Under the pieces are notes generated by a model that was given only the letters and a program-made list of their open reading frames with translations, did not search any database and had not been told where the DNA came from. Positions 1 to 64,000 of a stretch of DNA of 64,000 nucleotides are shown in pieces. This stretch comes from Heterostelium album PN500 (taxonomy: Eukaryota; Evosea; Eumycetozoa; Acytosteliales; Acytosteliaceae). Numbering within the stretch: the first letter of the stretch is position 1; each line of letters opens with the position of its first letter. The stretch lies in the NCBI RefSeq assembly GCF_000004825.1, contig NW_008805076.1:62001-126000 (forward strand). Direction: 5' to 3'. Made by a program: the position numbers and the translations under genes.

Positions 1-1
1 A

Positions 2-130
2 CGGCTCATGAATCAATACTATAGACAATCTTACACATCAACAACTCAGCCAGTATTGGTACTAAACAATTCCATCCAAAATGGATCTCCACAACTAATT
101 AATTGCTCATCTTCGAGAGATCCAAGTTAA
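2..130 (+). CDS. 3' end of an unidentified gene (partial)
   Basis: The reading frame starting at base 2 is open for 42 codons and ends in TAA at 128-130, just before a sudden change to AT-rich spacer. The visible tail is rich in Ser, Thr, Asn and Gln and has no motif I recognise. The body of the gene lies outside the window, so no function can be given. It could also be a chance open frame, but its base composition is clearly coding-like compared with what follows. Confidence 0.45.
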   Translation, partial: RLMNQYYRQSYTSTTQPVLVLNNSIQNGSPQLINCSSSRDPS

Positions 131-492
131 TTTTTTACATATTTTTTTCTCTTTTCACTTAATTTAAATAAACATTAATATAATTAAAATCGCACAATTG
201 TATATTCACTTCTATTATTATCTTTAGTTCAATCTAGATATTAATCTCAATTGTAAACGGTATCATTTAAAATTCTTTTCTTTGTATTCAAAAAAGAAAT
301 AAAGTAGTTGTAATAAAATTTTTTTTTGATCAAAAAACTTAAAATTAAATTAAATTAAATTTAAAAAAATTAAATTAAAAAAAAATATTTAAAAAATTGT
401 GAACATCAATTTTCTTTCAAACTATTTTATTATTTTTTTTAAATTACCACTTCATATATTAAAATATTACATTATCTATCTATTATAATTAA
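131..492. other. AT-rich spacer upstream of the Rpn8 gene
   Basis: Homopolymeric A/T runs and short TTAAA repeats; no gene, RNA or distinct motif seen. It presumably holds the terminator of the gene to the left and the promoter of the Rpn8 gene. Confidence 0.5.
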
Positions 493-1906
493 ATGTCAAC
501 TTTTCCAAATTCTGTAAGTATATATATCACACTATGATCATCGTAAATCATAATTAGATCAATAAATTATAGATTGATTCGAGAGTGTTAAAAGATTGAT
601 CAATATAGATTGATTAGTGTTAGATTAGTTATTGTGTTTAACTCTTTTAGTTTTCATGATGATAGATCATCGATCGGTTTAATTGAACATATATTGATTA
701 ATAATACTCTTATTATATATATATTTTAGACAGTAGTTCATCCAACAGTGTTGTTGAGTGTTGTAGATCACTATAACCGTGTAGCTAAAGACACAAATAA
801 ACGTGTTGTCGGTGCTTTACTCGGTGCAAACAACAAAGGTGTCATAGATATTTCGAATTGCTATGGTGTACCATTCGAAGAAGACGATGCCAACCCAAAC
901 ATTTGGTTCTTAGATCACAATTTCCATGAGAATATGTTTGCAATGTTTAAAAAGATTAATGGTAAATCTAATTCAAATCAAATCATTACTCATTAACTTA
1001 TAAAAATTAAATTATTATTATCATTATTTATATAGCTCGTGAGAATGTTGTTGGTTGGTATAGTACTGGTCCAAAGATTAGACCATCCGATCAGGATATC
1101 AATGAACTCTTTAGAAGATACACACCCAATCCAGTATTGGTTATTATAGATGTAGCACCAAAAGAGTTGGGTATCCCAACCAAATCCTATGTCACCGTTG
1201 AAGAAGTTAACAAAGTAAGTTATAAGACTAATACATAAATCAAATCAATCAGCCAATCAATATCTAATAGTAATAACAATATAAAAATAGGAAACATCAG
1301 AGTCAACAATGAGATTCCAACATATCCCATCATCTATTGATGCCGTCGAGGCAGAGGAAATCTGTATTGAACATTTACTTCGTGATGTCAAGGATAGTTC
1401 CATCTCATCGCTCACCAATCAAATCGTAGACAAGAAGATCTCTTTGAAACATCTAGCCAATAACTTGCAAGAAATGACAACCTATTTAGATTATGTAGTT
1501 GCAGAGTATGTATTTTTATAAAATGATCATAACTTTAAAGTATAGTAAGTACTTACTTTACTCTTTTTTTTTTTTTTTTATTAAACATTTTTATAGAAAG
1601 TTACCATTAAATCAACAAATCATTGGATTCATTCAAGATATCATTAATCTTTCACCCAATTTGAATGTAGGAGAGTTGGCAAAGTCGTTCTCTGTGGAAA
1701 TGAATGACACTGTATCTGTAATCTATATATCATCTTTGATTCGTTCGATCATTGCTCTACATAACTTGATTTTAAATAAGATTGAGAATCGTGATGCCGA
1801 AAAGAAGGCCGACCAAATAGCTAATCAACCTGCACCATCATCAAAGGATACCGCCACCACCACCACAACCGATTCAAAAGATAAGCCAAAAGAAAACTCT
1901 AAATAA
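493..1906 (+). CDS. psmD7: 26S proteasome regulatory subunit Rpn8 / PSMD7
   Basis: Structural MPN-domain subunit of the proteasome lid, the inactive partner of the Rpn11 deubiquitinase. Five exons fit splice consensus and frame: 493-513, 730-961, 1036-1214, 1291-1505, 1597-1906, giving about 318 residues (human PSMD7 is 324). Exon 1 codes only MSTFPNS, and exon 2 opens with the family-typical [16 protein letters not shown]. The MPN domain fills roughly residues 8-140. The metal-binding JAMM histidines are absent, as expected for Rpn8; the position after VGWY is Ser rather than the His I recall in human PSMD7. A helical C-terminal half follows, ending in a Thr/Lys-rich tail. Identification is very secure; the exon 1 start is inferred from the tiny exon and a GTAAGT donor. 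Confidence 0.94.
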
Positions 1907-2166
1907 ATAATCACAAAAAAGTGCTGAAACCAATAGCAAAGCAAGCAATATCACTCAAATACAATAATAATAATAACAACAATAATAATTAATAATAACA
2001 AAACAAAATGATAACTACAACAATAATACATTATTTTTTTGAACATAATATATATATTAAAAAACTTGTTAAATAAATATAAACAGAATATAGAATTTAA
2101 ACACTAGTGTTCAGTTTTATATAAATGTATATATATTTTAAATGATTTGATTCATTTCTTTTAGAT

Positions 2167-3164
2167 TTATTGAATCTTTTTTGAGTTAGATGATGACTCG
2201 TTGTTTGACTCTAACATCTTCTTCTTTCTAAGTGTAAACATATATAAGTATTGTTTTGGGAATCCTAGGAGTGAAATACCAATCCAAATCAATAAGAAAT
2301 AGTAGTAGTTGAAAGAAAAGTTAAGATAGTTTGGCATATCCCAGAAATGTACTCTTCTTACTAAAATGTATGGCATCATTACATAATAAAGAATATCTAT
2401 AGATTTTGTTGTATGATATTCAATAGTTAATTTAAATGATAAATCAATTTGATATAACTAATCATTCATTAACTTACTCTCTGCTGCGAAACCAATTGGA
2501 TATAATATAATGAATGCATTATATCTATATATCATTAATTATTGGTAAAATGTTAGAATTTAACTTTTAAAAGATGCTATAGCTGATATTATGATAATTG
2601 GGAAATAAACAAACCTTAACCAAGTTAAAATTGGTGGACAATCACCATAGGCTTGAGCAATGTAAAATGGGAAACGAATCAACTCTGAAACACCCCAGAA
2701 GAAAAACAATAGAGTGACACCCCAATGAACTTGTGCCTCTGGTACATAGAGTAGACATCCGAGAAGTACTTGATTTCTAAAGAGTACTTGAACGACTGTT
2801 GGCAACAAACTTGACTTTACAATACCGAAATAAACATGTGCAATCTCCAAGAATGCAAATACTTGCAATGTACCTATAAATATTAATATTAAATAAAAAA
2901 ATATGATTTATTTATTAATGATCATTCATTCAAGTCGCGACACAAACAACTCTTATACTTACAAACGATGGAACCTAATGAATTGAAAGTAGTATAGATA
3001 GATTGTGTTCCTTGGAAGAATAAACGCATAAACATTGAGATGATTACATAGTACCAACCCAATGCTTGAAACATATTGTAGAGCATGAGATATCTCTTTC
3101 CCAAGATTGGTTTCTTCTTGGGTGTAGCATTCAATCTGATTTGCGCTGTTGATAATGGTTCCAT
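2167..3164 (-). CDS. Very-long-chain (3R)-3-hydroxyacyl-CoA dehydratase (PHS1/HACD/PTPLA family)
   Basis: Third step of very-long-chain fatty-acid elongation in the ER membrane: removal of water from 3-hydroxyacyl-CoA. Four exons on the minus strand: 2963-3164, 2615-2873, 2478-2524, 2167-2396, giving about 245 residues. The first intron splits Cys-66; the small 47-nt exon restores the family segment after TWLR (YNAFIILYPIGFAAE), and the downstream open frame that looks longer there is intron read-through. The catalytic Tyr/Glu region is visible in SELIRFPFYIAQAYGD. Several hydrophobic segments fit the six-pass topology, and the tail is Lys then Ser/Asn rich. Convergent with the Rpn8 gene, divergent from the first glutathione peroxidase. 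Confidence 0.88.
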
Positions 3165-3742
3165 TCTTCTTTAATATTATTTAAAATTATTAATGAATTA
3201 TATGAACAATCAGTGATCAATGTTCAACCTTAGTGGTAAAATGAAAAAGGGTGAACAAACAAAAAAAAAAAAAAAGTTAAAACAATTTATTTTTGGGTGA
3301 CAATGCACATACAATGAATTACATAACATTCTTGCAATAGATTATTTAATGATTTATGGCATAACAAATAATTTAAACAAACTTGAATATTGCAGACAAT
3401 AAACGAAAATAAAAAACAAGTTTTAAAAAATATCAGATCTCCAACTAAAATTAATCTATTTGTAATAATAATATCTTATTTTATTATGGAAGAAAAAGAA
3501 AGTAATAAATTTTCTAAAAAAAAAGAATGTTCTGTTCCAAATTAAAAAAGATATTTTATTGAATCCGCATTGGAACAAAAATTCTTAATACGAAATTTCT
3601 TTTTTTTTTATTTTTTTTTTATGAAAAGACTCAAAAATCATTGAGAAACTTGAACATTCTTTTTTTTTCATTAAAAAATAGTTAAATCATTTATTTGTTT
3701 ATAGTTAGATAAACAACAACTTTAACAAACGTACCCAATAAA
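3165..3742. promoter_or_regulatory. Divergent promoter region of the dehydratase and the first glutathione peroxidase
   Basis: 578 bases shared between two divergently transcribed genes. It is AT-rich. It contains a 17-base inverted repeat (3516-3532 and 3652-3668) whose specific core is GAATGTTC / GAACATTC; both cores match the GAAnnTTC dyad of heat-shock elements. This is a sequence match only; A/T runs make up half of each arm, so the repeat may be partly chance. Confidence 0.3.
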
Positions 3743-4580
3743 ATGTATAGAATTTATTCTATGTCATTGGTATGGATTGTACTAGTTTGTTCGTTGATGA
3801 TCGCCGGATACAACGGTGGCGTTGGTGTCTATGCCCAGCAGACCAACATCACCTGTACCCAACCATCGACTTCATTCTATAGTCTCTCCTACCAATTGAT
3901 CAACGGTACAACCATTAACTTTGACCAGTTCAAGGGTAAGGTTGTTATGTTGCTCAATACCGCATCGTTCTGAGGCATGACCTTGGAAACCTTTACTGGT
4001 AAATATCTTTTTTTAATGTCTCTCTTTATAAATGAATGAACTTTAATAATTTACATATCATATATGTATAGGTTGTAACGACCTCGTAGAGAAGTTTGGA
4101 ACCACCGAGTTTGTCATCCTCGGTTTCCCATGTGCCCAATTCATGAATCAATCACCAGGATCAGGTGACGAAATTCTACTTACCCTCAAATACATTAGAC
4201 CTGGTAATGGTTTTCAACCAGCATTCCCAATGTTTGCCAAAGTAAATAACAACAATTCTTTATAAAATTAATGAAACTTAATATTAATGCATTTCCAACC
4301 AAACTTTCTCTACGATCCTCTTCAGTCTAATGTAAATGGTGATCCATCAACTGTAAATCCAGTGTTCAATTGGTTGAAATCGGGTTGCGGTCCAATCACA
4401 CAAACGATTTTAGAGACAAGTTTGATTAGCTGGACTCCAGTAATGACCAACGATATTACATGGAATTTCGAGAAGTTCCTCGTAAGCAAGACCGGTCAAT
4501 TGTACAAGAGATACTCTCCACAAACTCTACCAGAGCTTTTGGCTGAGGATATCTATAACTTGATCGACGCAGACTATTAA
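3743..4580 (+). CDS. Secreted selenocysteine glutathione peroxidase, copy 1
   Basis: Reduces hydroperoxides with glutathione or another thiol; predicted extracellular or secretory. Exons 3743-3998, 4072-4241, 4326-4580 give 226 residues if the in-frame TGA at 3971-3973 is read as selenocysteine (residue 77). The context NTASF-U-GMT equals the animal GPx active site (NVASx-U-G). The frame continues through two good introns into the GFPCAQF block (Gln near 108) and ITWNFEKFLV (Trp-188, Asn-189), completing the Sec/Gln/Trp/Asn tetrad. The long LKYIRP loop and TWNFEKFL block resemble animal GPx1/GPx3; length equals human GPX3 as I recall it. An N-terminal hydrophobic signal peptide of about 32 residues ends near YAQQ. 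A SECIS-like element lies 123 bases past the stop. The alternative, a nonsense mutation, is unlikely because copy 2 shares the TGA. Confidence 0.85.
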
Positions 4581-4689
4581 TCGACCAATCTAACATTAGT
4601 AGGTAGTTTATCGATTTACAGGGTCGATGCTTGTTCGATTATCATCAGTGGATTGGCAAAACACCACCGACACGATCTATCTTGTTCAC

Positions 4690-4762
4690 ACTAGAATCTG
4701 TAATGACAGGGTACTCATTAAATTTTTAATAATCTGGATACCCTTGAAACCTAATCTTATTC
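4690..4762 (+). promoter_or_regulatory. Candidate SECIS element in the 3' UTR of glutathione peroxidase copy 1
   Basis: SECIS hallmarks occur in order: ATGA quartet strand at 4703-4706, helix 4708-4713 (AGGGTA) pairing perfectly with 4739-4744 (TACCCT), unpaired AAA at 4720-4722 on the 5' side of the apical loop, and the closing TGA at 4745-4747. GAAT before and ATTC after can form the lower helix. The same block is strongly conserved after copy 2 while the surrounding UTR has diverged. Seen by eye, not folded by software. Confidence 0.72.
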
Positions 4763-5786
4763 AAATAGTGTTTTCAATTGTCTTGTCGTGGAATATGACA
4801 TGTTTTCCGTCCACCCAATGAAGTCAACAACATTAATTTAGTACTAATCGATAAATCTCCTATAATAAACCTCTAATAAATAATATCTTAATTTAAAAAA
4901 TTATATATATAGTATAAAATCAATCTAGATTTAATTAAATCAAGAATATAATATTAAACTTATGATTGCAAATAATAATGTTTTTTTATTTATTAACAAC
5001 ACGAATATGTGGTGTTTATTTATTTATTTGTTTGTGTGTTAAAACATATTTGGGAAATCATTGATGGGCGGTCAACAAATTTGATATTTTAAAATATTAT
5101 TCATAATCTAAAGTTGTATACCTTTGTTTTTAAAGAGAATATCATTAAAATAAATAAAACATCAAACACCTCCTTTATATATATATATATATATGGAAAA
5201 GTATACTTTTAATTCATATTAACAATAACAGTGGTACGAATGGATGCATAGGGTACTGTATTTGAACTTTAGAAACTTCGATATCTATTTCGTTTGCAGA
5301 TCTAATGTTTAATCTAATCAAATCAAAAAAAGAAGGTGGCTGCAGTGTGGGAATACTACTATCTTATATTGTTTTTGGTCGATTGTTTGAAAACGAAATA
5401 ATGAACTGTGTTTACAAACAATTAATTAATAAAACCACTAGACAAATAATATGTATTGCACCAACAAAAAAAGAACGTTGTTCTATCACAAAAAAAGGTT
5501 TGATTTTTTTAAACTTTTCTTAAAATTTGTTAAAAGAATTATGACACCATGAAAAGATATTTTCAAATCCGCCGATTTTGGAGTTTTTTTCTTCATTTAT
5601 TAATGTTGATGATACTTAAAAAGGTTTTTACAAAAATAAAAAAATATCATTCAATCAATCAATCATAAATATTTATGATTGCATTGTATTTATTATTATA
5701 ATTTATAACCTATTAGAAAAAAAAAGAGATAGAAAGAAGACTGAGATAGATAGATAATTTATTTTTTATATACCACTACCATTGAA
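4763..5786. other. Spacer between the two glutathione peroxidase genes
   Basis: AT-rich. Contains a (TA)n microsatellite near 5178-5195. A 72-codon open frame at 5305-5523 has no coding-like features and is not called. The last 100 bases before copy 2 are its presumed promoter; no clear motif seen. Confidence 0.5.
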
Positions 5787-6632
5787 ATGTTTAGAATATC
5801 CGTTTATTCTATATCATTGGTATGGGTGGTCGTGTTGATGTTATCTTTGGGCAACATCAATAGTCAGTTAGGTGTCGACGCTGGTTTTACCAATGTCAGT
5901 TGTACACAACCATCGACATCGTTCTACGACCTCTCCTACCAATTGATAAACGGTACTACCATCACCTTTGACCAGTTCAGAGGAAAGGTAGTACTTCTCC
6001 TCAATACCGCTACCTTTTGAGGAATGACTTATATGTCATTTACAGGTAAACACATAAATTTGAATCATAGCAACATTTCTCTATATTAACACTGAAATCC
6101 AAATTCATTAATACATTTATAGGTTGTAATGAACTTGTAGAAAAGTATGGAACCGAAGAATTTGCTATTCTTGGTTTCCCATGTTCCCAATTTATGAATC
6201 AAGCACCTGGATCCGATCAAGAATTCCTTCTCACTTTGAAGTATGTTAGACCAGGAGACAACTTTGTACCAAACTTTTTATTATTTACCAAGGTAAGTTT
6301 TTCAAGGAAAGAAATAACTATTTTATTTATTTTAAATTATTAATTTTTCTTTTATTATTACATTTATTTTTTAGTCCAATGTAAATGGAGATCCATCTCA
6401 AATTAGTCCAGTTTTCCAATGGTTAAGATCTGGATGTGGTGCCACTTCACAGACTATCATCGATACCAGTTTGATAAGTTGGACTCCAGTGTTGACCAAT
6501 GACATTACATGGAATTTCGAGAAGTTCCTTGTATCCAAGACTGGTCAATTGGTTAGAAGATACTCACCAGAGACATTCCCACAACTTTTGGCAGAGGATA
6601 TTCACGAACTAATTGAATCCGACTGGGCTTAG
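5787..6632 (+). CDS. Secreted selenocysteine glutathione peroxidase, copy 2
   Basis: Tandem paralogue of the gene at 3743, same strand, same two intron positions and phases. Exons 5787-6045, 6123-6292, 6375-6632 give 228 residues with the TGA at 6018-6020 read as selenocysteine (residue 78, NTATF-U-GMT). The Gln of GFPCSQF and the Trp-Asn of ITWNF are kept. The segment LKYVRP..NFVPNF is close to the loop of tetrameric animal GPx1/GPx3. Signal peptide at residues 1 to about 32. No ER-retention signal at the C-terminus (ESDW). The stop is TAG, and a SECIS-like element follows 114 bases later. The two proteins differ at many positions while active-site residues and the TGA are kept, which points to selection on both. 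Confidence 0.86.
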
Positions 6633-6732
6633 GTCAACAAAAAAAGTAGATTGTAATTTTTGTTCAACTTTAATGTTGGTTCGATTATCGATAGGAACTT
6701 GGTAATTCTACAAGCAAGATCTATCTTGTTTT

Positions 6733-6808
6733 CACTTGAATCTGTAATGACAGGGTATCTATTAAATTTTTCAAAAATCTGGATACTCTTGAAACCTAAT
6801 CTTATTCA
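6733..6808 (+). promoter_or_regulatory. Candidate SECIS element in the 3' UTR of glutathione peroxidase copy 2
   Basis: ATGA at 6747-6750, an 8-bp helix of 6752-6759 (AGGGTATC) with 6782-6789 (GATACTCT) including one G-U pair, AAA at 6764-6766 in the apical loop, TGA at 6790-6792. TTGAAT upstream pairs with ATTCAG downstream for the lower helix. Compared with copy 1, a C-to-T change in the 3' helix strand keeps pairing as G-U, which supports the structure. Confidence 0.74.
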
Positions 6809-7122
6809 GAGTGATCTCAATTATCTAGTTTGGAAATTAACAAGTAACTATTAATAATTGTTCAAGCATTGATTTTGTCAAAAACTATGATTACTTTCAA
6901 TCAAAAAATACTCATATATTTATATTTATACATATTAAATAAATATGTAAAACAATTTTTATTCAAATAGTTTAGTTTTAGTTTATATAAAAACTCTGTA
7001 CAAATATATTTCATTTTATTTGATATTATTTTTTTTCTTTTGTTTGTTTAAGAAAATTGTGAAGGATGATTATTAATAATATTATTATTGGTTGTTGGTT
7101 GTTATTATTAAAACTTAATTAA
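6809..7122. other. Convergent spacer
   Basis: AT-rich 3' flanks of two convergent genes with A/T runs and short TTATTA repeats. Nothing else seen. Confidence 0.5.
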
Positions 7123-9790
7123 TTATTCATGGAAACTAGTTGATTTGGTTGGAGTCATTGTTACATCAACAGGATTGTATGATTCGTTGGTTTTGGTGGT
7201 TGCAGCTTTCATTCTCTTGAATACTTCTTTGAATTTATCTCTGTTTTTCTTACAATCGATAGACTGAGCCTCGAGCTTGACCAACAATGTCTTTAGTTCT
7301 TCGATACCAAGTTGGAACATCTCTTCGTACTTTTTATCGGGTAGCTTTGAAAAGTGATCGATGACTGAGCTTCCCAAACGTTGGAAGAGTGGATCCAAAA
7401 AGAAAGCATTCAATTTGTTTCTAATATATTTCGAAAAGAAAAATCTAATACCAGAAAACAATCTACCTGCTATCATACAAACTTTTTGATATGTTTCATC
7501 ATCTATTCTTCTTGATCTTGATGACCTACAAAATAAATAATTATTAGTTAAACATAATTATTTACAATTGTTTTTTTAAGGTTAATTACTTACAAATCAA
7601 AACCATTTTCATTTGATTTTCCTTCCATAATTGAAATAACTCTTTGTTTTGTTTCCTCTGGTGTTACTTTGAGATAGTTGTATTGTTTAATCTCTGATAG
7701 ACCACCTAGTAAGTTCCAATCGACAATCTTTGTAAAGGTATCGAAATCATCCTTTAATCTGATTTTGCAATCTGCTTCGATTTCCTCGATGAACTTGTAG
7801 TATCTTGCTCTTAGCTCGGTGATAAAATGCTCATACAATGCAACTGAATTCATTTCATGTCCTTCTTCATTGTTGAGGATTGACACACCTATATCAAACA
7901 ATCTCTTCATGATATAGGTGCATCTTTGTAATACAATATCAATGAGTGGTAATAATACTTTTTTCGATTTAATCTGGAAAATATTGGTAGCCTATAATAA
8001 TAATATTATATTAATAAAGTTATTAGACAGATAAAATGTTGTAAAACTTACAGCCAATTCATAAATTGGTGAATTATGAGATTTAGAAATACCAATTGCC
8101 GAAGCAACTTCGTTGATTGATGTCTCTGGGAATTCACGAGAGTGAATGACGTATTCCAATTCATTTAAAAGTCTCTCGTATTGAGCTCCTCCGTAGAGAC
8201 TAAAGTTGGCATTCTGGATGTCAAAGTTAAAAGTAAAGTTTGGCCATGATTGTACACAACAGTGTTCCATCTCTTGTTGTAGAGTTTGTCCGTATACATC
8301 TGGGTCACCAACGACACTTCCTTCCAACAGCCGTTCAATCTGAATATTGAATGATTGAACATATTGAAGTACCTTGAACTTTAGAGTATGGAGATTGTTC
8401 TCCTCCAGCTCCTTCTTGATTCTGGCGATCTCCATATCTGTCTTTCTAACGATATTCTCCAATGACAGTAGCGATGGTAATAGATTTTGTTGATACTTTT
8501 CATGCAACAGACTTTCAATGTGTTCCTTGACGTTGTAGATTCCAATTTGGTGACCGAATCTATTCTCATCGAAATTGACTTCCAAGAGTTTGCGATAGTC
8601 TTCCAAGTACGATTCTTTCATTGCGTCTTTGAATCTGTGTGGTTCCAAGTTACGCTTAAGTGGTAAGCTAATAAAGAATGGTTTCTTATTCGCAATGATT
8701 CCTTCACCCTCGAGATACTTGTGTGCACTTTCGCGAGTTCTCAACTCCTTGACACGATTATCAAACTTTGTGTTGATGAGAATCGTTCTGGAAAAGTCGG
8801 TATCGATCTTCTTGACCAGTGGACGCGAGATGGTGTTTGCCCACTCGACATTCGACTGCTCCAAACAAACGATGATACGATGTTTCGGTTCGATCAGCTT
8901 CTTCACCATATCACCGATTTCCAACTTTAACTTTTCATCACCACCCTTTCTGAATCCAGGTGTGTCGTAGATATTGAGATTGGAACACTGAGCGAATTCG
9001 ACACGCAAGAATATCGGTTGTGCACTAACTTTATCGCCACGCGATCCAGTCAGATCGTTTGTACGTTTGACAATCTCTTCTGTCAGCTCTTCGACTGGTG
9101 TTTCGTGATCCTCCCATTTGTCACCCTCGGTAATATACTCTCCATTGGCTGCCTCCTTTTTGAATCGACAACTGGGATGTAGCTTCTTTGGATTGTTCAT
9201 CATCTGAATGATCAACGGTCGTCTTGTACCAATATTAGTCTCAACAATATTGAATTGAAAACCCAACAATGATTCAATAAAACTTGATTTACCATCGGAT
9301 TGCATTCCAACAACAACCAACTCTGGTGTTTCAAATTGAATGTTATAACTATAATATAATACTAGATATTAGTTTATCATTATCATCAACTTTCTTATAT
9401 TGAGGTAATTTACACTTACTCATGTGATATCATTTGGAGATCATTGAAAATTGTATATAACTCTTGATTGGAGGAATAAGAACGTTTCTCCTCTTCGTCC
9501 AACTTTTTCTTTTCATGTTCCATCTTTTGACGAATGATTTTGTTTAGTTGTTCTTCATTCTCTCGCTTTCTCTTCTTCTCCTCACGTTTCTTTTTCTCTT
9601 CTTCGTGCATCTGTAGTGCCGATGCCATTGCCAGTGCAACTTGAGCTTTATTCAACTGACTCTGTGATCCACTAACAGTCGGTATATTACCACTGTTACT
9701 CGAAGTCAATGGTGGAGTGACTACCGACGAAGATAATGCTCCATGAAGTGCACTTGACTCTAAATCCAACGGTAATTGAAAAGAATCCAT
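7123..9790 (-). CDS. Dynamin-like GTPase, DRP5/ARC5-type (Dlp family)
   Basis: Large GTPase that likely constricts membranes; dictyostelid Dlp proteins of this type are known to act in cytokinesis and are related to plant ARC5. Exons 9420-9790, 8052-9348, 7594-7991, 7123-7525 give 822 residues. Residues 1-122 are a Ser/Thr-rich head and a charged Lys/Glu coiled-coil. The GTPase domain starts near 130 with the P-loop GMQSDGKSS (138-146), DTPG (252-255) and TKFD (317-320). The middle and GTPase-effector regions follow. No PH or proline-rich domain is visible, as in DRP5 proteins. Which Dlp paralogue it is I cannot tell. Confidence 0.85.
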
Positions 9791-10457
9791 ATGTTAGCTA
9801 TTCTATATCTTTACACTAATAAATAATAATAATAATAATAATAATAATAGTATGAATAGCAAATTTAAATTAAATAAGGTTCTCTTTTTTTTTTTTTTTT
9901 TTGATTCACACCTTGTAAAATTAATTTCACTAAATTTACATTTTCTTGGAAAATTTTTTTTTTTCGTTTTTTGATTTTTTTGATTTGATTATTTTTTTTG
10001 GACCTTGTACATACATATAATCTATGTAGAAATAATTATATCTTACTTTTTATTTGATATAATAATCACCAATTTTATAAAATTAATAGCTGTTTCTAAA
10101 AAATTGATTGAATTTACTATTAAATAAAAATTAGCATTAAATATGTCACTGAGCTATTTTAAATTAGACAAAATTTGATTTATTCTTTTGAAAAACAGAA
10201 AAAAATTAATAAAATCATGTTATTTACATTAGTTTTTAGAATAAGTATCTAAACAATTATAATTGCTTTAAAAATGATAGAATCTCTATTTCATGGTATT
10301 TGGGATTATAATTAACTCAAAGTTTGTTTGCAAACAAAAATTAATAAACAAAACATTTTTGAATTGTCTAAACTTTAAAATCACTTGTTTTTTTGCAATG
10401 GATAATTATATTTAATCGATTAATTTAGTTTGATTATCTAAATGTACAATTATTATT
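9791..10457. other. Spacer with a short (TAA)n run
   Basis: Upstream region of the dynamin-like gene and downstream region of the SPIDR-like gene. An (AAT/TAA)n microsatellite lies at about 9819-9849. The rest is AT-rich with poly-T runs; no gene or RNA seen. Confidence 0.5.
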
Positions 10458-13400
10458 TTATGCAATTTGATAAATATTTGGACATGATATTGCTTCGATA
10501 TTGAAGATCGCAGTTTTCTCTGAATATTCATTCTCCGTTGTTGTAGGTGTCAATATTCCATTGATATTAATATTCTTACCAACAAGACTCGATAGTTGTT
10601 CGGTGTATTGTTGTTCTTTTTCAACTTTATGTTCCAATGGGAATTCAAATATTTCGGAACAATAAATATTATTTATCTGCAAAAAAATTAAATTAATAAA
10701 TTGTTCAATTAATTGTAATATTATTAATATTATAATTTTACCTTTAAATGAATAGTCCAATTATCAATTTTAATAACTAATCTTAATTCAACCATGAGTT
10801 CACTATCAACCAACTGACGACATTTCGAACAAAAGAATTTCTCTTTGTCATAACCGAGAACTTGGTCACCTTGGAACTCGGCCACTTCACACTGACACTC
10901 GAGACAACCACGGTAGAGGAATTCCGTTTTGTTGCAATCGATAATCACTCCATCGATGTTGACAATCGATTGGTAGTAGGGAAGCAATCCATTGGGTAGA
11001 TCGATTAGACTGATGAATTCCTGTGGTTGACCAAGCACATAGGTATTGACGCCACTATTCATTGGTACGCCAGTCAGCTCCAGCGTCTCTGTTTTGAAAA
11101 TCTGTGAGAACTTGTCCATTACCAACAATGGAATGGCCGGTCTAGGTTGTGAAGGTGGTTGAACATAGATATCCTGGAAAATCAGAGAAACACCCGGTTG
11201 TATCTGATTCAAATGCTCGATATGATCAAAGAGATTCTCACGTCTGACAACCACACCAACGGAATTGAGATTACCAACACTATTATTACTATCACCGTTA
11301 TCTGTATTCGGTTGATTCAATGACGTTATGAATATGGTAATGAGTTCACGATCGACATGAACATGCTCAACGACCGCTTGAACATTTAAACGATGCCAAA
11401 ACAGCGAAACGATTGAATCGTTCAATGGCAGTTCGGAAAGCGAGAGTATTGCAGAGTCTGGTTTGTAGATGGTTCCATCATCGATGTGTGGACGCAACAA
11501 AAAGTTGGAATCTTCACGAACCGATAGTATCGTACAGTTAAAGGTGTCGGATGTCGGTCGCAAACTTGGGGCAATGTAATGCTGAAGAATCGATCCAAAC
11601 TCTGAGAAACAAGGTACTCTAATGCTGTCGACATACGAGAGATTCGTGAATATACACTCAGAGTAGAGTGATTCCTGGTTAGCTATTAGATTACTCCAAC
11701 GATCGATCATATGCAGAGGTATCTGAATGATTGCAATGGCACCCTCGAGATTGGTCACCAATATCTTTACATGTCTCTCGCCAGCGCGAATATTAAACTC
11801 TGCCGATTTTTGTTGCTGATATTGTTTCTCGCCATCTTCGAAATACCTGAGAATCATTGTCATTACATTTACAGTTGTCAAATTGGAATACAATTGATCG
11901 ATACTTGTAATATCGTAGTTCAAAAGGAATTGAACGATATCGATTTGACTATAGGGTATAACATCTGTGGTGGTGTTTGGTATTGAACTTGATTGATTAT
12001 TACTTGATTCCAAATTATCAAGAGTAATTACATTCAATTTGTCTATTAAACTATCTGTAGTAGTAGTAGTAGTTGTTGTTGTCGTAGTTGATGTTGAATC
12101 ATTATCAACACATCTACCAGTTAAACAAATAATAGTTGGCTTCTCGAAAGTAGTGATATTCTGCCAGTAAACAGTTTGAACGGTTGAATTCAGTTGTAGT
12201 TTCCACTTGATTTTCATTTCCTCCGAGAAGATGACCATCAGTGTTGAATCGATTGGATGGATTGCCAGTGATTCGGTGTCGCCATCCAAGACAGTGCATT
12301 GTGTGAGATATACGTACTTCTGTTGGAGCATGGTTGGTGGTAGTGCTGTCACTCTAAGCGTTAGACTATCGTCTTGCTGGCCAACAATCGGTTGAATCTG
12401 AGGTGTATTCGGATGTGCAAAAGTAGATTGCATTCCACGCTTTGTAATCAGCTCGATGTTGTGTTGTTGCTTGGCCAGCAAGTTCATCAGTCTCGAAGTG
12501 ATTCCACCTCTTTCATACTTCTTCTTGTTTTTTGTCGAAACACTTACAAGACCACCCTGATTGCTCTGATCGAATTGCAGATCTGCAACACCTTCAAACT
12601 GTCTCCATCTTGCATGTTGTTGTTGCTGTTGTTGATTACTATGAGGTGTTTGATTATGTTGTAAATCCTTATCATTCATTGGTCCATCCACCAACTTATC
12701 TTCCTCTTCACCATCATTATTATTATTATGATCAAAAGATTCATCCAATATTGAATCTTGTTCATTATTATCATCATCATCTATTTCCTCTATATCCTAT
12801 ATTTTCATAACCAATCAATTAATAACTATTTTAAATATCAATATTATTATTATTTTACATACTTTTTTAGTTGAAACATCTAATGTATTTCTAAGGTTAT
12901 TTAAAAACTTGGTTCTTGTGTAGGTTTCTTCGAATTTTGGTGGTGGAGGTGATGGTTTCGATGTTATTGGATCTGAAATCGATTGTGTGTCAAAGTAATT
13001 GTGAGCGATTGATTGTGGAGGTGGATATTGTGGTGCTAGTTGATCTGTTGCATCAAGAGATGATGTAATATCTTCTGGTTCTTCATTGTCTTGATTCCAA
13101 TCGAACGATATCTGACTGCTACTTCTAATGATATCTTTACTCTTTTGTCTTAACTGTTGTTGCAGCTGACTAAATCCATCGAATTGATTATTATTGTTAT
13201 TATTATAATTTGCTGATTGACTTAATGCTTGTTGTTGACTATATACACTTAAACTATTACTATTACTATGTGTTAAAATATTTACAATTGGTTGTTGTTG
13301 TGGTTGTGTTCCTGTTGTTGTTGTTGTTTGTGATAAATTCGATTGTGAATGTTGTATTTGTAACTGTTGTTGACTACTACTATCATTGTTATTATAATTA

Positions 13401-15064
13401 TTATTAAGAGGTACTGTCGATTGTTTTAGAATTGAATTAAAGAATACTTTATCTTTTTTAAAGGAAGATGTTCTTTCTAATCCAAATAACTGTGATAATG
13501 ATCTTTGTGATGATAGATACTGTTGTTGTTGTTGTTGATTATTACTATTATTATTATTATTATTTCCTGTTAATAGAGGTAAACCTTGTGTTGGTGTCAA
13601 AGGTTGTGTATTCTCTGAATCATTATCATTCCCATCATCATCATCATTGTTGTTGTTGTTGTTATTTGCATCTTCATTCTGATAGTAGACAACCGGTGCA
13701 GTCTCTTTTCTCTTATTGCTAACATTTGCTTTTGAAGGTGAGTTTTTAGATGGCGATTGACTAGATCCAAACAGAGGAACTGGAATGGTCGGATCTATAT
13801 CATCATCGTCGTCACCAACCATCATACCATTATCATCACTAATACTATAACTATATACATTATTGCTTATTGTATTTTGTTGTTGCTGTTGTTTTCTATT
13901 CTTTTGTTGTTGTTGTTGTTGTGATTGATTATAATCTACAATATCATCATCACTACTACTAATACTACTATTAAATATATCATTTGTATTGAATTTGTTG
14001 CTATTGTTGCTGTAGTTGTTATTGTTTTTACTGTTACTTGTATTATAAGTGTTGTTGTTGTTAAAAAGATTCTTCTTTACAGAGTAATTACTATTGTTAT
14101 TGATACTGCTACTACTGTTGTCTATATTATTATATTGATTCGGATTGTTGTGTTGTTTAAATAGATTTAAAGGTGTCTTTCTTGGTTGTGGTGTTGTTGG
14201 TTGATTCTGTTGAAGATGTTGTTGTAGCTGTTGTTTTGAATTCGGTGTCATATGTACATTTGATAACGGTGATTGTTTAACATGTTGAATTCTTCTCTTC
14301 TCCTCATCATAGTTATCCCAAAAGTTATCACTTTCACCACTATTATTATCATTATTACCAATACTATTATAATTACTATTACTAGCACTATTATTATAAC
14401 TCTTCAATGGTGTATTATAATTCTGACCAGTTGTAGCACCTTGTGTTGTCTTTGTTGGTGATAACATACTAAACATCTTTTTCTTATCGAATACATCCGT
14501 TATTATTTTACTATTATTGTTATTGTAGTTATTATTAAAATTATCATTACTACTACTACTAATATCATCTAAATCAATGAATGAATAAGCTTGATTTTGG
14601 TGTCTTGTTGGTGTTGTTGTTGTTGTTGTATATACATGTTTATTATTATTATTATTTGTTGTTGATTTCGGTGTTGTATGTTTTGTTGAATGTTGTTTTG
14701 TAGGTGTTGTATCGGTAAAGTGAAAGTTACTATGACTACTAATTGTTTCACCACCATTGGTATCGGAATGAATATAATCTAAATAGTTTTGATGACTTTG
14801 TTGTTGTTCATGATCGTATTCACTGCTATTATTATAATTATTATCACCACCACCAAAGAAATCATTTCTAATTGTGAAATCAGATGCTTGAAAGGTAACA
14901 CCATTCCTCGATGTTATATTATTATTGGCAGTTTTATTTGACTGCTGTTGTTGTTGTTGTTGTTGTGGAGATTGAACATTATTATTATTACTATTCTTTT
15001 TTCTTCTAATCCACTCTGTTGGCATTGCTATATTGTTTAAATCACTATTATTATTACTATCCAT
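10458..15064 (-). CDS. SPIDR-like protein (candidate DNA-repair scaffold), Asn/Gln-rich N-terminus
   Basis: Three exons: 12863-15064, 10742-12796, 10458-10676, in frame, 1,491 residues. Exon 1 (734 codons) is almost wholly low-complexity Asn, Gln, Ser and Thr tracts. Exon 2 holds the globular part: a helical motif near residue 834 (TSRLMNLLAKQQHN), several beta-rich OB-fold-like stretches, and a four-cysteine zinc site near 1365-1395 (CLECQC then CSKC). Exon 3 adds a final OB-like segment. The order of helix motif, OB-like folds, Cys-x2-Cys pair and C-terminal OB segment resembles vertebrate SPIDR (KIAA0146), a scaffold for RAD51-type recombination, as I remember that sequence. This is remote recognition and needs profile comparison. 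RPA-like or other OB-fold proteins are the alternative. Confidence 0.5.
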
Positions 15065-15229
15065 TCTATCAATAAAATCAATGAATCTTTAAATTAGATT
15101 CAAAGATGAAAAATCAACTTTAGTGGAAATGAATCATTTTTATTAGAAAAACTTTTACAAAAAATCACAATGAAAAAAAGTTTGTAACTTTGTTATAATA
15201 ATATATTTTATTTTGTTATTTTAGACTAC

Positions 15230-15805
15230 GGCTAGATTATGTTCGACAAGGAATTTGAGCAAATCGGGCACTTTTCCAAATGACCGTTCTTTGCGGCATT
15301 ATCAATTGCTTTTACCGTTGAAATAAGTTCCTATCCATTGTGGTGAAAGAATTTTAATATTTCCAGATGACCATTTCCAGCAGCACCATCGATATTTACT
15401 TTATTTGATAATTTATCATATCCACTTTTGAAATGGATCCACTTTACAATTTGAAGGTGTCCGTTTGTCGAAGCATCGATCATAGCTCGTCTTGTGAATC
15501 CTTCTGTTCTATGTTCACCTATCCATTCTACAATATCAAAGAATTTGAGCATGCAATTTCCATTGCTTGGTTTGTTGATTCACTGATTTTATTCTCATCT
15601 AACCATTTAATAATCGTTAGATTTCCTCTTTCCACTGCGACATCAATAAGTCTAGCATTATCGTTATCATCGGTGAGATCTAGATCATTGTTCTCTCTCT
15701 TCAAGTACTCGAGAACATGAACATGATTTCCAAACACCGCTTGATAGTACATGCTGTTTCCTTTTCTATATTGTGATTTGTGTTTGGCCAGCCATTCGAT
15801 CATAT
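15230..15805 (-). pseudogene. Broken ankyrin-repeat gene copy
   Basis: Degenerate partial copy of the neighbouring ankyrin gene at 16103-17629, same strand. It matches the middle of that protein, from the repeat beginning MIEWLA to the repeat containing AIDNAAKN. It lacks the N-terminal 200 or so residues and the C-terminal tail. A one-base deletion near 15541 shifts the frame within GCATGCTCAAA, and a TAT-to-TAG change follows HHNG. The copy ends abruptly on both sides, consistent with a decayed tandem duplicate. Confidence 0.85.
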
Positions 15806-16102
15806 AACATCTTTTTGCAACAAAAACCTTAATAATAAAACAAAGATAAACCGATAGATAAACACTAGACCAATCTATTGATCAAAATTATCTGATACTC
15901 AACGAAGTTCATATAAAAAGACTAATAAGAATTAATTAAACTTGATTAGGTTTTTCATACTATTAACTTATCAAATTTTCATTTCTAGTTATAACTAAGT
16001 TACTTACGATTAATATATTGCAAGAAACAATGTTGTTTGTTAAAAATTTACTATTTTATCTTTAGTTTCTTTCATTTTTATTAAATTTTATTGTATTCAC
16101 AA

Positions 16103-17629
16103 TTAATAAATTAATCTAAAAAGAAATTTGATTGTTAAACAAGAAATTAATATAATGAGAATAATATAATAAAATGAAATTAATGGGTGTTGCTCGATGA
16201 GGTATCTTTCGATATCTTTGTGTCCATATTCTCTTGCCCAGACAATGGGACATGAGAAATCATAGTATTCATTCTCAGCAAGCCAAACCGTTTGATTTTG
16301 ATGTAACCATTTCACCATTGGTAAGTCACAATTATCTATTGCTATTTCGAATGTTGATACTGAACCTCGTTGAGCAAGTCGACGACTCAACCACTCAACT
16401 ACTTCAACATGGCCACGAGCAACTGCCATATTAAGTAAGTAGGTGGTTGTACTATATCTAATTATATTTTCATCGACAAGGAACTTGAGCATTTCCAAAT
16501 GATCGTTCTTTGCGGCATTATCGATTGCTTTTATAGTTGCACTCAGTTCATATCCATTGCTGTACAAGAATTTCACGACATCCAGATGTCCATTTCCAGC
16601 AGCATCATCGATATTTAGTTTATTTGAAAATTTATCAAGATACCCACCATTGAAATGAATCCACTTTACAATTTGAAGGTGTCCGTTTGTTGAAGCATCG
16701 ATCATTGATCGTTTTGTGTATCCTTCCGTTCTATTTTCAAATAGCCATTCTACAATATTAAGGTATCCTTTTGCACATGCATTATCAATGGCATCATGTG
16801 AAGCTCTTCCAATCTTGTTCTCATCTAACCATTTCAAAACTTGGAGGTTTCCTCTTTCTGCTGCGACATCAATGAGTTTTTTAGAATATGGTCCTTCTTG
16901 TGGAAGATCATTGTTCCTTCTCTTCAAGTACTCGAGAACATGAATATGATTTCCAAACACCGCATGATAGTACATGTTATTTCCTTTTCTATATTGTGGT
17001 ATGTGTTCGGCCAGCCATTCAATCATATCGACGCGACCAACTCTTGCTGCGGAATCAAAGACTTTACAAATGTTCTCTAAATAGGAACGGCTGCCCGAAA
17101 TCTCCTTTCCTGACAAATAGATCATCATATCGATATCGTTGGAGAGTGGTGATCGTGTAAAGTACAATTTGTAGTACAAAGACATTCCTTTCGACTTGAA
17201 TAGATTCTCCAGGTACTTGAATATCTCAAACTTTCCTGACAACACTGCAACTCTTAGAAAACCATCATATGTACGAAGGTATTCGCCATCCACTCGTACA
17301 TAGTCATTGATAAGGTGATCAGCAATCTTTCTTTCTTCCACCAAATATTTGACAATATCTAATGAATTTGGATGTGATGTTTTGATTGCATTCACCAAGA
17401 TTTGATAAATATCATACCATAACATAAGTACGATGTTGTTTGACTTAAACCACACTTTTAACATTTCTAAATACCCATTACCAGCCATAACTTTTGGTTG
17501 ACGTGTAACAGATCTCCATTTGTATATCTCTCTCCTATCTAATAAACATCGATGATTTCTAACTTGATCAAATATTAATCTATTTAAAACACGATTGTTA
17601 AATATACATATAAATAATGATTTATTCAT
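16103..17629 (-). CDS. Ankyrin-repeat protein with a C-terminal membrane anchor
   Basis: Single-exon gene of 508 residues. The N-terminus MNKSLFICIFNNRVLNRLIF plus the DQVRNHRC block is shared with the gene at 58781-60379 and marks a dictyostelid ankyrin subfamily. The head (about 1-100) is followed by about ten degenerate ankyrin repeats with the pattern AAxxGHLEVVKFLHxN. The last 25 residues are strongly hydrophobic (FYYIILIILISCLTIKFLF), a likely tail anchor. Partners and role are unknown. Its broken copy lies 300 bases downstream. Start chosen because the same MNKSLF start occurs in the paralogue. Confidence 0.82.
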   Translation of the reverse strand: MNKSLFICIFNNRVLNRLIFDQVRNHRCLLDRREIYKWRSVTRQPKVMAGNGYLEMLKVWFKSNNIVLMLWYDIYQILVNAIKTSHPNSLDIVKYLVEERKIADHLINDYVRVDGEYLRTYDGFLRVAVLSGKFEIFKYLENLFKSKGMSLYYKLYFTRSPLSNDIDMMIYLSGKEISGSRSYLENICKVFDSAARVGRVDMIEWLAEHIPQYRKGNNMYYHAVFGNHIHVLEYLKRRNNDLPQEGPYSKKLIDVAAERGNLQVLKWLDENKIGRASHDAIDNACAKGYLNIVEWLFENRTEGYTKRSMIDASTNGHLQIVKWIHFNGGYLDKFSNKLNIDDAAGNGHLDVVKFLYSNGYELSATIKAIDNAAKNDHLEMLKFLVDENIIRYSTTTYLLNMAVARGHVEVVEWLSRRLAQRGSVSTFEIAIDNCDLPMVKWLHQNQTVWLAENEYYDFSCPIVWAREYGHKDIERYLIEQHPLISFYYIILIILISCLTIKFLFRLIY

Positions 17630-17817
17630 TCTTTTATCTATCTTTTTTGTAACTTTTGGATCAAGTTTTTGTAAAATAAATCAGATGATGTTTTCTAAAT
17701 TATTTTATCCATAAACAGTTTGTTAAATTAAAAAACCACTTTTTTTTTGATCGAGACTTTCACAATAATTTTATTTTATTTTGTGATATCATATCAATAA
17801 ACAAGCATGTATATACC

Positions 17818-18935
17818 TCAACTGACTCCATCTGTTTGTTTGACAAAGTTTTTCACCATTTCTTCACCACTACAATTCCATCCATACACTTCAGAAAAGT
17901 AAGTACTTCTTAACATTGTCTTTAATAATGTTGTAGCTTTCGTGATGCAAGCTACAATATAAATTCAACATGTATTGTTTGTCTTGTTCAACTACCAATA
18001 TCCAATGATTGATTCCATCCTTAGTTGTATCACACAGTACAGATCGTTTCCGCGACGCAAGAGAAACAATAATAGGAATACATACATTTGATACAATATT
18101 TATCTTCACCGTTTACTTACTTTAGGATTATCTTTCAAATATTTAGCTACCATTTCTTGTACCTCTTTAATAGGATCAATGTAAACTCCGGACCCTTATT
18201 ACATTGTTATCAAGAATTAAGTAAAATATACAATTTAATCTTCACAAACTACCCCATAGCACTCCTTTCCATCTTTACTTTCAATCAAGTTTAGCTGTTT
18301 GAATTTCTCAAACTTTGCTATCAACTGAGATGTACTTTGAAGATCCAGGAAGTTGCAATGTTCTCTGTTTCTTTTGCTTGTCCGTCAATACACGATTAAA
18401 AACTTTACTGAACAAGTCTATGTAGAATTGATCTGTAATGTGCATTCTATCTTGTTCAAACAACTTTTTGTCGTCTGCACTCGATCGATTCCTTGGTACC
18501 AAGTAAATACATGTCTCGTAATGACCAAGCAACTTCTCTTTGCTTGACATGGGTTTCTTGCAGTGTTTACCAGTATATTTGGTTTTATCTTTGCCACTTC
18601 TGGATGGCTTCTCACAAGTGTGAATCCCACCCTCTTGGAAATGACAACCTGACTGGCAATGATGGTTTGTCTTTTCGTGCTTCTCCACCCTGGATTTAAA
18701 TTTATTCTAGTAAAGAGAAGGACAAAATGCATGCCTGCACTTGAAAATCGAACTGCCCTTTTTTCAAACGGATTAACATATTTTTCTTGTGCATCTATTA
18801 ATATTGTTTCTAACTCTTTGGCTTTCCTTTTCTTAGACTTATTTTTCTCTCATCCCCGCATAGATCATTCTCAGATTCACACATTTGACAAATTATTACT
18901 TTATAATGACTATTACCAATTTAAACAATAAACAA
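17818..18935 (-). pseudogene. Decayed gene with C2H2-like zinc-finger and ULP1/C48-like peptidase remnants
   Basis: No intact gene fits here, but protein-like stretches appear in order on the minus strand. First comes a Cys pair (CQMC), a Lys-rich linker, then Cys/His-rich stretches with zinc-finger spacing (FKCRHAFC ... KHEKTNH; HCKKP ... LLGHYETC). Further on is NHWILVV followed by a short loop and CSL, and finally VYGWNCSGEEMVKNF. The last pieces recall the His-Trp and the Cys motif of ULP1-type cysteine peptidases. Several breaks separate the pieces. GC content is higher than in the neighbouring spacer. It could be an old host gene or part of a mobile element; no terminal repeats were recognised, so I leave its origin open. 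Confidence 0.45.
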
Positions 18936-19174
18936 TCTATGACCAATTTTTTTTTTTTTGCAAAGTGAGTTTTTTAATTTTTAACAACTTATCATATCAA
19001 GTAAAGAGATAATAATTGGAATAAATTATGATCATTAGTTTGTTATATCTACTAATCTTATACCTTATTATTTTATTTGTATTTTAATAATAGATGTTCT
19101 ATTGTTTGGTGTAAAACAAAATTGATTAAAGAAAAGTAGTTAAAATTATTGATTGATGACAAATATTTATTTAT

Positions 19175-21474
19175 TTATAAAAGTAACTTCAATGGATTTT
19201 CGATGTAATCCTTGAAACGTTGTAACCATTCAGCACCTACAGCACCATCGATAACACGGTGATCACATGACAAAGTGACAGAGAGGATGGTAGCGGTTTC
19301 GTATGGCAATTCACCTTCCTTTGGCTTCTCGGCTGGCACCAAACGTGACTCAGTGGTTCCGATGGCCAAGATAGCGGCTTGTGGTGGGTTAATGACGGCA
19401 GAGAAACTCTTGATACCAAACATACCCAAGTTGGAAATGGTAAAAGTACCGGATTGGAAGTCCTGTGGTTGGAGCTTACCCTTCTTGGCCTTGTCGGCCA
19501 TCTCACGCACCTGGTTGGCAATGGTTGCCAATCCCTTCTTGTCAGAGTCACGTACCAACGGTGTGAACAAACCGATGTCGGTGTTGACGGCAACGTTGAT
19601 ATCGACATTGTGGAAACGACGAACGGCACTGGTCATCCAAGTGCTATTTACAGTGGGGACGTCCTTCAAAGCGGCAGAGGCAGCCTTGATAATAAAGTCA
19701 TTGACCGACAACTTGTATTTTCCGTCGGCTTGACCGTTCAACTCGGTACGCACCTTGAGAAGCTTGTCGACACGACACTCCATGGTGAGGTAGTAATGTG
19801 GGATGGTTTGCTTGGATTCAGTGAGACGCGCAGCAGTGACCTTACGAATATTCGAGTGTGGAATGTCTGTGTATTCACCGACTTGTTCGGTGGCGACGGC
19901 TGGACGTGTGGCGGTGGTAGTGGCGGCAGCAGCTGGAGCGACTTCCTCGACAGCCTTTGGTTGATAGTTCAAAACGTCAGCCTTTACAATACGTTGATTT
20001 GGTCCGGTTCCAGAGACATCGGCAATATTGACACCCTTCTCCTTGGCAACGAATCTGGCAGCTGGTGATGAGAAAATTCTTCCACCTTCGTTGTTTTGTT
20101 GTCTTGGTGCAGATGATGATGAGCTTGATGGTGTCGATGTTTGTTGTGGAGCAGCTGATTCGGCTGGTGCTGATTCAGCTGGAGCACTGGTGCTAGTACC
20201 AACAGTGTAATCATTGAATTTATCGATATCTTCTTTCTTTGCAGCTAAAATACAAACTGGCTATAAACATGTTTTGAATAATAATAAACATTGTAAATAA
20301 CTCTGTGATTTGTTGTTGTAGAAATATAGATGTCAAGTATTTCAAACTACTTACGCTGTCAATGTTAACACCAGAGGTACCGGCTGGAACTAAAATCTTG
20401 GCAACATAACCTGATTCCAAACATTCGAAATCCATAGTAGCCTTGTCAGTCTCGACTTGAGCAATGATATCACCAACTTTAACTTGATCTCCAACCTTCT
20501 TGTTCCACTTGGCAAGACCACCAGTCTCCATTGATGGTGAAAGTGCTGGCATACCAACAACGATATGTTTTGGATCTAAAATAGATAGATATTTTTATTA
20601 ATACGATCAATCTTTGATTATTTCTAATTTTTTTTTATGTTATACTTACAAGTCTTTGATGAGGCAGCTGGTTTTGGTGCGGCGGCAGCTGGCTTTGGTG
20701 CTTCCTTTGGTGCGGCAGCAGCAGCTGGAGCTGGAGCAGCAGCGGCGGCGGCTGGAGCAGCAGAAGCTGAATAGTCTTTGAACTTCTCGATATCTTCCTT
20801 CTTCTTTGCGAAAATAGCAATCAACTGTTTGAACAATTGTTGTTGTTGTTAGATCATACACATCTGACAAAGATACTTTTAATCTTTAGTTTTAAATGAA
20901 TGACTTACACTATTGATTGGAATACCTTTGGTACCTTCTGGAGCAATGATCTTTGCGAGATAACCTGATTCCAAACATTCGAAATCCATGGTTGCCTTAT
21001 CGGTTTCGATTTGAGCAATGATATCACCAACTTTAATTTGATCTCCAACCTTCTTATTCCAAGCTACAATATTACCCTCTGTCATCGATGGTGACAATGC
21101 TGGCATATCAATCTTAATATGTGGTGGATCTAAAAAAAATTATAAAGTAAATTGATTAATTAAATATAAATATGAAATTTCATCTTAAATTTTAATCAAT
21201 CATTTCATTGTGATGAATAGTATGATTGATCGATTGCATAGATATACCTACATTGAGTGGAGTAGAATCTTGATGATGGAACATGATATGAATGTACTTG
21301 TGGTGCAACCATCTTTAATGAATAGTTAAGATATGATGCATTGTTGTTGTTGTTGATGGTTGGGCAGTTGTTAACGGCAAACAATGCAGTTCTACCAACA
21401 CCAGTGGTGTAATTACGTACACCATTTACCAATGTTTGTTGCTTCTTTACTAATCTAATTGAATGTCTCAACAT
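19175..21474 (-). CDS. pdhC: Pyruvate dehydrogenase E2, dihydrolipoamide acetyltransferase (mitochondrial)
   Basis: Core of the pyruvate dehydrogenase complex: transfers acetyl groups to CoA in the mitochondrial matrix. Exons 21252-21474, 20909-21129, 20650-20824, 20355-20575, 19175-20260 give 641 residues. A basic targeting sequence ([12 protein letters not shown]) starts at 21474; an upstream in-frame ATG is ignored because it would put acidic/neutral residues before it. Two lipoyl domains each carry ETDKATMDF with the lipoylated Lys. Ala/Pro-rich linkers separate them from a peripheral-subunit-binding domain ([13 protein letters not shown]) and the catalytic domain with DHRVIDG near the C-terminus. 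Each lipoyl domain is its own exon with matching intron phases, fitting internal duplication. Confidence 0.95.
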
Positions 21475-21989
21475 TGTTTCTGTAATATATATATATATGT
21501 AATTTAACACAATAACAATCCTGACCGAACTGACCTAAAATTATTTAATTAAATAATAAATATATATATGAAAAAATAATAATAAGAATTAAATGAAATT
21601 TATAACAATTGTTGATAAATTTGCAATTAATTAATTATGTATTAGTTTTAAAAGTTAAGTTGGATGCAATGTAAACTGATAAAAGTAGAAGGTGTTTTGA
21701 AGTGGCATCATGATAGTTCAAAAAAAAAAAAATGAAAAAAAAATAATAATGATTTTTAAAAAAAATAAAAAATAAAAAGTTTTTCAAGTTCCCAAACAAA
21801 ACCTTGCAAAAAAAAAAAATAAGATGGAAATTTTTTTATTCTTTTTTGGCAAAGATGAGATTTAAATAAAAAAACAATTACAAAAAAGAATTATATTATT
21901 TGTTGAGTTGTAAAATCAAAGAATAAAAGAGAATAAATAAAATTTAAACCACTCTTTTTTTATTTATTTTTAATTTCTTTACAATCACA
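21475..21989. other. AT-rich spacer
   Basis: Upstream of the E2 gene; long A and T runs around 21720-21850. No gene or RNA seen. Confidence 0.5.
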
Positions 21990-23010
21990 ATGACACAAAC
22001 AAATAAAGACATCAACTTGTTAATCTTCCAATATTACTTCTTGGTCAAATAATAAATAGATAAAGTAATAATAAATAATATTATAGTATCATTTCAAAGA
22101 ACTAAATGTCTTCCATCGATGATAACTACTGTTATTATAGATGATCGAACAAACTTTCCAATTGAGCTCCTAAATCTCCATAGATTAATGTTATTACCAA
22201 AGTCAAGAGTAAAGGAATTCAGATACTGTCGAACACTCCAACACAGATTTCCAGATTCCATTCAAAACTATCGATCGGCCCGCAGTTTAATGAGCAGTTG
22301 ACAGCCAGCAACATTCCACATGGAATCAAAAGTATTAGATTGTCGGGTAACAGCTTCAATCAACCGATTGGTAGAGGTGTTCTTCCAAGAAGTCTTGAAA
22401 GTATTCGCTTTGGCAGTCAATATTGTCAAGGTATAGAACCAGGTGTACTACCAACCACAACTGAAACGGCTGTATATGAAAGGTCGTCATATTCAACTCC
22501 ACCCAGATTTACTCCCAGCCAACCTCGAAGTTTTACAGCTCTCCAAGCACCGTCAATCAATACACTGTTATTACCAAACACTCTTCATACAATATTAGAT
22601 ACTTCATCAAGTTTTATTCCAACTTTAATGACACTTCCTCATCTAACCACTCTGTCATTCTTAAACGATAGCTTACAATTGAACTTAACCGACCTGTCAT
22701 TTTCATCAGAGTAGCAAATTAACTTGGTAAATACCAACAACTATCAAACATTTGAATTTTAATATTAACATCAAGTCGGTAGTTTGAGGACTTTGGAAAT
22801 ATTACATGGTACTGGTATCTACAGTGTCTGAGGTCTAACGGCAACCAAGTTCCCAACAATATTATCCATTCTTTAAACTTCAATTGATTTCTTGCCATTG
22901 TTTAATTTGGCAAGAAATCAATTGAAGTTTACCATTATAAAACCTCCTTTTTATTTCACAACAACAATGCTGATTCATGAATCTGAATTTATTGATCTAC
23001 TCTCAAAGTA
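21990..23010 (+). pseudogene. Broken FNIP-repeat gene
   Basis: Degenerate relative of the FNIP genes at 27668 and 29796. It keeps a damaged N-terminus (near 21990, NKDINLLIFQ), the VTTVI/VKEFRYCRTL block (22119-22300), FNIP repeats (22298-22714, e.g. FNQPIGRGVLPRSLESIRFG) and the C-terminal FTTxxxHESEFIDLLSK near 22955-23005. Most of the first exon, including the F-box-like core, is missing. Several frame changes and stops separate the pieces. A 23-bp fold-back at 22875-22930 interrupts the 3' part. Confidence 0.85.
22875..22930. repeat. Perfect 23-bp inverted repeat with a 10-base loop
   Basis: Bases 22875-22897 are the exact reverse complement of 22908-22930; the loop is TTGTTTAATT. The right arm matches the sense sequence of intact FNIP genes at the LFGKPIEE codons, so the left arm is the inverted copy. 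This is the signature of a templated (fold-back) inversion during replication. Confidence 0.9.
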
Positions 23011-23111
23011 AATCAATTTAAAATAAATCTTCTTTCATTCATTGACAAATACCTTTTTTCATATAATATTACAATAATTATTTTTAGAATCGACGGTAGT
23101 ATTATCTTTTA

Positions 23112-26100
23112 TTAGATTAACATGACACCGAGTGAAAATATCGATAAAATAATGCTAATTGATAGGTTGTTTGATGACGATAGATCACCAGTAGTGCTTG
23201 TGCCAGGGGTTGAAGTTGTAGATGAGGTGGTTGTGGTGCTTGTACCAGTAGTTGAAGTTGTAGATGAGGTACTTGTGCTTGTGTCAGTGGTAGTGTTGAG
23301 AGTCGGTTCAGAACAATCAAGACCTGTATATCCTTTATCACATTTACAAATGGCATTAGTATAGTTACATTGACCATGAGATGAACAATCATTCAAACAA
23401 GGTCTTGTATAGTAAAATAGTGTGTCGTTGTTGAATGTTTCTTGATCTGAAACTGAAACATAAACTGAAACAAGATTGTTTTTGGAGTCGGCTTCTCCCG
23501 ATGGTGTGATGGTGCATATTAAATTGTTGGTGTTGATTTGTGTCACAGCACATTCTTCATTATTGATTTTCAAAACAAGGTCGATATTAATAAAATTGTC
23601 ACCAGTGATTGTGAAATTAACTGGTTGATTTTTAAAGTATAGCTTTGGATTGATATCTGTGATTGTTGGTGCTAGATATCCAGATGAGTATTTGTTTGAT
23701 GTTGGATTATAGACAACAAAAGATCCTGCACCAGATGATACAATACAAATAAGAGTTGCTGGGAAATTCTCTTTACTTTCAGATTCACATTCTAATTGTT
23801 CTCCATTAAGATAGATTGGAGTGGAAATAAGGAAGGTTCCAACAACTGTAATATTTCCTCCAGTCACTGGTATAACTGATACTGATGTGATATTCGATTT
23901 AAGATTAAGATTTAATGATACATCAGCTTGTTTGGAATCAACGAGAATAGTATAATTGTTGTTTAATATTGTTGTTGGAAGTTGAGCAACTATTTCGCTA
24001 TCGCTAACCGAAGTAAAGATTGTATCTACATTGACATTTCCGAGGTCAGTCATCTTAAGAAGAAAAGCTGAAGATCCAAAGTTAGTTCCTGAAATTGTAA
24101 TTACAATTGCATTATTATCGTCTTGTGTGTAGGAAGTGATAGTAGGGCTGTTATACTGGAAAGTAAGAGTATTGGAATAGACACCACGAAGTTGACTGAA
24201 CATACGAATTCTTCTATCTGTGAGAATACCTTGAGGTGTTGAGAGTTGGCATAAATTTCCCGAGATAACTTGACACGCTACTGAAATATCACCAAAGATA
24301 GTTGTTAAATATTGTTCGTTGTTTGACGTGAAGAAATCACCTTTGATAACAAAATATACACCGGCGTATGTATCAATCGATTCTTGACCAACTGAGGTTA
24401 AATATGGAACAAGGATTACATTTGTACTAAATACACTTGAACTAGAAACAAGAACTTGTAAATTGGTCTCAGTTGAACCTGCTGGTACTGTAAAGTTTAG
24501 TGATTTGGCAGTTGAGTTGAATGAAATTGGTTGAGTATTCCATGTGATTGATAAGTATTGTGATGGAACCATGTCGGAGGCATTGAATGAGATGATGTTG
24601 TTTATCTGTGTGTAGGTTGGTCCGAAAGATGGTTTGATGAAAGTGAGCAGATTAAATTGATCGGAACTATATCCATTGAATGTCACTTGAGCCTGACAAG
24701 TTTGAAGTGGTGTAACTGTCTGTTTTCCATCGAGAGCTAAAGAACAACCAATCGAATTGACAGAGTTGAACTTCATATCGGTACAATTGATTCCACAAAC
24801 TGTAATTTGGTAGTTTGCTGTGTTGACAAAGTTATTTCCGGTTATGGTAATATTAGAAACACCCACATAAGGGATTGATGGTGTACCTCCAACGATATAT
24901 GGTTTGGGAACAGAACAGTCGTCAGCGAGCCAACCGGAATTGCAAACGCATCCACCAGAGATACATTGACCGTGACCTGAGCATTGATTTTCACATAGAC
25001 TTGTATATTTCATTGTGTACATCCTTGAAGAGGATGACAGAACACTGACAACCTTGAGATCTTTATCGACGCCAACAGCATAGGAATAGGAATTTAGATT
25101 TTGACTAACTGGCTCTACAGGTTGAATACTCACAAATGTTGGTTTCAATCCAGTGTCAGATATTGTTACAACACCAAGATTTCCTTGTTTATCAACAACG
25201 GAAATGAATATTTGTCGGTAATCGATGTCATAGTTCATGTTAATGCATCTGCCGACGTCACTGGTGAGTGGAAATACGTTCTGTTGACCGGTTGTCACAT
25301 TGAATCTTTCGAGATACGCACCATTACTGTCGGTAGTACAAGTATAGACCATGTAGTTATAGGCAAAAGCTGTCATCGAAGCGGTTTTCGAATGGCTAAG
25401 ATAGAGTAAGGTAGAGGCAGGTCCTACATAATTTAAATAGATTAATCCACCATATGATAAATAGAGAACTTTGCTCACTCTATCATAAACCATAAAGTCA
25501 ATCTCAGCGTCAAGCGGCACTGGAACATCGTACATATAAGTCGAACCTGGAGAGTAGTATTGGCCAGCGGTATTGTAGTTCCAGATAGTACCAGTTATTA
25601 TCATCCTTAACAGATTGCTATGATAAAATGTCAATTCCGAGATGTATTCATTCTTGTCGTTGACCACCCATCGTTGGATCATATTTTTTTTCGTCAATAT
25701 GCCAGTGGTATCATATTGCTGGGAGATCGAAGCAGAACCTGTCATGTCCTGAACGAAGATGCAAGCGAGTTCAGAAACCGTTGAGGAACTATTCTCTGAT
25801 TTCAAAGGCAGTGCAATGGCCATGTTGGTACCGCCATTGGCAGTGGTGGCGAGCGAACTAATGATGGCATCGTTACTCAGTGGATCGAGATTGTCAGAGT
25901 ACCTAAAGACAGTGGATCTCTGGTTGTTCGACATGATCATAAAATTCCTTTGGCCAGGCATATTCATGTCGGTTGCAAACTCGCCTCTAGCTATTCCATT
26001 GATTGGTACACCACCAACCTCTAACAACAACTTGGTGTATTGTGTTCCAAACACTTGTGCATTGGTATGGTCAACCAAAAGAAGTTGAATAATTACAAAG

Positions 26101-26147
26101 TATATAAATAATAGTGTATAAATAAATTTATTCAAATTCATTTTCAT
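23112..26147 (-). CDS. GPI-anchored surface protein with EGF-like and IPT/TIG domains
   Basis: Single exon, 1,011 residues. A signal peptide (about residues 1-30, hydrophobic, ending in TNAQ) is followed by a roughly 370-residue beta-rich, propeller-like region. Then comes an EGF-like module (CSGHGQCISGGCVC), several IPT/TIG immunoglobulin-like domains (pattern PxIxG...ITITGxNF), a second EGF-like module (CSSHGQCNYTNAICKC), a Thr/Ser-rich stalk and a C-terminal hydrophobic tail after SSNN, typical of GPI attachment. The architecture matches the dictyostelid TIG/EGF families that include cell-adhesion and allorecognition proteins, although Tgr proteins usually have a transmembrane segment. The specific ligand is unknown. 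Many N-glycosylation sites support an extracellular site. Confidence 0.82.
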   Translation of the reverse strand: MKMNLNKFIYTLLFIYFVIIQLLLVDHTNAQVFGTQYTKLLLEVGGVPINGIARGEFATDMNMPGQRNFMIMSNNQRSTVFRYSDNLDPLSNDAIISSLATTANGGTNMAIALPLKSENSSSTVSELACIFVQDMTGSASISQQYDTTGILTKKNMIQRWVVNDKNEYISELTFYHSNLLRMIITGTIWNYNTAGQYYSPGSTYMYDVPVPLDAEIDFMVYDRVSKVLYLSYGGLIYLNYVGPASTLLYLSHSKTASMTAFAYNYMVYTCTTDSNGAYLERFNVTTGQQNVFPLTSDVGRCINMNYDIDYRQIFISVVDKQGNLGVVTISDTGLKPTFVSIQPVEPVSQNLNSYSYAVGVDKDLKVVSVLSSSSRMYTMKYTSLCENQCSGHGQCISGGCVCNSGWLADDCSVPKPYIVGGTPSIPYVGVSNITITGNNFVNTANYQITVCGINCTDMKFNSVNSIGCSLALDGKQTVTPLQTCQAQVTFNGYSSDQFNLLTFIKPSFGPTYTQINNIISFNASDMVPSQYLSITWNTQPISFNSTAKSLNFTVPAGSTETNLQVLVSSSSVFSTNVILVPYLTSVGQESIDTYAGVYFVIKGDFFTSNNEQYLTTIFGDISVACQVISGNLCQLSTPQGILTDRRIRMFSQLRGVYSNTLTFQYNSPTITSYTQDDNNAIVITISGTNFGSSAFLLKMTDLGNVNVDTIFTSVSDSEIVAQLPTTILNNNYTILVDSKQADVSLNLNLKSNITSVSVIPVTGGNITVVGTFLISTPIYLNGEQLECESESKENFPATLICIVSSGAGSFVVYNPTSNKYSSGYLAPTITDINPKLYFKNQPVNFTITGDNFINIDLVLKINNEECAVTQINTNNLICTITPSGEADSKNNLVSVYVSVSDQETFNNDTLFYYTRPCLNDCSSHGQCNYTNAICKCDKGYTGLDCSEPTLNTTTDTSTSTSSTTSTTGTSTTTTSSTTSTPGTSTTGDLSSSNNLSISIILSIFSLGVMLI

Positions 26148-26974
26148 GATTTTATTTTAAAGTTACTATTAATAGTAATTGACTTGTCGAATTTGATAAT
26201 AAGGAAAGTTCATCTAAAAAAAAAATAAAATCGTGTTGATGGGAATTTTGTCCAATTTCATAGTTGCCTATTCAACGAAAAAACAAAGTTTGATCAAACA
26301 ACAGAGACACAAGAAAGCAAAGATTAAAATAACAATGATCGAGATTTTTTGTTATTTTGTTTTAAAAAAATATCTTTTGAATTTATTTAAAATACAACTA
26401 TAACGTTATGTCTTTATCTTTTTTCCAATTTAATTGTTTACCAAAGAAACAAATATAAATTTAATCTTTTATTTTTTCTAACACGAATGTTTAATCGATT
26501 TTTTTTTTTATCTTTAAAAAATTTTTAAACGCTATTCTCTGTGTCGAACGTGCAAATCTAACCTATATAATAGAATGAGTGTATCTAAATATTGTTGTAG
26601 ATATGGTATAGAATTATGAATGGGCAACACTAATGAATATCATCAATATTTAAAACCGATTATAGAGTTAGAGTTCACTTAGTGTTAAAGGGTAAGTGCA
26701 TTATATTATGATCTTCATTGTTAATTTGAAATATTAAATACTAATAAATATAAAATATATATAGATCAGAATTAGTTCACTTTCCTCTTTTAGATGGTAA
26801 CAAATTACAAAGTTTTATATTCAACCGCCACAAGGTAAAGGTGAATGAGTGCATCCAAAAAAAAAAAGAGAGAAACTCGAAATACTTTATTTGACTGTAT
26901 GTTATTATAGTTAAGGAATGAATACAATTTATACAACTACAACTAATCTCCAACATATTTTATATGAACTATCT
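26148..26974. other. Spacer upstream of the TIG/EGF gene
   Basis: AT-rich, with no gene, RNA or repeat recognised. The first 100 bases probably hold the promoter of the minus-strand gene. Confidence 0.45.
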
Positions 26975-27046
26975 TGTGTTCTATTTATAATGACCAAGAA
27001 TTAATATTGGAAGATTAACAAGTTGATGTTCTTTTTTGTTTCGTTC
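26975..27046 (-). pseudogene. Inverted fragment of an FNIP gene first exon
   Basis: The reverse complement begins ATGAACGAAACAAAAAAGAA and continues with codons corresponding to the N-terminal 20-25 residues of the FNIP genes (cf. KEHLLVNLPLLLLSHI). It is opposite in strand to the adjoining exon 2 fragment at 27068-27330 and has lost its frame. Confidence 0.75.
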
Positions 27047-27067
27047 ATCACCACGATCACAAATCTA

Positions 27068-27330
27068 TATTGTCTTTTAAACATAAAGAAACTTGATAGT
27101 ATTCCATCGTGTGAAACTACAGTTATTTTAGAACCGAGAATTCAAGTCGATTCCCAAAATCTTTATAGTATAACCATCAAATGTAAATGAATTGATAAAT
27201 TGTCGAACACTCAAATACAAATTGCCAGATTCCATTCAAACACTATCTATATGATGAAGAGTTGACAGCCAACAACATTCCACGTGGAATCAAAAGTATA
27301 CTTTGGCAAGCGACAGCTTCAATCAAAAAT
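27068..27330 (+). pseudogene. Fragment of an FNIP gene second exon
   Basis: Resembles the start of exon 2 of the FNIP genes: SIPSxxTTVIL, then VNELINCRTLKYKLPDSIQTL, then LTANNIPRGIKS. Several changes break the frame and it stops abruptly near 27330. It lies head-to-head with the inverted exon 1 fragment just upstream. Confidence 0.8.
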
Positions 27331-27667
27331 AGTGTTTACAATTCCGTGGAAAAAATAGAAGCAAATTAAAAAAATTTGAGTGGTACCACTGAAATTAGTA
27401 TGGCTTTTCTCCCTTGCTCTATAAATTGTTCAAAAAAACCCAACCTACAAAATGAAATAACACATTTCATTGGGAACACTAAGTGTTATTTACTTCTAAA
27501 ACTTCCACTGCAAATGACCTCATACACCCACAGTAGCTGAACTCATGCTAAATTAAATTATTAAAACTTTGGTGGTATAGTAGAAAAAACAATAATATTT
27601 TTAATCATGATCAAATTTTTATTTGTTATTATTGTTTTTTTTTAAAATTACTTATTGTTTATTAAAG
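27331..27667. other. Spacer upstream of FNIP gene 1
   Basis: No gene or repeat recognised. Probable promoter of FNIP gene 1 in its last 100 bases, which are T-rich. Confidence 0.45.
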
Positions 27668-29429
27668 ATGAATGAAAACAAAGAACATAGATTTGTTAAT
27701 ATTCCAATATTACTTCTTATTTTTATAATAAATAGAATTCCTGATAATTTAGATAGAATTTGTTGGAGTTTAGTTTGTAAGAGATGGTTTGATAATAGAG
27801 ATAAATATTTATTGTTCAATACCGATGAAATCAGTTTGATGTCAAATTATAATAATTATAATAGTGCGGCACCATTTCATCTACAATCATACAAATCAAT
27901 CTATTTGAAATCAATAGATAAGAAGAGAGATTGTATATTCAATATTGGTTTAGGTTATCCTTATTGTCCCAAATATGACTATTCAATTGAATATCGTAAG
28001 TTTTTTTAAAAAAAGATTGTTTAATTATTTAAAATACTAATGTATATATAATATAGGAGCATTTAAAAAAATTGATAGTATTCCATCGAATGTAACTACT
28101 GTTATTTTAGATGACAATTTTCTTAGTAATTCCCGACATAATTTAATCGATTCCGAACATCTTTCTAAGCTGTTATCTCAATCTCCAAATGTAAAGGAAT
28201 TGCAAAATTGTAAAACTCTCAAATACAAATTACCAGAAGAAATTCAAACACTTTCTATCCATTCAAGGTCTTTTGAAGAGTTGACAGCCAACAACATTCC
28301 ACGTGGAATCAAAAATATTACTTTGAAGGTTAACCATTTCAAACAACAGATTGGTAGAGGTGTTCTTCCAGAAGGTCTTGAAAGTATTTGCTTTGGTAGT
28401 GAATATAGAATAAAGATAGAACCAGATGTACTGCCATCCTCATTGAAACATCTGTATCTTGAGAGTGATCTTACCAAACTCAAAAAACAATCACTTCCAG
28501 CCAACCTCGAAGTTCTACAGCTCCCTAAAGAAAATTCCATCAATAAGTTGTTGTTACCAAACACTCTTCATACAATATTAGAGATATCATCCTGCTATAT
28601 ACCTACGTTAATGAAATTTCCTCATCTAACAACTCTGTCATTCTATGACAGTAGTTCCTCATTGGATATCAATGAGCTTCCACCAAACTTAACCAACCTG
28701 TCATTCTCAGGTGATTATCAACTTAAATGTGCAATACCACCAACAATTACACATTTGGATATTAAAAATTGTAGATTTGAGAGTAGTGAAATATTACCAA
28801 AGACCTCAAACTACAGATTTGAAATTCTAATATCGCCAAAGTGCCCAGAACTACAAATGACAAATGTTCACATTTCTAAATTGGCACTTAATAGTCTCAT
28901 TGATATCACACCTGGAATGATTACACCGGGAATCGAATCATTGGATCTATCAATGACCACCAGTAAAATCTACGTTGGATCAATACCAGAGTCAGTGAAA
29001 CACTTGTCATTAAATATGACTACTGAGAATTATCATAATGTCATCCCGGAAACAGTTGAAACACTCGAGTTGCACAGAACCGATTCACTAACAGCTAACA
29101 GCATTCCAAAAACATTGAAAACCTTGATCATACCGTTTTCAAAATCAACACTTCAGTTCATTCCTCGACCACTTCCACCAAACATCATCTTTTGTGAAAC
29201 CAATCTCCAACACGCATCTCATATAAGAAAACTTGATCACCAATATTATCTATTGTTTGGCAAACCAATCGAAGAAGTCGATGGAGAGATTACTAGTGAA
29301 CAACCAGCTTTTCATTTCACAACAGCAATCTTTCATGAATCTGAATTCATTGATCTACTTTCACGTGAATCAAAGAAACCAAACCCATTTAACTACTTTA
29401 ACCTAAATCAATTTTTTATAAATAAATAA
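27668..29429 (+). CDS. FNIP-repeat protein with an F-box-like N-terminus, copy 1
   Basis: Exons 27668-27995 and 28057-29429, 566 residues. The head (about 10-60: LLLIFIINRIPDNLDRICWS then LVCKRWFDNRDKY) has the helical pattern of F-box-like modules in dictyostelid FNIP proteins. It is followed by about ten leucine-rich FNIP repeats (LPxSLxxLxLxxxF). A conserved C-terminus ends in FHFTTAIFHESEFIDLLSRE. FNIP proteins are a large dictyostelid-specific family of unknown function; an adaptor role in ubiquitin ligases is an inference from the F-box-like head. Start 27668 matches the MNE start of copy 2; an upstream in-frame ATG at 27623 would add 15 hydrophobic residues and is less likely. Confidence 0.88.
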
Positions 29430-29761
29430 GTAACCGTTGAACAATTAAAATAAATAATAATATTAAAATTAGTATTCATGTTTAAATCTATCAAGTTATC
29501 AATAAATTTATTCCAACAAACATTAGCATTACAAAACCTTGATATTAACATGATCGATCTAACACTTTTTGTTTACAATTGGTACCCATAAATTACTGTA
29601 AAGATATTCAATCTTCGATCAATCTAAATTAAAACAACTACATTCTAAAATAGTTCTGATATCAATAGACTATTGCCTGCCAAATTACAACAAACTATTG
29701 GTAGATCATCAGAATAAAAGAAAGAATAAATTAATATTTTTGATCTTTTTTTTTTTTTTTG
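29430..29761. other. Spacer between the two FNIP genes
   Basis: AT-rich, with a T14 run just before the palindrome at 29762. No gene recognised. Confidence 0.5.
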
Positions 29762-29807
29762 TTTTTCATTCATTTCTTTAATGATCATTAAAGAAATGAA
29801 TGAAAAA
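29762..29807. repeat. 46-bp perfect palindrome over the FNIP gene 2 start codon
   Basis: Bases 29762-29784 are the exact reverse complement of 29785-29807, with no spacer (centre TGATCA). The right arm resembles the 5' end of FNIP gene 1 (TTAAAG..ATGAATGAAAA), so the left arm is the newly made inverted copy. The mRNA leader could fold into a hairpin that hides the ATG at 29796. Confidence 0.92.
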
Positions 29808-31528
29808 AATAAAGAACATCTACTTGTTAATCTTCCATTATTACTTCTTAGTCATATTATAAATAGAATACCTGATAATTTAGATAGAATATGTTGGAGT
29901 TTAGTTTGTAAGAGATGGTTTGATAATAGAGATAAATATATTTGGTTCAACACCGATGAAATCAGTTTGATGTCAAATAATAATAGTACTTCATCATTTC
30001 ATTTACAATCATATAAATCAATCTATTTGAAATCGATAGGTAAAAGAGAATGTACATTAGGTATTGGTTCAATCACTCTTTATAATCCAAAATATGACTA
30101 TTCAATTGATAATCGTAAGTTTGTTTGTCTTTTAAATAAAATAAAAAAAGATAGATATATATTAATTATTTAAACTTCATTTTAGAATCATTTCATAAAC
30201 TTAAAAGTATTCCATCGAATGTAACTACTGTTATTTTAAAAGATGCACCAAGACTTAATCCTCTTTATAAAAATGTTTTCAATGATTCTCCGCCTGATTC
30301 CGAACATCTTTGTAGGTTGTTATTACAATCTCCAAATGTAAAGGAATTGAGATACTGTCGAACACTCAAATACAGATTGCCAGATTCCATTCAAAAACTA
30401 TCTATCTGCTTGGCGTATGGTGAAAAGATGACAGCCAACAACATTCCACGTCAAGTTCAAAGTATTTCTTTAAATTGCAACTTTTTCGATCGACCATTTA
30501 CTAGAGATGTTTCTGGTAATCAGAATCATCAAGTGATAGAACCAGGTGTACTACCAACCTCACTGAAACATCTGTATCTGGGATATGGTAGTATTCAACT
30601 CCACCCAGAATCACTGCCAGCCAACCTAGAAGTTCTACAGATAGGAAGAGTGGCACCGCCAACCGGGTTGTTATTACCAAACACTCTTCATACAATACTA
30701 GAGATATCATCGTGTTGGACTCCAATGTTAATGACACTACCTCATCTAACTACTCTGTCACTACGTGATAGTACTCGCTCATTGGTCATCAATGAACTTC
30801 CACCAACTTTGACCGACCTGTCATTTTCAGGTGATTATCAACTTAACTTTGAAATGCCCCCGACTATCACACATTTGGATCTTAGCAATTGTAGATTCGA
30901 GTACTATCAAATATTCCCAGTGACATCAAACTACCGACTTGAAGTTCTAACGACAACAAAGTTACCAAAACAACAACAGACAAACGTTCACATTTCAAAA
31001 TTGGTATTTCAATGTCTTACTCTAGGAACACTCACACCTGGAATAATTCCAGCCGGAATCGAATCATTGGATCTATCGATGAGCATAAACAACATCTCGG
31101 TTGGATCCATACCAGAGTCAGTGAAACACTTGTCATTAAATATGGTATATGAAAGTTATCAGGATGTCATTCCGGAAACAGTTGAAACACTTCAGTTGCA
31201 CAGAACCGATTCACTAACAACCAACATTATTCCAAAAACATTGAAAACCTTGATCATACCGTTTTCAAAATCAACACTTCAGTTCATTCCTCGACCACTT
31301 CCACCAAAAATCATCTTTCGTGAAACCGATCTCCAACACGCATCTCACATAAGAAAACTTGATCACCAATATTATCTATTGTTTGGCAAACCAATGGAGG
31401 AATTCAAAGGAATGTTTACCAGTGAAAGACAACCAGCTTTTCATTTCACAACAGCAATCTTTCATGAATCTAAATTCATTGATCTACTTTCACGCCACGC
31501 CAATCAATTTAAAACATTCGACAAATAA
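29796..31528 (+). CDS. FNIP-repeat protein with an F-box-like N-terminus, copy 2
   Basis: Tandem paralogue of the gene at 27668, with the same intron position and phase. Exons 29796-30114 and 30186-31528, 553 residues. The F-box-like head is nearly identical (IPDNLDRICWSLVCKRWFDN). FNIP repeats fill exon 2, and the C-terminus FHFTTAIFHESKFIDLLSR is shared. The start at 29796 (MNEKNKEH) aligns with copy 1; the in-frame ATG at 29781 lies at the centre of the palindrome and was probably created by it. Copy 2 differs from copy 1 by indels inside the repeats, as is common for this family. Confidence 0.88.
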
Positions 31529-32572
31529 ACAAGTCAAAAAAAAAACAAATATTATTCATCTTATAATTTATCAAGTTATCGACCTATGACAACGATAATA
31601 TCATACAATCTGATAACAAAAAGTACTTAGAAACGTTTGATAAAAAAAACTTTCCAATTAATGGTGATGTTGTCTCCATAAAGTCAGATGTGTGGAGGCT
31701 AATACTATGTGGCTCTATTTGAAAGAGATACGAGATTCCTCGATGATAATGGTACTCTTGATAACATTGTCGTTATAAAGGGTTGTTGTGAAAAGAGATG
31801 ATTATTTTAGAACAAATATAATATTTAAAAAATAGTTTTTAAAAACAAAGTTGAAAACATTCACTGGTGTGCAGCTATTAATAGCATTACATATATACAT
31901 TGCAAAAGCCTGATAAACCATCTTTTAAATTTAGTGTTGGCAGAAACACTAAATTTCATTTCATAGTAGTAGTACTCCTAACTAAAATATCATCTTTATT
32001 TGAGAGAGGCAAGCAGAATTTGTAAAATTGATAACTAATAACCAATCAATATCTAATGATTCTATCACCTTTTTGTTATTATGTTCGTTCTTCTTTGTTG
32101 TTATAATTAATCATTATTGATCTTCTTTCATCAAAATCGAATACAAATAAATCAAATTTAAAATATTATAATAAAACTCTGCAGAATCATTTCATTGTTT
32201 AAATTAAGAATAGATGTCATCATTTATTTTTATTGAATTCCGATTTTTTTTGGGGATCGGTTAAAATTTGACTAATTCAACTCCAAAAAAAACCATTTTT
32301 ATTTTATGAATGAAAGTCCAGATTTATGATGCAAAGGCAACACAATAATGCATTTATTTTGTAATTGTTTTTTAAAGTTTGACAAGTTAAAAGAAGAAGT
32401 TTATTTTGTTGCAATAATTTAATATTATTATTTTACATTTTAATTTATAAATATTATTATTTAATTTGTACATATATTATTATTATTTTTTATATATTTT
32501 ATTTAATAATTGTATATTAGTTTATTTTAGTTTATATTAGTTTAGTTTAGTTTTGTATTTTTTATTTATTAT
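31529..32572. other. Spacer with a short hairpin
   Basis: No gene recognised. A 12-bp perfect inverted repeat (31927-31938 with 31945-31956, loop GGCAGA) stands alone. The stretch 31640-31800 has slightly higher GC and may be old coding debris, but I could not assign it. The 3' end is the T/A-rich promoter of the kinase gene. Confidence 0.45.
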
Positions 32573-34390
32573 ATGGACCCATTTAATAATAAAATAGGAG
32601 GAGAAGAAGAAGATCATATAACTTCAACTGTAGATAACAGTGGAAGAAATGATAATAATGCTAGTAGTAGTAGTAATATGAACATGAATATGAATATGAA
32701 TATTAATGGAGCTAGTAGTAATGGTAATGGTAATACAGTTGCAGACTTAATATTAGCAATAGATGTTGGAACTACAAATATTAGAGCTATCATTTTCGAT
32801 CCGTTGTTGAATATTGTATCAAAATCAACACAGAATATACCTTTGATAATCGATCAGAATAGACCGGGCTATATCGAGCAGGATCCCATATTGATGTGGG
32901 AGATGTGTAAGGTTGTTGTGAAGGATGCCATTAGTTTGTCACCGGCTGCCTCGCATCCCGAGAGAATCAGATGTCTGGGCATTACCAACCAGCGTAGCAC
33001 TTTTCTGACATGGCGTCGTGATACTGGCAAACCGATACACAATCTCATCACCTGGCAAGATACTCGCTCAGCAGAGATCTGCAAGAACACCAACAATTCA
33101 TTCGCTGTCAAGGGTATACACGGTGCGACGCGATTCGCTCATCTCTTCACAGGCAAACCGAGATTCTTGCAGGCTAGCTACCTCGATGTCACCACTGCAC
33201 ATACGTCGTCGCGTCTCGCGTGGATACTGGAGAATCACGCCGAAGCAAAGAAAGCGGCGAAAGAGGAGCAAATGATGTTTGGAACGATCGATACTTGGCT
33301 GCTGTGGAATCTGACGGGTGGAAAGACACACGCCACCGACTACAGCAACTTTAGTACCACTGGACTGTACGACCCATTCGAAATGACCTACAACAAAGTG
33401 GTATTCTATCTCTTCAATATACCTTATCATATCATGCCAAAGATCTGTGATACCAGCTATCACTATGGTGAGACGCTGCAGGAGCTGTTTGGCGTCGCCA
33501 TACCGATCACCTCGTTGTGTGGCGACCAGCAATCTGCAATGTTTGGTGAGTGTTGCTTTAAGGAGGGCGACACCAAATTGACTATTGGAACAGGTTGTTT
33601 TGTAAATATCAATACAGGTTCACAGGCACGTGCTTCTCGCTACGGAATGTACCCGTTGATCGGCTGGAAAATTGGCTCGGAGATCACCTATGTTATGGAG
33701 GGAAAGGGTATGGCTGCGGGTACAGTAGTCGATTGGGCACAGTCGTTCGGTATGTTTGAATCGCCAGTGGATACATCGGATATGGCTGCATCGGTACCGC
33801 ACTCACAGGGTGTAGTATTCGTGCCGGCACTGACTGGTTTGGCGCCGCCACAAAACGATCCAAAAGCGCGTGGACTCATCATTGGATTGACACCATCCAC
33901 CAGAAAAGAACATGTAGTGAGAGCATTGCTAGAGTCGTTTGGATATCGTTGTAAAGAGCTGATAGATAGCATTATCTCGGATAACTATTGTCGCATCAAG
34001 AAGGTTGTCGCCGACGGCGGTGTCTGTCAGAACGACTTTGTCATGCAATTCACATCGGATATTTGTAATATTAATATAGATAGAGCGGCTCACCCAGAGA
34101 TGACAGCGGCAGGAGTATGTATGTTGGCAGGATTGAATGTAGGAATATGGAAATCGAAAGATGATCTTGTCAAACTGAGACAGAGCTCTCGTATTTTTGT
34201 CAATGGAATGAACAGAGACGTTATCAAAAAGCATTTCAAACGATGGACCAGAGCAGTCAGAAGATCGATGCACTGGGCATCCGAAGACAGTTTCAGTACC
34301 GCCAACGATGGGTTTGGTGAGGGGAGTGATGATGAATCAAACTACTCACCACACAACTCACAAAAGAAAATGCCTACTGTAGCAAATTAA
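32573..34390 (+). CDS. FGGY-family carbohydrate kinase, glycerol kinase 5 (GK5) type
   Basis: Single exon, 605 residues. Residues 1-55 are a low-complexity Asn/Met/Ser head. The FGGY kinase core begins with ILAIDVGTTNIRA (about 60-72). It continues through GYIEQDP, ITWQDTRSAE, FGTIDTWLLWNLTGG, CGDQQSAMFGECCF and ADGGVCQN, and ends with the RRSMHW block. The pattern follows human GK5 much more closely than classical glycerol kinase, as I recall both: DQQSAMFGECCF, YPLIGWKIG and the C-terminal KRSMxW are shared. The reaction is ATP-dependent phosphorylation of a polyol, presumably glycerol; the true substrate of GK5 is not firmly known. The tail after residue 570 is acidic and Ser-rich. Confidence 0.85.
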   Translation: MDPFNNKIGGEEEDHITSTVDNSGRNDNNASSSSNMNMNMNMNINGASSNGNGNTVADLILAIDVGTTNIRAIIFDPLLNIVSKSTQNIPLIIDQNRPGYIEQDPILMWEMCKVVVKDAISLSPAASHPERIRCLGITNQRSTFLTWRRDTGKPIHNLITWQDTRSAEICKNTNNSFAVKGIHGATRFAHLFTGKPRFLQASYLDVTTAHTSSRLAWILENHAEAKKAAKEEQMMFGTIDTWLLWNLTGGKTHATDYSNFSTTGLYDPFEMTYNKVVFYLFNIPYHIMPKICDTSYHYGETLQELFGVAIPITSLCGDQQSAMFGECCFKEGDTKLTIGTGCFVNINTGSQARASRYGMYPLIGWKIGSEITYVMEGKGMAAGTVVDWAQSFGMFESPVDTSDMAASVPHSQGVVFVPALTGLAPPQNDPKARGLIIGLTPSTRKEHVVRALLESFGYRCKELIDSIISDNYCRIKKVVADGGVCQNDFVMQFTSDICNINIDRAAHPEMTAAGVCMLAGLNVGIWKSKDDLVKLRQSSRIFVNGMNRDVIKKHFKRWTRAVRRSMHWASEDSFSTANDGFGEGSDDESNYSPHNSQKKMPTVAN

Positions 34391-35253
34391 TTAATATGAA
34401 CATTTTAATAAATATAAAATATATAAATATATAAAGAATTTTATAATATAAATCAATTATTGTTTTGAATTCAGGTCATCATATTGCATAATGAGAGATA
34501 AAAATGAATTGATTAATTAAATTCTATTGACATTCATAGTTTCTTTATTCAAAGATGATACACCATTTAAGTTAAGGTTTTGAAGATTTTCTTTATTTTT
34601 TGATAAAATTTAATTCAAAAATATTTTATTAGGTTTTTAAATTTTTTAAACTTACTGAGTAACATTTTCAAAAGGTGTTTAAAACAAACAATATCTATAT
34701 AAATAAATTTATTTCTTTTTCTTTTTTTTGATTTGTTCTGAATCTCTTGTATTTATAATAAGAATCCATTGAGTATAGAATTGTTTCAATATATTTTATT
34801 TTAACTAAATTTTATTTCATTTATTTTTATGTTAAATTTGAACTTTGCTATTGATTCTGTCATCTAAAAAAACAAAACCCTATCCAAAAATAATCTTCTT
34901 TCATATATTACTACCAAATTGATTTTTTTCTATATTAATCATATTAAATTTTTAATCTTTATCAATATTTTATTTATAAAATTTTAAATATTATTTTTAT
35001 TTATTTTTAGTTTGTGAATTATAATAAAATAGGTTTAGATTGTTTTAAATAAAAACAATTTAAATATTGTCAATTTTTGTATTGTGATCAATCATATTAT
35101 TTATAAGAAAATTTTAACCAATCGTCAATAAAATAGAATAAACAAAATGGGGACGAAGATAAAATCAAATTAATGTTTAATTATCAAACATTGATAGAGT
35201 GTCAAAATTTCTTTGTGTTTAAAAGATGAGTAAAAAGAAAAAATTTATATAAT
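34391..35253. other. Convergent AT-rich spacer
   Basis: Between the 3' ends of the GK5-type kinase and the SulP transporter. A/T runs only; no gene or RNA seen. Confidence 0.5.
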
Positions 35254-37918
35254 TTAATTCTTAACAATTTGATCTATTTCAATTTGTTGTTGTTCTTCTG
35301 TTTCAACTGATTTTGATGATGCCATCAGTGGACTTGTCAGTGTGGACGAATTTGATAAAAAGTTTCTACGACCTTGTCTCATGAGATAGAGATGATGTTC
35401 AACAGCATCGTTTACCGTCCAGAAGAAATGATTGGCACCAAGAGTATCGACCACTCCACCTTTCTTTAGGAGATCTCTGATGTAACCTTTGATCGATGCA
35501 TAGTAAATAACCAACTGTCGATGTTTAAACTCTTCGACAAACTCTCGCAGCATTCTCAAACCTGTTGAATCGATATCGTTCATACTACTACAATCGATGA
35601 TGATTGCACCCTTCGTTGGATTACCATCGATATCCACAGTGACCAAGCCATCTACATCCGCTAGATCCGTCTCACTATCCGATAGTTCAAAACGATCCGA
35701 TTTCTTTGTTGGTTCATACTGCCTCAGTTTTTTCTTTATATATTGAGTGTTTGCAAAATAAATAGATCCATCAATTCTAACAACTTTTATACCCTATTAT
35801 TATAATTAATATGAATTAGTTTTGTTTCTATCAATTTATATATTAATAATTATTTATAGTTACTTTAAAAGTTTCAGCTTGTGGTACTCTTTTAATGTTT
35901 TTATATAATTCTGTGCCTGGAAGTCTACCTAGCTCGGCGAATGGTGGATAGGCACTCTTGTAGATGATCAAGAGAAGTGAACAAACGATACCAATCATGA
36001 TTCCTTGAAGAATACCAAGGAAAATAGTCGAGAGGAACGAAATCAAGTATAGCATTAGATCCCTTCGATGTACTTTCCACAGATCCAGTGCAATCTTTAC
36101 TTCGATGAGATCTGCAACTGCCACCACAACAATACTGGCTAGAATCGAACGAGGAAGGAACATGATCACTCTTGTGAGGAAAAACAAAGAGAAAATGATG
36201 ATAACAGCGGTGATGAAACCAGAGATCTGTGATTTAGCACCAGATTGCAAATTGACTGCTGTTCTCGAGAGTGATGCACCGATTGGGAAAGAAAGGAAGA
36301 ACGATCCAATGAAATCTGACATTCCTAGCGCGAGCAACTCTTGATTTGCGTCGATTGGATATTGTTCTTTCTCGGCAATCTTTGTACTCACGGAAACAGA
36401 GCTAATGAATCCTACCAGCACCAACACCAAAGCACCGGGAGTGATTCTCACAACGACATTGAACCAATTGCCAGACTCTGGATAACCCTCGGTTGTTCTG
36501 ATCGTTGGGAATGTAGGTGATGGGAAATTCGAGGGGATCACTCCAACCGTCGAGATATGAGCACGTTTCTCAAGGTCAAACACCCAAGAGATAAATGTAA
36601 GAATGACAACAATCAGCAAGGGACCTGGAAGTTTCAACTTGTATCGAGAGTTGACCTTTTTAATCGCGAATAGAAATGCAATGCCTGCGAAGGCTATCAA
36701 AACCGACCACCAATTGGTACGCTTTATCTCGATGAGATACCGGATTAGGAGTAGCGGTAGGAAGTTTGACGATTGTATACCACTATAGATTCCAAAGATA
36801 TGCTTGATCTGGCTGCTACTAATGATAATGGCACAGCCACTGATGAAACCAGTCTTCACTGGATCACTAAGGAAATTCGCTACGAAACCGAATCGCAGTA
36901 GTCCAAATATTATTTGATAGACGCCACAGACGAACGCGAGCAATATCGATACCGTCACACGCCGTTCCATGTCGTGGTTATCTATTCCCACCTCGCCATT
37001 CACCGTTTCCAGCACCAGCAACGAAATGATAGCAAAAGGACCCATAGACAACTCACGTGAAGTACCAAAGATACAATAAACAAAGATCGGAACAATAGAA
37101 CTGTAGAGACCGTACACCGACGGCAGCTCCGCCACCATTGCATACGCCATACCCTGTGGAATCAACATGACACCCACAGTCAACCCAGCGATAATATCGC
37201 CCCGCAAATTATTCTTTATATTATATTTAGGCAGCCAACTAACGATTGGCAGCAAACCCAGTAGATAGTGTATGAATCTTTTCTTGTGTTTCTTTTCGAA
37301 TTTGAATTGTCGAATCTGACGGATGGTCGACATGAATATATCGTCGTCGTTGTTGCCAACCAGTGTTGGTGTGAACGAATGTGGTGTAGGATCGTGATCT
37401 GCACCCGATGCATACTTTAGCGTTGAATGGTCGGTGAATGCATTGCTACTGCCATCCGTCCTTATCTCATCCATCTCAATAGCGGAATCCAAATCTACAG
37501 GTGGCACCGATGATGTCGGCATCTTCTGTCGACCACCAGAACCAATAACTTTCGGTGAAGATACCGAAGAGTAATAGGGTGAAGTCGGTTGACTTATACG
37601 CAGCGATTGATTCAACTTTGAAGGTGGAACATAGTACAAATCCATTGATTCCGACACCTCACGTTCCTTCGCCAGAAGTGATTCCTGATCGAACTCTCTA
37701 CTTCTCGTCAACAGACTGGTAGAATCTGCTCCATCGTGATTATGTCTACCAGTCTGTTGTTGCTGTTGTGTATTTGGTGAGAGAGGTTGGTCATTCACCA
37801 AAATAACAGTATTCTTTAAACCATTACTATTACTACTACTACTATTATTATTATTATTATCATTCTGACTTCCACCTGAATCATTCAATGATGAATACTT
37901 ATTATTTTTATTTGACAT
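35254..37918 (-). CDS. SulP-family anion (sulfate) transporter with STAS domain
   Basis: Exons 35864-37918 and 35254-35793, 864 residues. Residues 1-215 are a hydrophilic Ser/Asn/Gln-rich head. The membrane domain (about 225-640) holds the SulP signature (RGDIIAGLTVGVMLIPQGMA), the LSMGPFAIISL segment and around 12 hydrophobic helices. The intron falls just before the STAS domain (about 685-840), which contains IIIDCSSMNDIDSTGLRMLREF, the conserved STAS loop with its DSTG motif. Expected in the plasma membrane or contractile vacuole, moving sulfate or a related anion in exchange or symport. Substrate is inferred from the family only. Confidence 0.9.
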
Positions 37919-39402
37919 TTATTTTTTATAATTTATCCAACATCGATGTTAATAAAAAAAAAAATATCTAAATAAAATTTTTTTAAACTATCTTTTTCGG
38001 AATTTGAAAGATATCTGTAAATTAATTTTAAACTATGAGTTCATATTTAATGAAATTTAATGTTATTAATTATTAACAAAAGATAAAAGAGTTTATTTAT
38101 AGTAAAGATATCTTACTTTTTAATTAATATATATCAATGATGATTGTAACAAAGATATATAAAATATGAATAAATAAATTTGTAATTTCGAGACAATCAA
38201 TTATTATTACTTGATATTGTTATTGTTTTATTGATTTGATAGATATTTTAAACACAAATAAAAATCAAATTACAACAACTATTGTTTTTTTGTTTGTTTT
38301 ATTTGTTTTATTTGTTTACTAATAGTGGTTGTTTGTTTTTTTCGTTAATTGAATCGATATGAAATAAATAATTGTTATTGTTGTTAGATAATATTATCTA
38401 AATTTGATATTATTAATAATAAATAGATAATATGTATAGATAGTGATTTCTTAAAGTTATATTTCATAAATGAGGTATTTTTGTTGTTTGTATTTATATC
38501 TGTTGTTATTGTTTAAAATGAACGCCAGCCACTACAAAAAAAACATGTGGGTTACAGCACACATTGGAACTAGCCAGTGAACATTTTGGTTTTGGGAAAT
38601 TTTAAATTTCACTGTTTTTTGTTTATTTTTTTTTTGTTAATTTTCATTTTTTTTGGATCAACAAAATGGTTATTGATTCGTCTACTTTTAGACTTATAAG
38701 TGCTATTCTTTTTTTGATTATATTTATTTCTATTCTATTGGTGGTTAACTTTTCGTTTTGATTGAAAAAAGTATACCCACCACCACCCACAGGCAAAGTT
38801 TCACCATTATCACCATTTATCATCTTTTTCACTAATTTCACCATTATCATTCGTTCATTCAATAAACCAACCACACAGTTTCTAAATATTAAGGGTGATA
38901 ACAACCAATGCTATTCATTATTTTTCACCTTTATTCACTAATTATTACTAATCAACGTAGTCAATTGAAAAAGCTAACATGATTGGTTTTATTCTCACCA
39001 TTTTTCATCTTTTTCACCATTTTTCACCATTTATCATCTTTTTCACCACCACTTTCACCATTAGTTTACATAATATTACCCAATAGAGTAGAGCGAATGC
39101 ATTCACTACTTTCAGATAAACTTTAAAATTGCGTTGTCATTGTTGTTGGGGTTATGTATAAATACAATATGATAAGGTTTTATTTGTTGATAATGAAAAT
39201 GAAATGATATGATTATATATTATATTAATATTCGCATTTGTTGGTTTGGTTGGTTGGTGATTTGATTTTGTTTATACATGTTTTTGTTGACAAACACAAC
39301 TACTACTACTACTACTAATTGGTAGTAGATTATTTGATTTGTCAACCTCTATTTAAAATTTGATAATTATAATTGGATATCTGTTGTTGTTGTTGTTGAT
39401 TA
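37919..39402. other. Spacer with imperfect CACCATTTTTCATC repeats
   Basis: No gene recognised; a minus-strand open frame at 38644-38904 only reads through the repeat. From about 38800 to 39060 the plus strand has many copies of TTTTCACCAT / TTTTTCATC units, and one 23-base unit occurs twice exactly (38810-38832 and 39024-39046). The rest is AT-rich, with a GC-richer patch at 38520-38580. Holds the promoter of the SulP gene near 37919-38050. Confidence 0.5.
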
Positions 39403-41649
39403 TTAATCGCTTGCTGTCGCCCAAGATATGATTCTACGATCAAAACTACTCGAAAAAATAACACTATCGTCATTACTCCATGCTGTACTAGTCGCCATCA
39501 ATTTATGACCCTAAGTGATATTATTAATATATACGTTAATATAATTCTATATTACTAAACAACAAAACTTTAATTAACAAGCTTTCTACTTACATATTTA
39601 TATTGATCTCTCATCTTTCCTTTTCTGTTTCCATTGATATCATACACTGAGATTCTACCGTCGTCTTGTGGTATTGCTATTACTGCGGCTGGAGTGCTCT
39701 GTGATACAGAGAGTCGGTTGATTGGCAGTGGACAACGAATGGAGGTCTTGCAGTTTTTGGTTTGTCGGATATCCCAGACTTTGACGGTTCGATCATCGCC
39801 ACCACTCACAATGTGTCCACCATCGTAGGTGTGCATCGCAGAGTTGACCGCTTCTTGGTGACCATGGATCGACTCCACTGGTCCGCCGCCGCTGCCAGAT
39901 GATCTTGCATCCCAAACACGAATAACACCGTCGGTCGAAGTCGTAATGGCGTAGTTCAAGCTCGGCACCGAAGTGATATTGGTGATGCGATGTACTTTCT
40001 CCATGCAGACACCGGTTGCCGTAGATATGGTTCGTCCATTCTCTGTGTTCCACCAGCGAATTGAGTTGTCCCAACTGGCGGAAACAACTGTGCTATTCGA
40101 CGTCCAGACGGCAGCTGTCACCGGACCCGTATGTCCTTTCAACTCTAGCAGTGGAGTTCGCAATATATTGTATCCATGTTCATTCTGTTGCTGTTGATGT
40201 GAAACTATATTATGTTGAATCTGTTCAATCTCATCGATCGATCCTCTTAACTCTAGTTCCGGTGAACTTGGTGGTTGTTGTTGTGGAAGTGAAAGTTGAG
40301 GTGGTTGATGATGTTGTTGTTGTTGAGTATTTTGATGTTGATGATGTTGTTGATTAAAATTGAAATTCAAATCTTCATCGAATCTATCCAACGAATCGTC
40401 ATCCGATTCAAAGTCATCTTCAGGTTCTGAAAGATCATTCATTTCAAATTGTTCCTCTTGATATTGATGTTGTTGTTGTTGTTGTTGATGCGCTGGTTGT
40501 GATAAACTGAACACTTCATCTCTTGATCTCTGTCTTTCCAATAGAGGTGTCCATAACTTTACTTTATTCTTATCGTTCTGACTTGGTCTTCCCAAGATTG
40601 GTGATGATGGTACCTGTTGTTGTTGCTGCTGCTGCTGTTGTTGATCTTTACTCAGTATTCCTCCTGTCTGTAGTTGTATTTGTTGTTCTAATAGTGTATT
40701 CTTAATTGGTGTATTATCTTGTTTGGCAGACGACGATGAAGTGGCAATGCCAAGCGAGTGAAACGGCTGTTGTTGCGGTGCCATCTGTGAGATGTTTGCA
40801 GTGGCTGACGAAGAGGATTGCGACGATTGCGGCACGGGAGAACGCATTCCGCTCTGTGAGAAGCGGTCGGTCGGCACCTTGAAGATGTGTATCGTTTTGT
40901 CACCGCTGGCGGTACACACCAACTTCTCACTCGGGTGAAAACGCACACTATTCACGGTGCCGGTGTGCGCACTGTAGACCAACGGCATCTTTGATCCGTC
41001 GACAGACCATATTCTCGCGGTTCGATCCGACGAGCAAGTCGCAAATATAAATATATCCCAAGGACTGGTTGTCACCTCCCAAATGCCATCGCGATGTCCA
41101 ACGTAATCTCTCACGCGAATCCACTTGTGCGATCCATCACGCTTCGAACTCGACGACGACTTTTGATGTTTCGGTTTCTTTATCTTTGCCAACTTTCCTG
41201 CTTTCGAACCCAATGCTTCATTTGATAATATAATAGTATTTAAATCTAGATTGGATTATCAATATCAAATGTTGTTAATAACAAGTTGACAACTATCATA
41301 TCATGTAATATCATACTCTGTTTAATTGGATTTGTATTCGAACTCGAAGAGAGCAGTGATGGTTTTGAAGTTGATGGTAATCCACATCTTGCTCGTAACT
41401 CTTGATTCTCCTCCCAAAGTAGATTGTATTCGTTCTCCAGTTTCACCAGCAACTCTTTGAATCTCTCTTTAGACGGTTGCTGCCCACCACTTCCATTGCT
41501 AATCTTGGCAATCTCTTTGGATAGTTTTTCCTTCTTTAGAAATAGTAACACCATGACAATGATAATTGTTAGTTTAGTAATAATTAGGTGGTGTCAAACA
41601 TTATATAATGTTATGTTATAATATATATATTTAAATAGCATACCTCCAT
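39403..41649 (-). CDS. wdr37: WD40-repeat protein WDR37
   Basis: Best model: a tiny first exon 41644-41649 (ATG GAG), then 41317-41533, 39594-41245, 39403-39510, about 660 residues. An alternative start at 41554 keeps the same frame. The coiled-coil head RFKELLVKLENEYNLLWEEN matches the corresponding part of human WDR37. Next come a Lys-rich linker, YVGHRDGIWEV (first WD repeat) and HPSEKLVCTASGDKTIHIF. A polyglutamine-rich insert of roughly 230 residues is followed by the remaining repeats, including SGGDDRTVKVWDIR and a last exon ending FSSSFDRRIISWATASD. WDR37 works with PACS proteins in vertebrates; that role in amoebae is inference. The polyQ insertion between repeats 2 and 3 is a dictyostelid embellishment. 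Confidence 0.86.
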
Positions 41650-43586
41650 ATTTATTTATTTTTAATTTCCTATATTTGTATATTTAAATATTTTGTATAT
41701 ATTTTTAATTTAAATATAACAACATCTATTATATTATATATTTGTAAAATTAAATCTCATAGCAAATAAAAAACTTTCTAATCCAACCTAATTGAATAAC
41801 TATGCAAATGAACTAACTGTACTGTACAGTTCATAAACCCCACAGTCTAATATGTTATGTTAGCTATCGTATAAATAACACTCACACACTTAGACTGCGA
41901 CTATAACTATGACTATGACTCTATATATATATTAATTACTTTTTGCTATCACCCCACTTTCAAACACTAACTAATTTAATTTATCAAACTAAAATGCTAT
42001 TAGATATTTTAAATAAACTAGAAATATATATATAATAAAATATAATATAACTTTGAAAAACAAGTAATTTATATTTTCCGACCACTAAACTAACTAATTA
42101 TTGTTATCTGCTTTTTGTTTTTAATTTATGATAAATGAATGAATTCTATTACTAAACTAAAACTAATTTAGATGAAAAACTAATGTTAATAATAGTTTTT
42201 CATTAATTAATTAATATGGATATAAAAGTAAAATAAGGAAGTAAGAGTGAGGTGTTTTAATAAATATAAATATGATTGAAATGATACATTGCAATGCAAC
42301 GCAAAACTCTAGCAGAGTGCTCTGATATTAATAATTAATTTTAATTTAATTTAATATTTAGTGTCTGTATAGTACATAACTATACTACTATATATTGTTG
42401 TTTGTATAAACTAATTAAATATATCAAAAGATTAAAATGACATTTTTTATATCCACAAAGTGACAACCAATACTATTATTATCTAATGAATTGGTGTGTA
42501 TGGGAGATAAGCTTATGCATTATTCCGAATTTTTTTAAATTTGATGGTTGTGTATAGATGCATGAGGATGTGGTAAAATCCAATACACCCAAATTTAATT
42601 TTTAATATTGTATTGATAATTATGATCATCCTCATCAACACACATTATTTTTTGTAAAAATATCGCATATAGTTATTATCAATCATCCATCACAAGATCT
42701 TGAAACATCATATTCATTTAAAGTTTAATATTTGAATTGTTAATTCTAGATTTGATTGATTTGATTGATCTGATTTGATTGTTCACTCACTAACTAACTG
42801 TATTATTATCATACTATTATTATTATTAATATATAAAGACATCTCTTTAGTTTAAGTTTAGCTGCACTACAATATTTGCCATTATAAAAAATAAAAAATA
42901 AATAATAAAAAAAAATATTGGAAATTAAAAAGATTAAAATAATAATAATTACATTTGCTTTGTTGTTTGGTTTGTTATGTATGCTCTAGTTTGTTTGTTT
43001 GTTTCTTTTTCTTGATTGATGTTATAATAATACAGATTACAACTGTAACTTTGCAAAATTGGTACAATGATGTTATATTTTTAGTTGTGAAGTTTGCTGA
43101 TGATAATTATTTGGTATTTGGTAATGTGTGTGTGGAGCTGGCATTAAAACCCTGATTAAAGAATCAAGCACACAATTCCCTTCGTCTAATAATAAAAAAA
43201 ATAAAACAACAAATCAAATAAAAGTAATTTTTATTTAAAATTTAATTTTATTTGAATCAATGCTATTAATAAAAAAACTCACAACCCTCATCAACACCAA
43301 ACTAAAAAAAATCAACTCGATTTTGTTGTTTTTGCTTTTAAGATTTTGTAAGTCAAAAAAGAATCGTGCATCGGTGTTAAATCAAGCAAAGTTTTGGGCA
43401 AAAAAGCAAAAACTAATACAGATCTTAACATGATCGAAAAACTAACTAAATACACACACAAACCAACCAAAATTTTATTACTAAAATTGGTTTGTTGTTT
43501 GAGTTAAAACAAAATTGTAGAAAATCAAATCTTGAGTTTTAGCTAAAAGATAATAATAAATATCTATTTATATTATTTTTATTTCT
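41650..43586. other. Long AT-rich spacer
   Basis: 1.9 kb between the WDR37 start and the Mrd1 3' end. Contains the 10-base palindrome ACTGTACAGT at about 41819-41828 and several TA-rich runs. No gene, tRNA or convincing snoRNA seen; the 66-codon open frame at 42955 has no coding-like features. Confidence 0.5.
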
Positions 43587-46429
43587 TTATTTCTTTAATT
43601 TATTATATTCTTCAGTTGCTTTTTGACGTAGTTGATCGATGTTCTTATCAAGCTCGGCAAACTCCAACACGAGATGTCTTCCGTAAAGATGAGAGTTTCT
43701 GAGAGCATCCATTGCGTTCTTCGCTTCTTGCTCCGTGAGATACTGCACGAAACCGAAACCTCTGTGACCACCGGTCGGTTTCTTGGGAATACGCACGGAT
43801 TGCAGTTCTCCGTAGGTGGCAAATAGCTTACGGACTTCGGCGGGCGACGCCTCGAATGGAATGTTCTTGACGGAGATCTTCGTGGAGACGACGTTGGCCG
43901 GTGTCGGATCGATGGAACGCTTGGCGTTCGCTGGTAACTCCTTGGTAGCCGATGCCTTATCGGACAACTTCAAAACGATCTCGTGGCCATCGACAGTTGC
44001 ATTGTGCCACTTCTTGATACACTCGTAGGCACCCTGTTTCGTTCCAAACTCTGCAAAACCATAACCGTGCGACAACTTCTCGCCGGTCTTATGATGCAAC
44101 TTCGTAGCGACATTGACACTGATAAAGTCACGAATACTCTTGAATCTCTCGCGCAAAGTCTCACTTGTTGTATCGAAATTAAGATTCTTAACAAACACAT
44201 AAAATGTTTGTTTATCTTGTTGTTGTTGTTGTTGTTGTGGTTTGCTGCTATCTACTTCTTCATTTTCTTGTTTAACTATAATGTTGTTGTGGTTGTTGTT
44301 GTTCTTATCTTGTTGTTGTTTCTTATTATTGTTTTGTTGTTCTTTTTCTAACTTTTGTTGTTGTTTCTCTTGTTGACGTTGTTCTTGTTCGCGTTGTTCA
44401 CGTTGCTTAATCTTGTCCTCGAGTGAGATGGCTTGTTTGGTGAAGACACCGATCGGTGCCCACTCGAGGTAGAGTGGAACATGGTGGAATTTAGTGTATG
44501 CCAAGTTCTGGAATGCCAACTTTGCTTCGCTGACATGGTAGAACTCGAGTAGTGCCAGTGTACGTGCCGGTGTCAACAAGACACGTGCCAACTCACCGAA
44601 ACGACTAAACATTGTTTCCAACTCGGTCTGTGTAGTCTTGTGTGGAATGTTCTTCACCAGAATGACGGTCTTTGAACGCTCTATACCCTTGCCACCGATC
44701 TTCTCAATAACGACGCCTTCCTCCTCCAAAAACTTCTTTGTCTCATTGATAATATGTGTTTCCATCAGGGTCATTCTCACAGCCAAATCAGTCGCATTCG
44801 GATCCAACACCTCACCCTGTGTCAACTTGTATCTCTCTGCCAACGAACTAATAATAGCGTCAGACTGTAGAAAAAGAATAACAACAACATGTATTAATAA
44901 GATGATGTTAATAAACAAACTAAAGTTAAACAACTAACTTACTCTCATGAAAAGTGAATTCCAATTGTAGGTTGCACCGGCAGCAGCTTTTTGTTCTCTT
45001 TCTTTTTGTTGTTTGAATGAAGATGATTGGTTCTGTTGACCGTTTGAATCTTGTTGTTGTTGTTTCGATTGTTGTGTTATCTTGGCGGGTAGGATATGAA
45101 CGAGACGACCTTGAATTGCTTTACCATCCATTTCGGTCATGGCACGCATAGCATTCTCTGGAATCATAAACAGTAGGAATGCAATTCCCTTTGATTTCTT
45201 TGAGTTTCTATCGATAGGTATATAGATCTCCGATAGCTTACCGAATGGCTCGAACAGCTTTTTCAAATCGTCCTCCGTAACTGTATACGCAAGATTTCTA
45301 ATGAACAAACGACCTGTTTCACCAACGTCTTCTTCCACCTCTTGTTTCGCATAGTCATTCTCATATTTAAAAACCACTACCTTCTTTAAAATCTACTACT
45401 TTAGCTTCATCATCTTCTCCTCCTCCTTTTACTTCTTTTACTTTTTCTACTTTTTTAACTTTTTCTTCTTCTTCTTCTTCTTCTTCTTCACTTTCTTCTT
45501 CTTCTTCTTCATTTTCATCCTCATCTTCATCATCTTCACTATCTTCCTTATCATTACTATTATTCATCTTTGACTTTAACCAATCTAAATCTGAAATAGC
45601 TGAATCTTTTGCAAGTTTATTCTCCTCTGTTTCGTTTGTATCGTTTGACTTGTTATCGATTGGCATATCTTCGTAGAGATCATCGTCGTCGTCGTCATCT
45701 TCACCAGTCGTAGTGGTAGCACCTTTAATATCATCGTCAAACACAATCAAATCTTTGTTCTTCTTATAGTCATGTTCAATCTTTCTCTTCTTCTTTGTCT
45801 GATCTTGTTGTGCATCTTCACTCTTGACACGATCGTCATCGTTGTTCGACCAATTGTTTCGTTGTGTTCTCTGATGCATTCTCTTGAATTCCTGATACTC
45901 TGGATCGTTCTCGTCGATATCATCATCACCATCTCCACCAACACCCTTTCTTTTATTCTTTAATTTCTCTTCTGCATCTTTCTTCTTTTGTTGCTCAGTG
46001 AGTTGTTTCTGTTTCTCTAGTTCCTGTGCTTTGTTGAATGCCGATGAACCAGCAGAGTATTTACTCCATGGTCGTGAAACACTCTCGGAATCCACTGCCT
46101 TCTCAACAATGATCTTACTTGTATCCAAATAGGTATTGTTCAAAACCAACGCTTGTTTCGCTGCAGACTCTGACGAAAATCCAATGAATCCAAACATTCT
46201 TGATTTTCCATCTCTAAAATAACAAATAATAATAACATTTTAGAGAAAATGAGTAATTGTTCTAAATCTATTTATATATTTAGTTTTCTTTTGTTTAATG
46301 TTAACATTTGCCTTACCTTGATTTCATAATCTTACAGTCAGTGACTGTACCGAAACGTTCAAAGTGATCTTTCAATCTTTTCTCTGTTAGATGTTTAGGT
46401 AGCTGTTTAATACATACTCTTGTAGTCAT
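43587..46429 (-). CDS. mrd1: Multiple RRM protein Mrd1 / RBM19 (pre-rRNA processing), with one frame break
   Basis: Nucleolar RNA-binding protein needed for 18S rRNA maturation. Exons 46317-46429, 44943-46213, 43587-44864, about 886 residues. Five RRMs are visible: N-terminal (MTTRVCIKQLPKHL, with RNP1-like MFGFIGF across the first intron), GRLFIRNLAY, TVILVKNIPH, FYVFVKNLNF (with GYGFAEF) and KISVKNIPF (with GFGFVQY). Five matches yeast Mrd1 rather than the six of human RBM19. A very acidic Glu/Asp stretch separates RRM1 and RRM2. At an A5 run, 45369-45373 (T5 on the sense strand), the frame changes by one base: upstream reading ends in TAA at 45367-45369, while downstream resumes one frame over (FKYENDYAK). 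An intron does not explain it. In an essential gene an assembly or sequencing error is the likeliest cause. Confidence 0.9.
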
Positions 46430-47304
46430 ATTATTTAATATTTAATATTGAATATATAAAAAGTAATAAAAAATAATCTAAAAAAATAGTTATAATAATT
46501 CAATTTTTGATTAAAAAATTTCGTTCGTTTTCTTATTTTTTTAATTTTATTTTTAATTAATTTTTTTTTTTTTTCAAGGTGATTTAAATTCATTTCAAAT
46601 TTTCATTATTAATTTTATGATGAAAGGAATAATTAAATTCAACTATTATTTAATAGTTAATATTAACAAAACTTAGAATATTCTTTGAATCATATACTAA
46701 TAAATTCTCATATCAGATTAAAACAATTATGATTACCTCAACCCTTTTTCATTTTCTTTTTTGAGAACTTATTTTTTAATCTTAAGTCATTCTTATTTTC
46801 TGTTAACAAATAGTTGAAATAAAATAAGCTAATAGTTAAAATAAATATGTTATTTTTTTTATGATTGAAAAATCTAAAAAATACTAAATATAGTTAAAAA
46901 ATCGATATACTATCTTTGAAATTATTTAAAAATGTTCAAACTTTTCATCCCAATTTGGAAATTGTCATAGTCCAAAGAAACACAACTCTATGTTTTCAAA
47001 AAAAAAAGGAAAAGAAAATATATAAATTAATTAAAAAACCAACCATTTTTGGAAATTTTTAAAATGATTGATTATTTTTTGAGATAATCCCAAAAAGGAA
47101 TAAAATAGTTTTCTTAAATTTGTCAGACAAAAAACTCTTAATAAATTTCTCTATTTCTATTTTGAGGTTATAACACTCCCTGGTAACAACTATTTATAGA
47201 TGATGATTTGGACACCAAATAATTTCACTCAAAACAAAAACTATCAAACAAACAATCAGATAATTTTCAAATACAATTTAATTTAACTTATCACCTATTC
47301 CAAA
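46430..47304. other. AT-rich divergent spacer
   Basis: Upstream of both Mrd1 (minus) and the glycine-rich gene (plus). Long A/T runs; no specific motif beyond a TATTTATAG stretch near 47190, about 115 bases before the plus-strand start. Confidence 0.45.
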
Positions 47305-47706
47305 ATGACTTGGATTAGAGATAAAATCAACCAGCATCGAGCCAAGAAGGAGATGAAGAAGGAAGCCAAGCAAAAGACTTTGGTATCCAACTTTGATGAA
47401 ACCTATTCTTCCAATGCCCCGTCGTCGAAGAAATCAAAGACCACTTCATTGTCCAGTAGCTCTGCACCAAGCGTTGTTCCATTATATGCAGTTGGTGCAC
47501 TTGGTGGTGGTGGTACTACAGATTGTGGAAGTAACAACAGTCACCATCACAGCTCATCTCATTGCGATACCAGTTCCAGTGGCTACAGTGGACATCATGG
47601 CGGTGGATACTCTAGCTACTCCGGTGGTGACTATGGAGGTGGTGGCTATGGAGGTGGTGACTGTGGAGGTGGTGGTGACTGTGGAGGTGGTGGAGGTTGT
47701 TGTTAA
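47305..47706 (+). CDS. Small glycine/cysteine-rich protein of unknown function
   Basis: Single exon, 133 residues. The head MTWIRDKINQHRAKKEMKKE is a basic amphipathic helix. Then come a Ser-rich region, a short hydrophobic piece (VVPLYAVGALGGGG), a His/Ser-rich section, and a tail of Gly repeats with Tyr and regularly spaced Cys (GGGDCGGGGDCGGGGGCC). I do not recognise the family. The Cys-Gly tail could bind metal or be cross-linked or lipidated. Base composition is clearly coding, and the ATG follows an A-rich leader, so the gene is probably real. Confidence 0.75.
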   Translation: MTWIRDKINQHRAKKEMKKEAKQKTLVSNFDETYSSNAPSSKKSKTTSLSSSSAPSVVPLYAVGALGGGGTTDCGSNNSHHHSSSHCDTSSSGYSGHHGGGYSSYSGGDYGGGGYGGGDCGGGGDCGGGGGCC

Positions 47707-49237
47707 TTAAACCACCCAAATATCAATCATTGTACATAGTCCAAATTATCATATAAATATTATATTATTAAAATCATTCTTATCAATATTGTATATAAAT
47801 GTAAATAATATCAATCTATCAACTCCATTCCTTCCCTCCTACCTACTCATACCTAACATATATTAACAAAAGAAAAAGAAAAGAAAAAAAAAAAACAACA
47901 CCTTTTTAAAAAAAATTTAAGAAAATTTTAAAAAAAAACAAAAAAATAGTAATAATACATTAAATTAAACAAATAATTATAAATAAATAAATATTTATTA
48001 AATCCTAACAATAAGGTATATTGTTGGGTACTCAAACTTTATTTCTTTGTTTAAAATTTATTTTAGTGATAATACATACAATACTTTGTAAAATTGTGTA
48101 ACAAAACAAAAAAATAAAAAAAAAATTGTTAAAACTTTACAATTTTGGTACAATAAAACTTTATTACTATAAACTATTTTTTGTTTAATAGAAACTATAC
48201 ATATGATGNNNNNNNNNNNNNNNNNNNNNNNNNNNNNNNNNNNNNNNNNNNNNNNNNNNNNNNNNNNNNNNNNNNNNNNNNNNNNNNNNNNNNNNNNNNN
48301 NNNNNNNNCATAATATTTATATTTGTAATATTTATAAATGTGATAAAAAAAGAATGAAAAAAAAAAAAAACAAATTTCAAATTTTTTTTAAAATTTATCA
48401 TAACCTTATGAACTTTAACAACTATAACAACTATAACAATATAGTATAGTATATAGATATATATTTAAGTACTAAATAAGATTTTATTATTAAAAAAATA
48501 TATAATTCTCATAAGATAATATGTATTTCTAAGAAATAAGTAACTTTTTTTTTATTTTTTTATTTTTTTGTTTAAATTTTTAAAAAGTACTAATTTTTTT
48601 TAATTTTTTATTGTTACAATGAATCAAACAGTAATTACAACTGTTTCAAATTCAAATTTTTAAATAACAAAAAAGCTATTATTTAGATTAATAGAGATTC
48701 ATAGAAAGTTTTGAGTAGGATTGAAAATTGGCGCCAACCCAAAAAGATTGCTGGAAACTCAACAAAAATCCGTGTTGATTCCAAAAAATTTGACAGTTTT
48801 ATGATTTTTGAATGATTTTAAATTTAAATTTAAATTTTGTATGGTGTGAAACAACAAGTGGCGCTTTAAAAATCAGAGTGACTGTTGAAAAATAGCAAAA
48901 AACAACAATTTTTTGTGTTGAAAAAAATAATTTCCTACAACAAACACTCTCAAATTTTGCTTTATTTTTTATTTTCCACAACAAAATACATACATACACT
49001 TGCTAATTATTATTTATAACAACAATAAATACTATATACTTATTATATCAAATTAATATTATATATAGTTACTTTAAAGTTTAGATTATTTAAATAATTA
49101 TTCATCGCATCAAACAAAACAAAACCAATCAAATCAAATTGTAGTAATTATACACAAATCAACAAGCAACCAAACCAACTCTTATTCTTGTCAATCTACT
49201 CGCGAACAGTTAATAACAAAAGAACAACAAACAAACA
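47707..49237. other. AT-rich spacer containing an assembly gap
   Basis: Very AT-rich with poly-A/T runs. The last 250 bases before the histone gene are less extreme and presumably hold its promoter and leader. Apart from the 100-N gap nothing is recognisable. Confidence 0.5.
48209..48308. other. Assembly gap (100 N)
   Basis: Exactly 100 undetermined bases, the usual placeholder for a gap of unknown size. Both flanks are AT-rich low-complexity sequence, so a collapsed repeat is plausible. Confidence 0.99.
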
Positions 49238-49837
49238 ATGTCAACCAAATCAAAATCAACTAAATCAACTAGCACCGCCAAGAAGTCCTCCAGCACCACC
49301 ACCAAGAAATCGACTCACCCAACCTATCAGGTTATGATCAGTGAGGCTATCGAACACTACAAGGACAGAACTGGATCGTCGATCATCGCTATCAAGAAGT
49401 ACATCGAGGAGCACTACGACGTCAATCAGACTGTGTTCAACACTCAGTTGAAGTTGGCATTGAAGCGTCTCGTTGAGAACAACTCACTCGTCAAAGTCAA
49501 GGCAAGCTACAAGCTCCCACCAAAGTCTGCCAAGAAGTCAACTACCGCTGCCGCCACCACTACCACTGCCGCCAAGAAGTCAACCACAACCTCCGCCAAG
49601 AAGAAGACTACCACCACTGCCGCCAAGAAGTCAACTACAACCGCTGCCGCCAAGAAGACTACTGCTCCAGAAGCCGAGAAATCCGACGACTCTGGTAGTG
49701 AAGCTCCCGCTGCACCAGCCAAGAAGACCACTGCCGCCAAGAAGGCCGCCCCAAAGAAGAAGGCAACAACCACTGCCGCCCCCAAAAAGAAGGCAGCAGC
49801 AAAGAACGCCACCAAAAAGAAGACCGCCAAGAAATAA
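49238..49837 (+). CDS. Linker histone H1
   Basis: Binds linker DNA between nucleosomes. Single exon, 199 residues. A short Ser/Thr/Lys head (1-28) is followed by the winged-helix H15 domain (about 29-88: HPTYQVMISEAIEHYKDRTG, then SIIAIKKYIEEHY and LKLALKRLVENNSLVKVKASYKL). The tail of about 110 residues is Lys/Ala/Thr-rich with repeated AAKK and PKKK units. Codon use is noticeably GC-richer than neighbouring genes, as expected for a highly expressed gene. No intron. The long opposite-strand open frame is only a shadow of the biased tail. Confidence 0.94.
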   Translation: MSTKSKSTKSTSTAKKSSSTTTKKSTHPTYQVMISEAIEHYKDRTGSSIIAIKKYIEEHYDVNQTVFNTQLKLALKRLVENNSLVKVKASYKLPPKSAKKSTTAAATTTTAAKKSTTTSAKKKTTTTAAKKSTTTAAAKKTTAPEAEKSDDSGSEAPAAPAKKTTAAKKAAPKKKATTTAAPKKKAAAKNATKKKTAKK

Positions 49838-51197
49838 GAAGCCTGACCATAATCCTTAACCTGTTGATAAGAACGACTACACACCCAACAACTACCTTGA
49901 TTGATGTTGTTGAATGATGGTTATTTTTATTCATTATGAAATTTGTTTCACCAAAACATTTTCAAAACGGTGTTTATTCAACACCACCCAATTATCATTG
50001 AACTCTTATCTTAAAAAAAAAAAACAATCGACTTTCAAAAAACTACTACTAACAATCATTCATTCATTCATATTAAATTGTAACAGCTTTGTATCTAGGT
50101 TATTTATTTATTGTTTGTTTTTGTTATTGGTCGGTTGGTCGCAACCTTTTCTAAATTAAATAAATAAGTTTCAAAAAGTTGTTTACCTTTTTGGGTCAGA
50201 ATGATGTTTTTTATGCTTTTTTTTGTGGTTATTTTTTTTTTTTTTGGACATTCTTGTCTTCCATAATGGTTTTCATCTTCACAACTCATGCAAAATTCAA
50301 AGATTTTTTCTATTTAATATTTTTCATTTGATTTTGTTTTTTTTTTTTGATTATTTTTTTTTTTTCATAAAAGGTTGATGAAAGATTATGATTTGTTTTT
50401 AGTTTTTTTTTTTACATCATTATTAATCATTTAAATATAAATATAAAAAGGTAAAATAGATCAGAGAAGAGAGATAGAGAGTGTGTGAGAGCATGTGAAG
50501 TTACAAAAACTGTATAAATCCAAACTAAAAATTAGAACAAAGTGGAATCAAAGATAATATCGAAGATCTTGATTTCGTTTTTCAAAAAAATTATCAACAT
50601 ATTAGTTAGTTGTGCAATGTTTACCCAATTTGTTTTATTTATTTTTGGGCAATTAATTGCTTTGTTGCAAAATAATCAATATATTGAATGGAATGAAATG
50701 ATCATTTCAGATCCTCTCATGCAAATTTACAATTATGTAAATTAATCTAGGTTCATTTATCATAAAAATAAATAAGAAAGACACAATAACTTACTAGCAA
50801 TAAACACAATTCAAAAAAAAAAAAGGTGAACTTTCAAAATAACTAATTTATCTCAAAACTTAGAGTCAGAAGTGGTGTGTTTGTTGGTAACGAAGCAACC
50901 ACCACACAAACAACACAACAAATACAACAAAGATTTTATAAACTTTTATAAAACAGTTTGTTTTAATTAATTATTTATCGATTTCAAAACAAATATACTT
51001 CTTTAATATCTCTCCATTCTTGTTGTTATTATTTTTCTTGTTAATAACTTTGTTTAATTATTTATTGTTTTATTATTGTAGAAAGTTAACTTTAGATTAA
51101 GATTTTATCCCATTATTTTATTTATTAAAACAACAACAACAACAACAATTAACATTAATAATTCAACAAAAACACAAACAAACAGATATAGATAAAT
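49838..51197. other. Spacer between histone H1 and the cytochrome b5 reductase gene
   Basis: 3' UTR of H1 followed by T-rich and A-rich runs, a purine-rich GAGA stretch near 50460-50500 and a (CAA)n run near 51129-51148 in the reductase leader. Small open frames at 50104-50289 and 50542-50745 lack coding signals. No RNA gene seen. Confidence 0.5.
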
Positions 51198-52146
51198 ATG
51201 ATTACCGATTTCTTACAAAGTTATCCAGAGGCTAAAGTAGGTATTTTAGTTGCAGCTGTTGCAGCCATATTGGGTCTAAAGTTATTGATTGGAGGTGGTC
51301 CATCAAAAGAATCCGAACAAAAGAAAGAGTCAAAAGGTAATAACAATAATAATAGCAACAACTAAAATAACCATTCAATTAACATGTTACTAATTTGACT
51401 TGACTTAATGTGTGTTAATAGTTGCTCTCGACGCCAAAGAATATAAAAAGTTCCCACTTAAAGAGAAATTCATTGTAAATCATAATACTAGAATCTTTAG
51501 ATTCGGTTTGCCACACCCAAGCGATCGTTTGGGTCTGCCAATCGGACAACACATCTCGGTGCGTGCCACCGTCAATGGCAAGGAAGCATACCGTCCATAC
51601 ACCCCGATCTCATCGGACGAGGATCTCGGTCACTTTGACCTTCTGATCAAGGTCTACGACAAGGGTGTCATGTCGGGCTACATCGACAAGATGTTCATCG
51701 GTGATCTCCTCGAGGTTCGTGGACCAAAGGGTCTCTTCAACTACGAGCCCAACATGTTCAAGAACATCGGTATGTTGGCTGGTGGCACCGGTATCACCCC
51801 GATGTACCAAGTCATCAAAGCAATCTTACGTAACCCTGCCGACAAGACCAACATCTCGTTGGTATTCGGTAACATTGCCGAAGAGGATATCCTCTTGAGG
51901 AAGGAACTCGACGAGTTGGCTGCCGCTCATCCCGAGCAATTCAAGCTCTTCTACGTACTCAACACCCCACCAAAGGGATGGTCGCAAGGTTCCGGTTTCA
52001 TCACCCAGGAAATCATTCAAACTCATCTTCCAGCGCCAGCCGACGACACCAAGGTTGTTCTTTGCGGTCCACCAGTCATGAACAAAGCTATGACCGGTCA
52101 TCTAACACAACTTAATTATCCAGAATCCGCCATCTTTTCATTCTAA
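51198..52146 (+). CDS. NADH-cytochrome b5 reductase
   Basis: Passes electrons from NADH through FAD to cytochrome b5, for lipid desaturation and similar reactions. Exons 51198-51336 and 51422-52146, 287 residues. An N-terminal membrane anchor (about 15-34, VGILVAAVAAILGLKLLIGG) is followed by a Lys/Glu linker. The FAD domain carries YRPYTPIS and the NADH domain carries AGGTGITPMYQVI and CGPPVM. Length and layout match membrane-bound Cyb5R1/3-type enzymes. Codon use is GC-rich, fitting high expression. Convergent with the Hus1 gene, 122 bases apart. Confidence 0.93.
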
Positions 52147-52268
52147 ACAAAAACAAACATAATAAATAATTTTTTAAATATATATATATAACATTTTTAT
52201 TTACAGATTGATGATGTTTCGTTTCATTTCATCGATTTGGTTTAGATTTAGTTTGAACATCTTCAATA

Positions 52269-53204
52269 TTAATAGATTAAAGGTAGATAATATGAAATGG
52301 TTAAATCTCTTTGCATGACATGCAAGACAAGCGATGAACCTTCATAAACACAACAAACAACATGATTCGCTTCGATTTGATGTGATTGCAGTGTTTTCAA
52401 AAACTTTTTGATGTCTACTTTGACGGTGGCGCTGACGTCGGGTGGAATAGGATTGCCAAGTTCCGGGTAGGAGATGTCGTAGAAGGTTTTGATCGATCCT
52501 GTACCGGTCTCCACTGAGAAACATAGTGCTTGTGTAGAGTTGGTATTCACTTCGATCGTGAGATGATCCGATATGTTCTTCATCTTCTCTACGACGTTCT
52601 GTACATGCTTGAGTGCAGGCATGAAAAAGTTTAGATTATTGGTTGGCAGTACGGGCTCGACGAATCCCGAGAGAATCTGTGCCGATAGAACAACCACTGG
52701 GATATCTTGAGTTAGGAACAGTGATCTCGATGATTGAGTAATGGTGAACGTTAGGAACGGAACGTTGGAACCGTCTTTCTTTCTCAGTCGAACGAGTGTA
52801 TCGCCATTGACATTGACAGCCGATTGCAACACCTGCTTCAAGTGGTGCAGCTGAATCTGCATCGCTATCATATTGTGATTCAAACTTGCAATGACAGTCT
52901 CCTCAAAGAATAGATAGGTTTTCGCTTCCGTCCAAACTTGCATAGTATCGTTTGCATCTGATGTGATAATGAATTTAGTTGCATCCGGTGCAATATGTAA
53001 TATACAATCATTCTTTATCTTCATAATGATTTGAACAACCTCTATATAAATAATTATTGTTTTTGTTTTTTATATACACATTTATGTTAGTTTTAACTGT
53101 TTAATTGTTTGTTTATTCATTCTACTTCTCAATTAACTAACAATTAGTAATGCATACATACTCAATAGTCGTTTTGCAGTTGCTACTTTTGCATTGAATC
53201 TCAT
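52269..53204 (-). CDS. hus1: Checkpoint clamp subunit Hus1
   Basis: One of the three subunits of the 9-1-1 ring that is loaded at damaged DNA to activate the ATR checkpoint. Exons 53162-53204 and 52269-53041, 271 residues (human HUS1 is 280). The short first exon codes MRFNAKVATAKRLL, matching the family's N-terminal MKFRAK. The PCNA-like fold pattern is visible: ILHIAPDATKFII, then an MQIQLHHLKQVLQS helix, LRKKDGSNVPFLTF, and a C-terminal half ending in VLHVMQRDLTISYYLP. No unusual features. Confidence 0.9.
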
Positions 53205-54148
53205 TCTTTTTAAAAATATAGTTATAATAAATAGTATATATAAATAATTGTAATATAATAATAGCAAATTAAAAAATGTTGAGTTTATCGATCAAAATGT
53301 TACATTAATTTATTTAAAAATCTGATACATAAAATATTTTCTAAGAATTTTTAGTTTTTTTACAATTTTTATACAATTTTTTTTTAATTATTACTTTTCT
53401 TTTTTTAATTAATCTTTGCACTCTTATCTGTATTATTTTAGATCAAAAAATTAATATATTAAAAAACTAGATTTTATTAATATAATTCAAATTAGACAAC
53501 TAATAAAAATGATTAATTAAATATCAAATTAAAACTTGTTTGAGAGAGAATCATAAAATTAAAATAATTAAATAATATAAAATAAAATAAAAATCAAAAT
53601 CGTCTATTGATGTGTTTCTTTTGGATAAAGGTTCAGAAATCTCCGACTCCACAATTATCGATCAAATGTATTCTTTTAATTTGATTATTCCCTCTATTTT
53701 TTAATTTTATTTTTTTGAATTAAAAAATTCAAAGATGTCAAAACAAAAATTATCGTTAAAAATAAAAATAATTTAATTCATTCAAGATACATTATCATCA
53801 TATTTAATCACATCATTGCTAATTTATGAAGATAGATAGTAGCACAGAAGATAGATAGATAGATTAAAATAGAATAGAATAGATTAATATTTTTAATATT
53901 AAAAAATATTATTATTATTTTCTTTTTTAATATTATCTATTTAAACAAAGAGATAATAATAATATAATAAATAGCATTCAAATTCACTTTATATAGAATA
54001 TATATATAATATATATTAAGAGTGAAATTTCATTCATTCATTCATTCATTAAGAATCAGTGTTGTTTAGGAGACATATCAGATAACAGATAATTAGATAG
54101 ATTTTTGTTTTTATTTTTATATTTTTATTTATAATTTATATATATATA
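53205..54148. other. AT-rich divergent spacer
   Basis: Shared upstream region of Hus1 (minus) and the Byr4-like gene (plus). Contains ATTCATTCATTCATT repeats near 54031-54049. No gene or RNA seen. Confidence 0.5.
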
Positions 54149-56535
54149 ATGGATCAACACCATTTTAATAATGGAGGTGGTGGTAGTAGTGCAGATACCG
54201 ATACAACAGAAGCATTGAAGAAAGCAAGTATCTACATCTTGGAGATCGAACAAATGGTGAAAGATGAACTAGCGATGCTCGAGAAATTCTATGTTGCAGA
54301 TCATCAAGATGTTCCATTTGAGAAAGCAATCAATAAAGCAAAGAGAAAGGTAAGTAAACAATAAACAATGAGCAATAACAAGTTGTAATGTAAAACAAAA
54401 AAAAAACAAACTAATTATTATGATAATCATTATAATGAATAGTTTGAAAAGAGAAGAGGACCTACTTTAATTAAACCACTTAATAAAAAGAAGAATAGAG
54501 TGGTTGTAGGCGAGATGGAGTTCGATCCGGTTGCACAGCTGTGGAAGGGAAACGACTCTGATCTAAACAACTTTCCTAGAGCTGGTGCACCTGCACTCAT
54601 CACCAACATGGGTCGTAACGAAGAGAAAGTAATCGGTAACATGAAATGGGATCCCAAACAAAAAGAGTGGCGTGGTAATGAGAGTGATCTATCGAAATTC
54701 AGAACACTAAAACCCGGTTTAATCACTCAATTGAATGCTAATTTCGGTATAAGAGGTATGTTTGTTAAACTAACTAAAACTTACACATACATATAGTTAC
54801 TAAACATTAATGTTATTTCTTTGTTTGTTGTTTGTTTCTGAACAGTTGAGAATGGTATGGTTTTAGATCCAGTCTCAATGAAATGGCGTGGTAATGAAGA
54901 TGACCTAGATGTATTCGATGCAATGGATGATCAAAACAATGATAACAGTATGTAATTGAATTGAACAAGCGAGATAAAGAATGTTAAGATTAATTAATTA
55001 ACACACAATATTACATATGTACAACAGCATTCAAGGAAGAAGGAGAATTTACACTTTCAAAGAAACTACTGGAATCACTTAGAGAATCACAGAAATTACA
55101 TAGCAATTTAAAGGGATGGTTCCCAGAGGAACGCGATCTTGATGATAGAGACCATTTCCACTCGATTCGACAAATGTCAATCATGAAACTCGTAAAGAAT
55201 ACATCGAGACAGTACTATCAACAACAGGCAGCAGGTGGATCAGGTGCTATTTCTATTGCTTCGGCAGTGTTGCCATCGGTATTGCAAAGAAAAGCGGTTG
55301 TCGACGAAACCAACGATTGGGACGACGTTGACTTTGTCGAAGAACAACCATCACTCAAACTCAACCTGAAAGTACATCAAGATGCCAATGACGAAGATGA
55401 CGATGCATCGCAGTGGGACAAGGAAATGGGATTCACATCTGAAGATGATTTCACTGCATCCGATCATGGTTCAAGAGTACAAACACCAAGATCAAATAAT
55501 AATAATAATAGTAATAATAGTGGAGGTAGTAGTAGTAGTAATAATTTAAGTGGAATATTTAATAATAGTATAAGTAATAATAATAATAGTGGTAGTGGTG
55601 GAAAACAAGTCGAAGAATGGAATGATTTCGGTTCTTTTAATGCCGATAAACTTAGTAAATATAAAGAGAGTAAAGATGATTTGTCGGATGAGGATTTGGA
55701 TTTTGGAAGTTTGAACAAGAGTATAAAGAAAGGGGGAAGTACAATGAAAACAATATTAGCAAGTGGTGGATCGATTACAAAGACACTCAGTAATTTGAAT
55801 GCCAATACTCAATCGATGAGACGTGGTGGTACTTTAAATAATATTCCACCATTGCCAACTACTTCTACCACTAGTGCAGGTGTTGCTGTCGGTAGTAATA
55901 ACAGTACACCGCTCAGTGCAAGCAGTAGTACTACTCCCAACAGTATAGAGGAGTACGATGATATGGAGGTGAAAGGACCGCTTTCTCTGAAGCAAAAGAT
56001 GCACTCTGACAACTTTAGTATATTGGAACAAGAGTCGGCTTTGTCGACCTCCAAGCGATCCACGCCAACTAGCTTTGCCAATCATTTGGAGGAGCGTGAT
56101 ATCATTGAGGAGGAATGGCCAGACGTTCACATCCCGATGGATCTCGGTGCGAAACGACCGAATGATCACTCGAGAAAGTCGCCACCCGTTGGCAAGCTTG
56201 GCGCCGTCGAAGACTATGGCGATGAGCTATCGATCAACACGAACGCACCACTCGTTCTAAAGAAACATTTGTTGGAGGACAATCCGTTTGGCGATGAGAG
56301 TGACGACGATTGGAACGATGTTTCCTTCCCCGACAACTTTAAAGCGTCACCACTACAAGCACCAATCGCACATAGCACACCATCGACACCACTCACACCC
56401 CTGGCAAACTACAATCTCGACAACTCATTTACACCACTTTCACCGGCATCTCTTCAACAAGTATTTCAACCACCGACATCCAACTCACCGATTACACCAT
56501 TTAAATTTGTAAAGAGATCCAACACCAATATATAG
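54149..56535 (+). CDS. Candidate Byr4/Bfa1-like protein
   Basis: Exons 54149-54349, 54443-54755, 54846-54947, 55028-56535, 707 residues. Residues 15-65 form a helical head. Then come three copies of a short motif, MxFDPxxxxWxGNExDLxxF (near residues 84, 121 and 174), spread over exons 2 and 3. Fungal Byr4/Bfa1, the scaffold half of the two-part GAP for the septation/mitotic-exit GTPase, has similar repeats as I recall. The long last exon is mostly disordered, with short acidic Trp motifs (WDDVDF, EWNDFGSF, WNDVSFPD) and Asn/Ser runs. The link to Byr4/Bfa1 is by motif pattern only; if right, the protein would act in cytokinesis or centrosome signalling. Confidence 0.55.
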
Positions 56536-56662
56536 AGAGGACCTGTGTGTGTGTGAACTCAAAGTTAAGAAAACAAACAAATAAATTGTATTAAGATATT
56601 GTAAAATATATTTATTTATTAATTTTGTTAATTTATTTCGTAGGCGTGGCACTTTTTAAATT

Positions 56663-56710
56663 TTAAGTTTCAGAGGTAGCTCACAGCAGTTACCTCACTG
56701 ACGAACTTAA
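56663..56710 (+). ncRNA. Candidate small structured RNA (long hairpin)
   Basis: A GC-richer island in AT-rich spacer forms a stacked hairpin: TTAAGTT/AACTTAA, TCAG/CTGA and AGGTA/TACCT, 16 pairs with two 2-base bulges on the 3' side and a 12-base loop. The loop region GCTCACAGCAG resembles the conserved CCTTACAGCAA motif of dictyostelid Class I RNAs at 8 of 11 bases, and the ends (GTTTCAG...CTGACGAAC) pair as in that class. No upstream DUSE-like promoter motif was found, which weakens the case. It could instead be a transcription-end hairpin. The transcribed strand is uncertain. Confidence 0.3.
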
Positions 56711-56782
56711 ATCTGAAAAGTTGAACCAAATAAAATGAATATCATGTTTACAATATTTAAATAAATTATTATTTGTTTTTTA

Positions 56783-57163
56783 TTAAACTTTGGTAAAGTT
56801 CCATAGTTGAGGATACCTGTATCCTGTGCAAGTAGTGAACCGAGCATAATAATCACATCTTTCCATCAATTCAAGACAAAGATTTGTATTTACATCTTGA
56901 ATTTGGTAAAGATCTGGACTCTGTGGTACGGCAAAACTAGTAATATTGAGAGCGTTTGGGTTGATTGTCGAGGTACTACTGTATTCCCAAATAAATTCGC
57001 GAGCACCTACGGCTATATAATAGCTTGTATTGTTATACATTCCAGAAATAGTAGTTGAGTTGATGAACCAGCTGGAAGTGCCAAATGAACAAGGTACAAT
57101 ATTTACTTCTATTTCATTTGGATTGGGACCACCTGCATACATTTTACCTATTAATGTAAACAT
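56783..57163 (-). CDS. Lectin-like protein fragment (ricin-B-type C-terminus)
   Basis: An open frame of 126 codons. The last third, with NLCLEL, FTTC and PQLWNF, matches the QxW pattern of ricin-B beta-trefoil lectins. The N-terminal part carries several N-glycosylation sites (NST, NNTS) and a Cys, fitting a secreted protein. No signal peptide is present, and an acceptor-like TTAATAG sits just before the Gly-Lys codons (near 57148), so 5' exons are probably missing or unrecognised. It may be a gene remnant. Confidence 0.45.
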   Translation of the reverse strand: MFTLIGKMYAGGPNPNEIEVNIVPCSFGTSSWFINSTTISGMYNNTSYYIAVGAREFIWEYSSTSTINPNALNITSFAVPQSPDLYQIQDVNTNLCLELMERCDYYARFTTCTGYRYPQLWNFTKV

Positions 57164-58049
57164 TGTTTATCAATATGTATAATAAACTGTGATTTGGTAA
57201 TAAATACCAAGAGAGAAATAAATAATAATAATTTTGATATATTAATAATTTTTATCATTCTAATATATAAAATTTTTTGTTTCAGTAATCAAACTACCCT
57301 TTAATTGTCTCTCTTTTTTTAATTGAGGGATAAAATTGATGCTTTTCCCTCAACCAGATAGACAAAACGGATCTAAATTCCAACCCCTTTCCCAGGCACA
57401 AAAAGTGTAAAAATCAAAAAAAAACTTGGTTGGTCTTTGGCATTGAATACTTTTTTAACAATGGCGATAGTTTAATTAAAACTAGATCATTTACTTCTTT
57501 TCCAACACTTTCCTTCCTATAATCCTTTGAATAATAGTGTCTTATTCTGATTGTGATAAATTACAAAGATATAATACACCTATATTTGTTATATTGCATT
57601 TTTTTAAATAAATTTGTTCTTTAATCTCATTAATAATAATAAAAATACATACGAATAGTATAATAAAGTTGTTCCTTTTCATCAACAGGTATGATTCTCT
57701 CTGAGCATATGCTTTTTCCTATTAATTGTTTCTGTCGATAAAAGACAACTACTAAGGTTATTGGTTTTAGAGATAAAAAGAGAAATAAGTTTATATATTA
57801 ATGGTTATAATACTATCCTAACCATTTCATATTTAGTATTCATTACCAATCTATTAAGATTTATGATATCATATTTTTGATAATAACAAAATTGAATTAA
57901 CTTTCTCTGTCAAAGACACTGGGTGTGTCATCATTGTATACATATTATCTGATTTTTATCAGTGATGAGTATATTTATGTTTTTTTTAAGATAAAGGGGT
58001 CCTGTTGTTTTTATTGAAAATATTTTTGGAAATAATTAATTGTTAGATA
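57164..58049. other. Spacer upstream of the acetyltransferase gene
   Basis: AT-rich. A minus-strand ATG at 57680-57682 starts a signal-peptide-like stretch (MKRNNFIILF), but splice phases do not join it to the lectin-like frame below, so no gene is called. Otherwise nothing recognised. Confidence 0.4.
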
Positions 58050-58466
58050 ATGTCGCAATATAAAGATAAAGTAGTTCATAATAAAGATAAAAACTTTTCA
58101 CTCACTTTAGAGAATGGTGGTATGTTGTATTAAAAAAGAGACATAAATTAATAGAAAAGAATTATTTTATTCTATATATTCAACGAATAATTATTGTTTT
58201 GTGTATTCTATTGTGTATATTATTATTTAGAGGTTGCACATTTAGATTACACTAGACGATTGAATGAATTTGATTTCTATCATACATTCGTACCTGTTTC
58301 TGCTCGTGGTAAAGGTATTGCAGAGATTCTAGCTGACTCTGCAATGAACTATATTAGAGAAACAGAGTCACGTGTCATACTATCATGTTCATATCTCTCA
58401 GATCGTTGGTTACCAAAGAACCCTGCCTATGCCATGTATGTCATAAGATCATTCACAAAAAGATAA
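58050..58466 (+). CDS. NATD1-like small GNAT acetyltransferase (YjdJ type)
   Basis: Exons 58050-58119 and 58231-58466, 101 residues, the usual length for this small family. Exon 1 gives MSQYKDKVVHNKDKNFSLTL followed by ENG, and exon 2 continues with VAHLDYTRR. FVPVSARGKGIAEILAD contains the acetyl-CoA loop RGKGIA. The C-terminal SCSYLSDRWLPKNP is the conserved family end. Such proteins bind acetyl-CoA; the acceptor substrate is unknown. Confidence 0.87.
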
Positions 58467-58780
58467 CAACAACAACATCATCATCAAATCGATAGCAACA
58501 AAAACAACGACAACAAATCAATTATAATAATAAATAAATAAAATTTTACTTTAATTTATTTTAGTAAGAGTGGATGAAGTTTAGATATGATATGTAAAAG
58601 TGTCTTTACTTGAGTTAGTATTGATTTTCTTGAACCAAAGTGTATTTGGCTTTGTGTGATATTTCTGAGGGTTATCACTTCAATCACATTGTTATTATCA
58701 TCAATGACAGTGATCAGTGGTGACAATTATTTCTTTCTGATGGATTAATGAATTAAAATTTATTAATTAAGAATAGCTTT
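58467..58780. other. Convergent spacer
   Basis: Contains the sequence around 58600-58740 with mildly higher GC and an imperfect repeat of ATCAGTGGTGA/ATCACTT type. No gene recognised. Confidence 0.4.
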
Positions 58781-60379
58781 TCAAAAAAGAAATTTGAACA
58801 TTACATAGCAAGAAATGATTAAAATAGGAATAATAATATAATGGTAATGAATAAACATCTTAGCTAAAATTGGTGGTGGAAGCTGCAAGAGTAAGTATCT
58901 TTCAATATCTTTGTGTCCATATTCTTTAGCTTGAATGGCATAGTGTGAAAAGTCAAAGTGTTCATTCTTATTCAGCCAAACCGATTGATTCTGATATAAC
59001 CATTTCACCATATCAAGGTGGCCTTTGTAAACTGCATCTTGGAATGCAAAGTGTGAACCCCTTTCAGATCGATTACGAACCAACCACTCAACTGTTTCGA
59101 CATGACCGTTGGCTGCTGCATAGTTGAGAATCTTTCTGGTACCACCTTCCGTTCGATTTTCATGAAGGAATTTAACAATGTCAAGGAATCCATTCTTTGC
59201 TGCATCATCCATAGCTCTATGAGAACAACTGATATCTTCAATATTGAAGTGAAGGTATTTCACAACTTCCAGATGACCATTTCCAGCTGCACCGTCCAAT
59301 GCATCGCCAGAACAAATTGCATTCACAACTGAATGGAGCCACTCTACAATTAGCAAATGACCTTTGGTTGCAGCATAATCCATAACTAAATAAGACACAT
59401 ATTCTGAACTGCAATTGAAATGGATCCACTTTACAATTTCTAAATGCCCGTTGTATGAAGCGTCTTCCATTGCCTCAATAGCTGAGCATCCTTCCGTTCG
59501 ATTCACGTGTAGATATTCTACAATATTCAGGTATCCTTTTCTGCAAGCATCGTCCATTGCACGATGTGATGCTCTACCAACTTTATTCTCATGTAGCCAT
59601 TTAATAATCGTTAGATTTCCTCTTTCCGCTGCTACATTAATAAGTTTAACATTATCTTTTTCTATTATATCTTTTTTCTCTTTTTTCAAGTACTCAAGTA
59701 CATGAATATGATTTCCAAACACCGCATGATAATACATGGTATTTCCTTCTCTATCTTGTGGTCTGTGTTCAGCCAGCCATTCGATCATATCGATGCGACC
59801 AACTCTTGCTGCGAAATCAAAAACATCCCAACTGTTCGCCTGTCTACTGCTACGACCTTTCTCAGCCATACTATCAACCTTGTTCGATAGATATTTCAGC
59901 ATCTCGATGTTCTGGGAAAACGGTGATTGTGATAAATGCGATCGGTATGAAAGGTTTTTAGGCTTGAACAGGTTCTCCAGGTACTGGAATATCTCAAACT
60001 TTCCAGAGACCACTGCAAAATTTAGAATATCATCAAAGCATTGATATCTGAGGTAATGTGACTCTAGACGTTCAATCAGATATTTTACTACTTCGAATGA
60101 GTTTGGATGTGATGTTTTGATGGCATTCCCCAAGATACGATAGAAATCAAACTCTGTTATATTGTTGATGTCATTTTTTTTAAACCAAACTTTTAACATT
60201 TCTAAATAACCATTACCAGCCATAACTCTTGGTTGAGTTACTACTTCACTCCATTTGTATACCTTTCTCTTTTCATCATTATTGTCATCTAATAAACATC
60301 GATGATTTCTAACTTGATCGAAAATCAATCGATTTAAAATACGATTGTTAAATATACATATAAATAATGATTTATTCAT
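58781..60379 (-). CDS. Ankyrin-repeat protein with a C-terminal membrane anchor, paralogue of 16103-17629
   Basis: Single exon, 532 residues. Shares the MNKSLFICIFNNRxLNRLIF start and DQVRNHRCLLD block with the gene 42 kb away, followed by a head domain (WSEVVTQPRVMAGNGYLEML) and about eleven ankyrin-like repeats (AAxNGHLEVVKYLH). The end is hydrophobic (YHYIIIPILIISCYVMFKFLF), again suggesting a tail anchor. The frame stays open upstream to 60499, but the extra 40 residues are Lys-rich read-through of the leader; the shared MNKSLF start is preferred. Function unknown. Confidence 0.83.
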   Translation of the reverse strand: MNKSLFICIFNNRILNRLIFDQVRNHRCLLDDNNDEKRKVYKWSEVVTQPRVMAGNGYLEMLKVWFKKNDINNITEFDFYRILGNAIKTSHPNSFEVVKYLIERLESHYLRYQCFDDILNFAVVSGKFEIFQYLENLFKPKNLSYRSHLSQSPFSQNIEMLKYLSNKVDSMAEKGRSSRQANSWDVFDFAARVGRIDMIEWLAEHRPQDREGNTMYYHAVFGNHIHVLEYLKKEKKDIIEKDNVKLINVAAERGNLTIIKWLHENKVGRASHRAMDDACRKGYLNIVEYLHVNRTEGCSAIEAMEDASYNGHLEIVKWIHFNCSSEYVSYLVMDYAATKGHLLIVEWLHSVVNAICSGDALDGAAGNGHLEVVKYLHFNIEDISCSHRAMDDAAKNGFLDIVKFLHENRTEGGTRKILNYAAANGHVETVEWLVRNRSERGSHFAFQDAVYKGHLDMVKWLYQNQSVWLNKNEHFDFSHYAIQAKEYGHKDIERYLLLQLPPPILAKMFIHYHYIIIPILIISCYVMFKFLF

Positions 60380-60617
60380 TTCTCTTATATTTCTTTCTTT
60401 TTTATGCAATTTTTTGGTGAAATTAACAATTTTTTTTTGTTTGGACAACAAATTTCTGTCTTTTTTTTCTATCTCGGATATTTGTTGATTTGGCCACAAA
60501 AACGTTCCGGATTTTTTTTAGAACAGTTCGGATTCACTTTTGCTAAAAATGAATTAGATAAACACTTTTTCATTTATTTATTTATTTTTTTAACTTAGTA
60601 AATACAAAGTAATCTCC

Positions 60618-61802
60618 ATGTTTAATAATTTAATTCAATCAAGTTATATTCGAAATAATATTTTTCAATTCGTCAAAGAGATTCATAGTGAATCTTATAA
60701 AAGATGTTTCAGCTGGCAACAACTTATCAATAACCCACAACAACTCATTCTACACAACTATAATGAACAATTCTATCAGTTTATTAAAGATTTCATTAGT
60801 AATAATGGAACAACTAGTGAAAGAAACTATCAAAAGATGCTTGAGTATATGGATAGTTCATTTCTGTCGGCTATCAAATGTAATAATATCGATATCATTC
60901 GTTACCTATGCGATCATCATCGTAAGTTTGTGTTGAACGATATGTTTGTATGTTCGCTAAGTCTATCGATTAAATACAACCGTTTGGAAATCGTACGATT
61001 GCTACACAGCTATATCGTTGAACCTATCAATCTGCCAGTGATGGTAGTAGCAGCGGAGAACGGACATTTGGAGATGCTCAAATACCTAAATTCCTATCCG
61101 TCGGTGTTTCCATGTAGCTATGAAGCTATCGATAAAGCAGCGACCAACGGGCATTTCGAGGTTATTCGTTATCTCCGCGAAAACCGAACCGAAGGTTATC
61201 TGCATGCGGTCGACGGTGCTTCGATAAATGGACACTACGAGATTATCAAGTATCTCGAGAGTGAATACGGTCCGCTAACGTTCTCTGACGATGCCGTTAA
61301 TCTAGCGGTGATGAACGGTCATTTAGCGATTGCCAAACACTTGCATGCGATCAAGCCAGCACCACGCATAACAATTGAACATTCAATCAAGAAGGGTCAA
61401 CAAGATGTATTGGAATGGTATCTAAGTATTCATCCAAACATTAGCAACTATAATTTACATGCTGTTCTATCGCTCTCTATTAAATATGGACATATGCACT
61501 TGGTACGATTCCTGATAGAGAAATACGATAACATTCTTTTACCTTCGCATTTTGGCGATGCATGTATATGTGGTCACATCGAAGTAGTGAAGTATATCGA
61601 AAGCAAAACAACAGTCGAACGACTTGGTAAAGATATAATCGCCATGATTGCATTTAGAGGTCACCTAGAAATCATCAAGCATTTACATCAAACCGATAAG
61701 AGCGTATGGTCCATCAGAGTTCTCAATCAAGCCAAGAAGAGGAACAACTATGAAATAGTTCAATTCCTTATTGAAAATCGTCCAGAGTTTTCAACACAAT
61801 AA
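60618..61802 (+). CDS. Ankyrin-repeat protein, soluble type
   Basis: Single exon, 394 residues. The head MFNNLIQSSYIRNNIFQFVK, then HSESYKRCFSWQQLINNP, is the common start of another dictyostelid ankyrin subfamily (short helical cap). Around nine degenerate ankyrin repeats follow (AAENGHLEMLKYLNS, AATNGHFEVIRYLRENRTEG). There is no C-terminal hydrophobic anchor, unlike the neighbour at 58781. Divergent from that neighbour with 238 bases between the two starts. Codon use is GC-richer than the neighbour's. Role unknown. Confidence 0.85.
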   Translation: MFNNLIQSSYIRNNIFQFVKEIHSESYKRCFSWQQLINNPQQLILHNYNEQFYQFIKDFISNNGTTSERNYQKMLEYMDSSFLSAIKCNNIDIIRYLCDHHRKFVLNDMFVCSLSLSIKYNRLEIVRLLHSYIVEPINLPVMVVAAENGHLEMLKYLNSYPSVFPCSYEAIDKAATNGHFEVIRYLRENRTEGYLHAVDGASINGHYEIIKYLESEYGPLTFSDDAVNLAVMNGHLAIAKHLHAIKPAPRITIEHSIKKGQQDVLEWYLSIHPNISNYNLHAVLSLSIKYGHMHLVRFLIEKYDNILLPSHFGDACICGHIEVVKYIESKTTVERLGKDIIAMIAFRGHLEIIKHLHQTDKSVWSIRVLNQAKKRNNYEIVQFLIENRPEFSTQ

Positions 61803-61859
61803 ATTAATTTATCTGTAATATTATTATTATTTTTTAAAGAAATTAAATGTTTATTTATT

Positions 61860-64000
61860 TTATGCTATTGTATTCATTTGAATACCAAGTTTTAATTTTA
61901 TATTTCTCTTATTTTTTATAATGAAAATGGTAGCTACTGATAGAATTGCTATACCAACAACACCACATACCACCGCAATGGTAATGATCACCCAAGTTCT
62001 TGAGGATTTACCAGAGATTGAACAATCTTTGTTTTCGGTTTGAATTAGGAGTGAAAAATCAGGATCTATACTACAGGTCTGACATTGTGGTAAATGGATT
62101 CCAATGTAGGTGACACCGTCTTGAGTGCTGTTGATAACTTCATTTCTTGAATAGGTCGATCTTCCATCAGAGAGTGAGAATGGTAAGAACTTTCCATAAA
62201 ATGCCAATCCATTCTTGATGATCTTGAAATATTTAACGGAATCATCAAGAGTTCCAGTGGCAATTGGTGACTTTGAATCACAACCATAATTGTCTTCCTC
62301 TTCTATTTTTGTGTTGAAAACCACTCTCAAAGTGTTTAAGTTTGATGAATACACCCATCCATTGATATCAACTGAGAGTTTAAGTCCATTTGGTGGAATT
62401 GTAAATTGTTGGTTGGCAAATGTCAAATCTCTTGATTTGTTTGAATGTTGAATCAGTGCCAGAATATTTACTTTACTATCGGTTTGAATGGAATATCTTA
62501 AATAAGTTACATCATCCAAGCTATAATTAAACGTTGTCCATTCTGAAGTTATTAATTCATTGACAATGATTCCACTTGGATCTAACTCTTGAACTCCAAC
62601 CATATTGAAATTGAAATCATAACCATTCGCTATTATTGATGTAACTGGAGTAGTTTGATTTAGATTGATATGGCCACCATCAAAAATTTCTAGAGAATGT
62701 ATTTAAAAAAAATCATATTAATTTAACCAATTTAGTATAAATATTAAATTTTTAAAAGAAATATTAATTACTTACTTAATTCACAATATGAACCATAGAA
62801 ACCAGTAGAACAAATACATTTGGTATTAATACATCGACCATTTTCATTACATCTATCATTGAAACCAAAATCATTAGGAATATCGATAGCTTCAACAAAT
62901 AGACGGGGCATAACGAATTCAAAGTTATTCAGAATAATCTTAACGTCCAAGAGACCACTGGAAATCATACCAATTTGACAATCCCAATAAGTTGCATTGA
63001 TTGGGCCTCCAACTATTCCTGATATCATCAATTTACCCACTTTATATGTACCAAAATTTCCACTTGCAATTTTCCTCCATCTGAATTTATTTTACTATAT
63101 GATGAAACTAATGGGAAACCTATAAAAAAGAAAGTTGAATTTTATATTAATATTAATTTTTTAATATTTAATTTAACAACTTGCTTGTAGTTTTGGCTAA
63201 AAAGGGATTATTAAATAAGTATGATCTCAGAGAAACGTTAAAAATATTGGCGATCAGAGGATGTAGTAAAGTGGCTGTACAAATCATATATGTACTGTTG
63301 AAATAGTTTATGTCACAAACTCCATTATTTATGATGGTAATTGTATGATTTGGAAAGGATTGATTGAACTGTCCAAATAATTCCAATTTGAAATTGGTCA
63401 AATTGTAAGAGGTAACCGAAGTTTGAGATATATAGGTCACTACATTGATTAGTTTGTTAGTTAGTAGAGTATAAAACGATGTGACATCAATTTTACATAC
63501 TATCTGATACCCAAGAAATATTAAATACTATATTTCTTGATGTAGAGAAATAAAGTGTTGTCTGACCAGTTGGCACTGTAGGTTTATAAGAAAACAATAT
63601 GTTTGGATTTATGACTTGAAGTGTTGACGGTGAAAAATCACCAGGTGCTCTATATCCTAGAAGTTTTCCCTTTAGAATACAAGTTGAATTTGAATATCCC
63701 AACATAAAAAATTTTGAAAATAACTGTGGTTCTAAAGTATTAAAAAATTAATAACACCTTTAAAAATATGATTTAGACCAAACATACCACAATCTACACC
63801 AGGTTTGGTTTTTACTACTTTCGGTGGTAATTGAATATAACTTGGTAAATTTCCTTTTAAACAATAAATACAATCTGGTAGAGTGGTGATAGATGTATTT
63901 CTAAAACTTAAAAGATTTGCTGTGCAAAAAGAATCTGGAATTTTTCCTGTAATAGAGGGATTGTTTTCAAAATCTATTCTATTGGGAGTAAGATTTGAAT
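61860..64000 (-). CDS. ComC-like membrane protein with LRR and EGF-like parts (5' end cut; possibly broken)
   Basis: The gene runs off the right edge. Exons seen, in transcript order: 63788-64000 (LRR-like: NPSITGKIPDSFC, ITTLPDCIYC), 63501-63731, about 63184-63439, 62776-63119, 61860-62689. An EGF-like module (CNENGRCINTKCICSTGFYG) ends the fourth exon. The last exon holds a roughly 200-residue beta-rich domain of the ComC type, a transmembrane segment (WVIITIAVVCGVVGIAILSV) and a short basic tail. In the fourth exon the frame changes near 63060 (upstream KLQVE, downstream SGNFGTYKVG), and the donor after KTTSK near 63184 is poor. So this may be a decaying gene or may carry a sequence error. 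ComC-type proteins are cell-surface proteins of dictyostelids. Confidence 0.72.

Follow-up and report, generated by a model that had tools for sequence, protein, structure and literature searches.

Glutathione peroxidases (GPx) rely on a catalytic tetrad formed by Sec/Cys, Gln, Trp and Asn (as given in the accessible part of PMC9925728). In the accessible text of Trenz 2021, a survey of that year, classical GPx are described as restricted to animals, and the model proposed there places both the entry of selenocysteine (Sec) into GPx and the origin of the classical form inside animals. GPx selenoproteins of algae and diatoms (Ostreococcus, Thalassiosira) are on record in the accessible sections of Lobanov 2007. 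The same sections list SPS2, SelK, Sep15, MSP and a deiodinase-like protein as the selenoproteins of Dictyostelium discoideum, with no GPx among them, and report a UGUA prefix for all the SECIS elements of this organism. The number of five is repeated in the accessible text of a 2026 paper. Searches of the open-access literature, a scope outside which most subscription papers lie, brought up no description of a GPx selenoprotein from a dictyostelid.

The locus described here belongs to a stretch of DNA of 64,000 nucleotides (the window), and is best explained, with a probability of about 0.9, by tandem-duplicated, most likely dictyostelid, genes that would encode Sec-GPx of classical (dimer/tetramer type) architecture, probably secreted and acquiring Sec by means of a SECIS in the 3′UTR. 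The GPx family itself is known; it is a member in this lineage that is unexpected. Both products match Pfam GSHPx (PF00255), with 100.7 and 99.8 bits at a cut-off of 27. A splice-site search, which paired GT[AG] donors with AG acceptors within selected segments around both introns and demanded exactly one internal stop, returned one three-exon GT-AG solution for each gene, with a single internal TGA. Gene 1, on the forward strand like gene 2, consists of exon 1 (3743–3998; codons 1–85 and the first base of codon 86), intron 1 (3999–4071, phase 1), exon 2 (4072–4241, with GFPCAQF and the LKYIRPG block), intron 2 (4242–4325, phase 0) and exon 3 (4326–4580, with the classical insert, WNFEKFL and the stop TAA at 4578–4580). 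The corresponding parts of gene 2 are exon 1 (5787–6045), intron 1 (6046–6122, phase 1), exon 2 (6123–6292, with GFPCSQF and the LKYVRPG block), intron 2 (6293–6374, phase 0) and exon 3 (6375–6632, with the classical insert, WNFEKFL and the stop TAG at 6630–6632). The splice solution defines all these segments, joined by copy comparison and hydropathy for the first exons and by the alignment for the second and third. The introns, all GT-AG, fall at the same codons in both genes, and the spliced products are of 226 (gene 1) and 228 (gene 2) amino acids. With one solution per gene and the GFPCxQF and ITWNF blocks unbroken in both, the frame does continue over two introns into these blocks, as the initial annotation had it.

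The in-frame TGA is found at 3971–3973 in gene 1 (codon 77, the proposed Sec77, in the context NTASF-TGA-GMT) and at 6018–6020 in gene 2 (codon 78, the proposed Sec78, in NTATF-TGA-GMT), as defined by the splice solution, the copy comparison and the codon survey. In both genes it occupies the exact GPx catalytic position, which bears out the earlier claim for the two tandem genes; a standard gene caller would be expected to split genes of this type at the TGA. With the TGA in the first position, the tetrad is completed by Q109, W189 and N190 (gene 2 numbering), which are invariant across the five aligned rows, and no resolving Cys is present in the aligned segment of either protein. The two genes are 72% identical, with a dS of 1.33, i.e. 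with synonymous sites close to saturation, and an overall dN/dS of 0.16, the ratio being 0.28 upstream of the TGA versus 0.12 over the 149 codons downstream. The GKVVxLLNTAxF stretch preceding the TGA is nearly identical in the two copies, and the alignments of both introns and of the 400 nt upstream are at the null level, no better than shuffles. Both genes thus carry an in-frame UGA where homologues have Sec/Cys, and coding conservation beyond it. Because purifying selection is found on both sides of the TGA, and each 3′UTR contains a conserved SECIS-like element, the TGA of both genes is very probably decoded as Sec, and the proposal of two tandem selenocysteine GPx genes is supported.

The SECIS-like elements, identified with our own descriptor, lie on the forward strand at 4688–4771 (gene 1, core at 4703) and 6732–6814 (gene 2, core at 6747), and both feature the UGUA prefix, AUGA, an apical AAA and the 3′ GA (at 4699–4702, 4703–4706, 4720–4722 and 4746–4747 in gene 1; at 6743–6746, 6747–6750, 6764–6766 and 6791–6792 in gene 2). 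When the arms are named by hand, helix I (4688–4697 with 4759–4762/4766–4771 and an AAA bulge in gene 1; 6732–6741 with 6804–6808/6810–6814 and a G bulge in gene 2) has 10/10 standard pairs in each gene, with two compensatory double changes, and helix II has 9/10 in gene 1 and 10/10 in gene 2. The 3′UTR block that holds the element is the sole long conserved non-coding block between the copies, with 100 of 117 aligned columns identical and a score of 70, as compared with shuffle maxima of 14 (200 shuffles) and 13 (500 shuffles). Equally stable candidates appeared in 15/2000 shuffled UTRs for gene 1 and 1/2000 for gene 2. By itself the descriptor is weak, yielding 35 candidates over the two strands of the window, among which the two elements hold energy ranks 10 (gene 1) and 4 (gene 2); RNA folding of both elements without constraints does not surpass that of shuffled sequences (z between −1.18 and +0.90), and an Rfam search for SECIS gave no match at the gathering score, nor up to E 10. 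The SECIS of eukaryotic selenoprotein 3′UTRs is represented here by descriptor, shuffle control and conservation, with a conserved descriptor candidate in each 3′UTR and no Rfam match. The octamer TGTAATGA is not enriched in the window (6 occurrences, 6.48 expected by chance), and ARAGORN detected no tRNA within it.

Other readings of the TGA have to be weighed against these data. The lack of an Rfam match for SECIS would suit a true stop, with the genes truncated or decayed and a conserved remnant being read by eye; this is very unlikely given the low dN/dS of the 149 post-TGA codons at near-saturated synonymous sites, the intact splice sites and the absence of a second in-frame stop in both copies, the conserved 3′UTR block and the fact that precisely the catalytic codon is hit in both genes. 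That the TGA is spliced out, and a selenium-free protein made, would be allowed by frame-keeping GT-AG pairs that skip it, which number 57 plus 7 for gene 1 and 70 plus 11 for gene 2 and among which a good-looking gene 1 donor, GTAAGG at 3936, leads with the normal acceptor to a product of 205 amino acids. However, all such pairs are unscored dinucleotides and each removes the catalytic residue by construction; gene 2 shows, by eye, no GT where gene 1 has the donor at 3936, and its nearest donor, 5988, occurs among the pairs listed only with the acceptors 6070, 6145 and 6241, none of which is the normal acceptor. As the skipped GKVVxLLNTAxF stretch is, moreover, almost unchanged between the copies, splicing out is highly improbable. 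Scarcely credible is a genome-wide reassignment of TGA (e.g. to Cys or Trp) with no role for selenium: a Cys would work at the catalytic position too, but both genes use TGT or TGC for their other Cys codons (9/9), 20 of 21 long frames (9816 codons) are free of sense TGA, and the SECIS-like element would be left without a role. Two of these frames end at TGA, which is not necessarily a true stop, since a frame can run out within an intron.

An animal-type classical (GPX1/2/3/5/6, tetrameric) architecture is supported for both predicted proteins by several sequence comparisons. In the ranking of PDB entries GPX6, 1, 2, bovine 1, 5 and 3 come on top, with 126.6–140.6 bits, all other GPx reaching at most 94.6 bits. 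Both classical blocks occur in 8/8 classical-plus-window rows and 0/6 monomeric PDB rows, and the corresponding motifs, LKYxRPG and WxP[VM]xxxD[IV]xWNFEKF, which were written after the alignment had been seen, in 0/123 bacterial or viral-contig GPx. The catalytic site of the latter is, by pattern, Cys in 119/123 (4 failed to match the pattern), and some of them have inserts of similar length at the same place, without either classical motif. The two blocks match mammalian classical GPx at 17–22 of 42 residues, with LKYxRPG and WxPV or WxPM among them. The plasma-GPx-like layout (LKYxRP...TWNFEKFL) of the initial annotation thus stands as regards the presence of the classical blocks, and a specific relationship to GPX3 is not established.

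When all columns are used, the pair groups with classical GPx (100/98) and a grouping with GPX4/7/8 is rejected by the AU test (p 0.005). The best tree sets the pair apart, on a long stem, from mammalian GPX1/2 as well as from GPX3/5/6 (98/87). AU tests, the groups of which were all chosen after the first tree had been viewed, reject neither the joining of GPX1/2 (p 0.24) nor that of GPX3/5/6 (p 0.29). Of the description as ‘GPx3-like’, therefore, the classical blocks are retained and the relationship to GPX3 is not, and a GPx3 orthologue has been set aside as unproven. Once the two blocks are removed, the pair joins classical GPx in 4% of bootstrap trees, and the core-only AU test is neutral on this grouping (p 0.50). 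Raw identities of the core are 62–65/142–145 with two bacterial GPx and 60–61/130 with yeast HYR1 (61 and 60 for the two proteins), as compared with 48–56/125–143 for mammalian classical GPx (48 and 51/125 with GPX1). Since the grouping with classical GPx rests on the two blocks, these, and not the core tree, are relied on as shared characters.

The signal peptides noted earlier correspond in both proteins to a hydrophobic N-terminal stretch, encoded within exon 1, with 15-residue hydropathy maxima of 2.57 (gene 1) and 2.33 (gene 2). With cleavage sites placed by eye, the probable signal peptides span approximately residues 1–31 in gene 1 (cleaved between VYA and QQ) and 1–26 or 1–32 in gene 2. 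Sequons are found at 35, 54 and 111 (gene 1) and at 36 and 55 (gene 2), and, judging from hydropathy, sequons and cleavage sites, both proteins are probably secreted. That Sec is in fact inserted and the protein secreted is inferred, as are its oligomeric state, its reductant and its substrate. In the scheme proposed, the 3′UTR SECIS, which follows about 570 nt further along the spliced mRNA, would direct the reading of the UGA at codon 77/78 as Sec, and the product would be routed into the secretory pathway. In endomembrane compartments or outside the cell, it might reduce H2O2 or organic hydroperoxides through the Sec-Gln-Trp-Asn tetrad. As it lacks the resolving cysteine that monomeric Cys-GPx possess, the selenenic acid formed would be reduced by thiols (GSH or a redoxin).

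How such genes came to be in this lineage can be answered in more than one way. Contamination with animal DNA was rejected, as the same window carries protein neighbours of the Pfam families FNIP and ComC_SSD. These families point to dictyostelids, and a dictyostelid origin of the pair fits such neighbours. Quite possibly, albeit short of probably, the classical oligomer-type Sec-GPx predates the split of animals and amoebozoans and has disappeared from D. discoideum, while persisting here, in a social amoeba, as two duplicated and secreted enzymes that act in phagosomes or in the extracellular matrix. A horizontal gain from an animal or another lineage, in place of vertical descent, is conceivable if somewhat doubtful: it would agree with classical GPx being called animal-specific in the accessible text of the Trenz 2021 survey, and with D. 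discoideum being reported without a GPx selenoprotein in that of Lobanov 2007, but the pair is placed apart from the mammalian classical GPx, on a long stem, which makes a recent vertebrate donor unlikely, even if placements among them are not rejected; an older transfer is conceivable, the tree having taken in no invertebrate, choanoflagellate or other amoebozoan sequences. It is unlikely that a monomeric-type Sec-GPx of this lineage gained classical-type blocks independently or by recombination. For such a gain speak the core, which by raw identity is nearer to two bacterial GPx and the yeast enzyme and which, without the blocks, does not group with classical GPx, and the inserts of similar length at the same place in some bacterial and viral-contig GPx; against it, two separate blocks share the residues counted above with mammalian classical GPx, and the bacterial inserts carry neither motif. 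A dictyostelid pair combining Sec and classical blocks bears directly on the model of Trenz 2021, as set out in its accessible text, and opens the origin of plasma-type GPx to testing in a tractable amoeba. Should the pre-animal origin be true, the published model of Sec and the classical form arising within Metazoa would be overturned.

With respect to the known systems, the pair is 37–44% identical to classical GPX1/2 and GPX3/5/6 (PDB 2f8a, 2he3, 1gp1, 2r37, 2i3y, 7fc2), shares both blocks with them and aligns with their tetrad residues. By eye, it is a mosaic: two Cys are shared with GPX3/5/6, which likewise have no DATA/DPFS insert of 4 residues, whereas RYS is shared with GPX1/2 and NDxxWNF with GPX1. 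The monomeric GPx (GPX4, GPX7/8, yeast HYR1 and bacterial enzymes) belong to the same GSHPx family and are without both classical motifs, although it is to yeast HYR1 and two bacterial GPx, rather than to mammalian classical GPx, that the shared core is nearer. The UGUA-AUGA and apical AAA are common to the present elements and the SECIS elements of D. discoideum, whereas the mismatch after the core is, by eye, C-U here and U-U there, according to the rule given in the accessible part of Lobanov 2007. The Sec-GPx of Ostreococcus and Thalassiosira, described in the same source, are likewise GPx selenoproteins of protists.

The splice search, which paired GT[AG] donors with AG acceptors within chosen stretches surrounding the two introns and demanded exactly one internal stop, led to a single model for each of the two tandem glutathione peroxidase (GPx) genes, both on the forward strand. 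Gene 1 (exons 3743-3998, 4072-4241 and 4326-4580) encodes 226 residues and ends in TAA, with its internal TGA at 3971 (codon 77); gene 2 (5787-6045, 6123-6292 and 6375-6632) encodes 228 residues and ends in TAG, with the TGA at 6018 (codon 78). The introns (73-84 nt) lie at matching codon positions, phase 1 and then phase 0, and both proteins match Pfam GSHPx (100.7 and 99.8 bits; cut-off 27). The frame that the initial annotation had followed past the TGA over two introns is thus recovered as one three-exon model per gene, and the duplicated selenocysteine (Sec) GPx pair, with the architecture of the classical (dimer/tetramer type) GPX1/2/3/5/6, is considered real.

The TGA could be a real stop, or the genes pseudogenes, but this does not explain how the copies have diverged. 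The two proteins share 161 of 225 aligned residues, and Nei-Gojobori counting with our own script gives a dS of 1.33 and a dN of 0.22 (ratio 0.16), so that the duplication must be old. The ratio is 0.28 over the 75 codons 5′ of the TGA and 0.12 over the 149 codons 3′ of it; the downstream protein is therefore maintained by purifying selection, for which neither a stop nor pseudogenes would account. Models in which the TGA is spliced out can be written, as unscored GT-AG pairs skipping it number 57 + 7 in gene 1 and 70 + 11 in gene 2, but every one of them loses the catalytic residue. Nor does TGA serve generally as a sense codon in this DNA; 20 of the 21 long stop-bounded frames (19349-20068, overlapping another frame, was excluded) comprise 9816 codons and end in TAA (16), TAG (2) or TGA (2), with some ends possibly lying within introns, and all nine other Cys codons of the pair are TGT or TGC.

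The 3′UTRs (330 nt each) have one long block in common, found by local alignment at 4671-4786 in gene 1 and 6715-6829 in gene 2 (forward strand), with 100 of 117 columns identical and a score of 70, against shuffle maxima of 14 (200 shuffles) and 13 (500 shuffles). Scores are at the shuffle null for the 400 nt upstream, intron 1, intron 2 and the UTR 3′ of the block, while 5′ of it (before 4671 and 6715) a single common 17-nt stretch scores 12, equalled by 1 of 500 shuffles. Within the block are UGUA-AUGA, an AAA 13 nt past the AUGA and a 3′ GA; the AUGA lies 575 nt (gene 1) and 570 nt (gene 2) from the TGA in the spliced mRNA. The block overruns the helices of the SECIS-like element by some 15-17 nt on each side, more than a SECIS fold needs. 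With arms named by hand, helix I pairs in the standard way at 10/10 positions in either gene, and two of these pairs are compensatory double changes (A-U to U-A); it carries a bulge of AAA or G; helix II has 9/10 in gene 1 and 10/10 in gene 2. Our own descriptor, which requires AUGA, AA at 10-14 nt, GA and no fewer than six arm pairs, picks out 35 candidates from 925 ATGA sites on both strands of the window, with the gene 2 element 4th and that of gene 1 10th by energy. Of the 15 candidates listed, the 13 besides these two all lack UGUA before AUGA, and the octamer TGTAATGA is found at 6 places in the window, where 6.48 would be expected. In dinucleotide-shuffled UTRs (300 nt), any candidate arises in 63/2000 (gene 1) and 74/2000 (gene 2), and one as stable as the observed element in 15/2000 and 1/2000, respectively. 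Speaking against a SECIS, an Rfam search gave no match to one, and unconstrained folds of the elements are no better than shuffles. In the accessible text of Lobanov 2007 (PMC2375036), every Dictyostelium SECIS element identified carries UGUA ahead of the core, leaves an AAA unpaired and shows a U-U mismatch past the core, with the mismatches further away in the deiodinase-like one; the present elements share the UGUA and AAA, but have, by eye, a C-U mismatch.

As to the type of GPx, a comparison of gene 2 (Cys for Sec) with 42 distinct PDB sequences gives GPX6, 1, 2, bovine 1, 5 and 3 as best matches (126.6-140.6 bits), the remaining listed chains reaching at most 94.6 bits. Two motifs, LKYxRPG and WxP[VM]xxxD[IV]xWNFEKF, composed only after the alignment had been inspected, occur together in 8/8 rows (six mammalian classical GPx and the two window proteins), in 0/6 monomeric PDB rows and in 0/123 bacterial and viral-contig GPx, the latter being 80 of 583 confirmed prokaryote-genome stretches and all 43 confirmed viral-contig ones; by pattern, the catalytic residue is Cys in 119 of the 123 and the pattern is unmatched in 4. 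Some of these loci (L063, L066, L070, L091 and L094) carry an insert of like length before WNF without the classical motifs (FPC-to-WNF spacing 82-86, against 58-63 in 103/123 and 84 in gene 2), apparently independent insertions.

In a tree of 46 rows (the two window proteins, 12 PDB and 32 of the 123 loci), the pair joins classical GPx (100/98), outside the mammalian classical set (98/87). Three viral-contig loci (L105, L107, L120) form a small clade there and share a branch with HYR1 of yeast and PDB 6vpd. In AU tests (42 rows, 28 of the loci), grouping with GPX3/5/6 alone (p 0.29) or GPX1/2 alone (p 0.24) is not rejected; grouping with GPX4/7/8 is (p 0.005). When the two blocks (columns 112-128 and 153-187) are removed, the group of pair and classical GPx is lost, appearing in 4% of bootstrap trees with the six monomeric PDB rows as the contrast. 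It is therefore the blocks that carry the signal; the mammalian classical set then joins GPX7/8 (97/92), and forcing it together with the pair costs 0.29 log units (p 0.50). Identity to mammalian classical GPx is 17-22/42 in the blocks and 48-56 of 125-143 in the remaining core, where it is 50-54/135 to GPX4 and 60-65 of 130-145 to HYR1 and two bacterial rows. The blocks are read as homologous because two separate insertions have specific residues in common; that they were gained independently is retained as a competing explanation.

By analogy with the family, the Sec selenolate would be oxidized by peroxide and then reduced by thiols; the catalytic tetrad partners are present. The alignments place LKYxRPG where monomeric Cys-GPx have the resolving-Cys segment. 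Both proteins, unlike the aligned mammalian classical GPx, have a Cys ten residues past the proposed Sec (codons 87 and 88), which could be an alternative resolving residue. Of five positions that we take to be GSH contacts in GPX1, mapped by eye, gene 2 retains three; in gene 1 two are retained and one more has Lys for Arg. GPX3 likewise retains only some. Both proteins are probably secreted, judging from a hydrophobic N-terminal stretch, sequons (three and two, respectively) and a possible VYA|Q cleavage site seen by eye in gene 1. The Pfam-scanned neighbours (20 of 21 long frames) include two FNIP-repeat proteins in adjoining forward frames (28041-29426 and 30155-31525) and one ComC_SSD protein, which we take to be dictyostelid marks, as well as a 1014-residue TIG and teneurin-like EGF protein of cell-surface type (23115-26156, reverse strand).

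For D. discoideum, the accessible parts of the sources give five selenoproteins, GPx not among them (Lobanov 2007, PMC2375036), a number restated in a 2026 paper (PMC13063481). The available portions of Trenz 2021 (PMC8614756), in which the word Dictyostelium does not occur, assign Cys to GPx outside animals, describe those of fungi, bacteria and plants as mainly monomeric, and place the entry of Sec early in animals, choanoflagellates being without it, and classical GPx from Cnidaria onward. In similar excerpts, PMC9925728 covers animals, with some amoebozoan sequences added for context; PMC7730656 includes D. discoideum and reports GPX from almost every species that it analysed, and the two places where it names Dictyostelium do not concern GPx; and PMC7409322, PMC4561486, PMC6155587 and PMC6262372 do not mention dictyostelid GPx. 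No earlier report of a classical-type Sec-GPx in the dictyostelid lineage was found in the open-access literature searched; the pair may be ancient or may have been gained by transfer. Since GPx selenoproteins are known in algae and diatoms (Lobanov 2007, PMC2375036, in the part available), the presence of Sec in GPx outside animals has precedent; it is the classical type together with Sec in this lineage that the literature searched did not show, and the pair is a further member of a known family in an unexpected taxonomic place.
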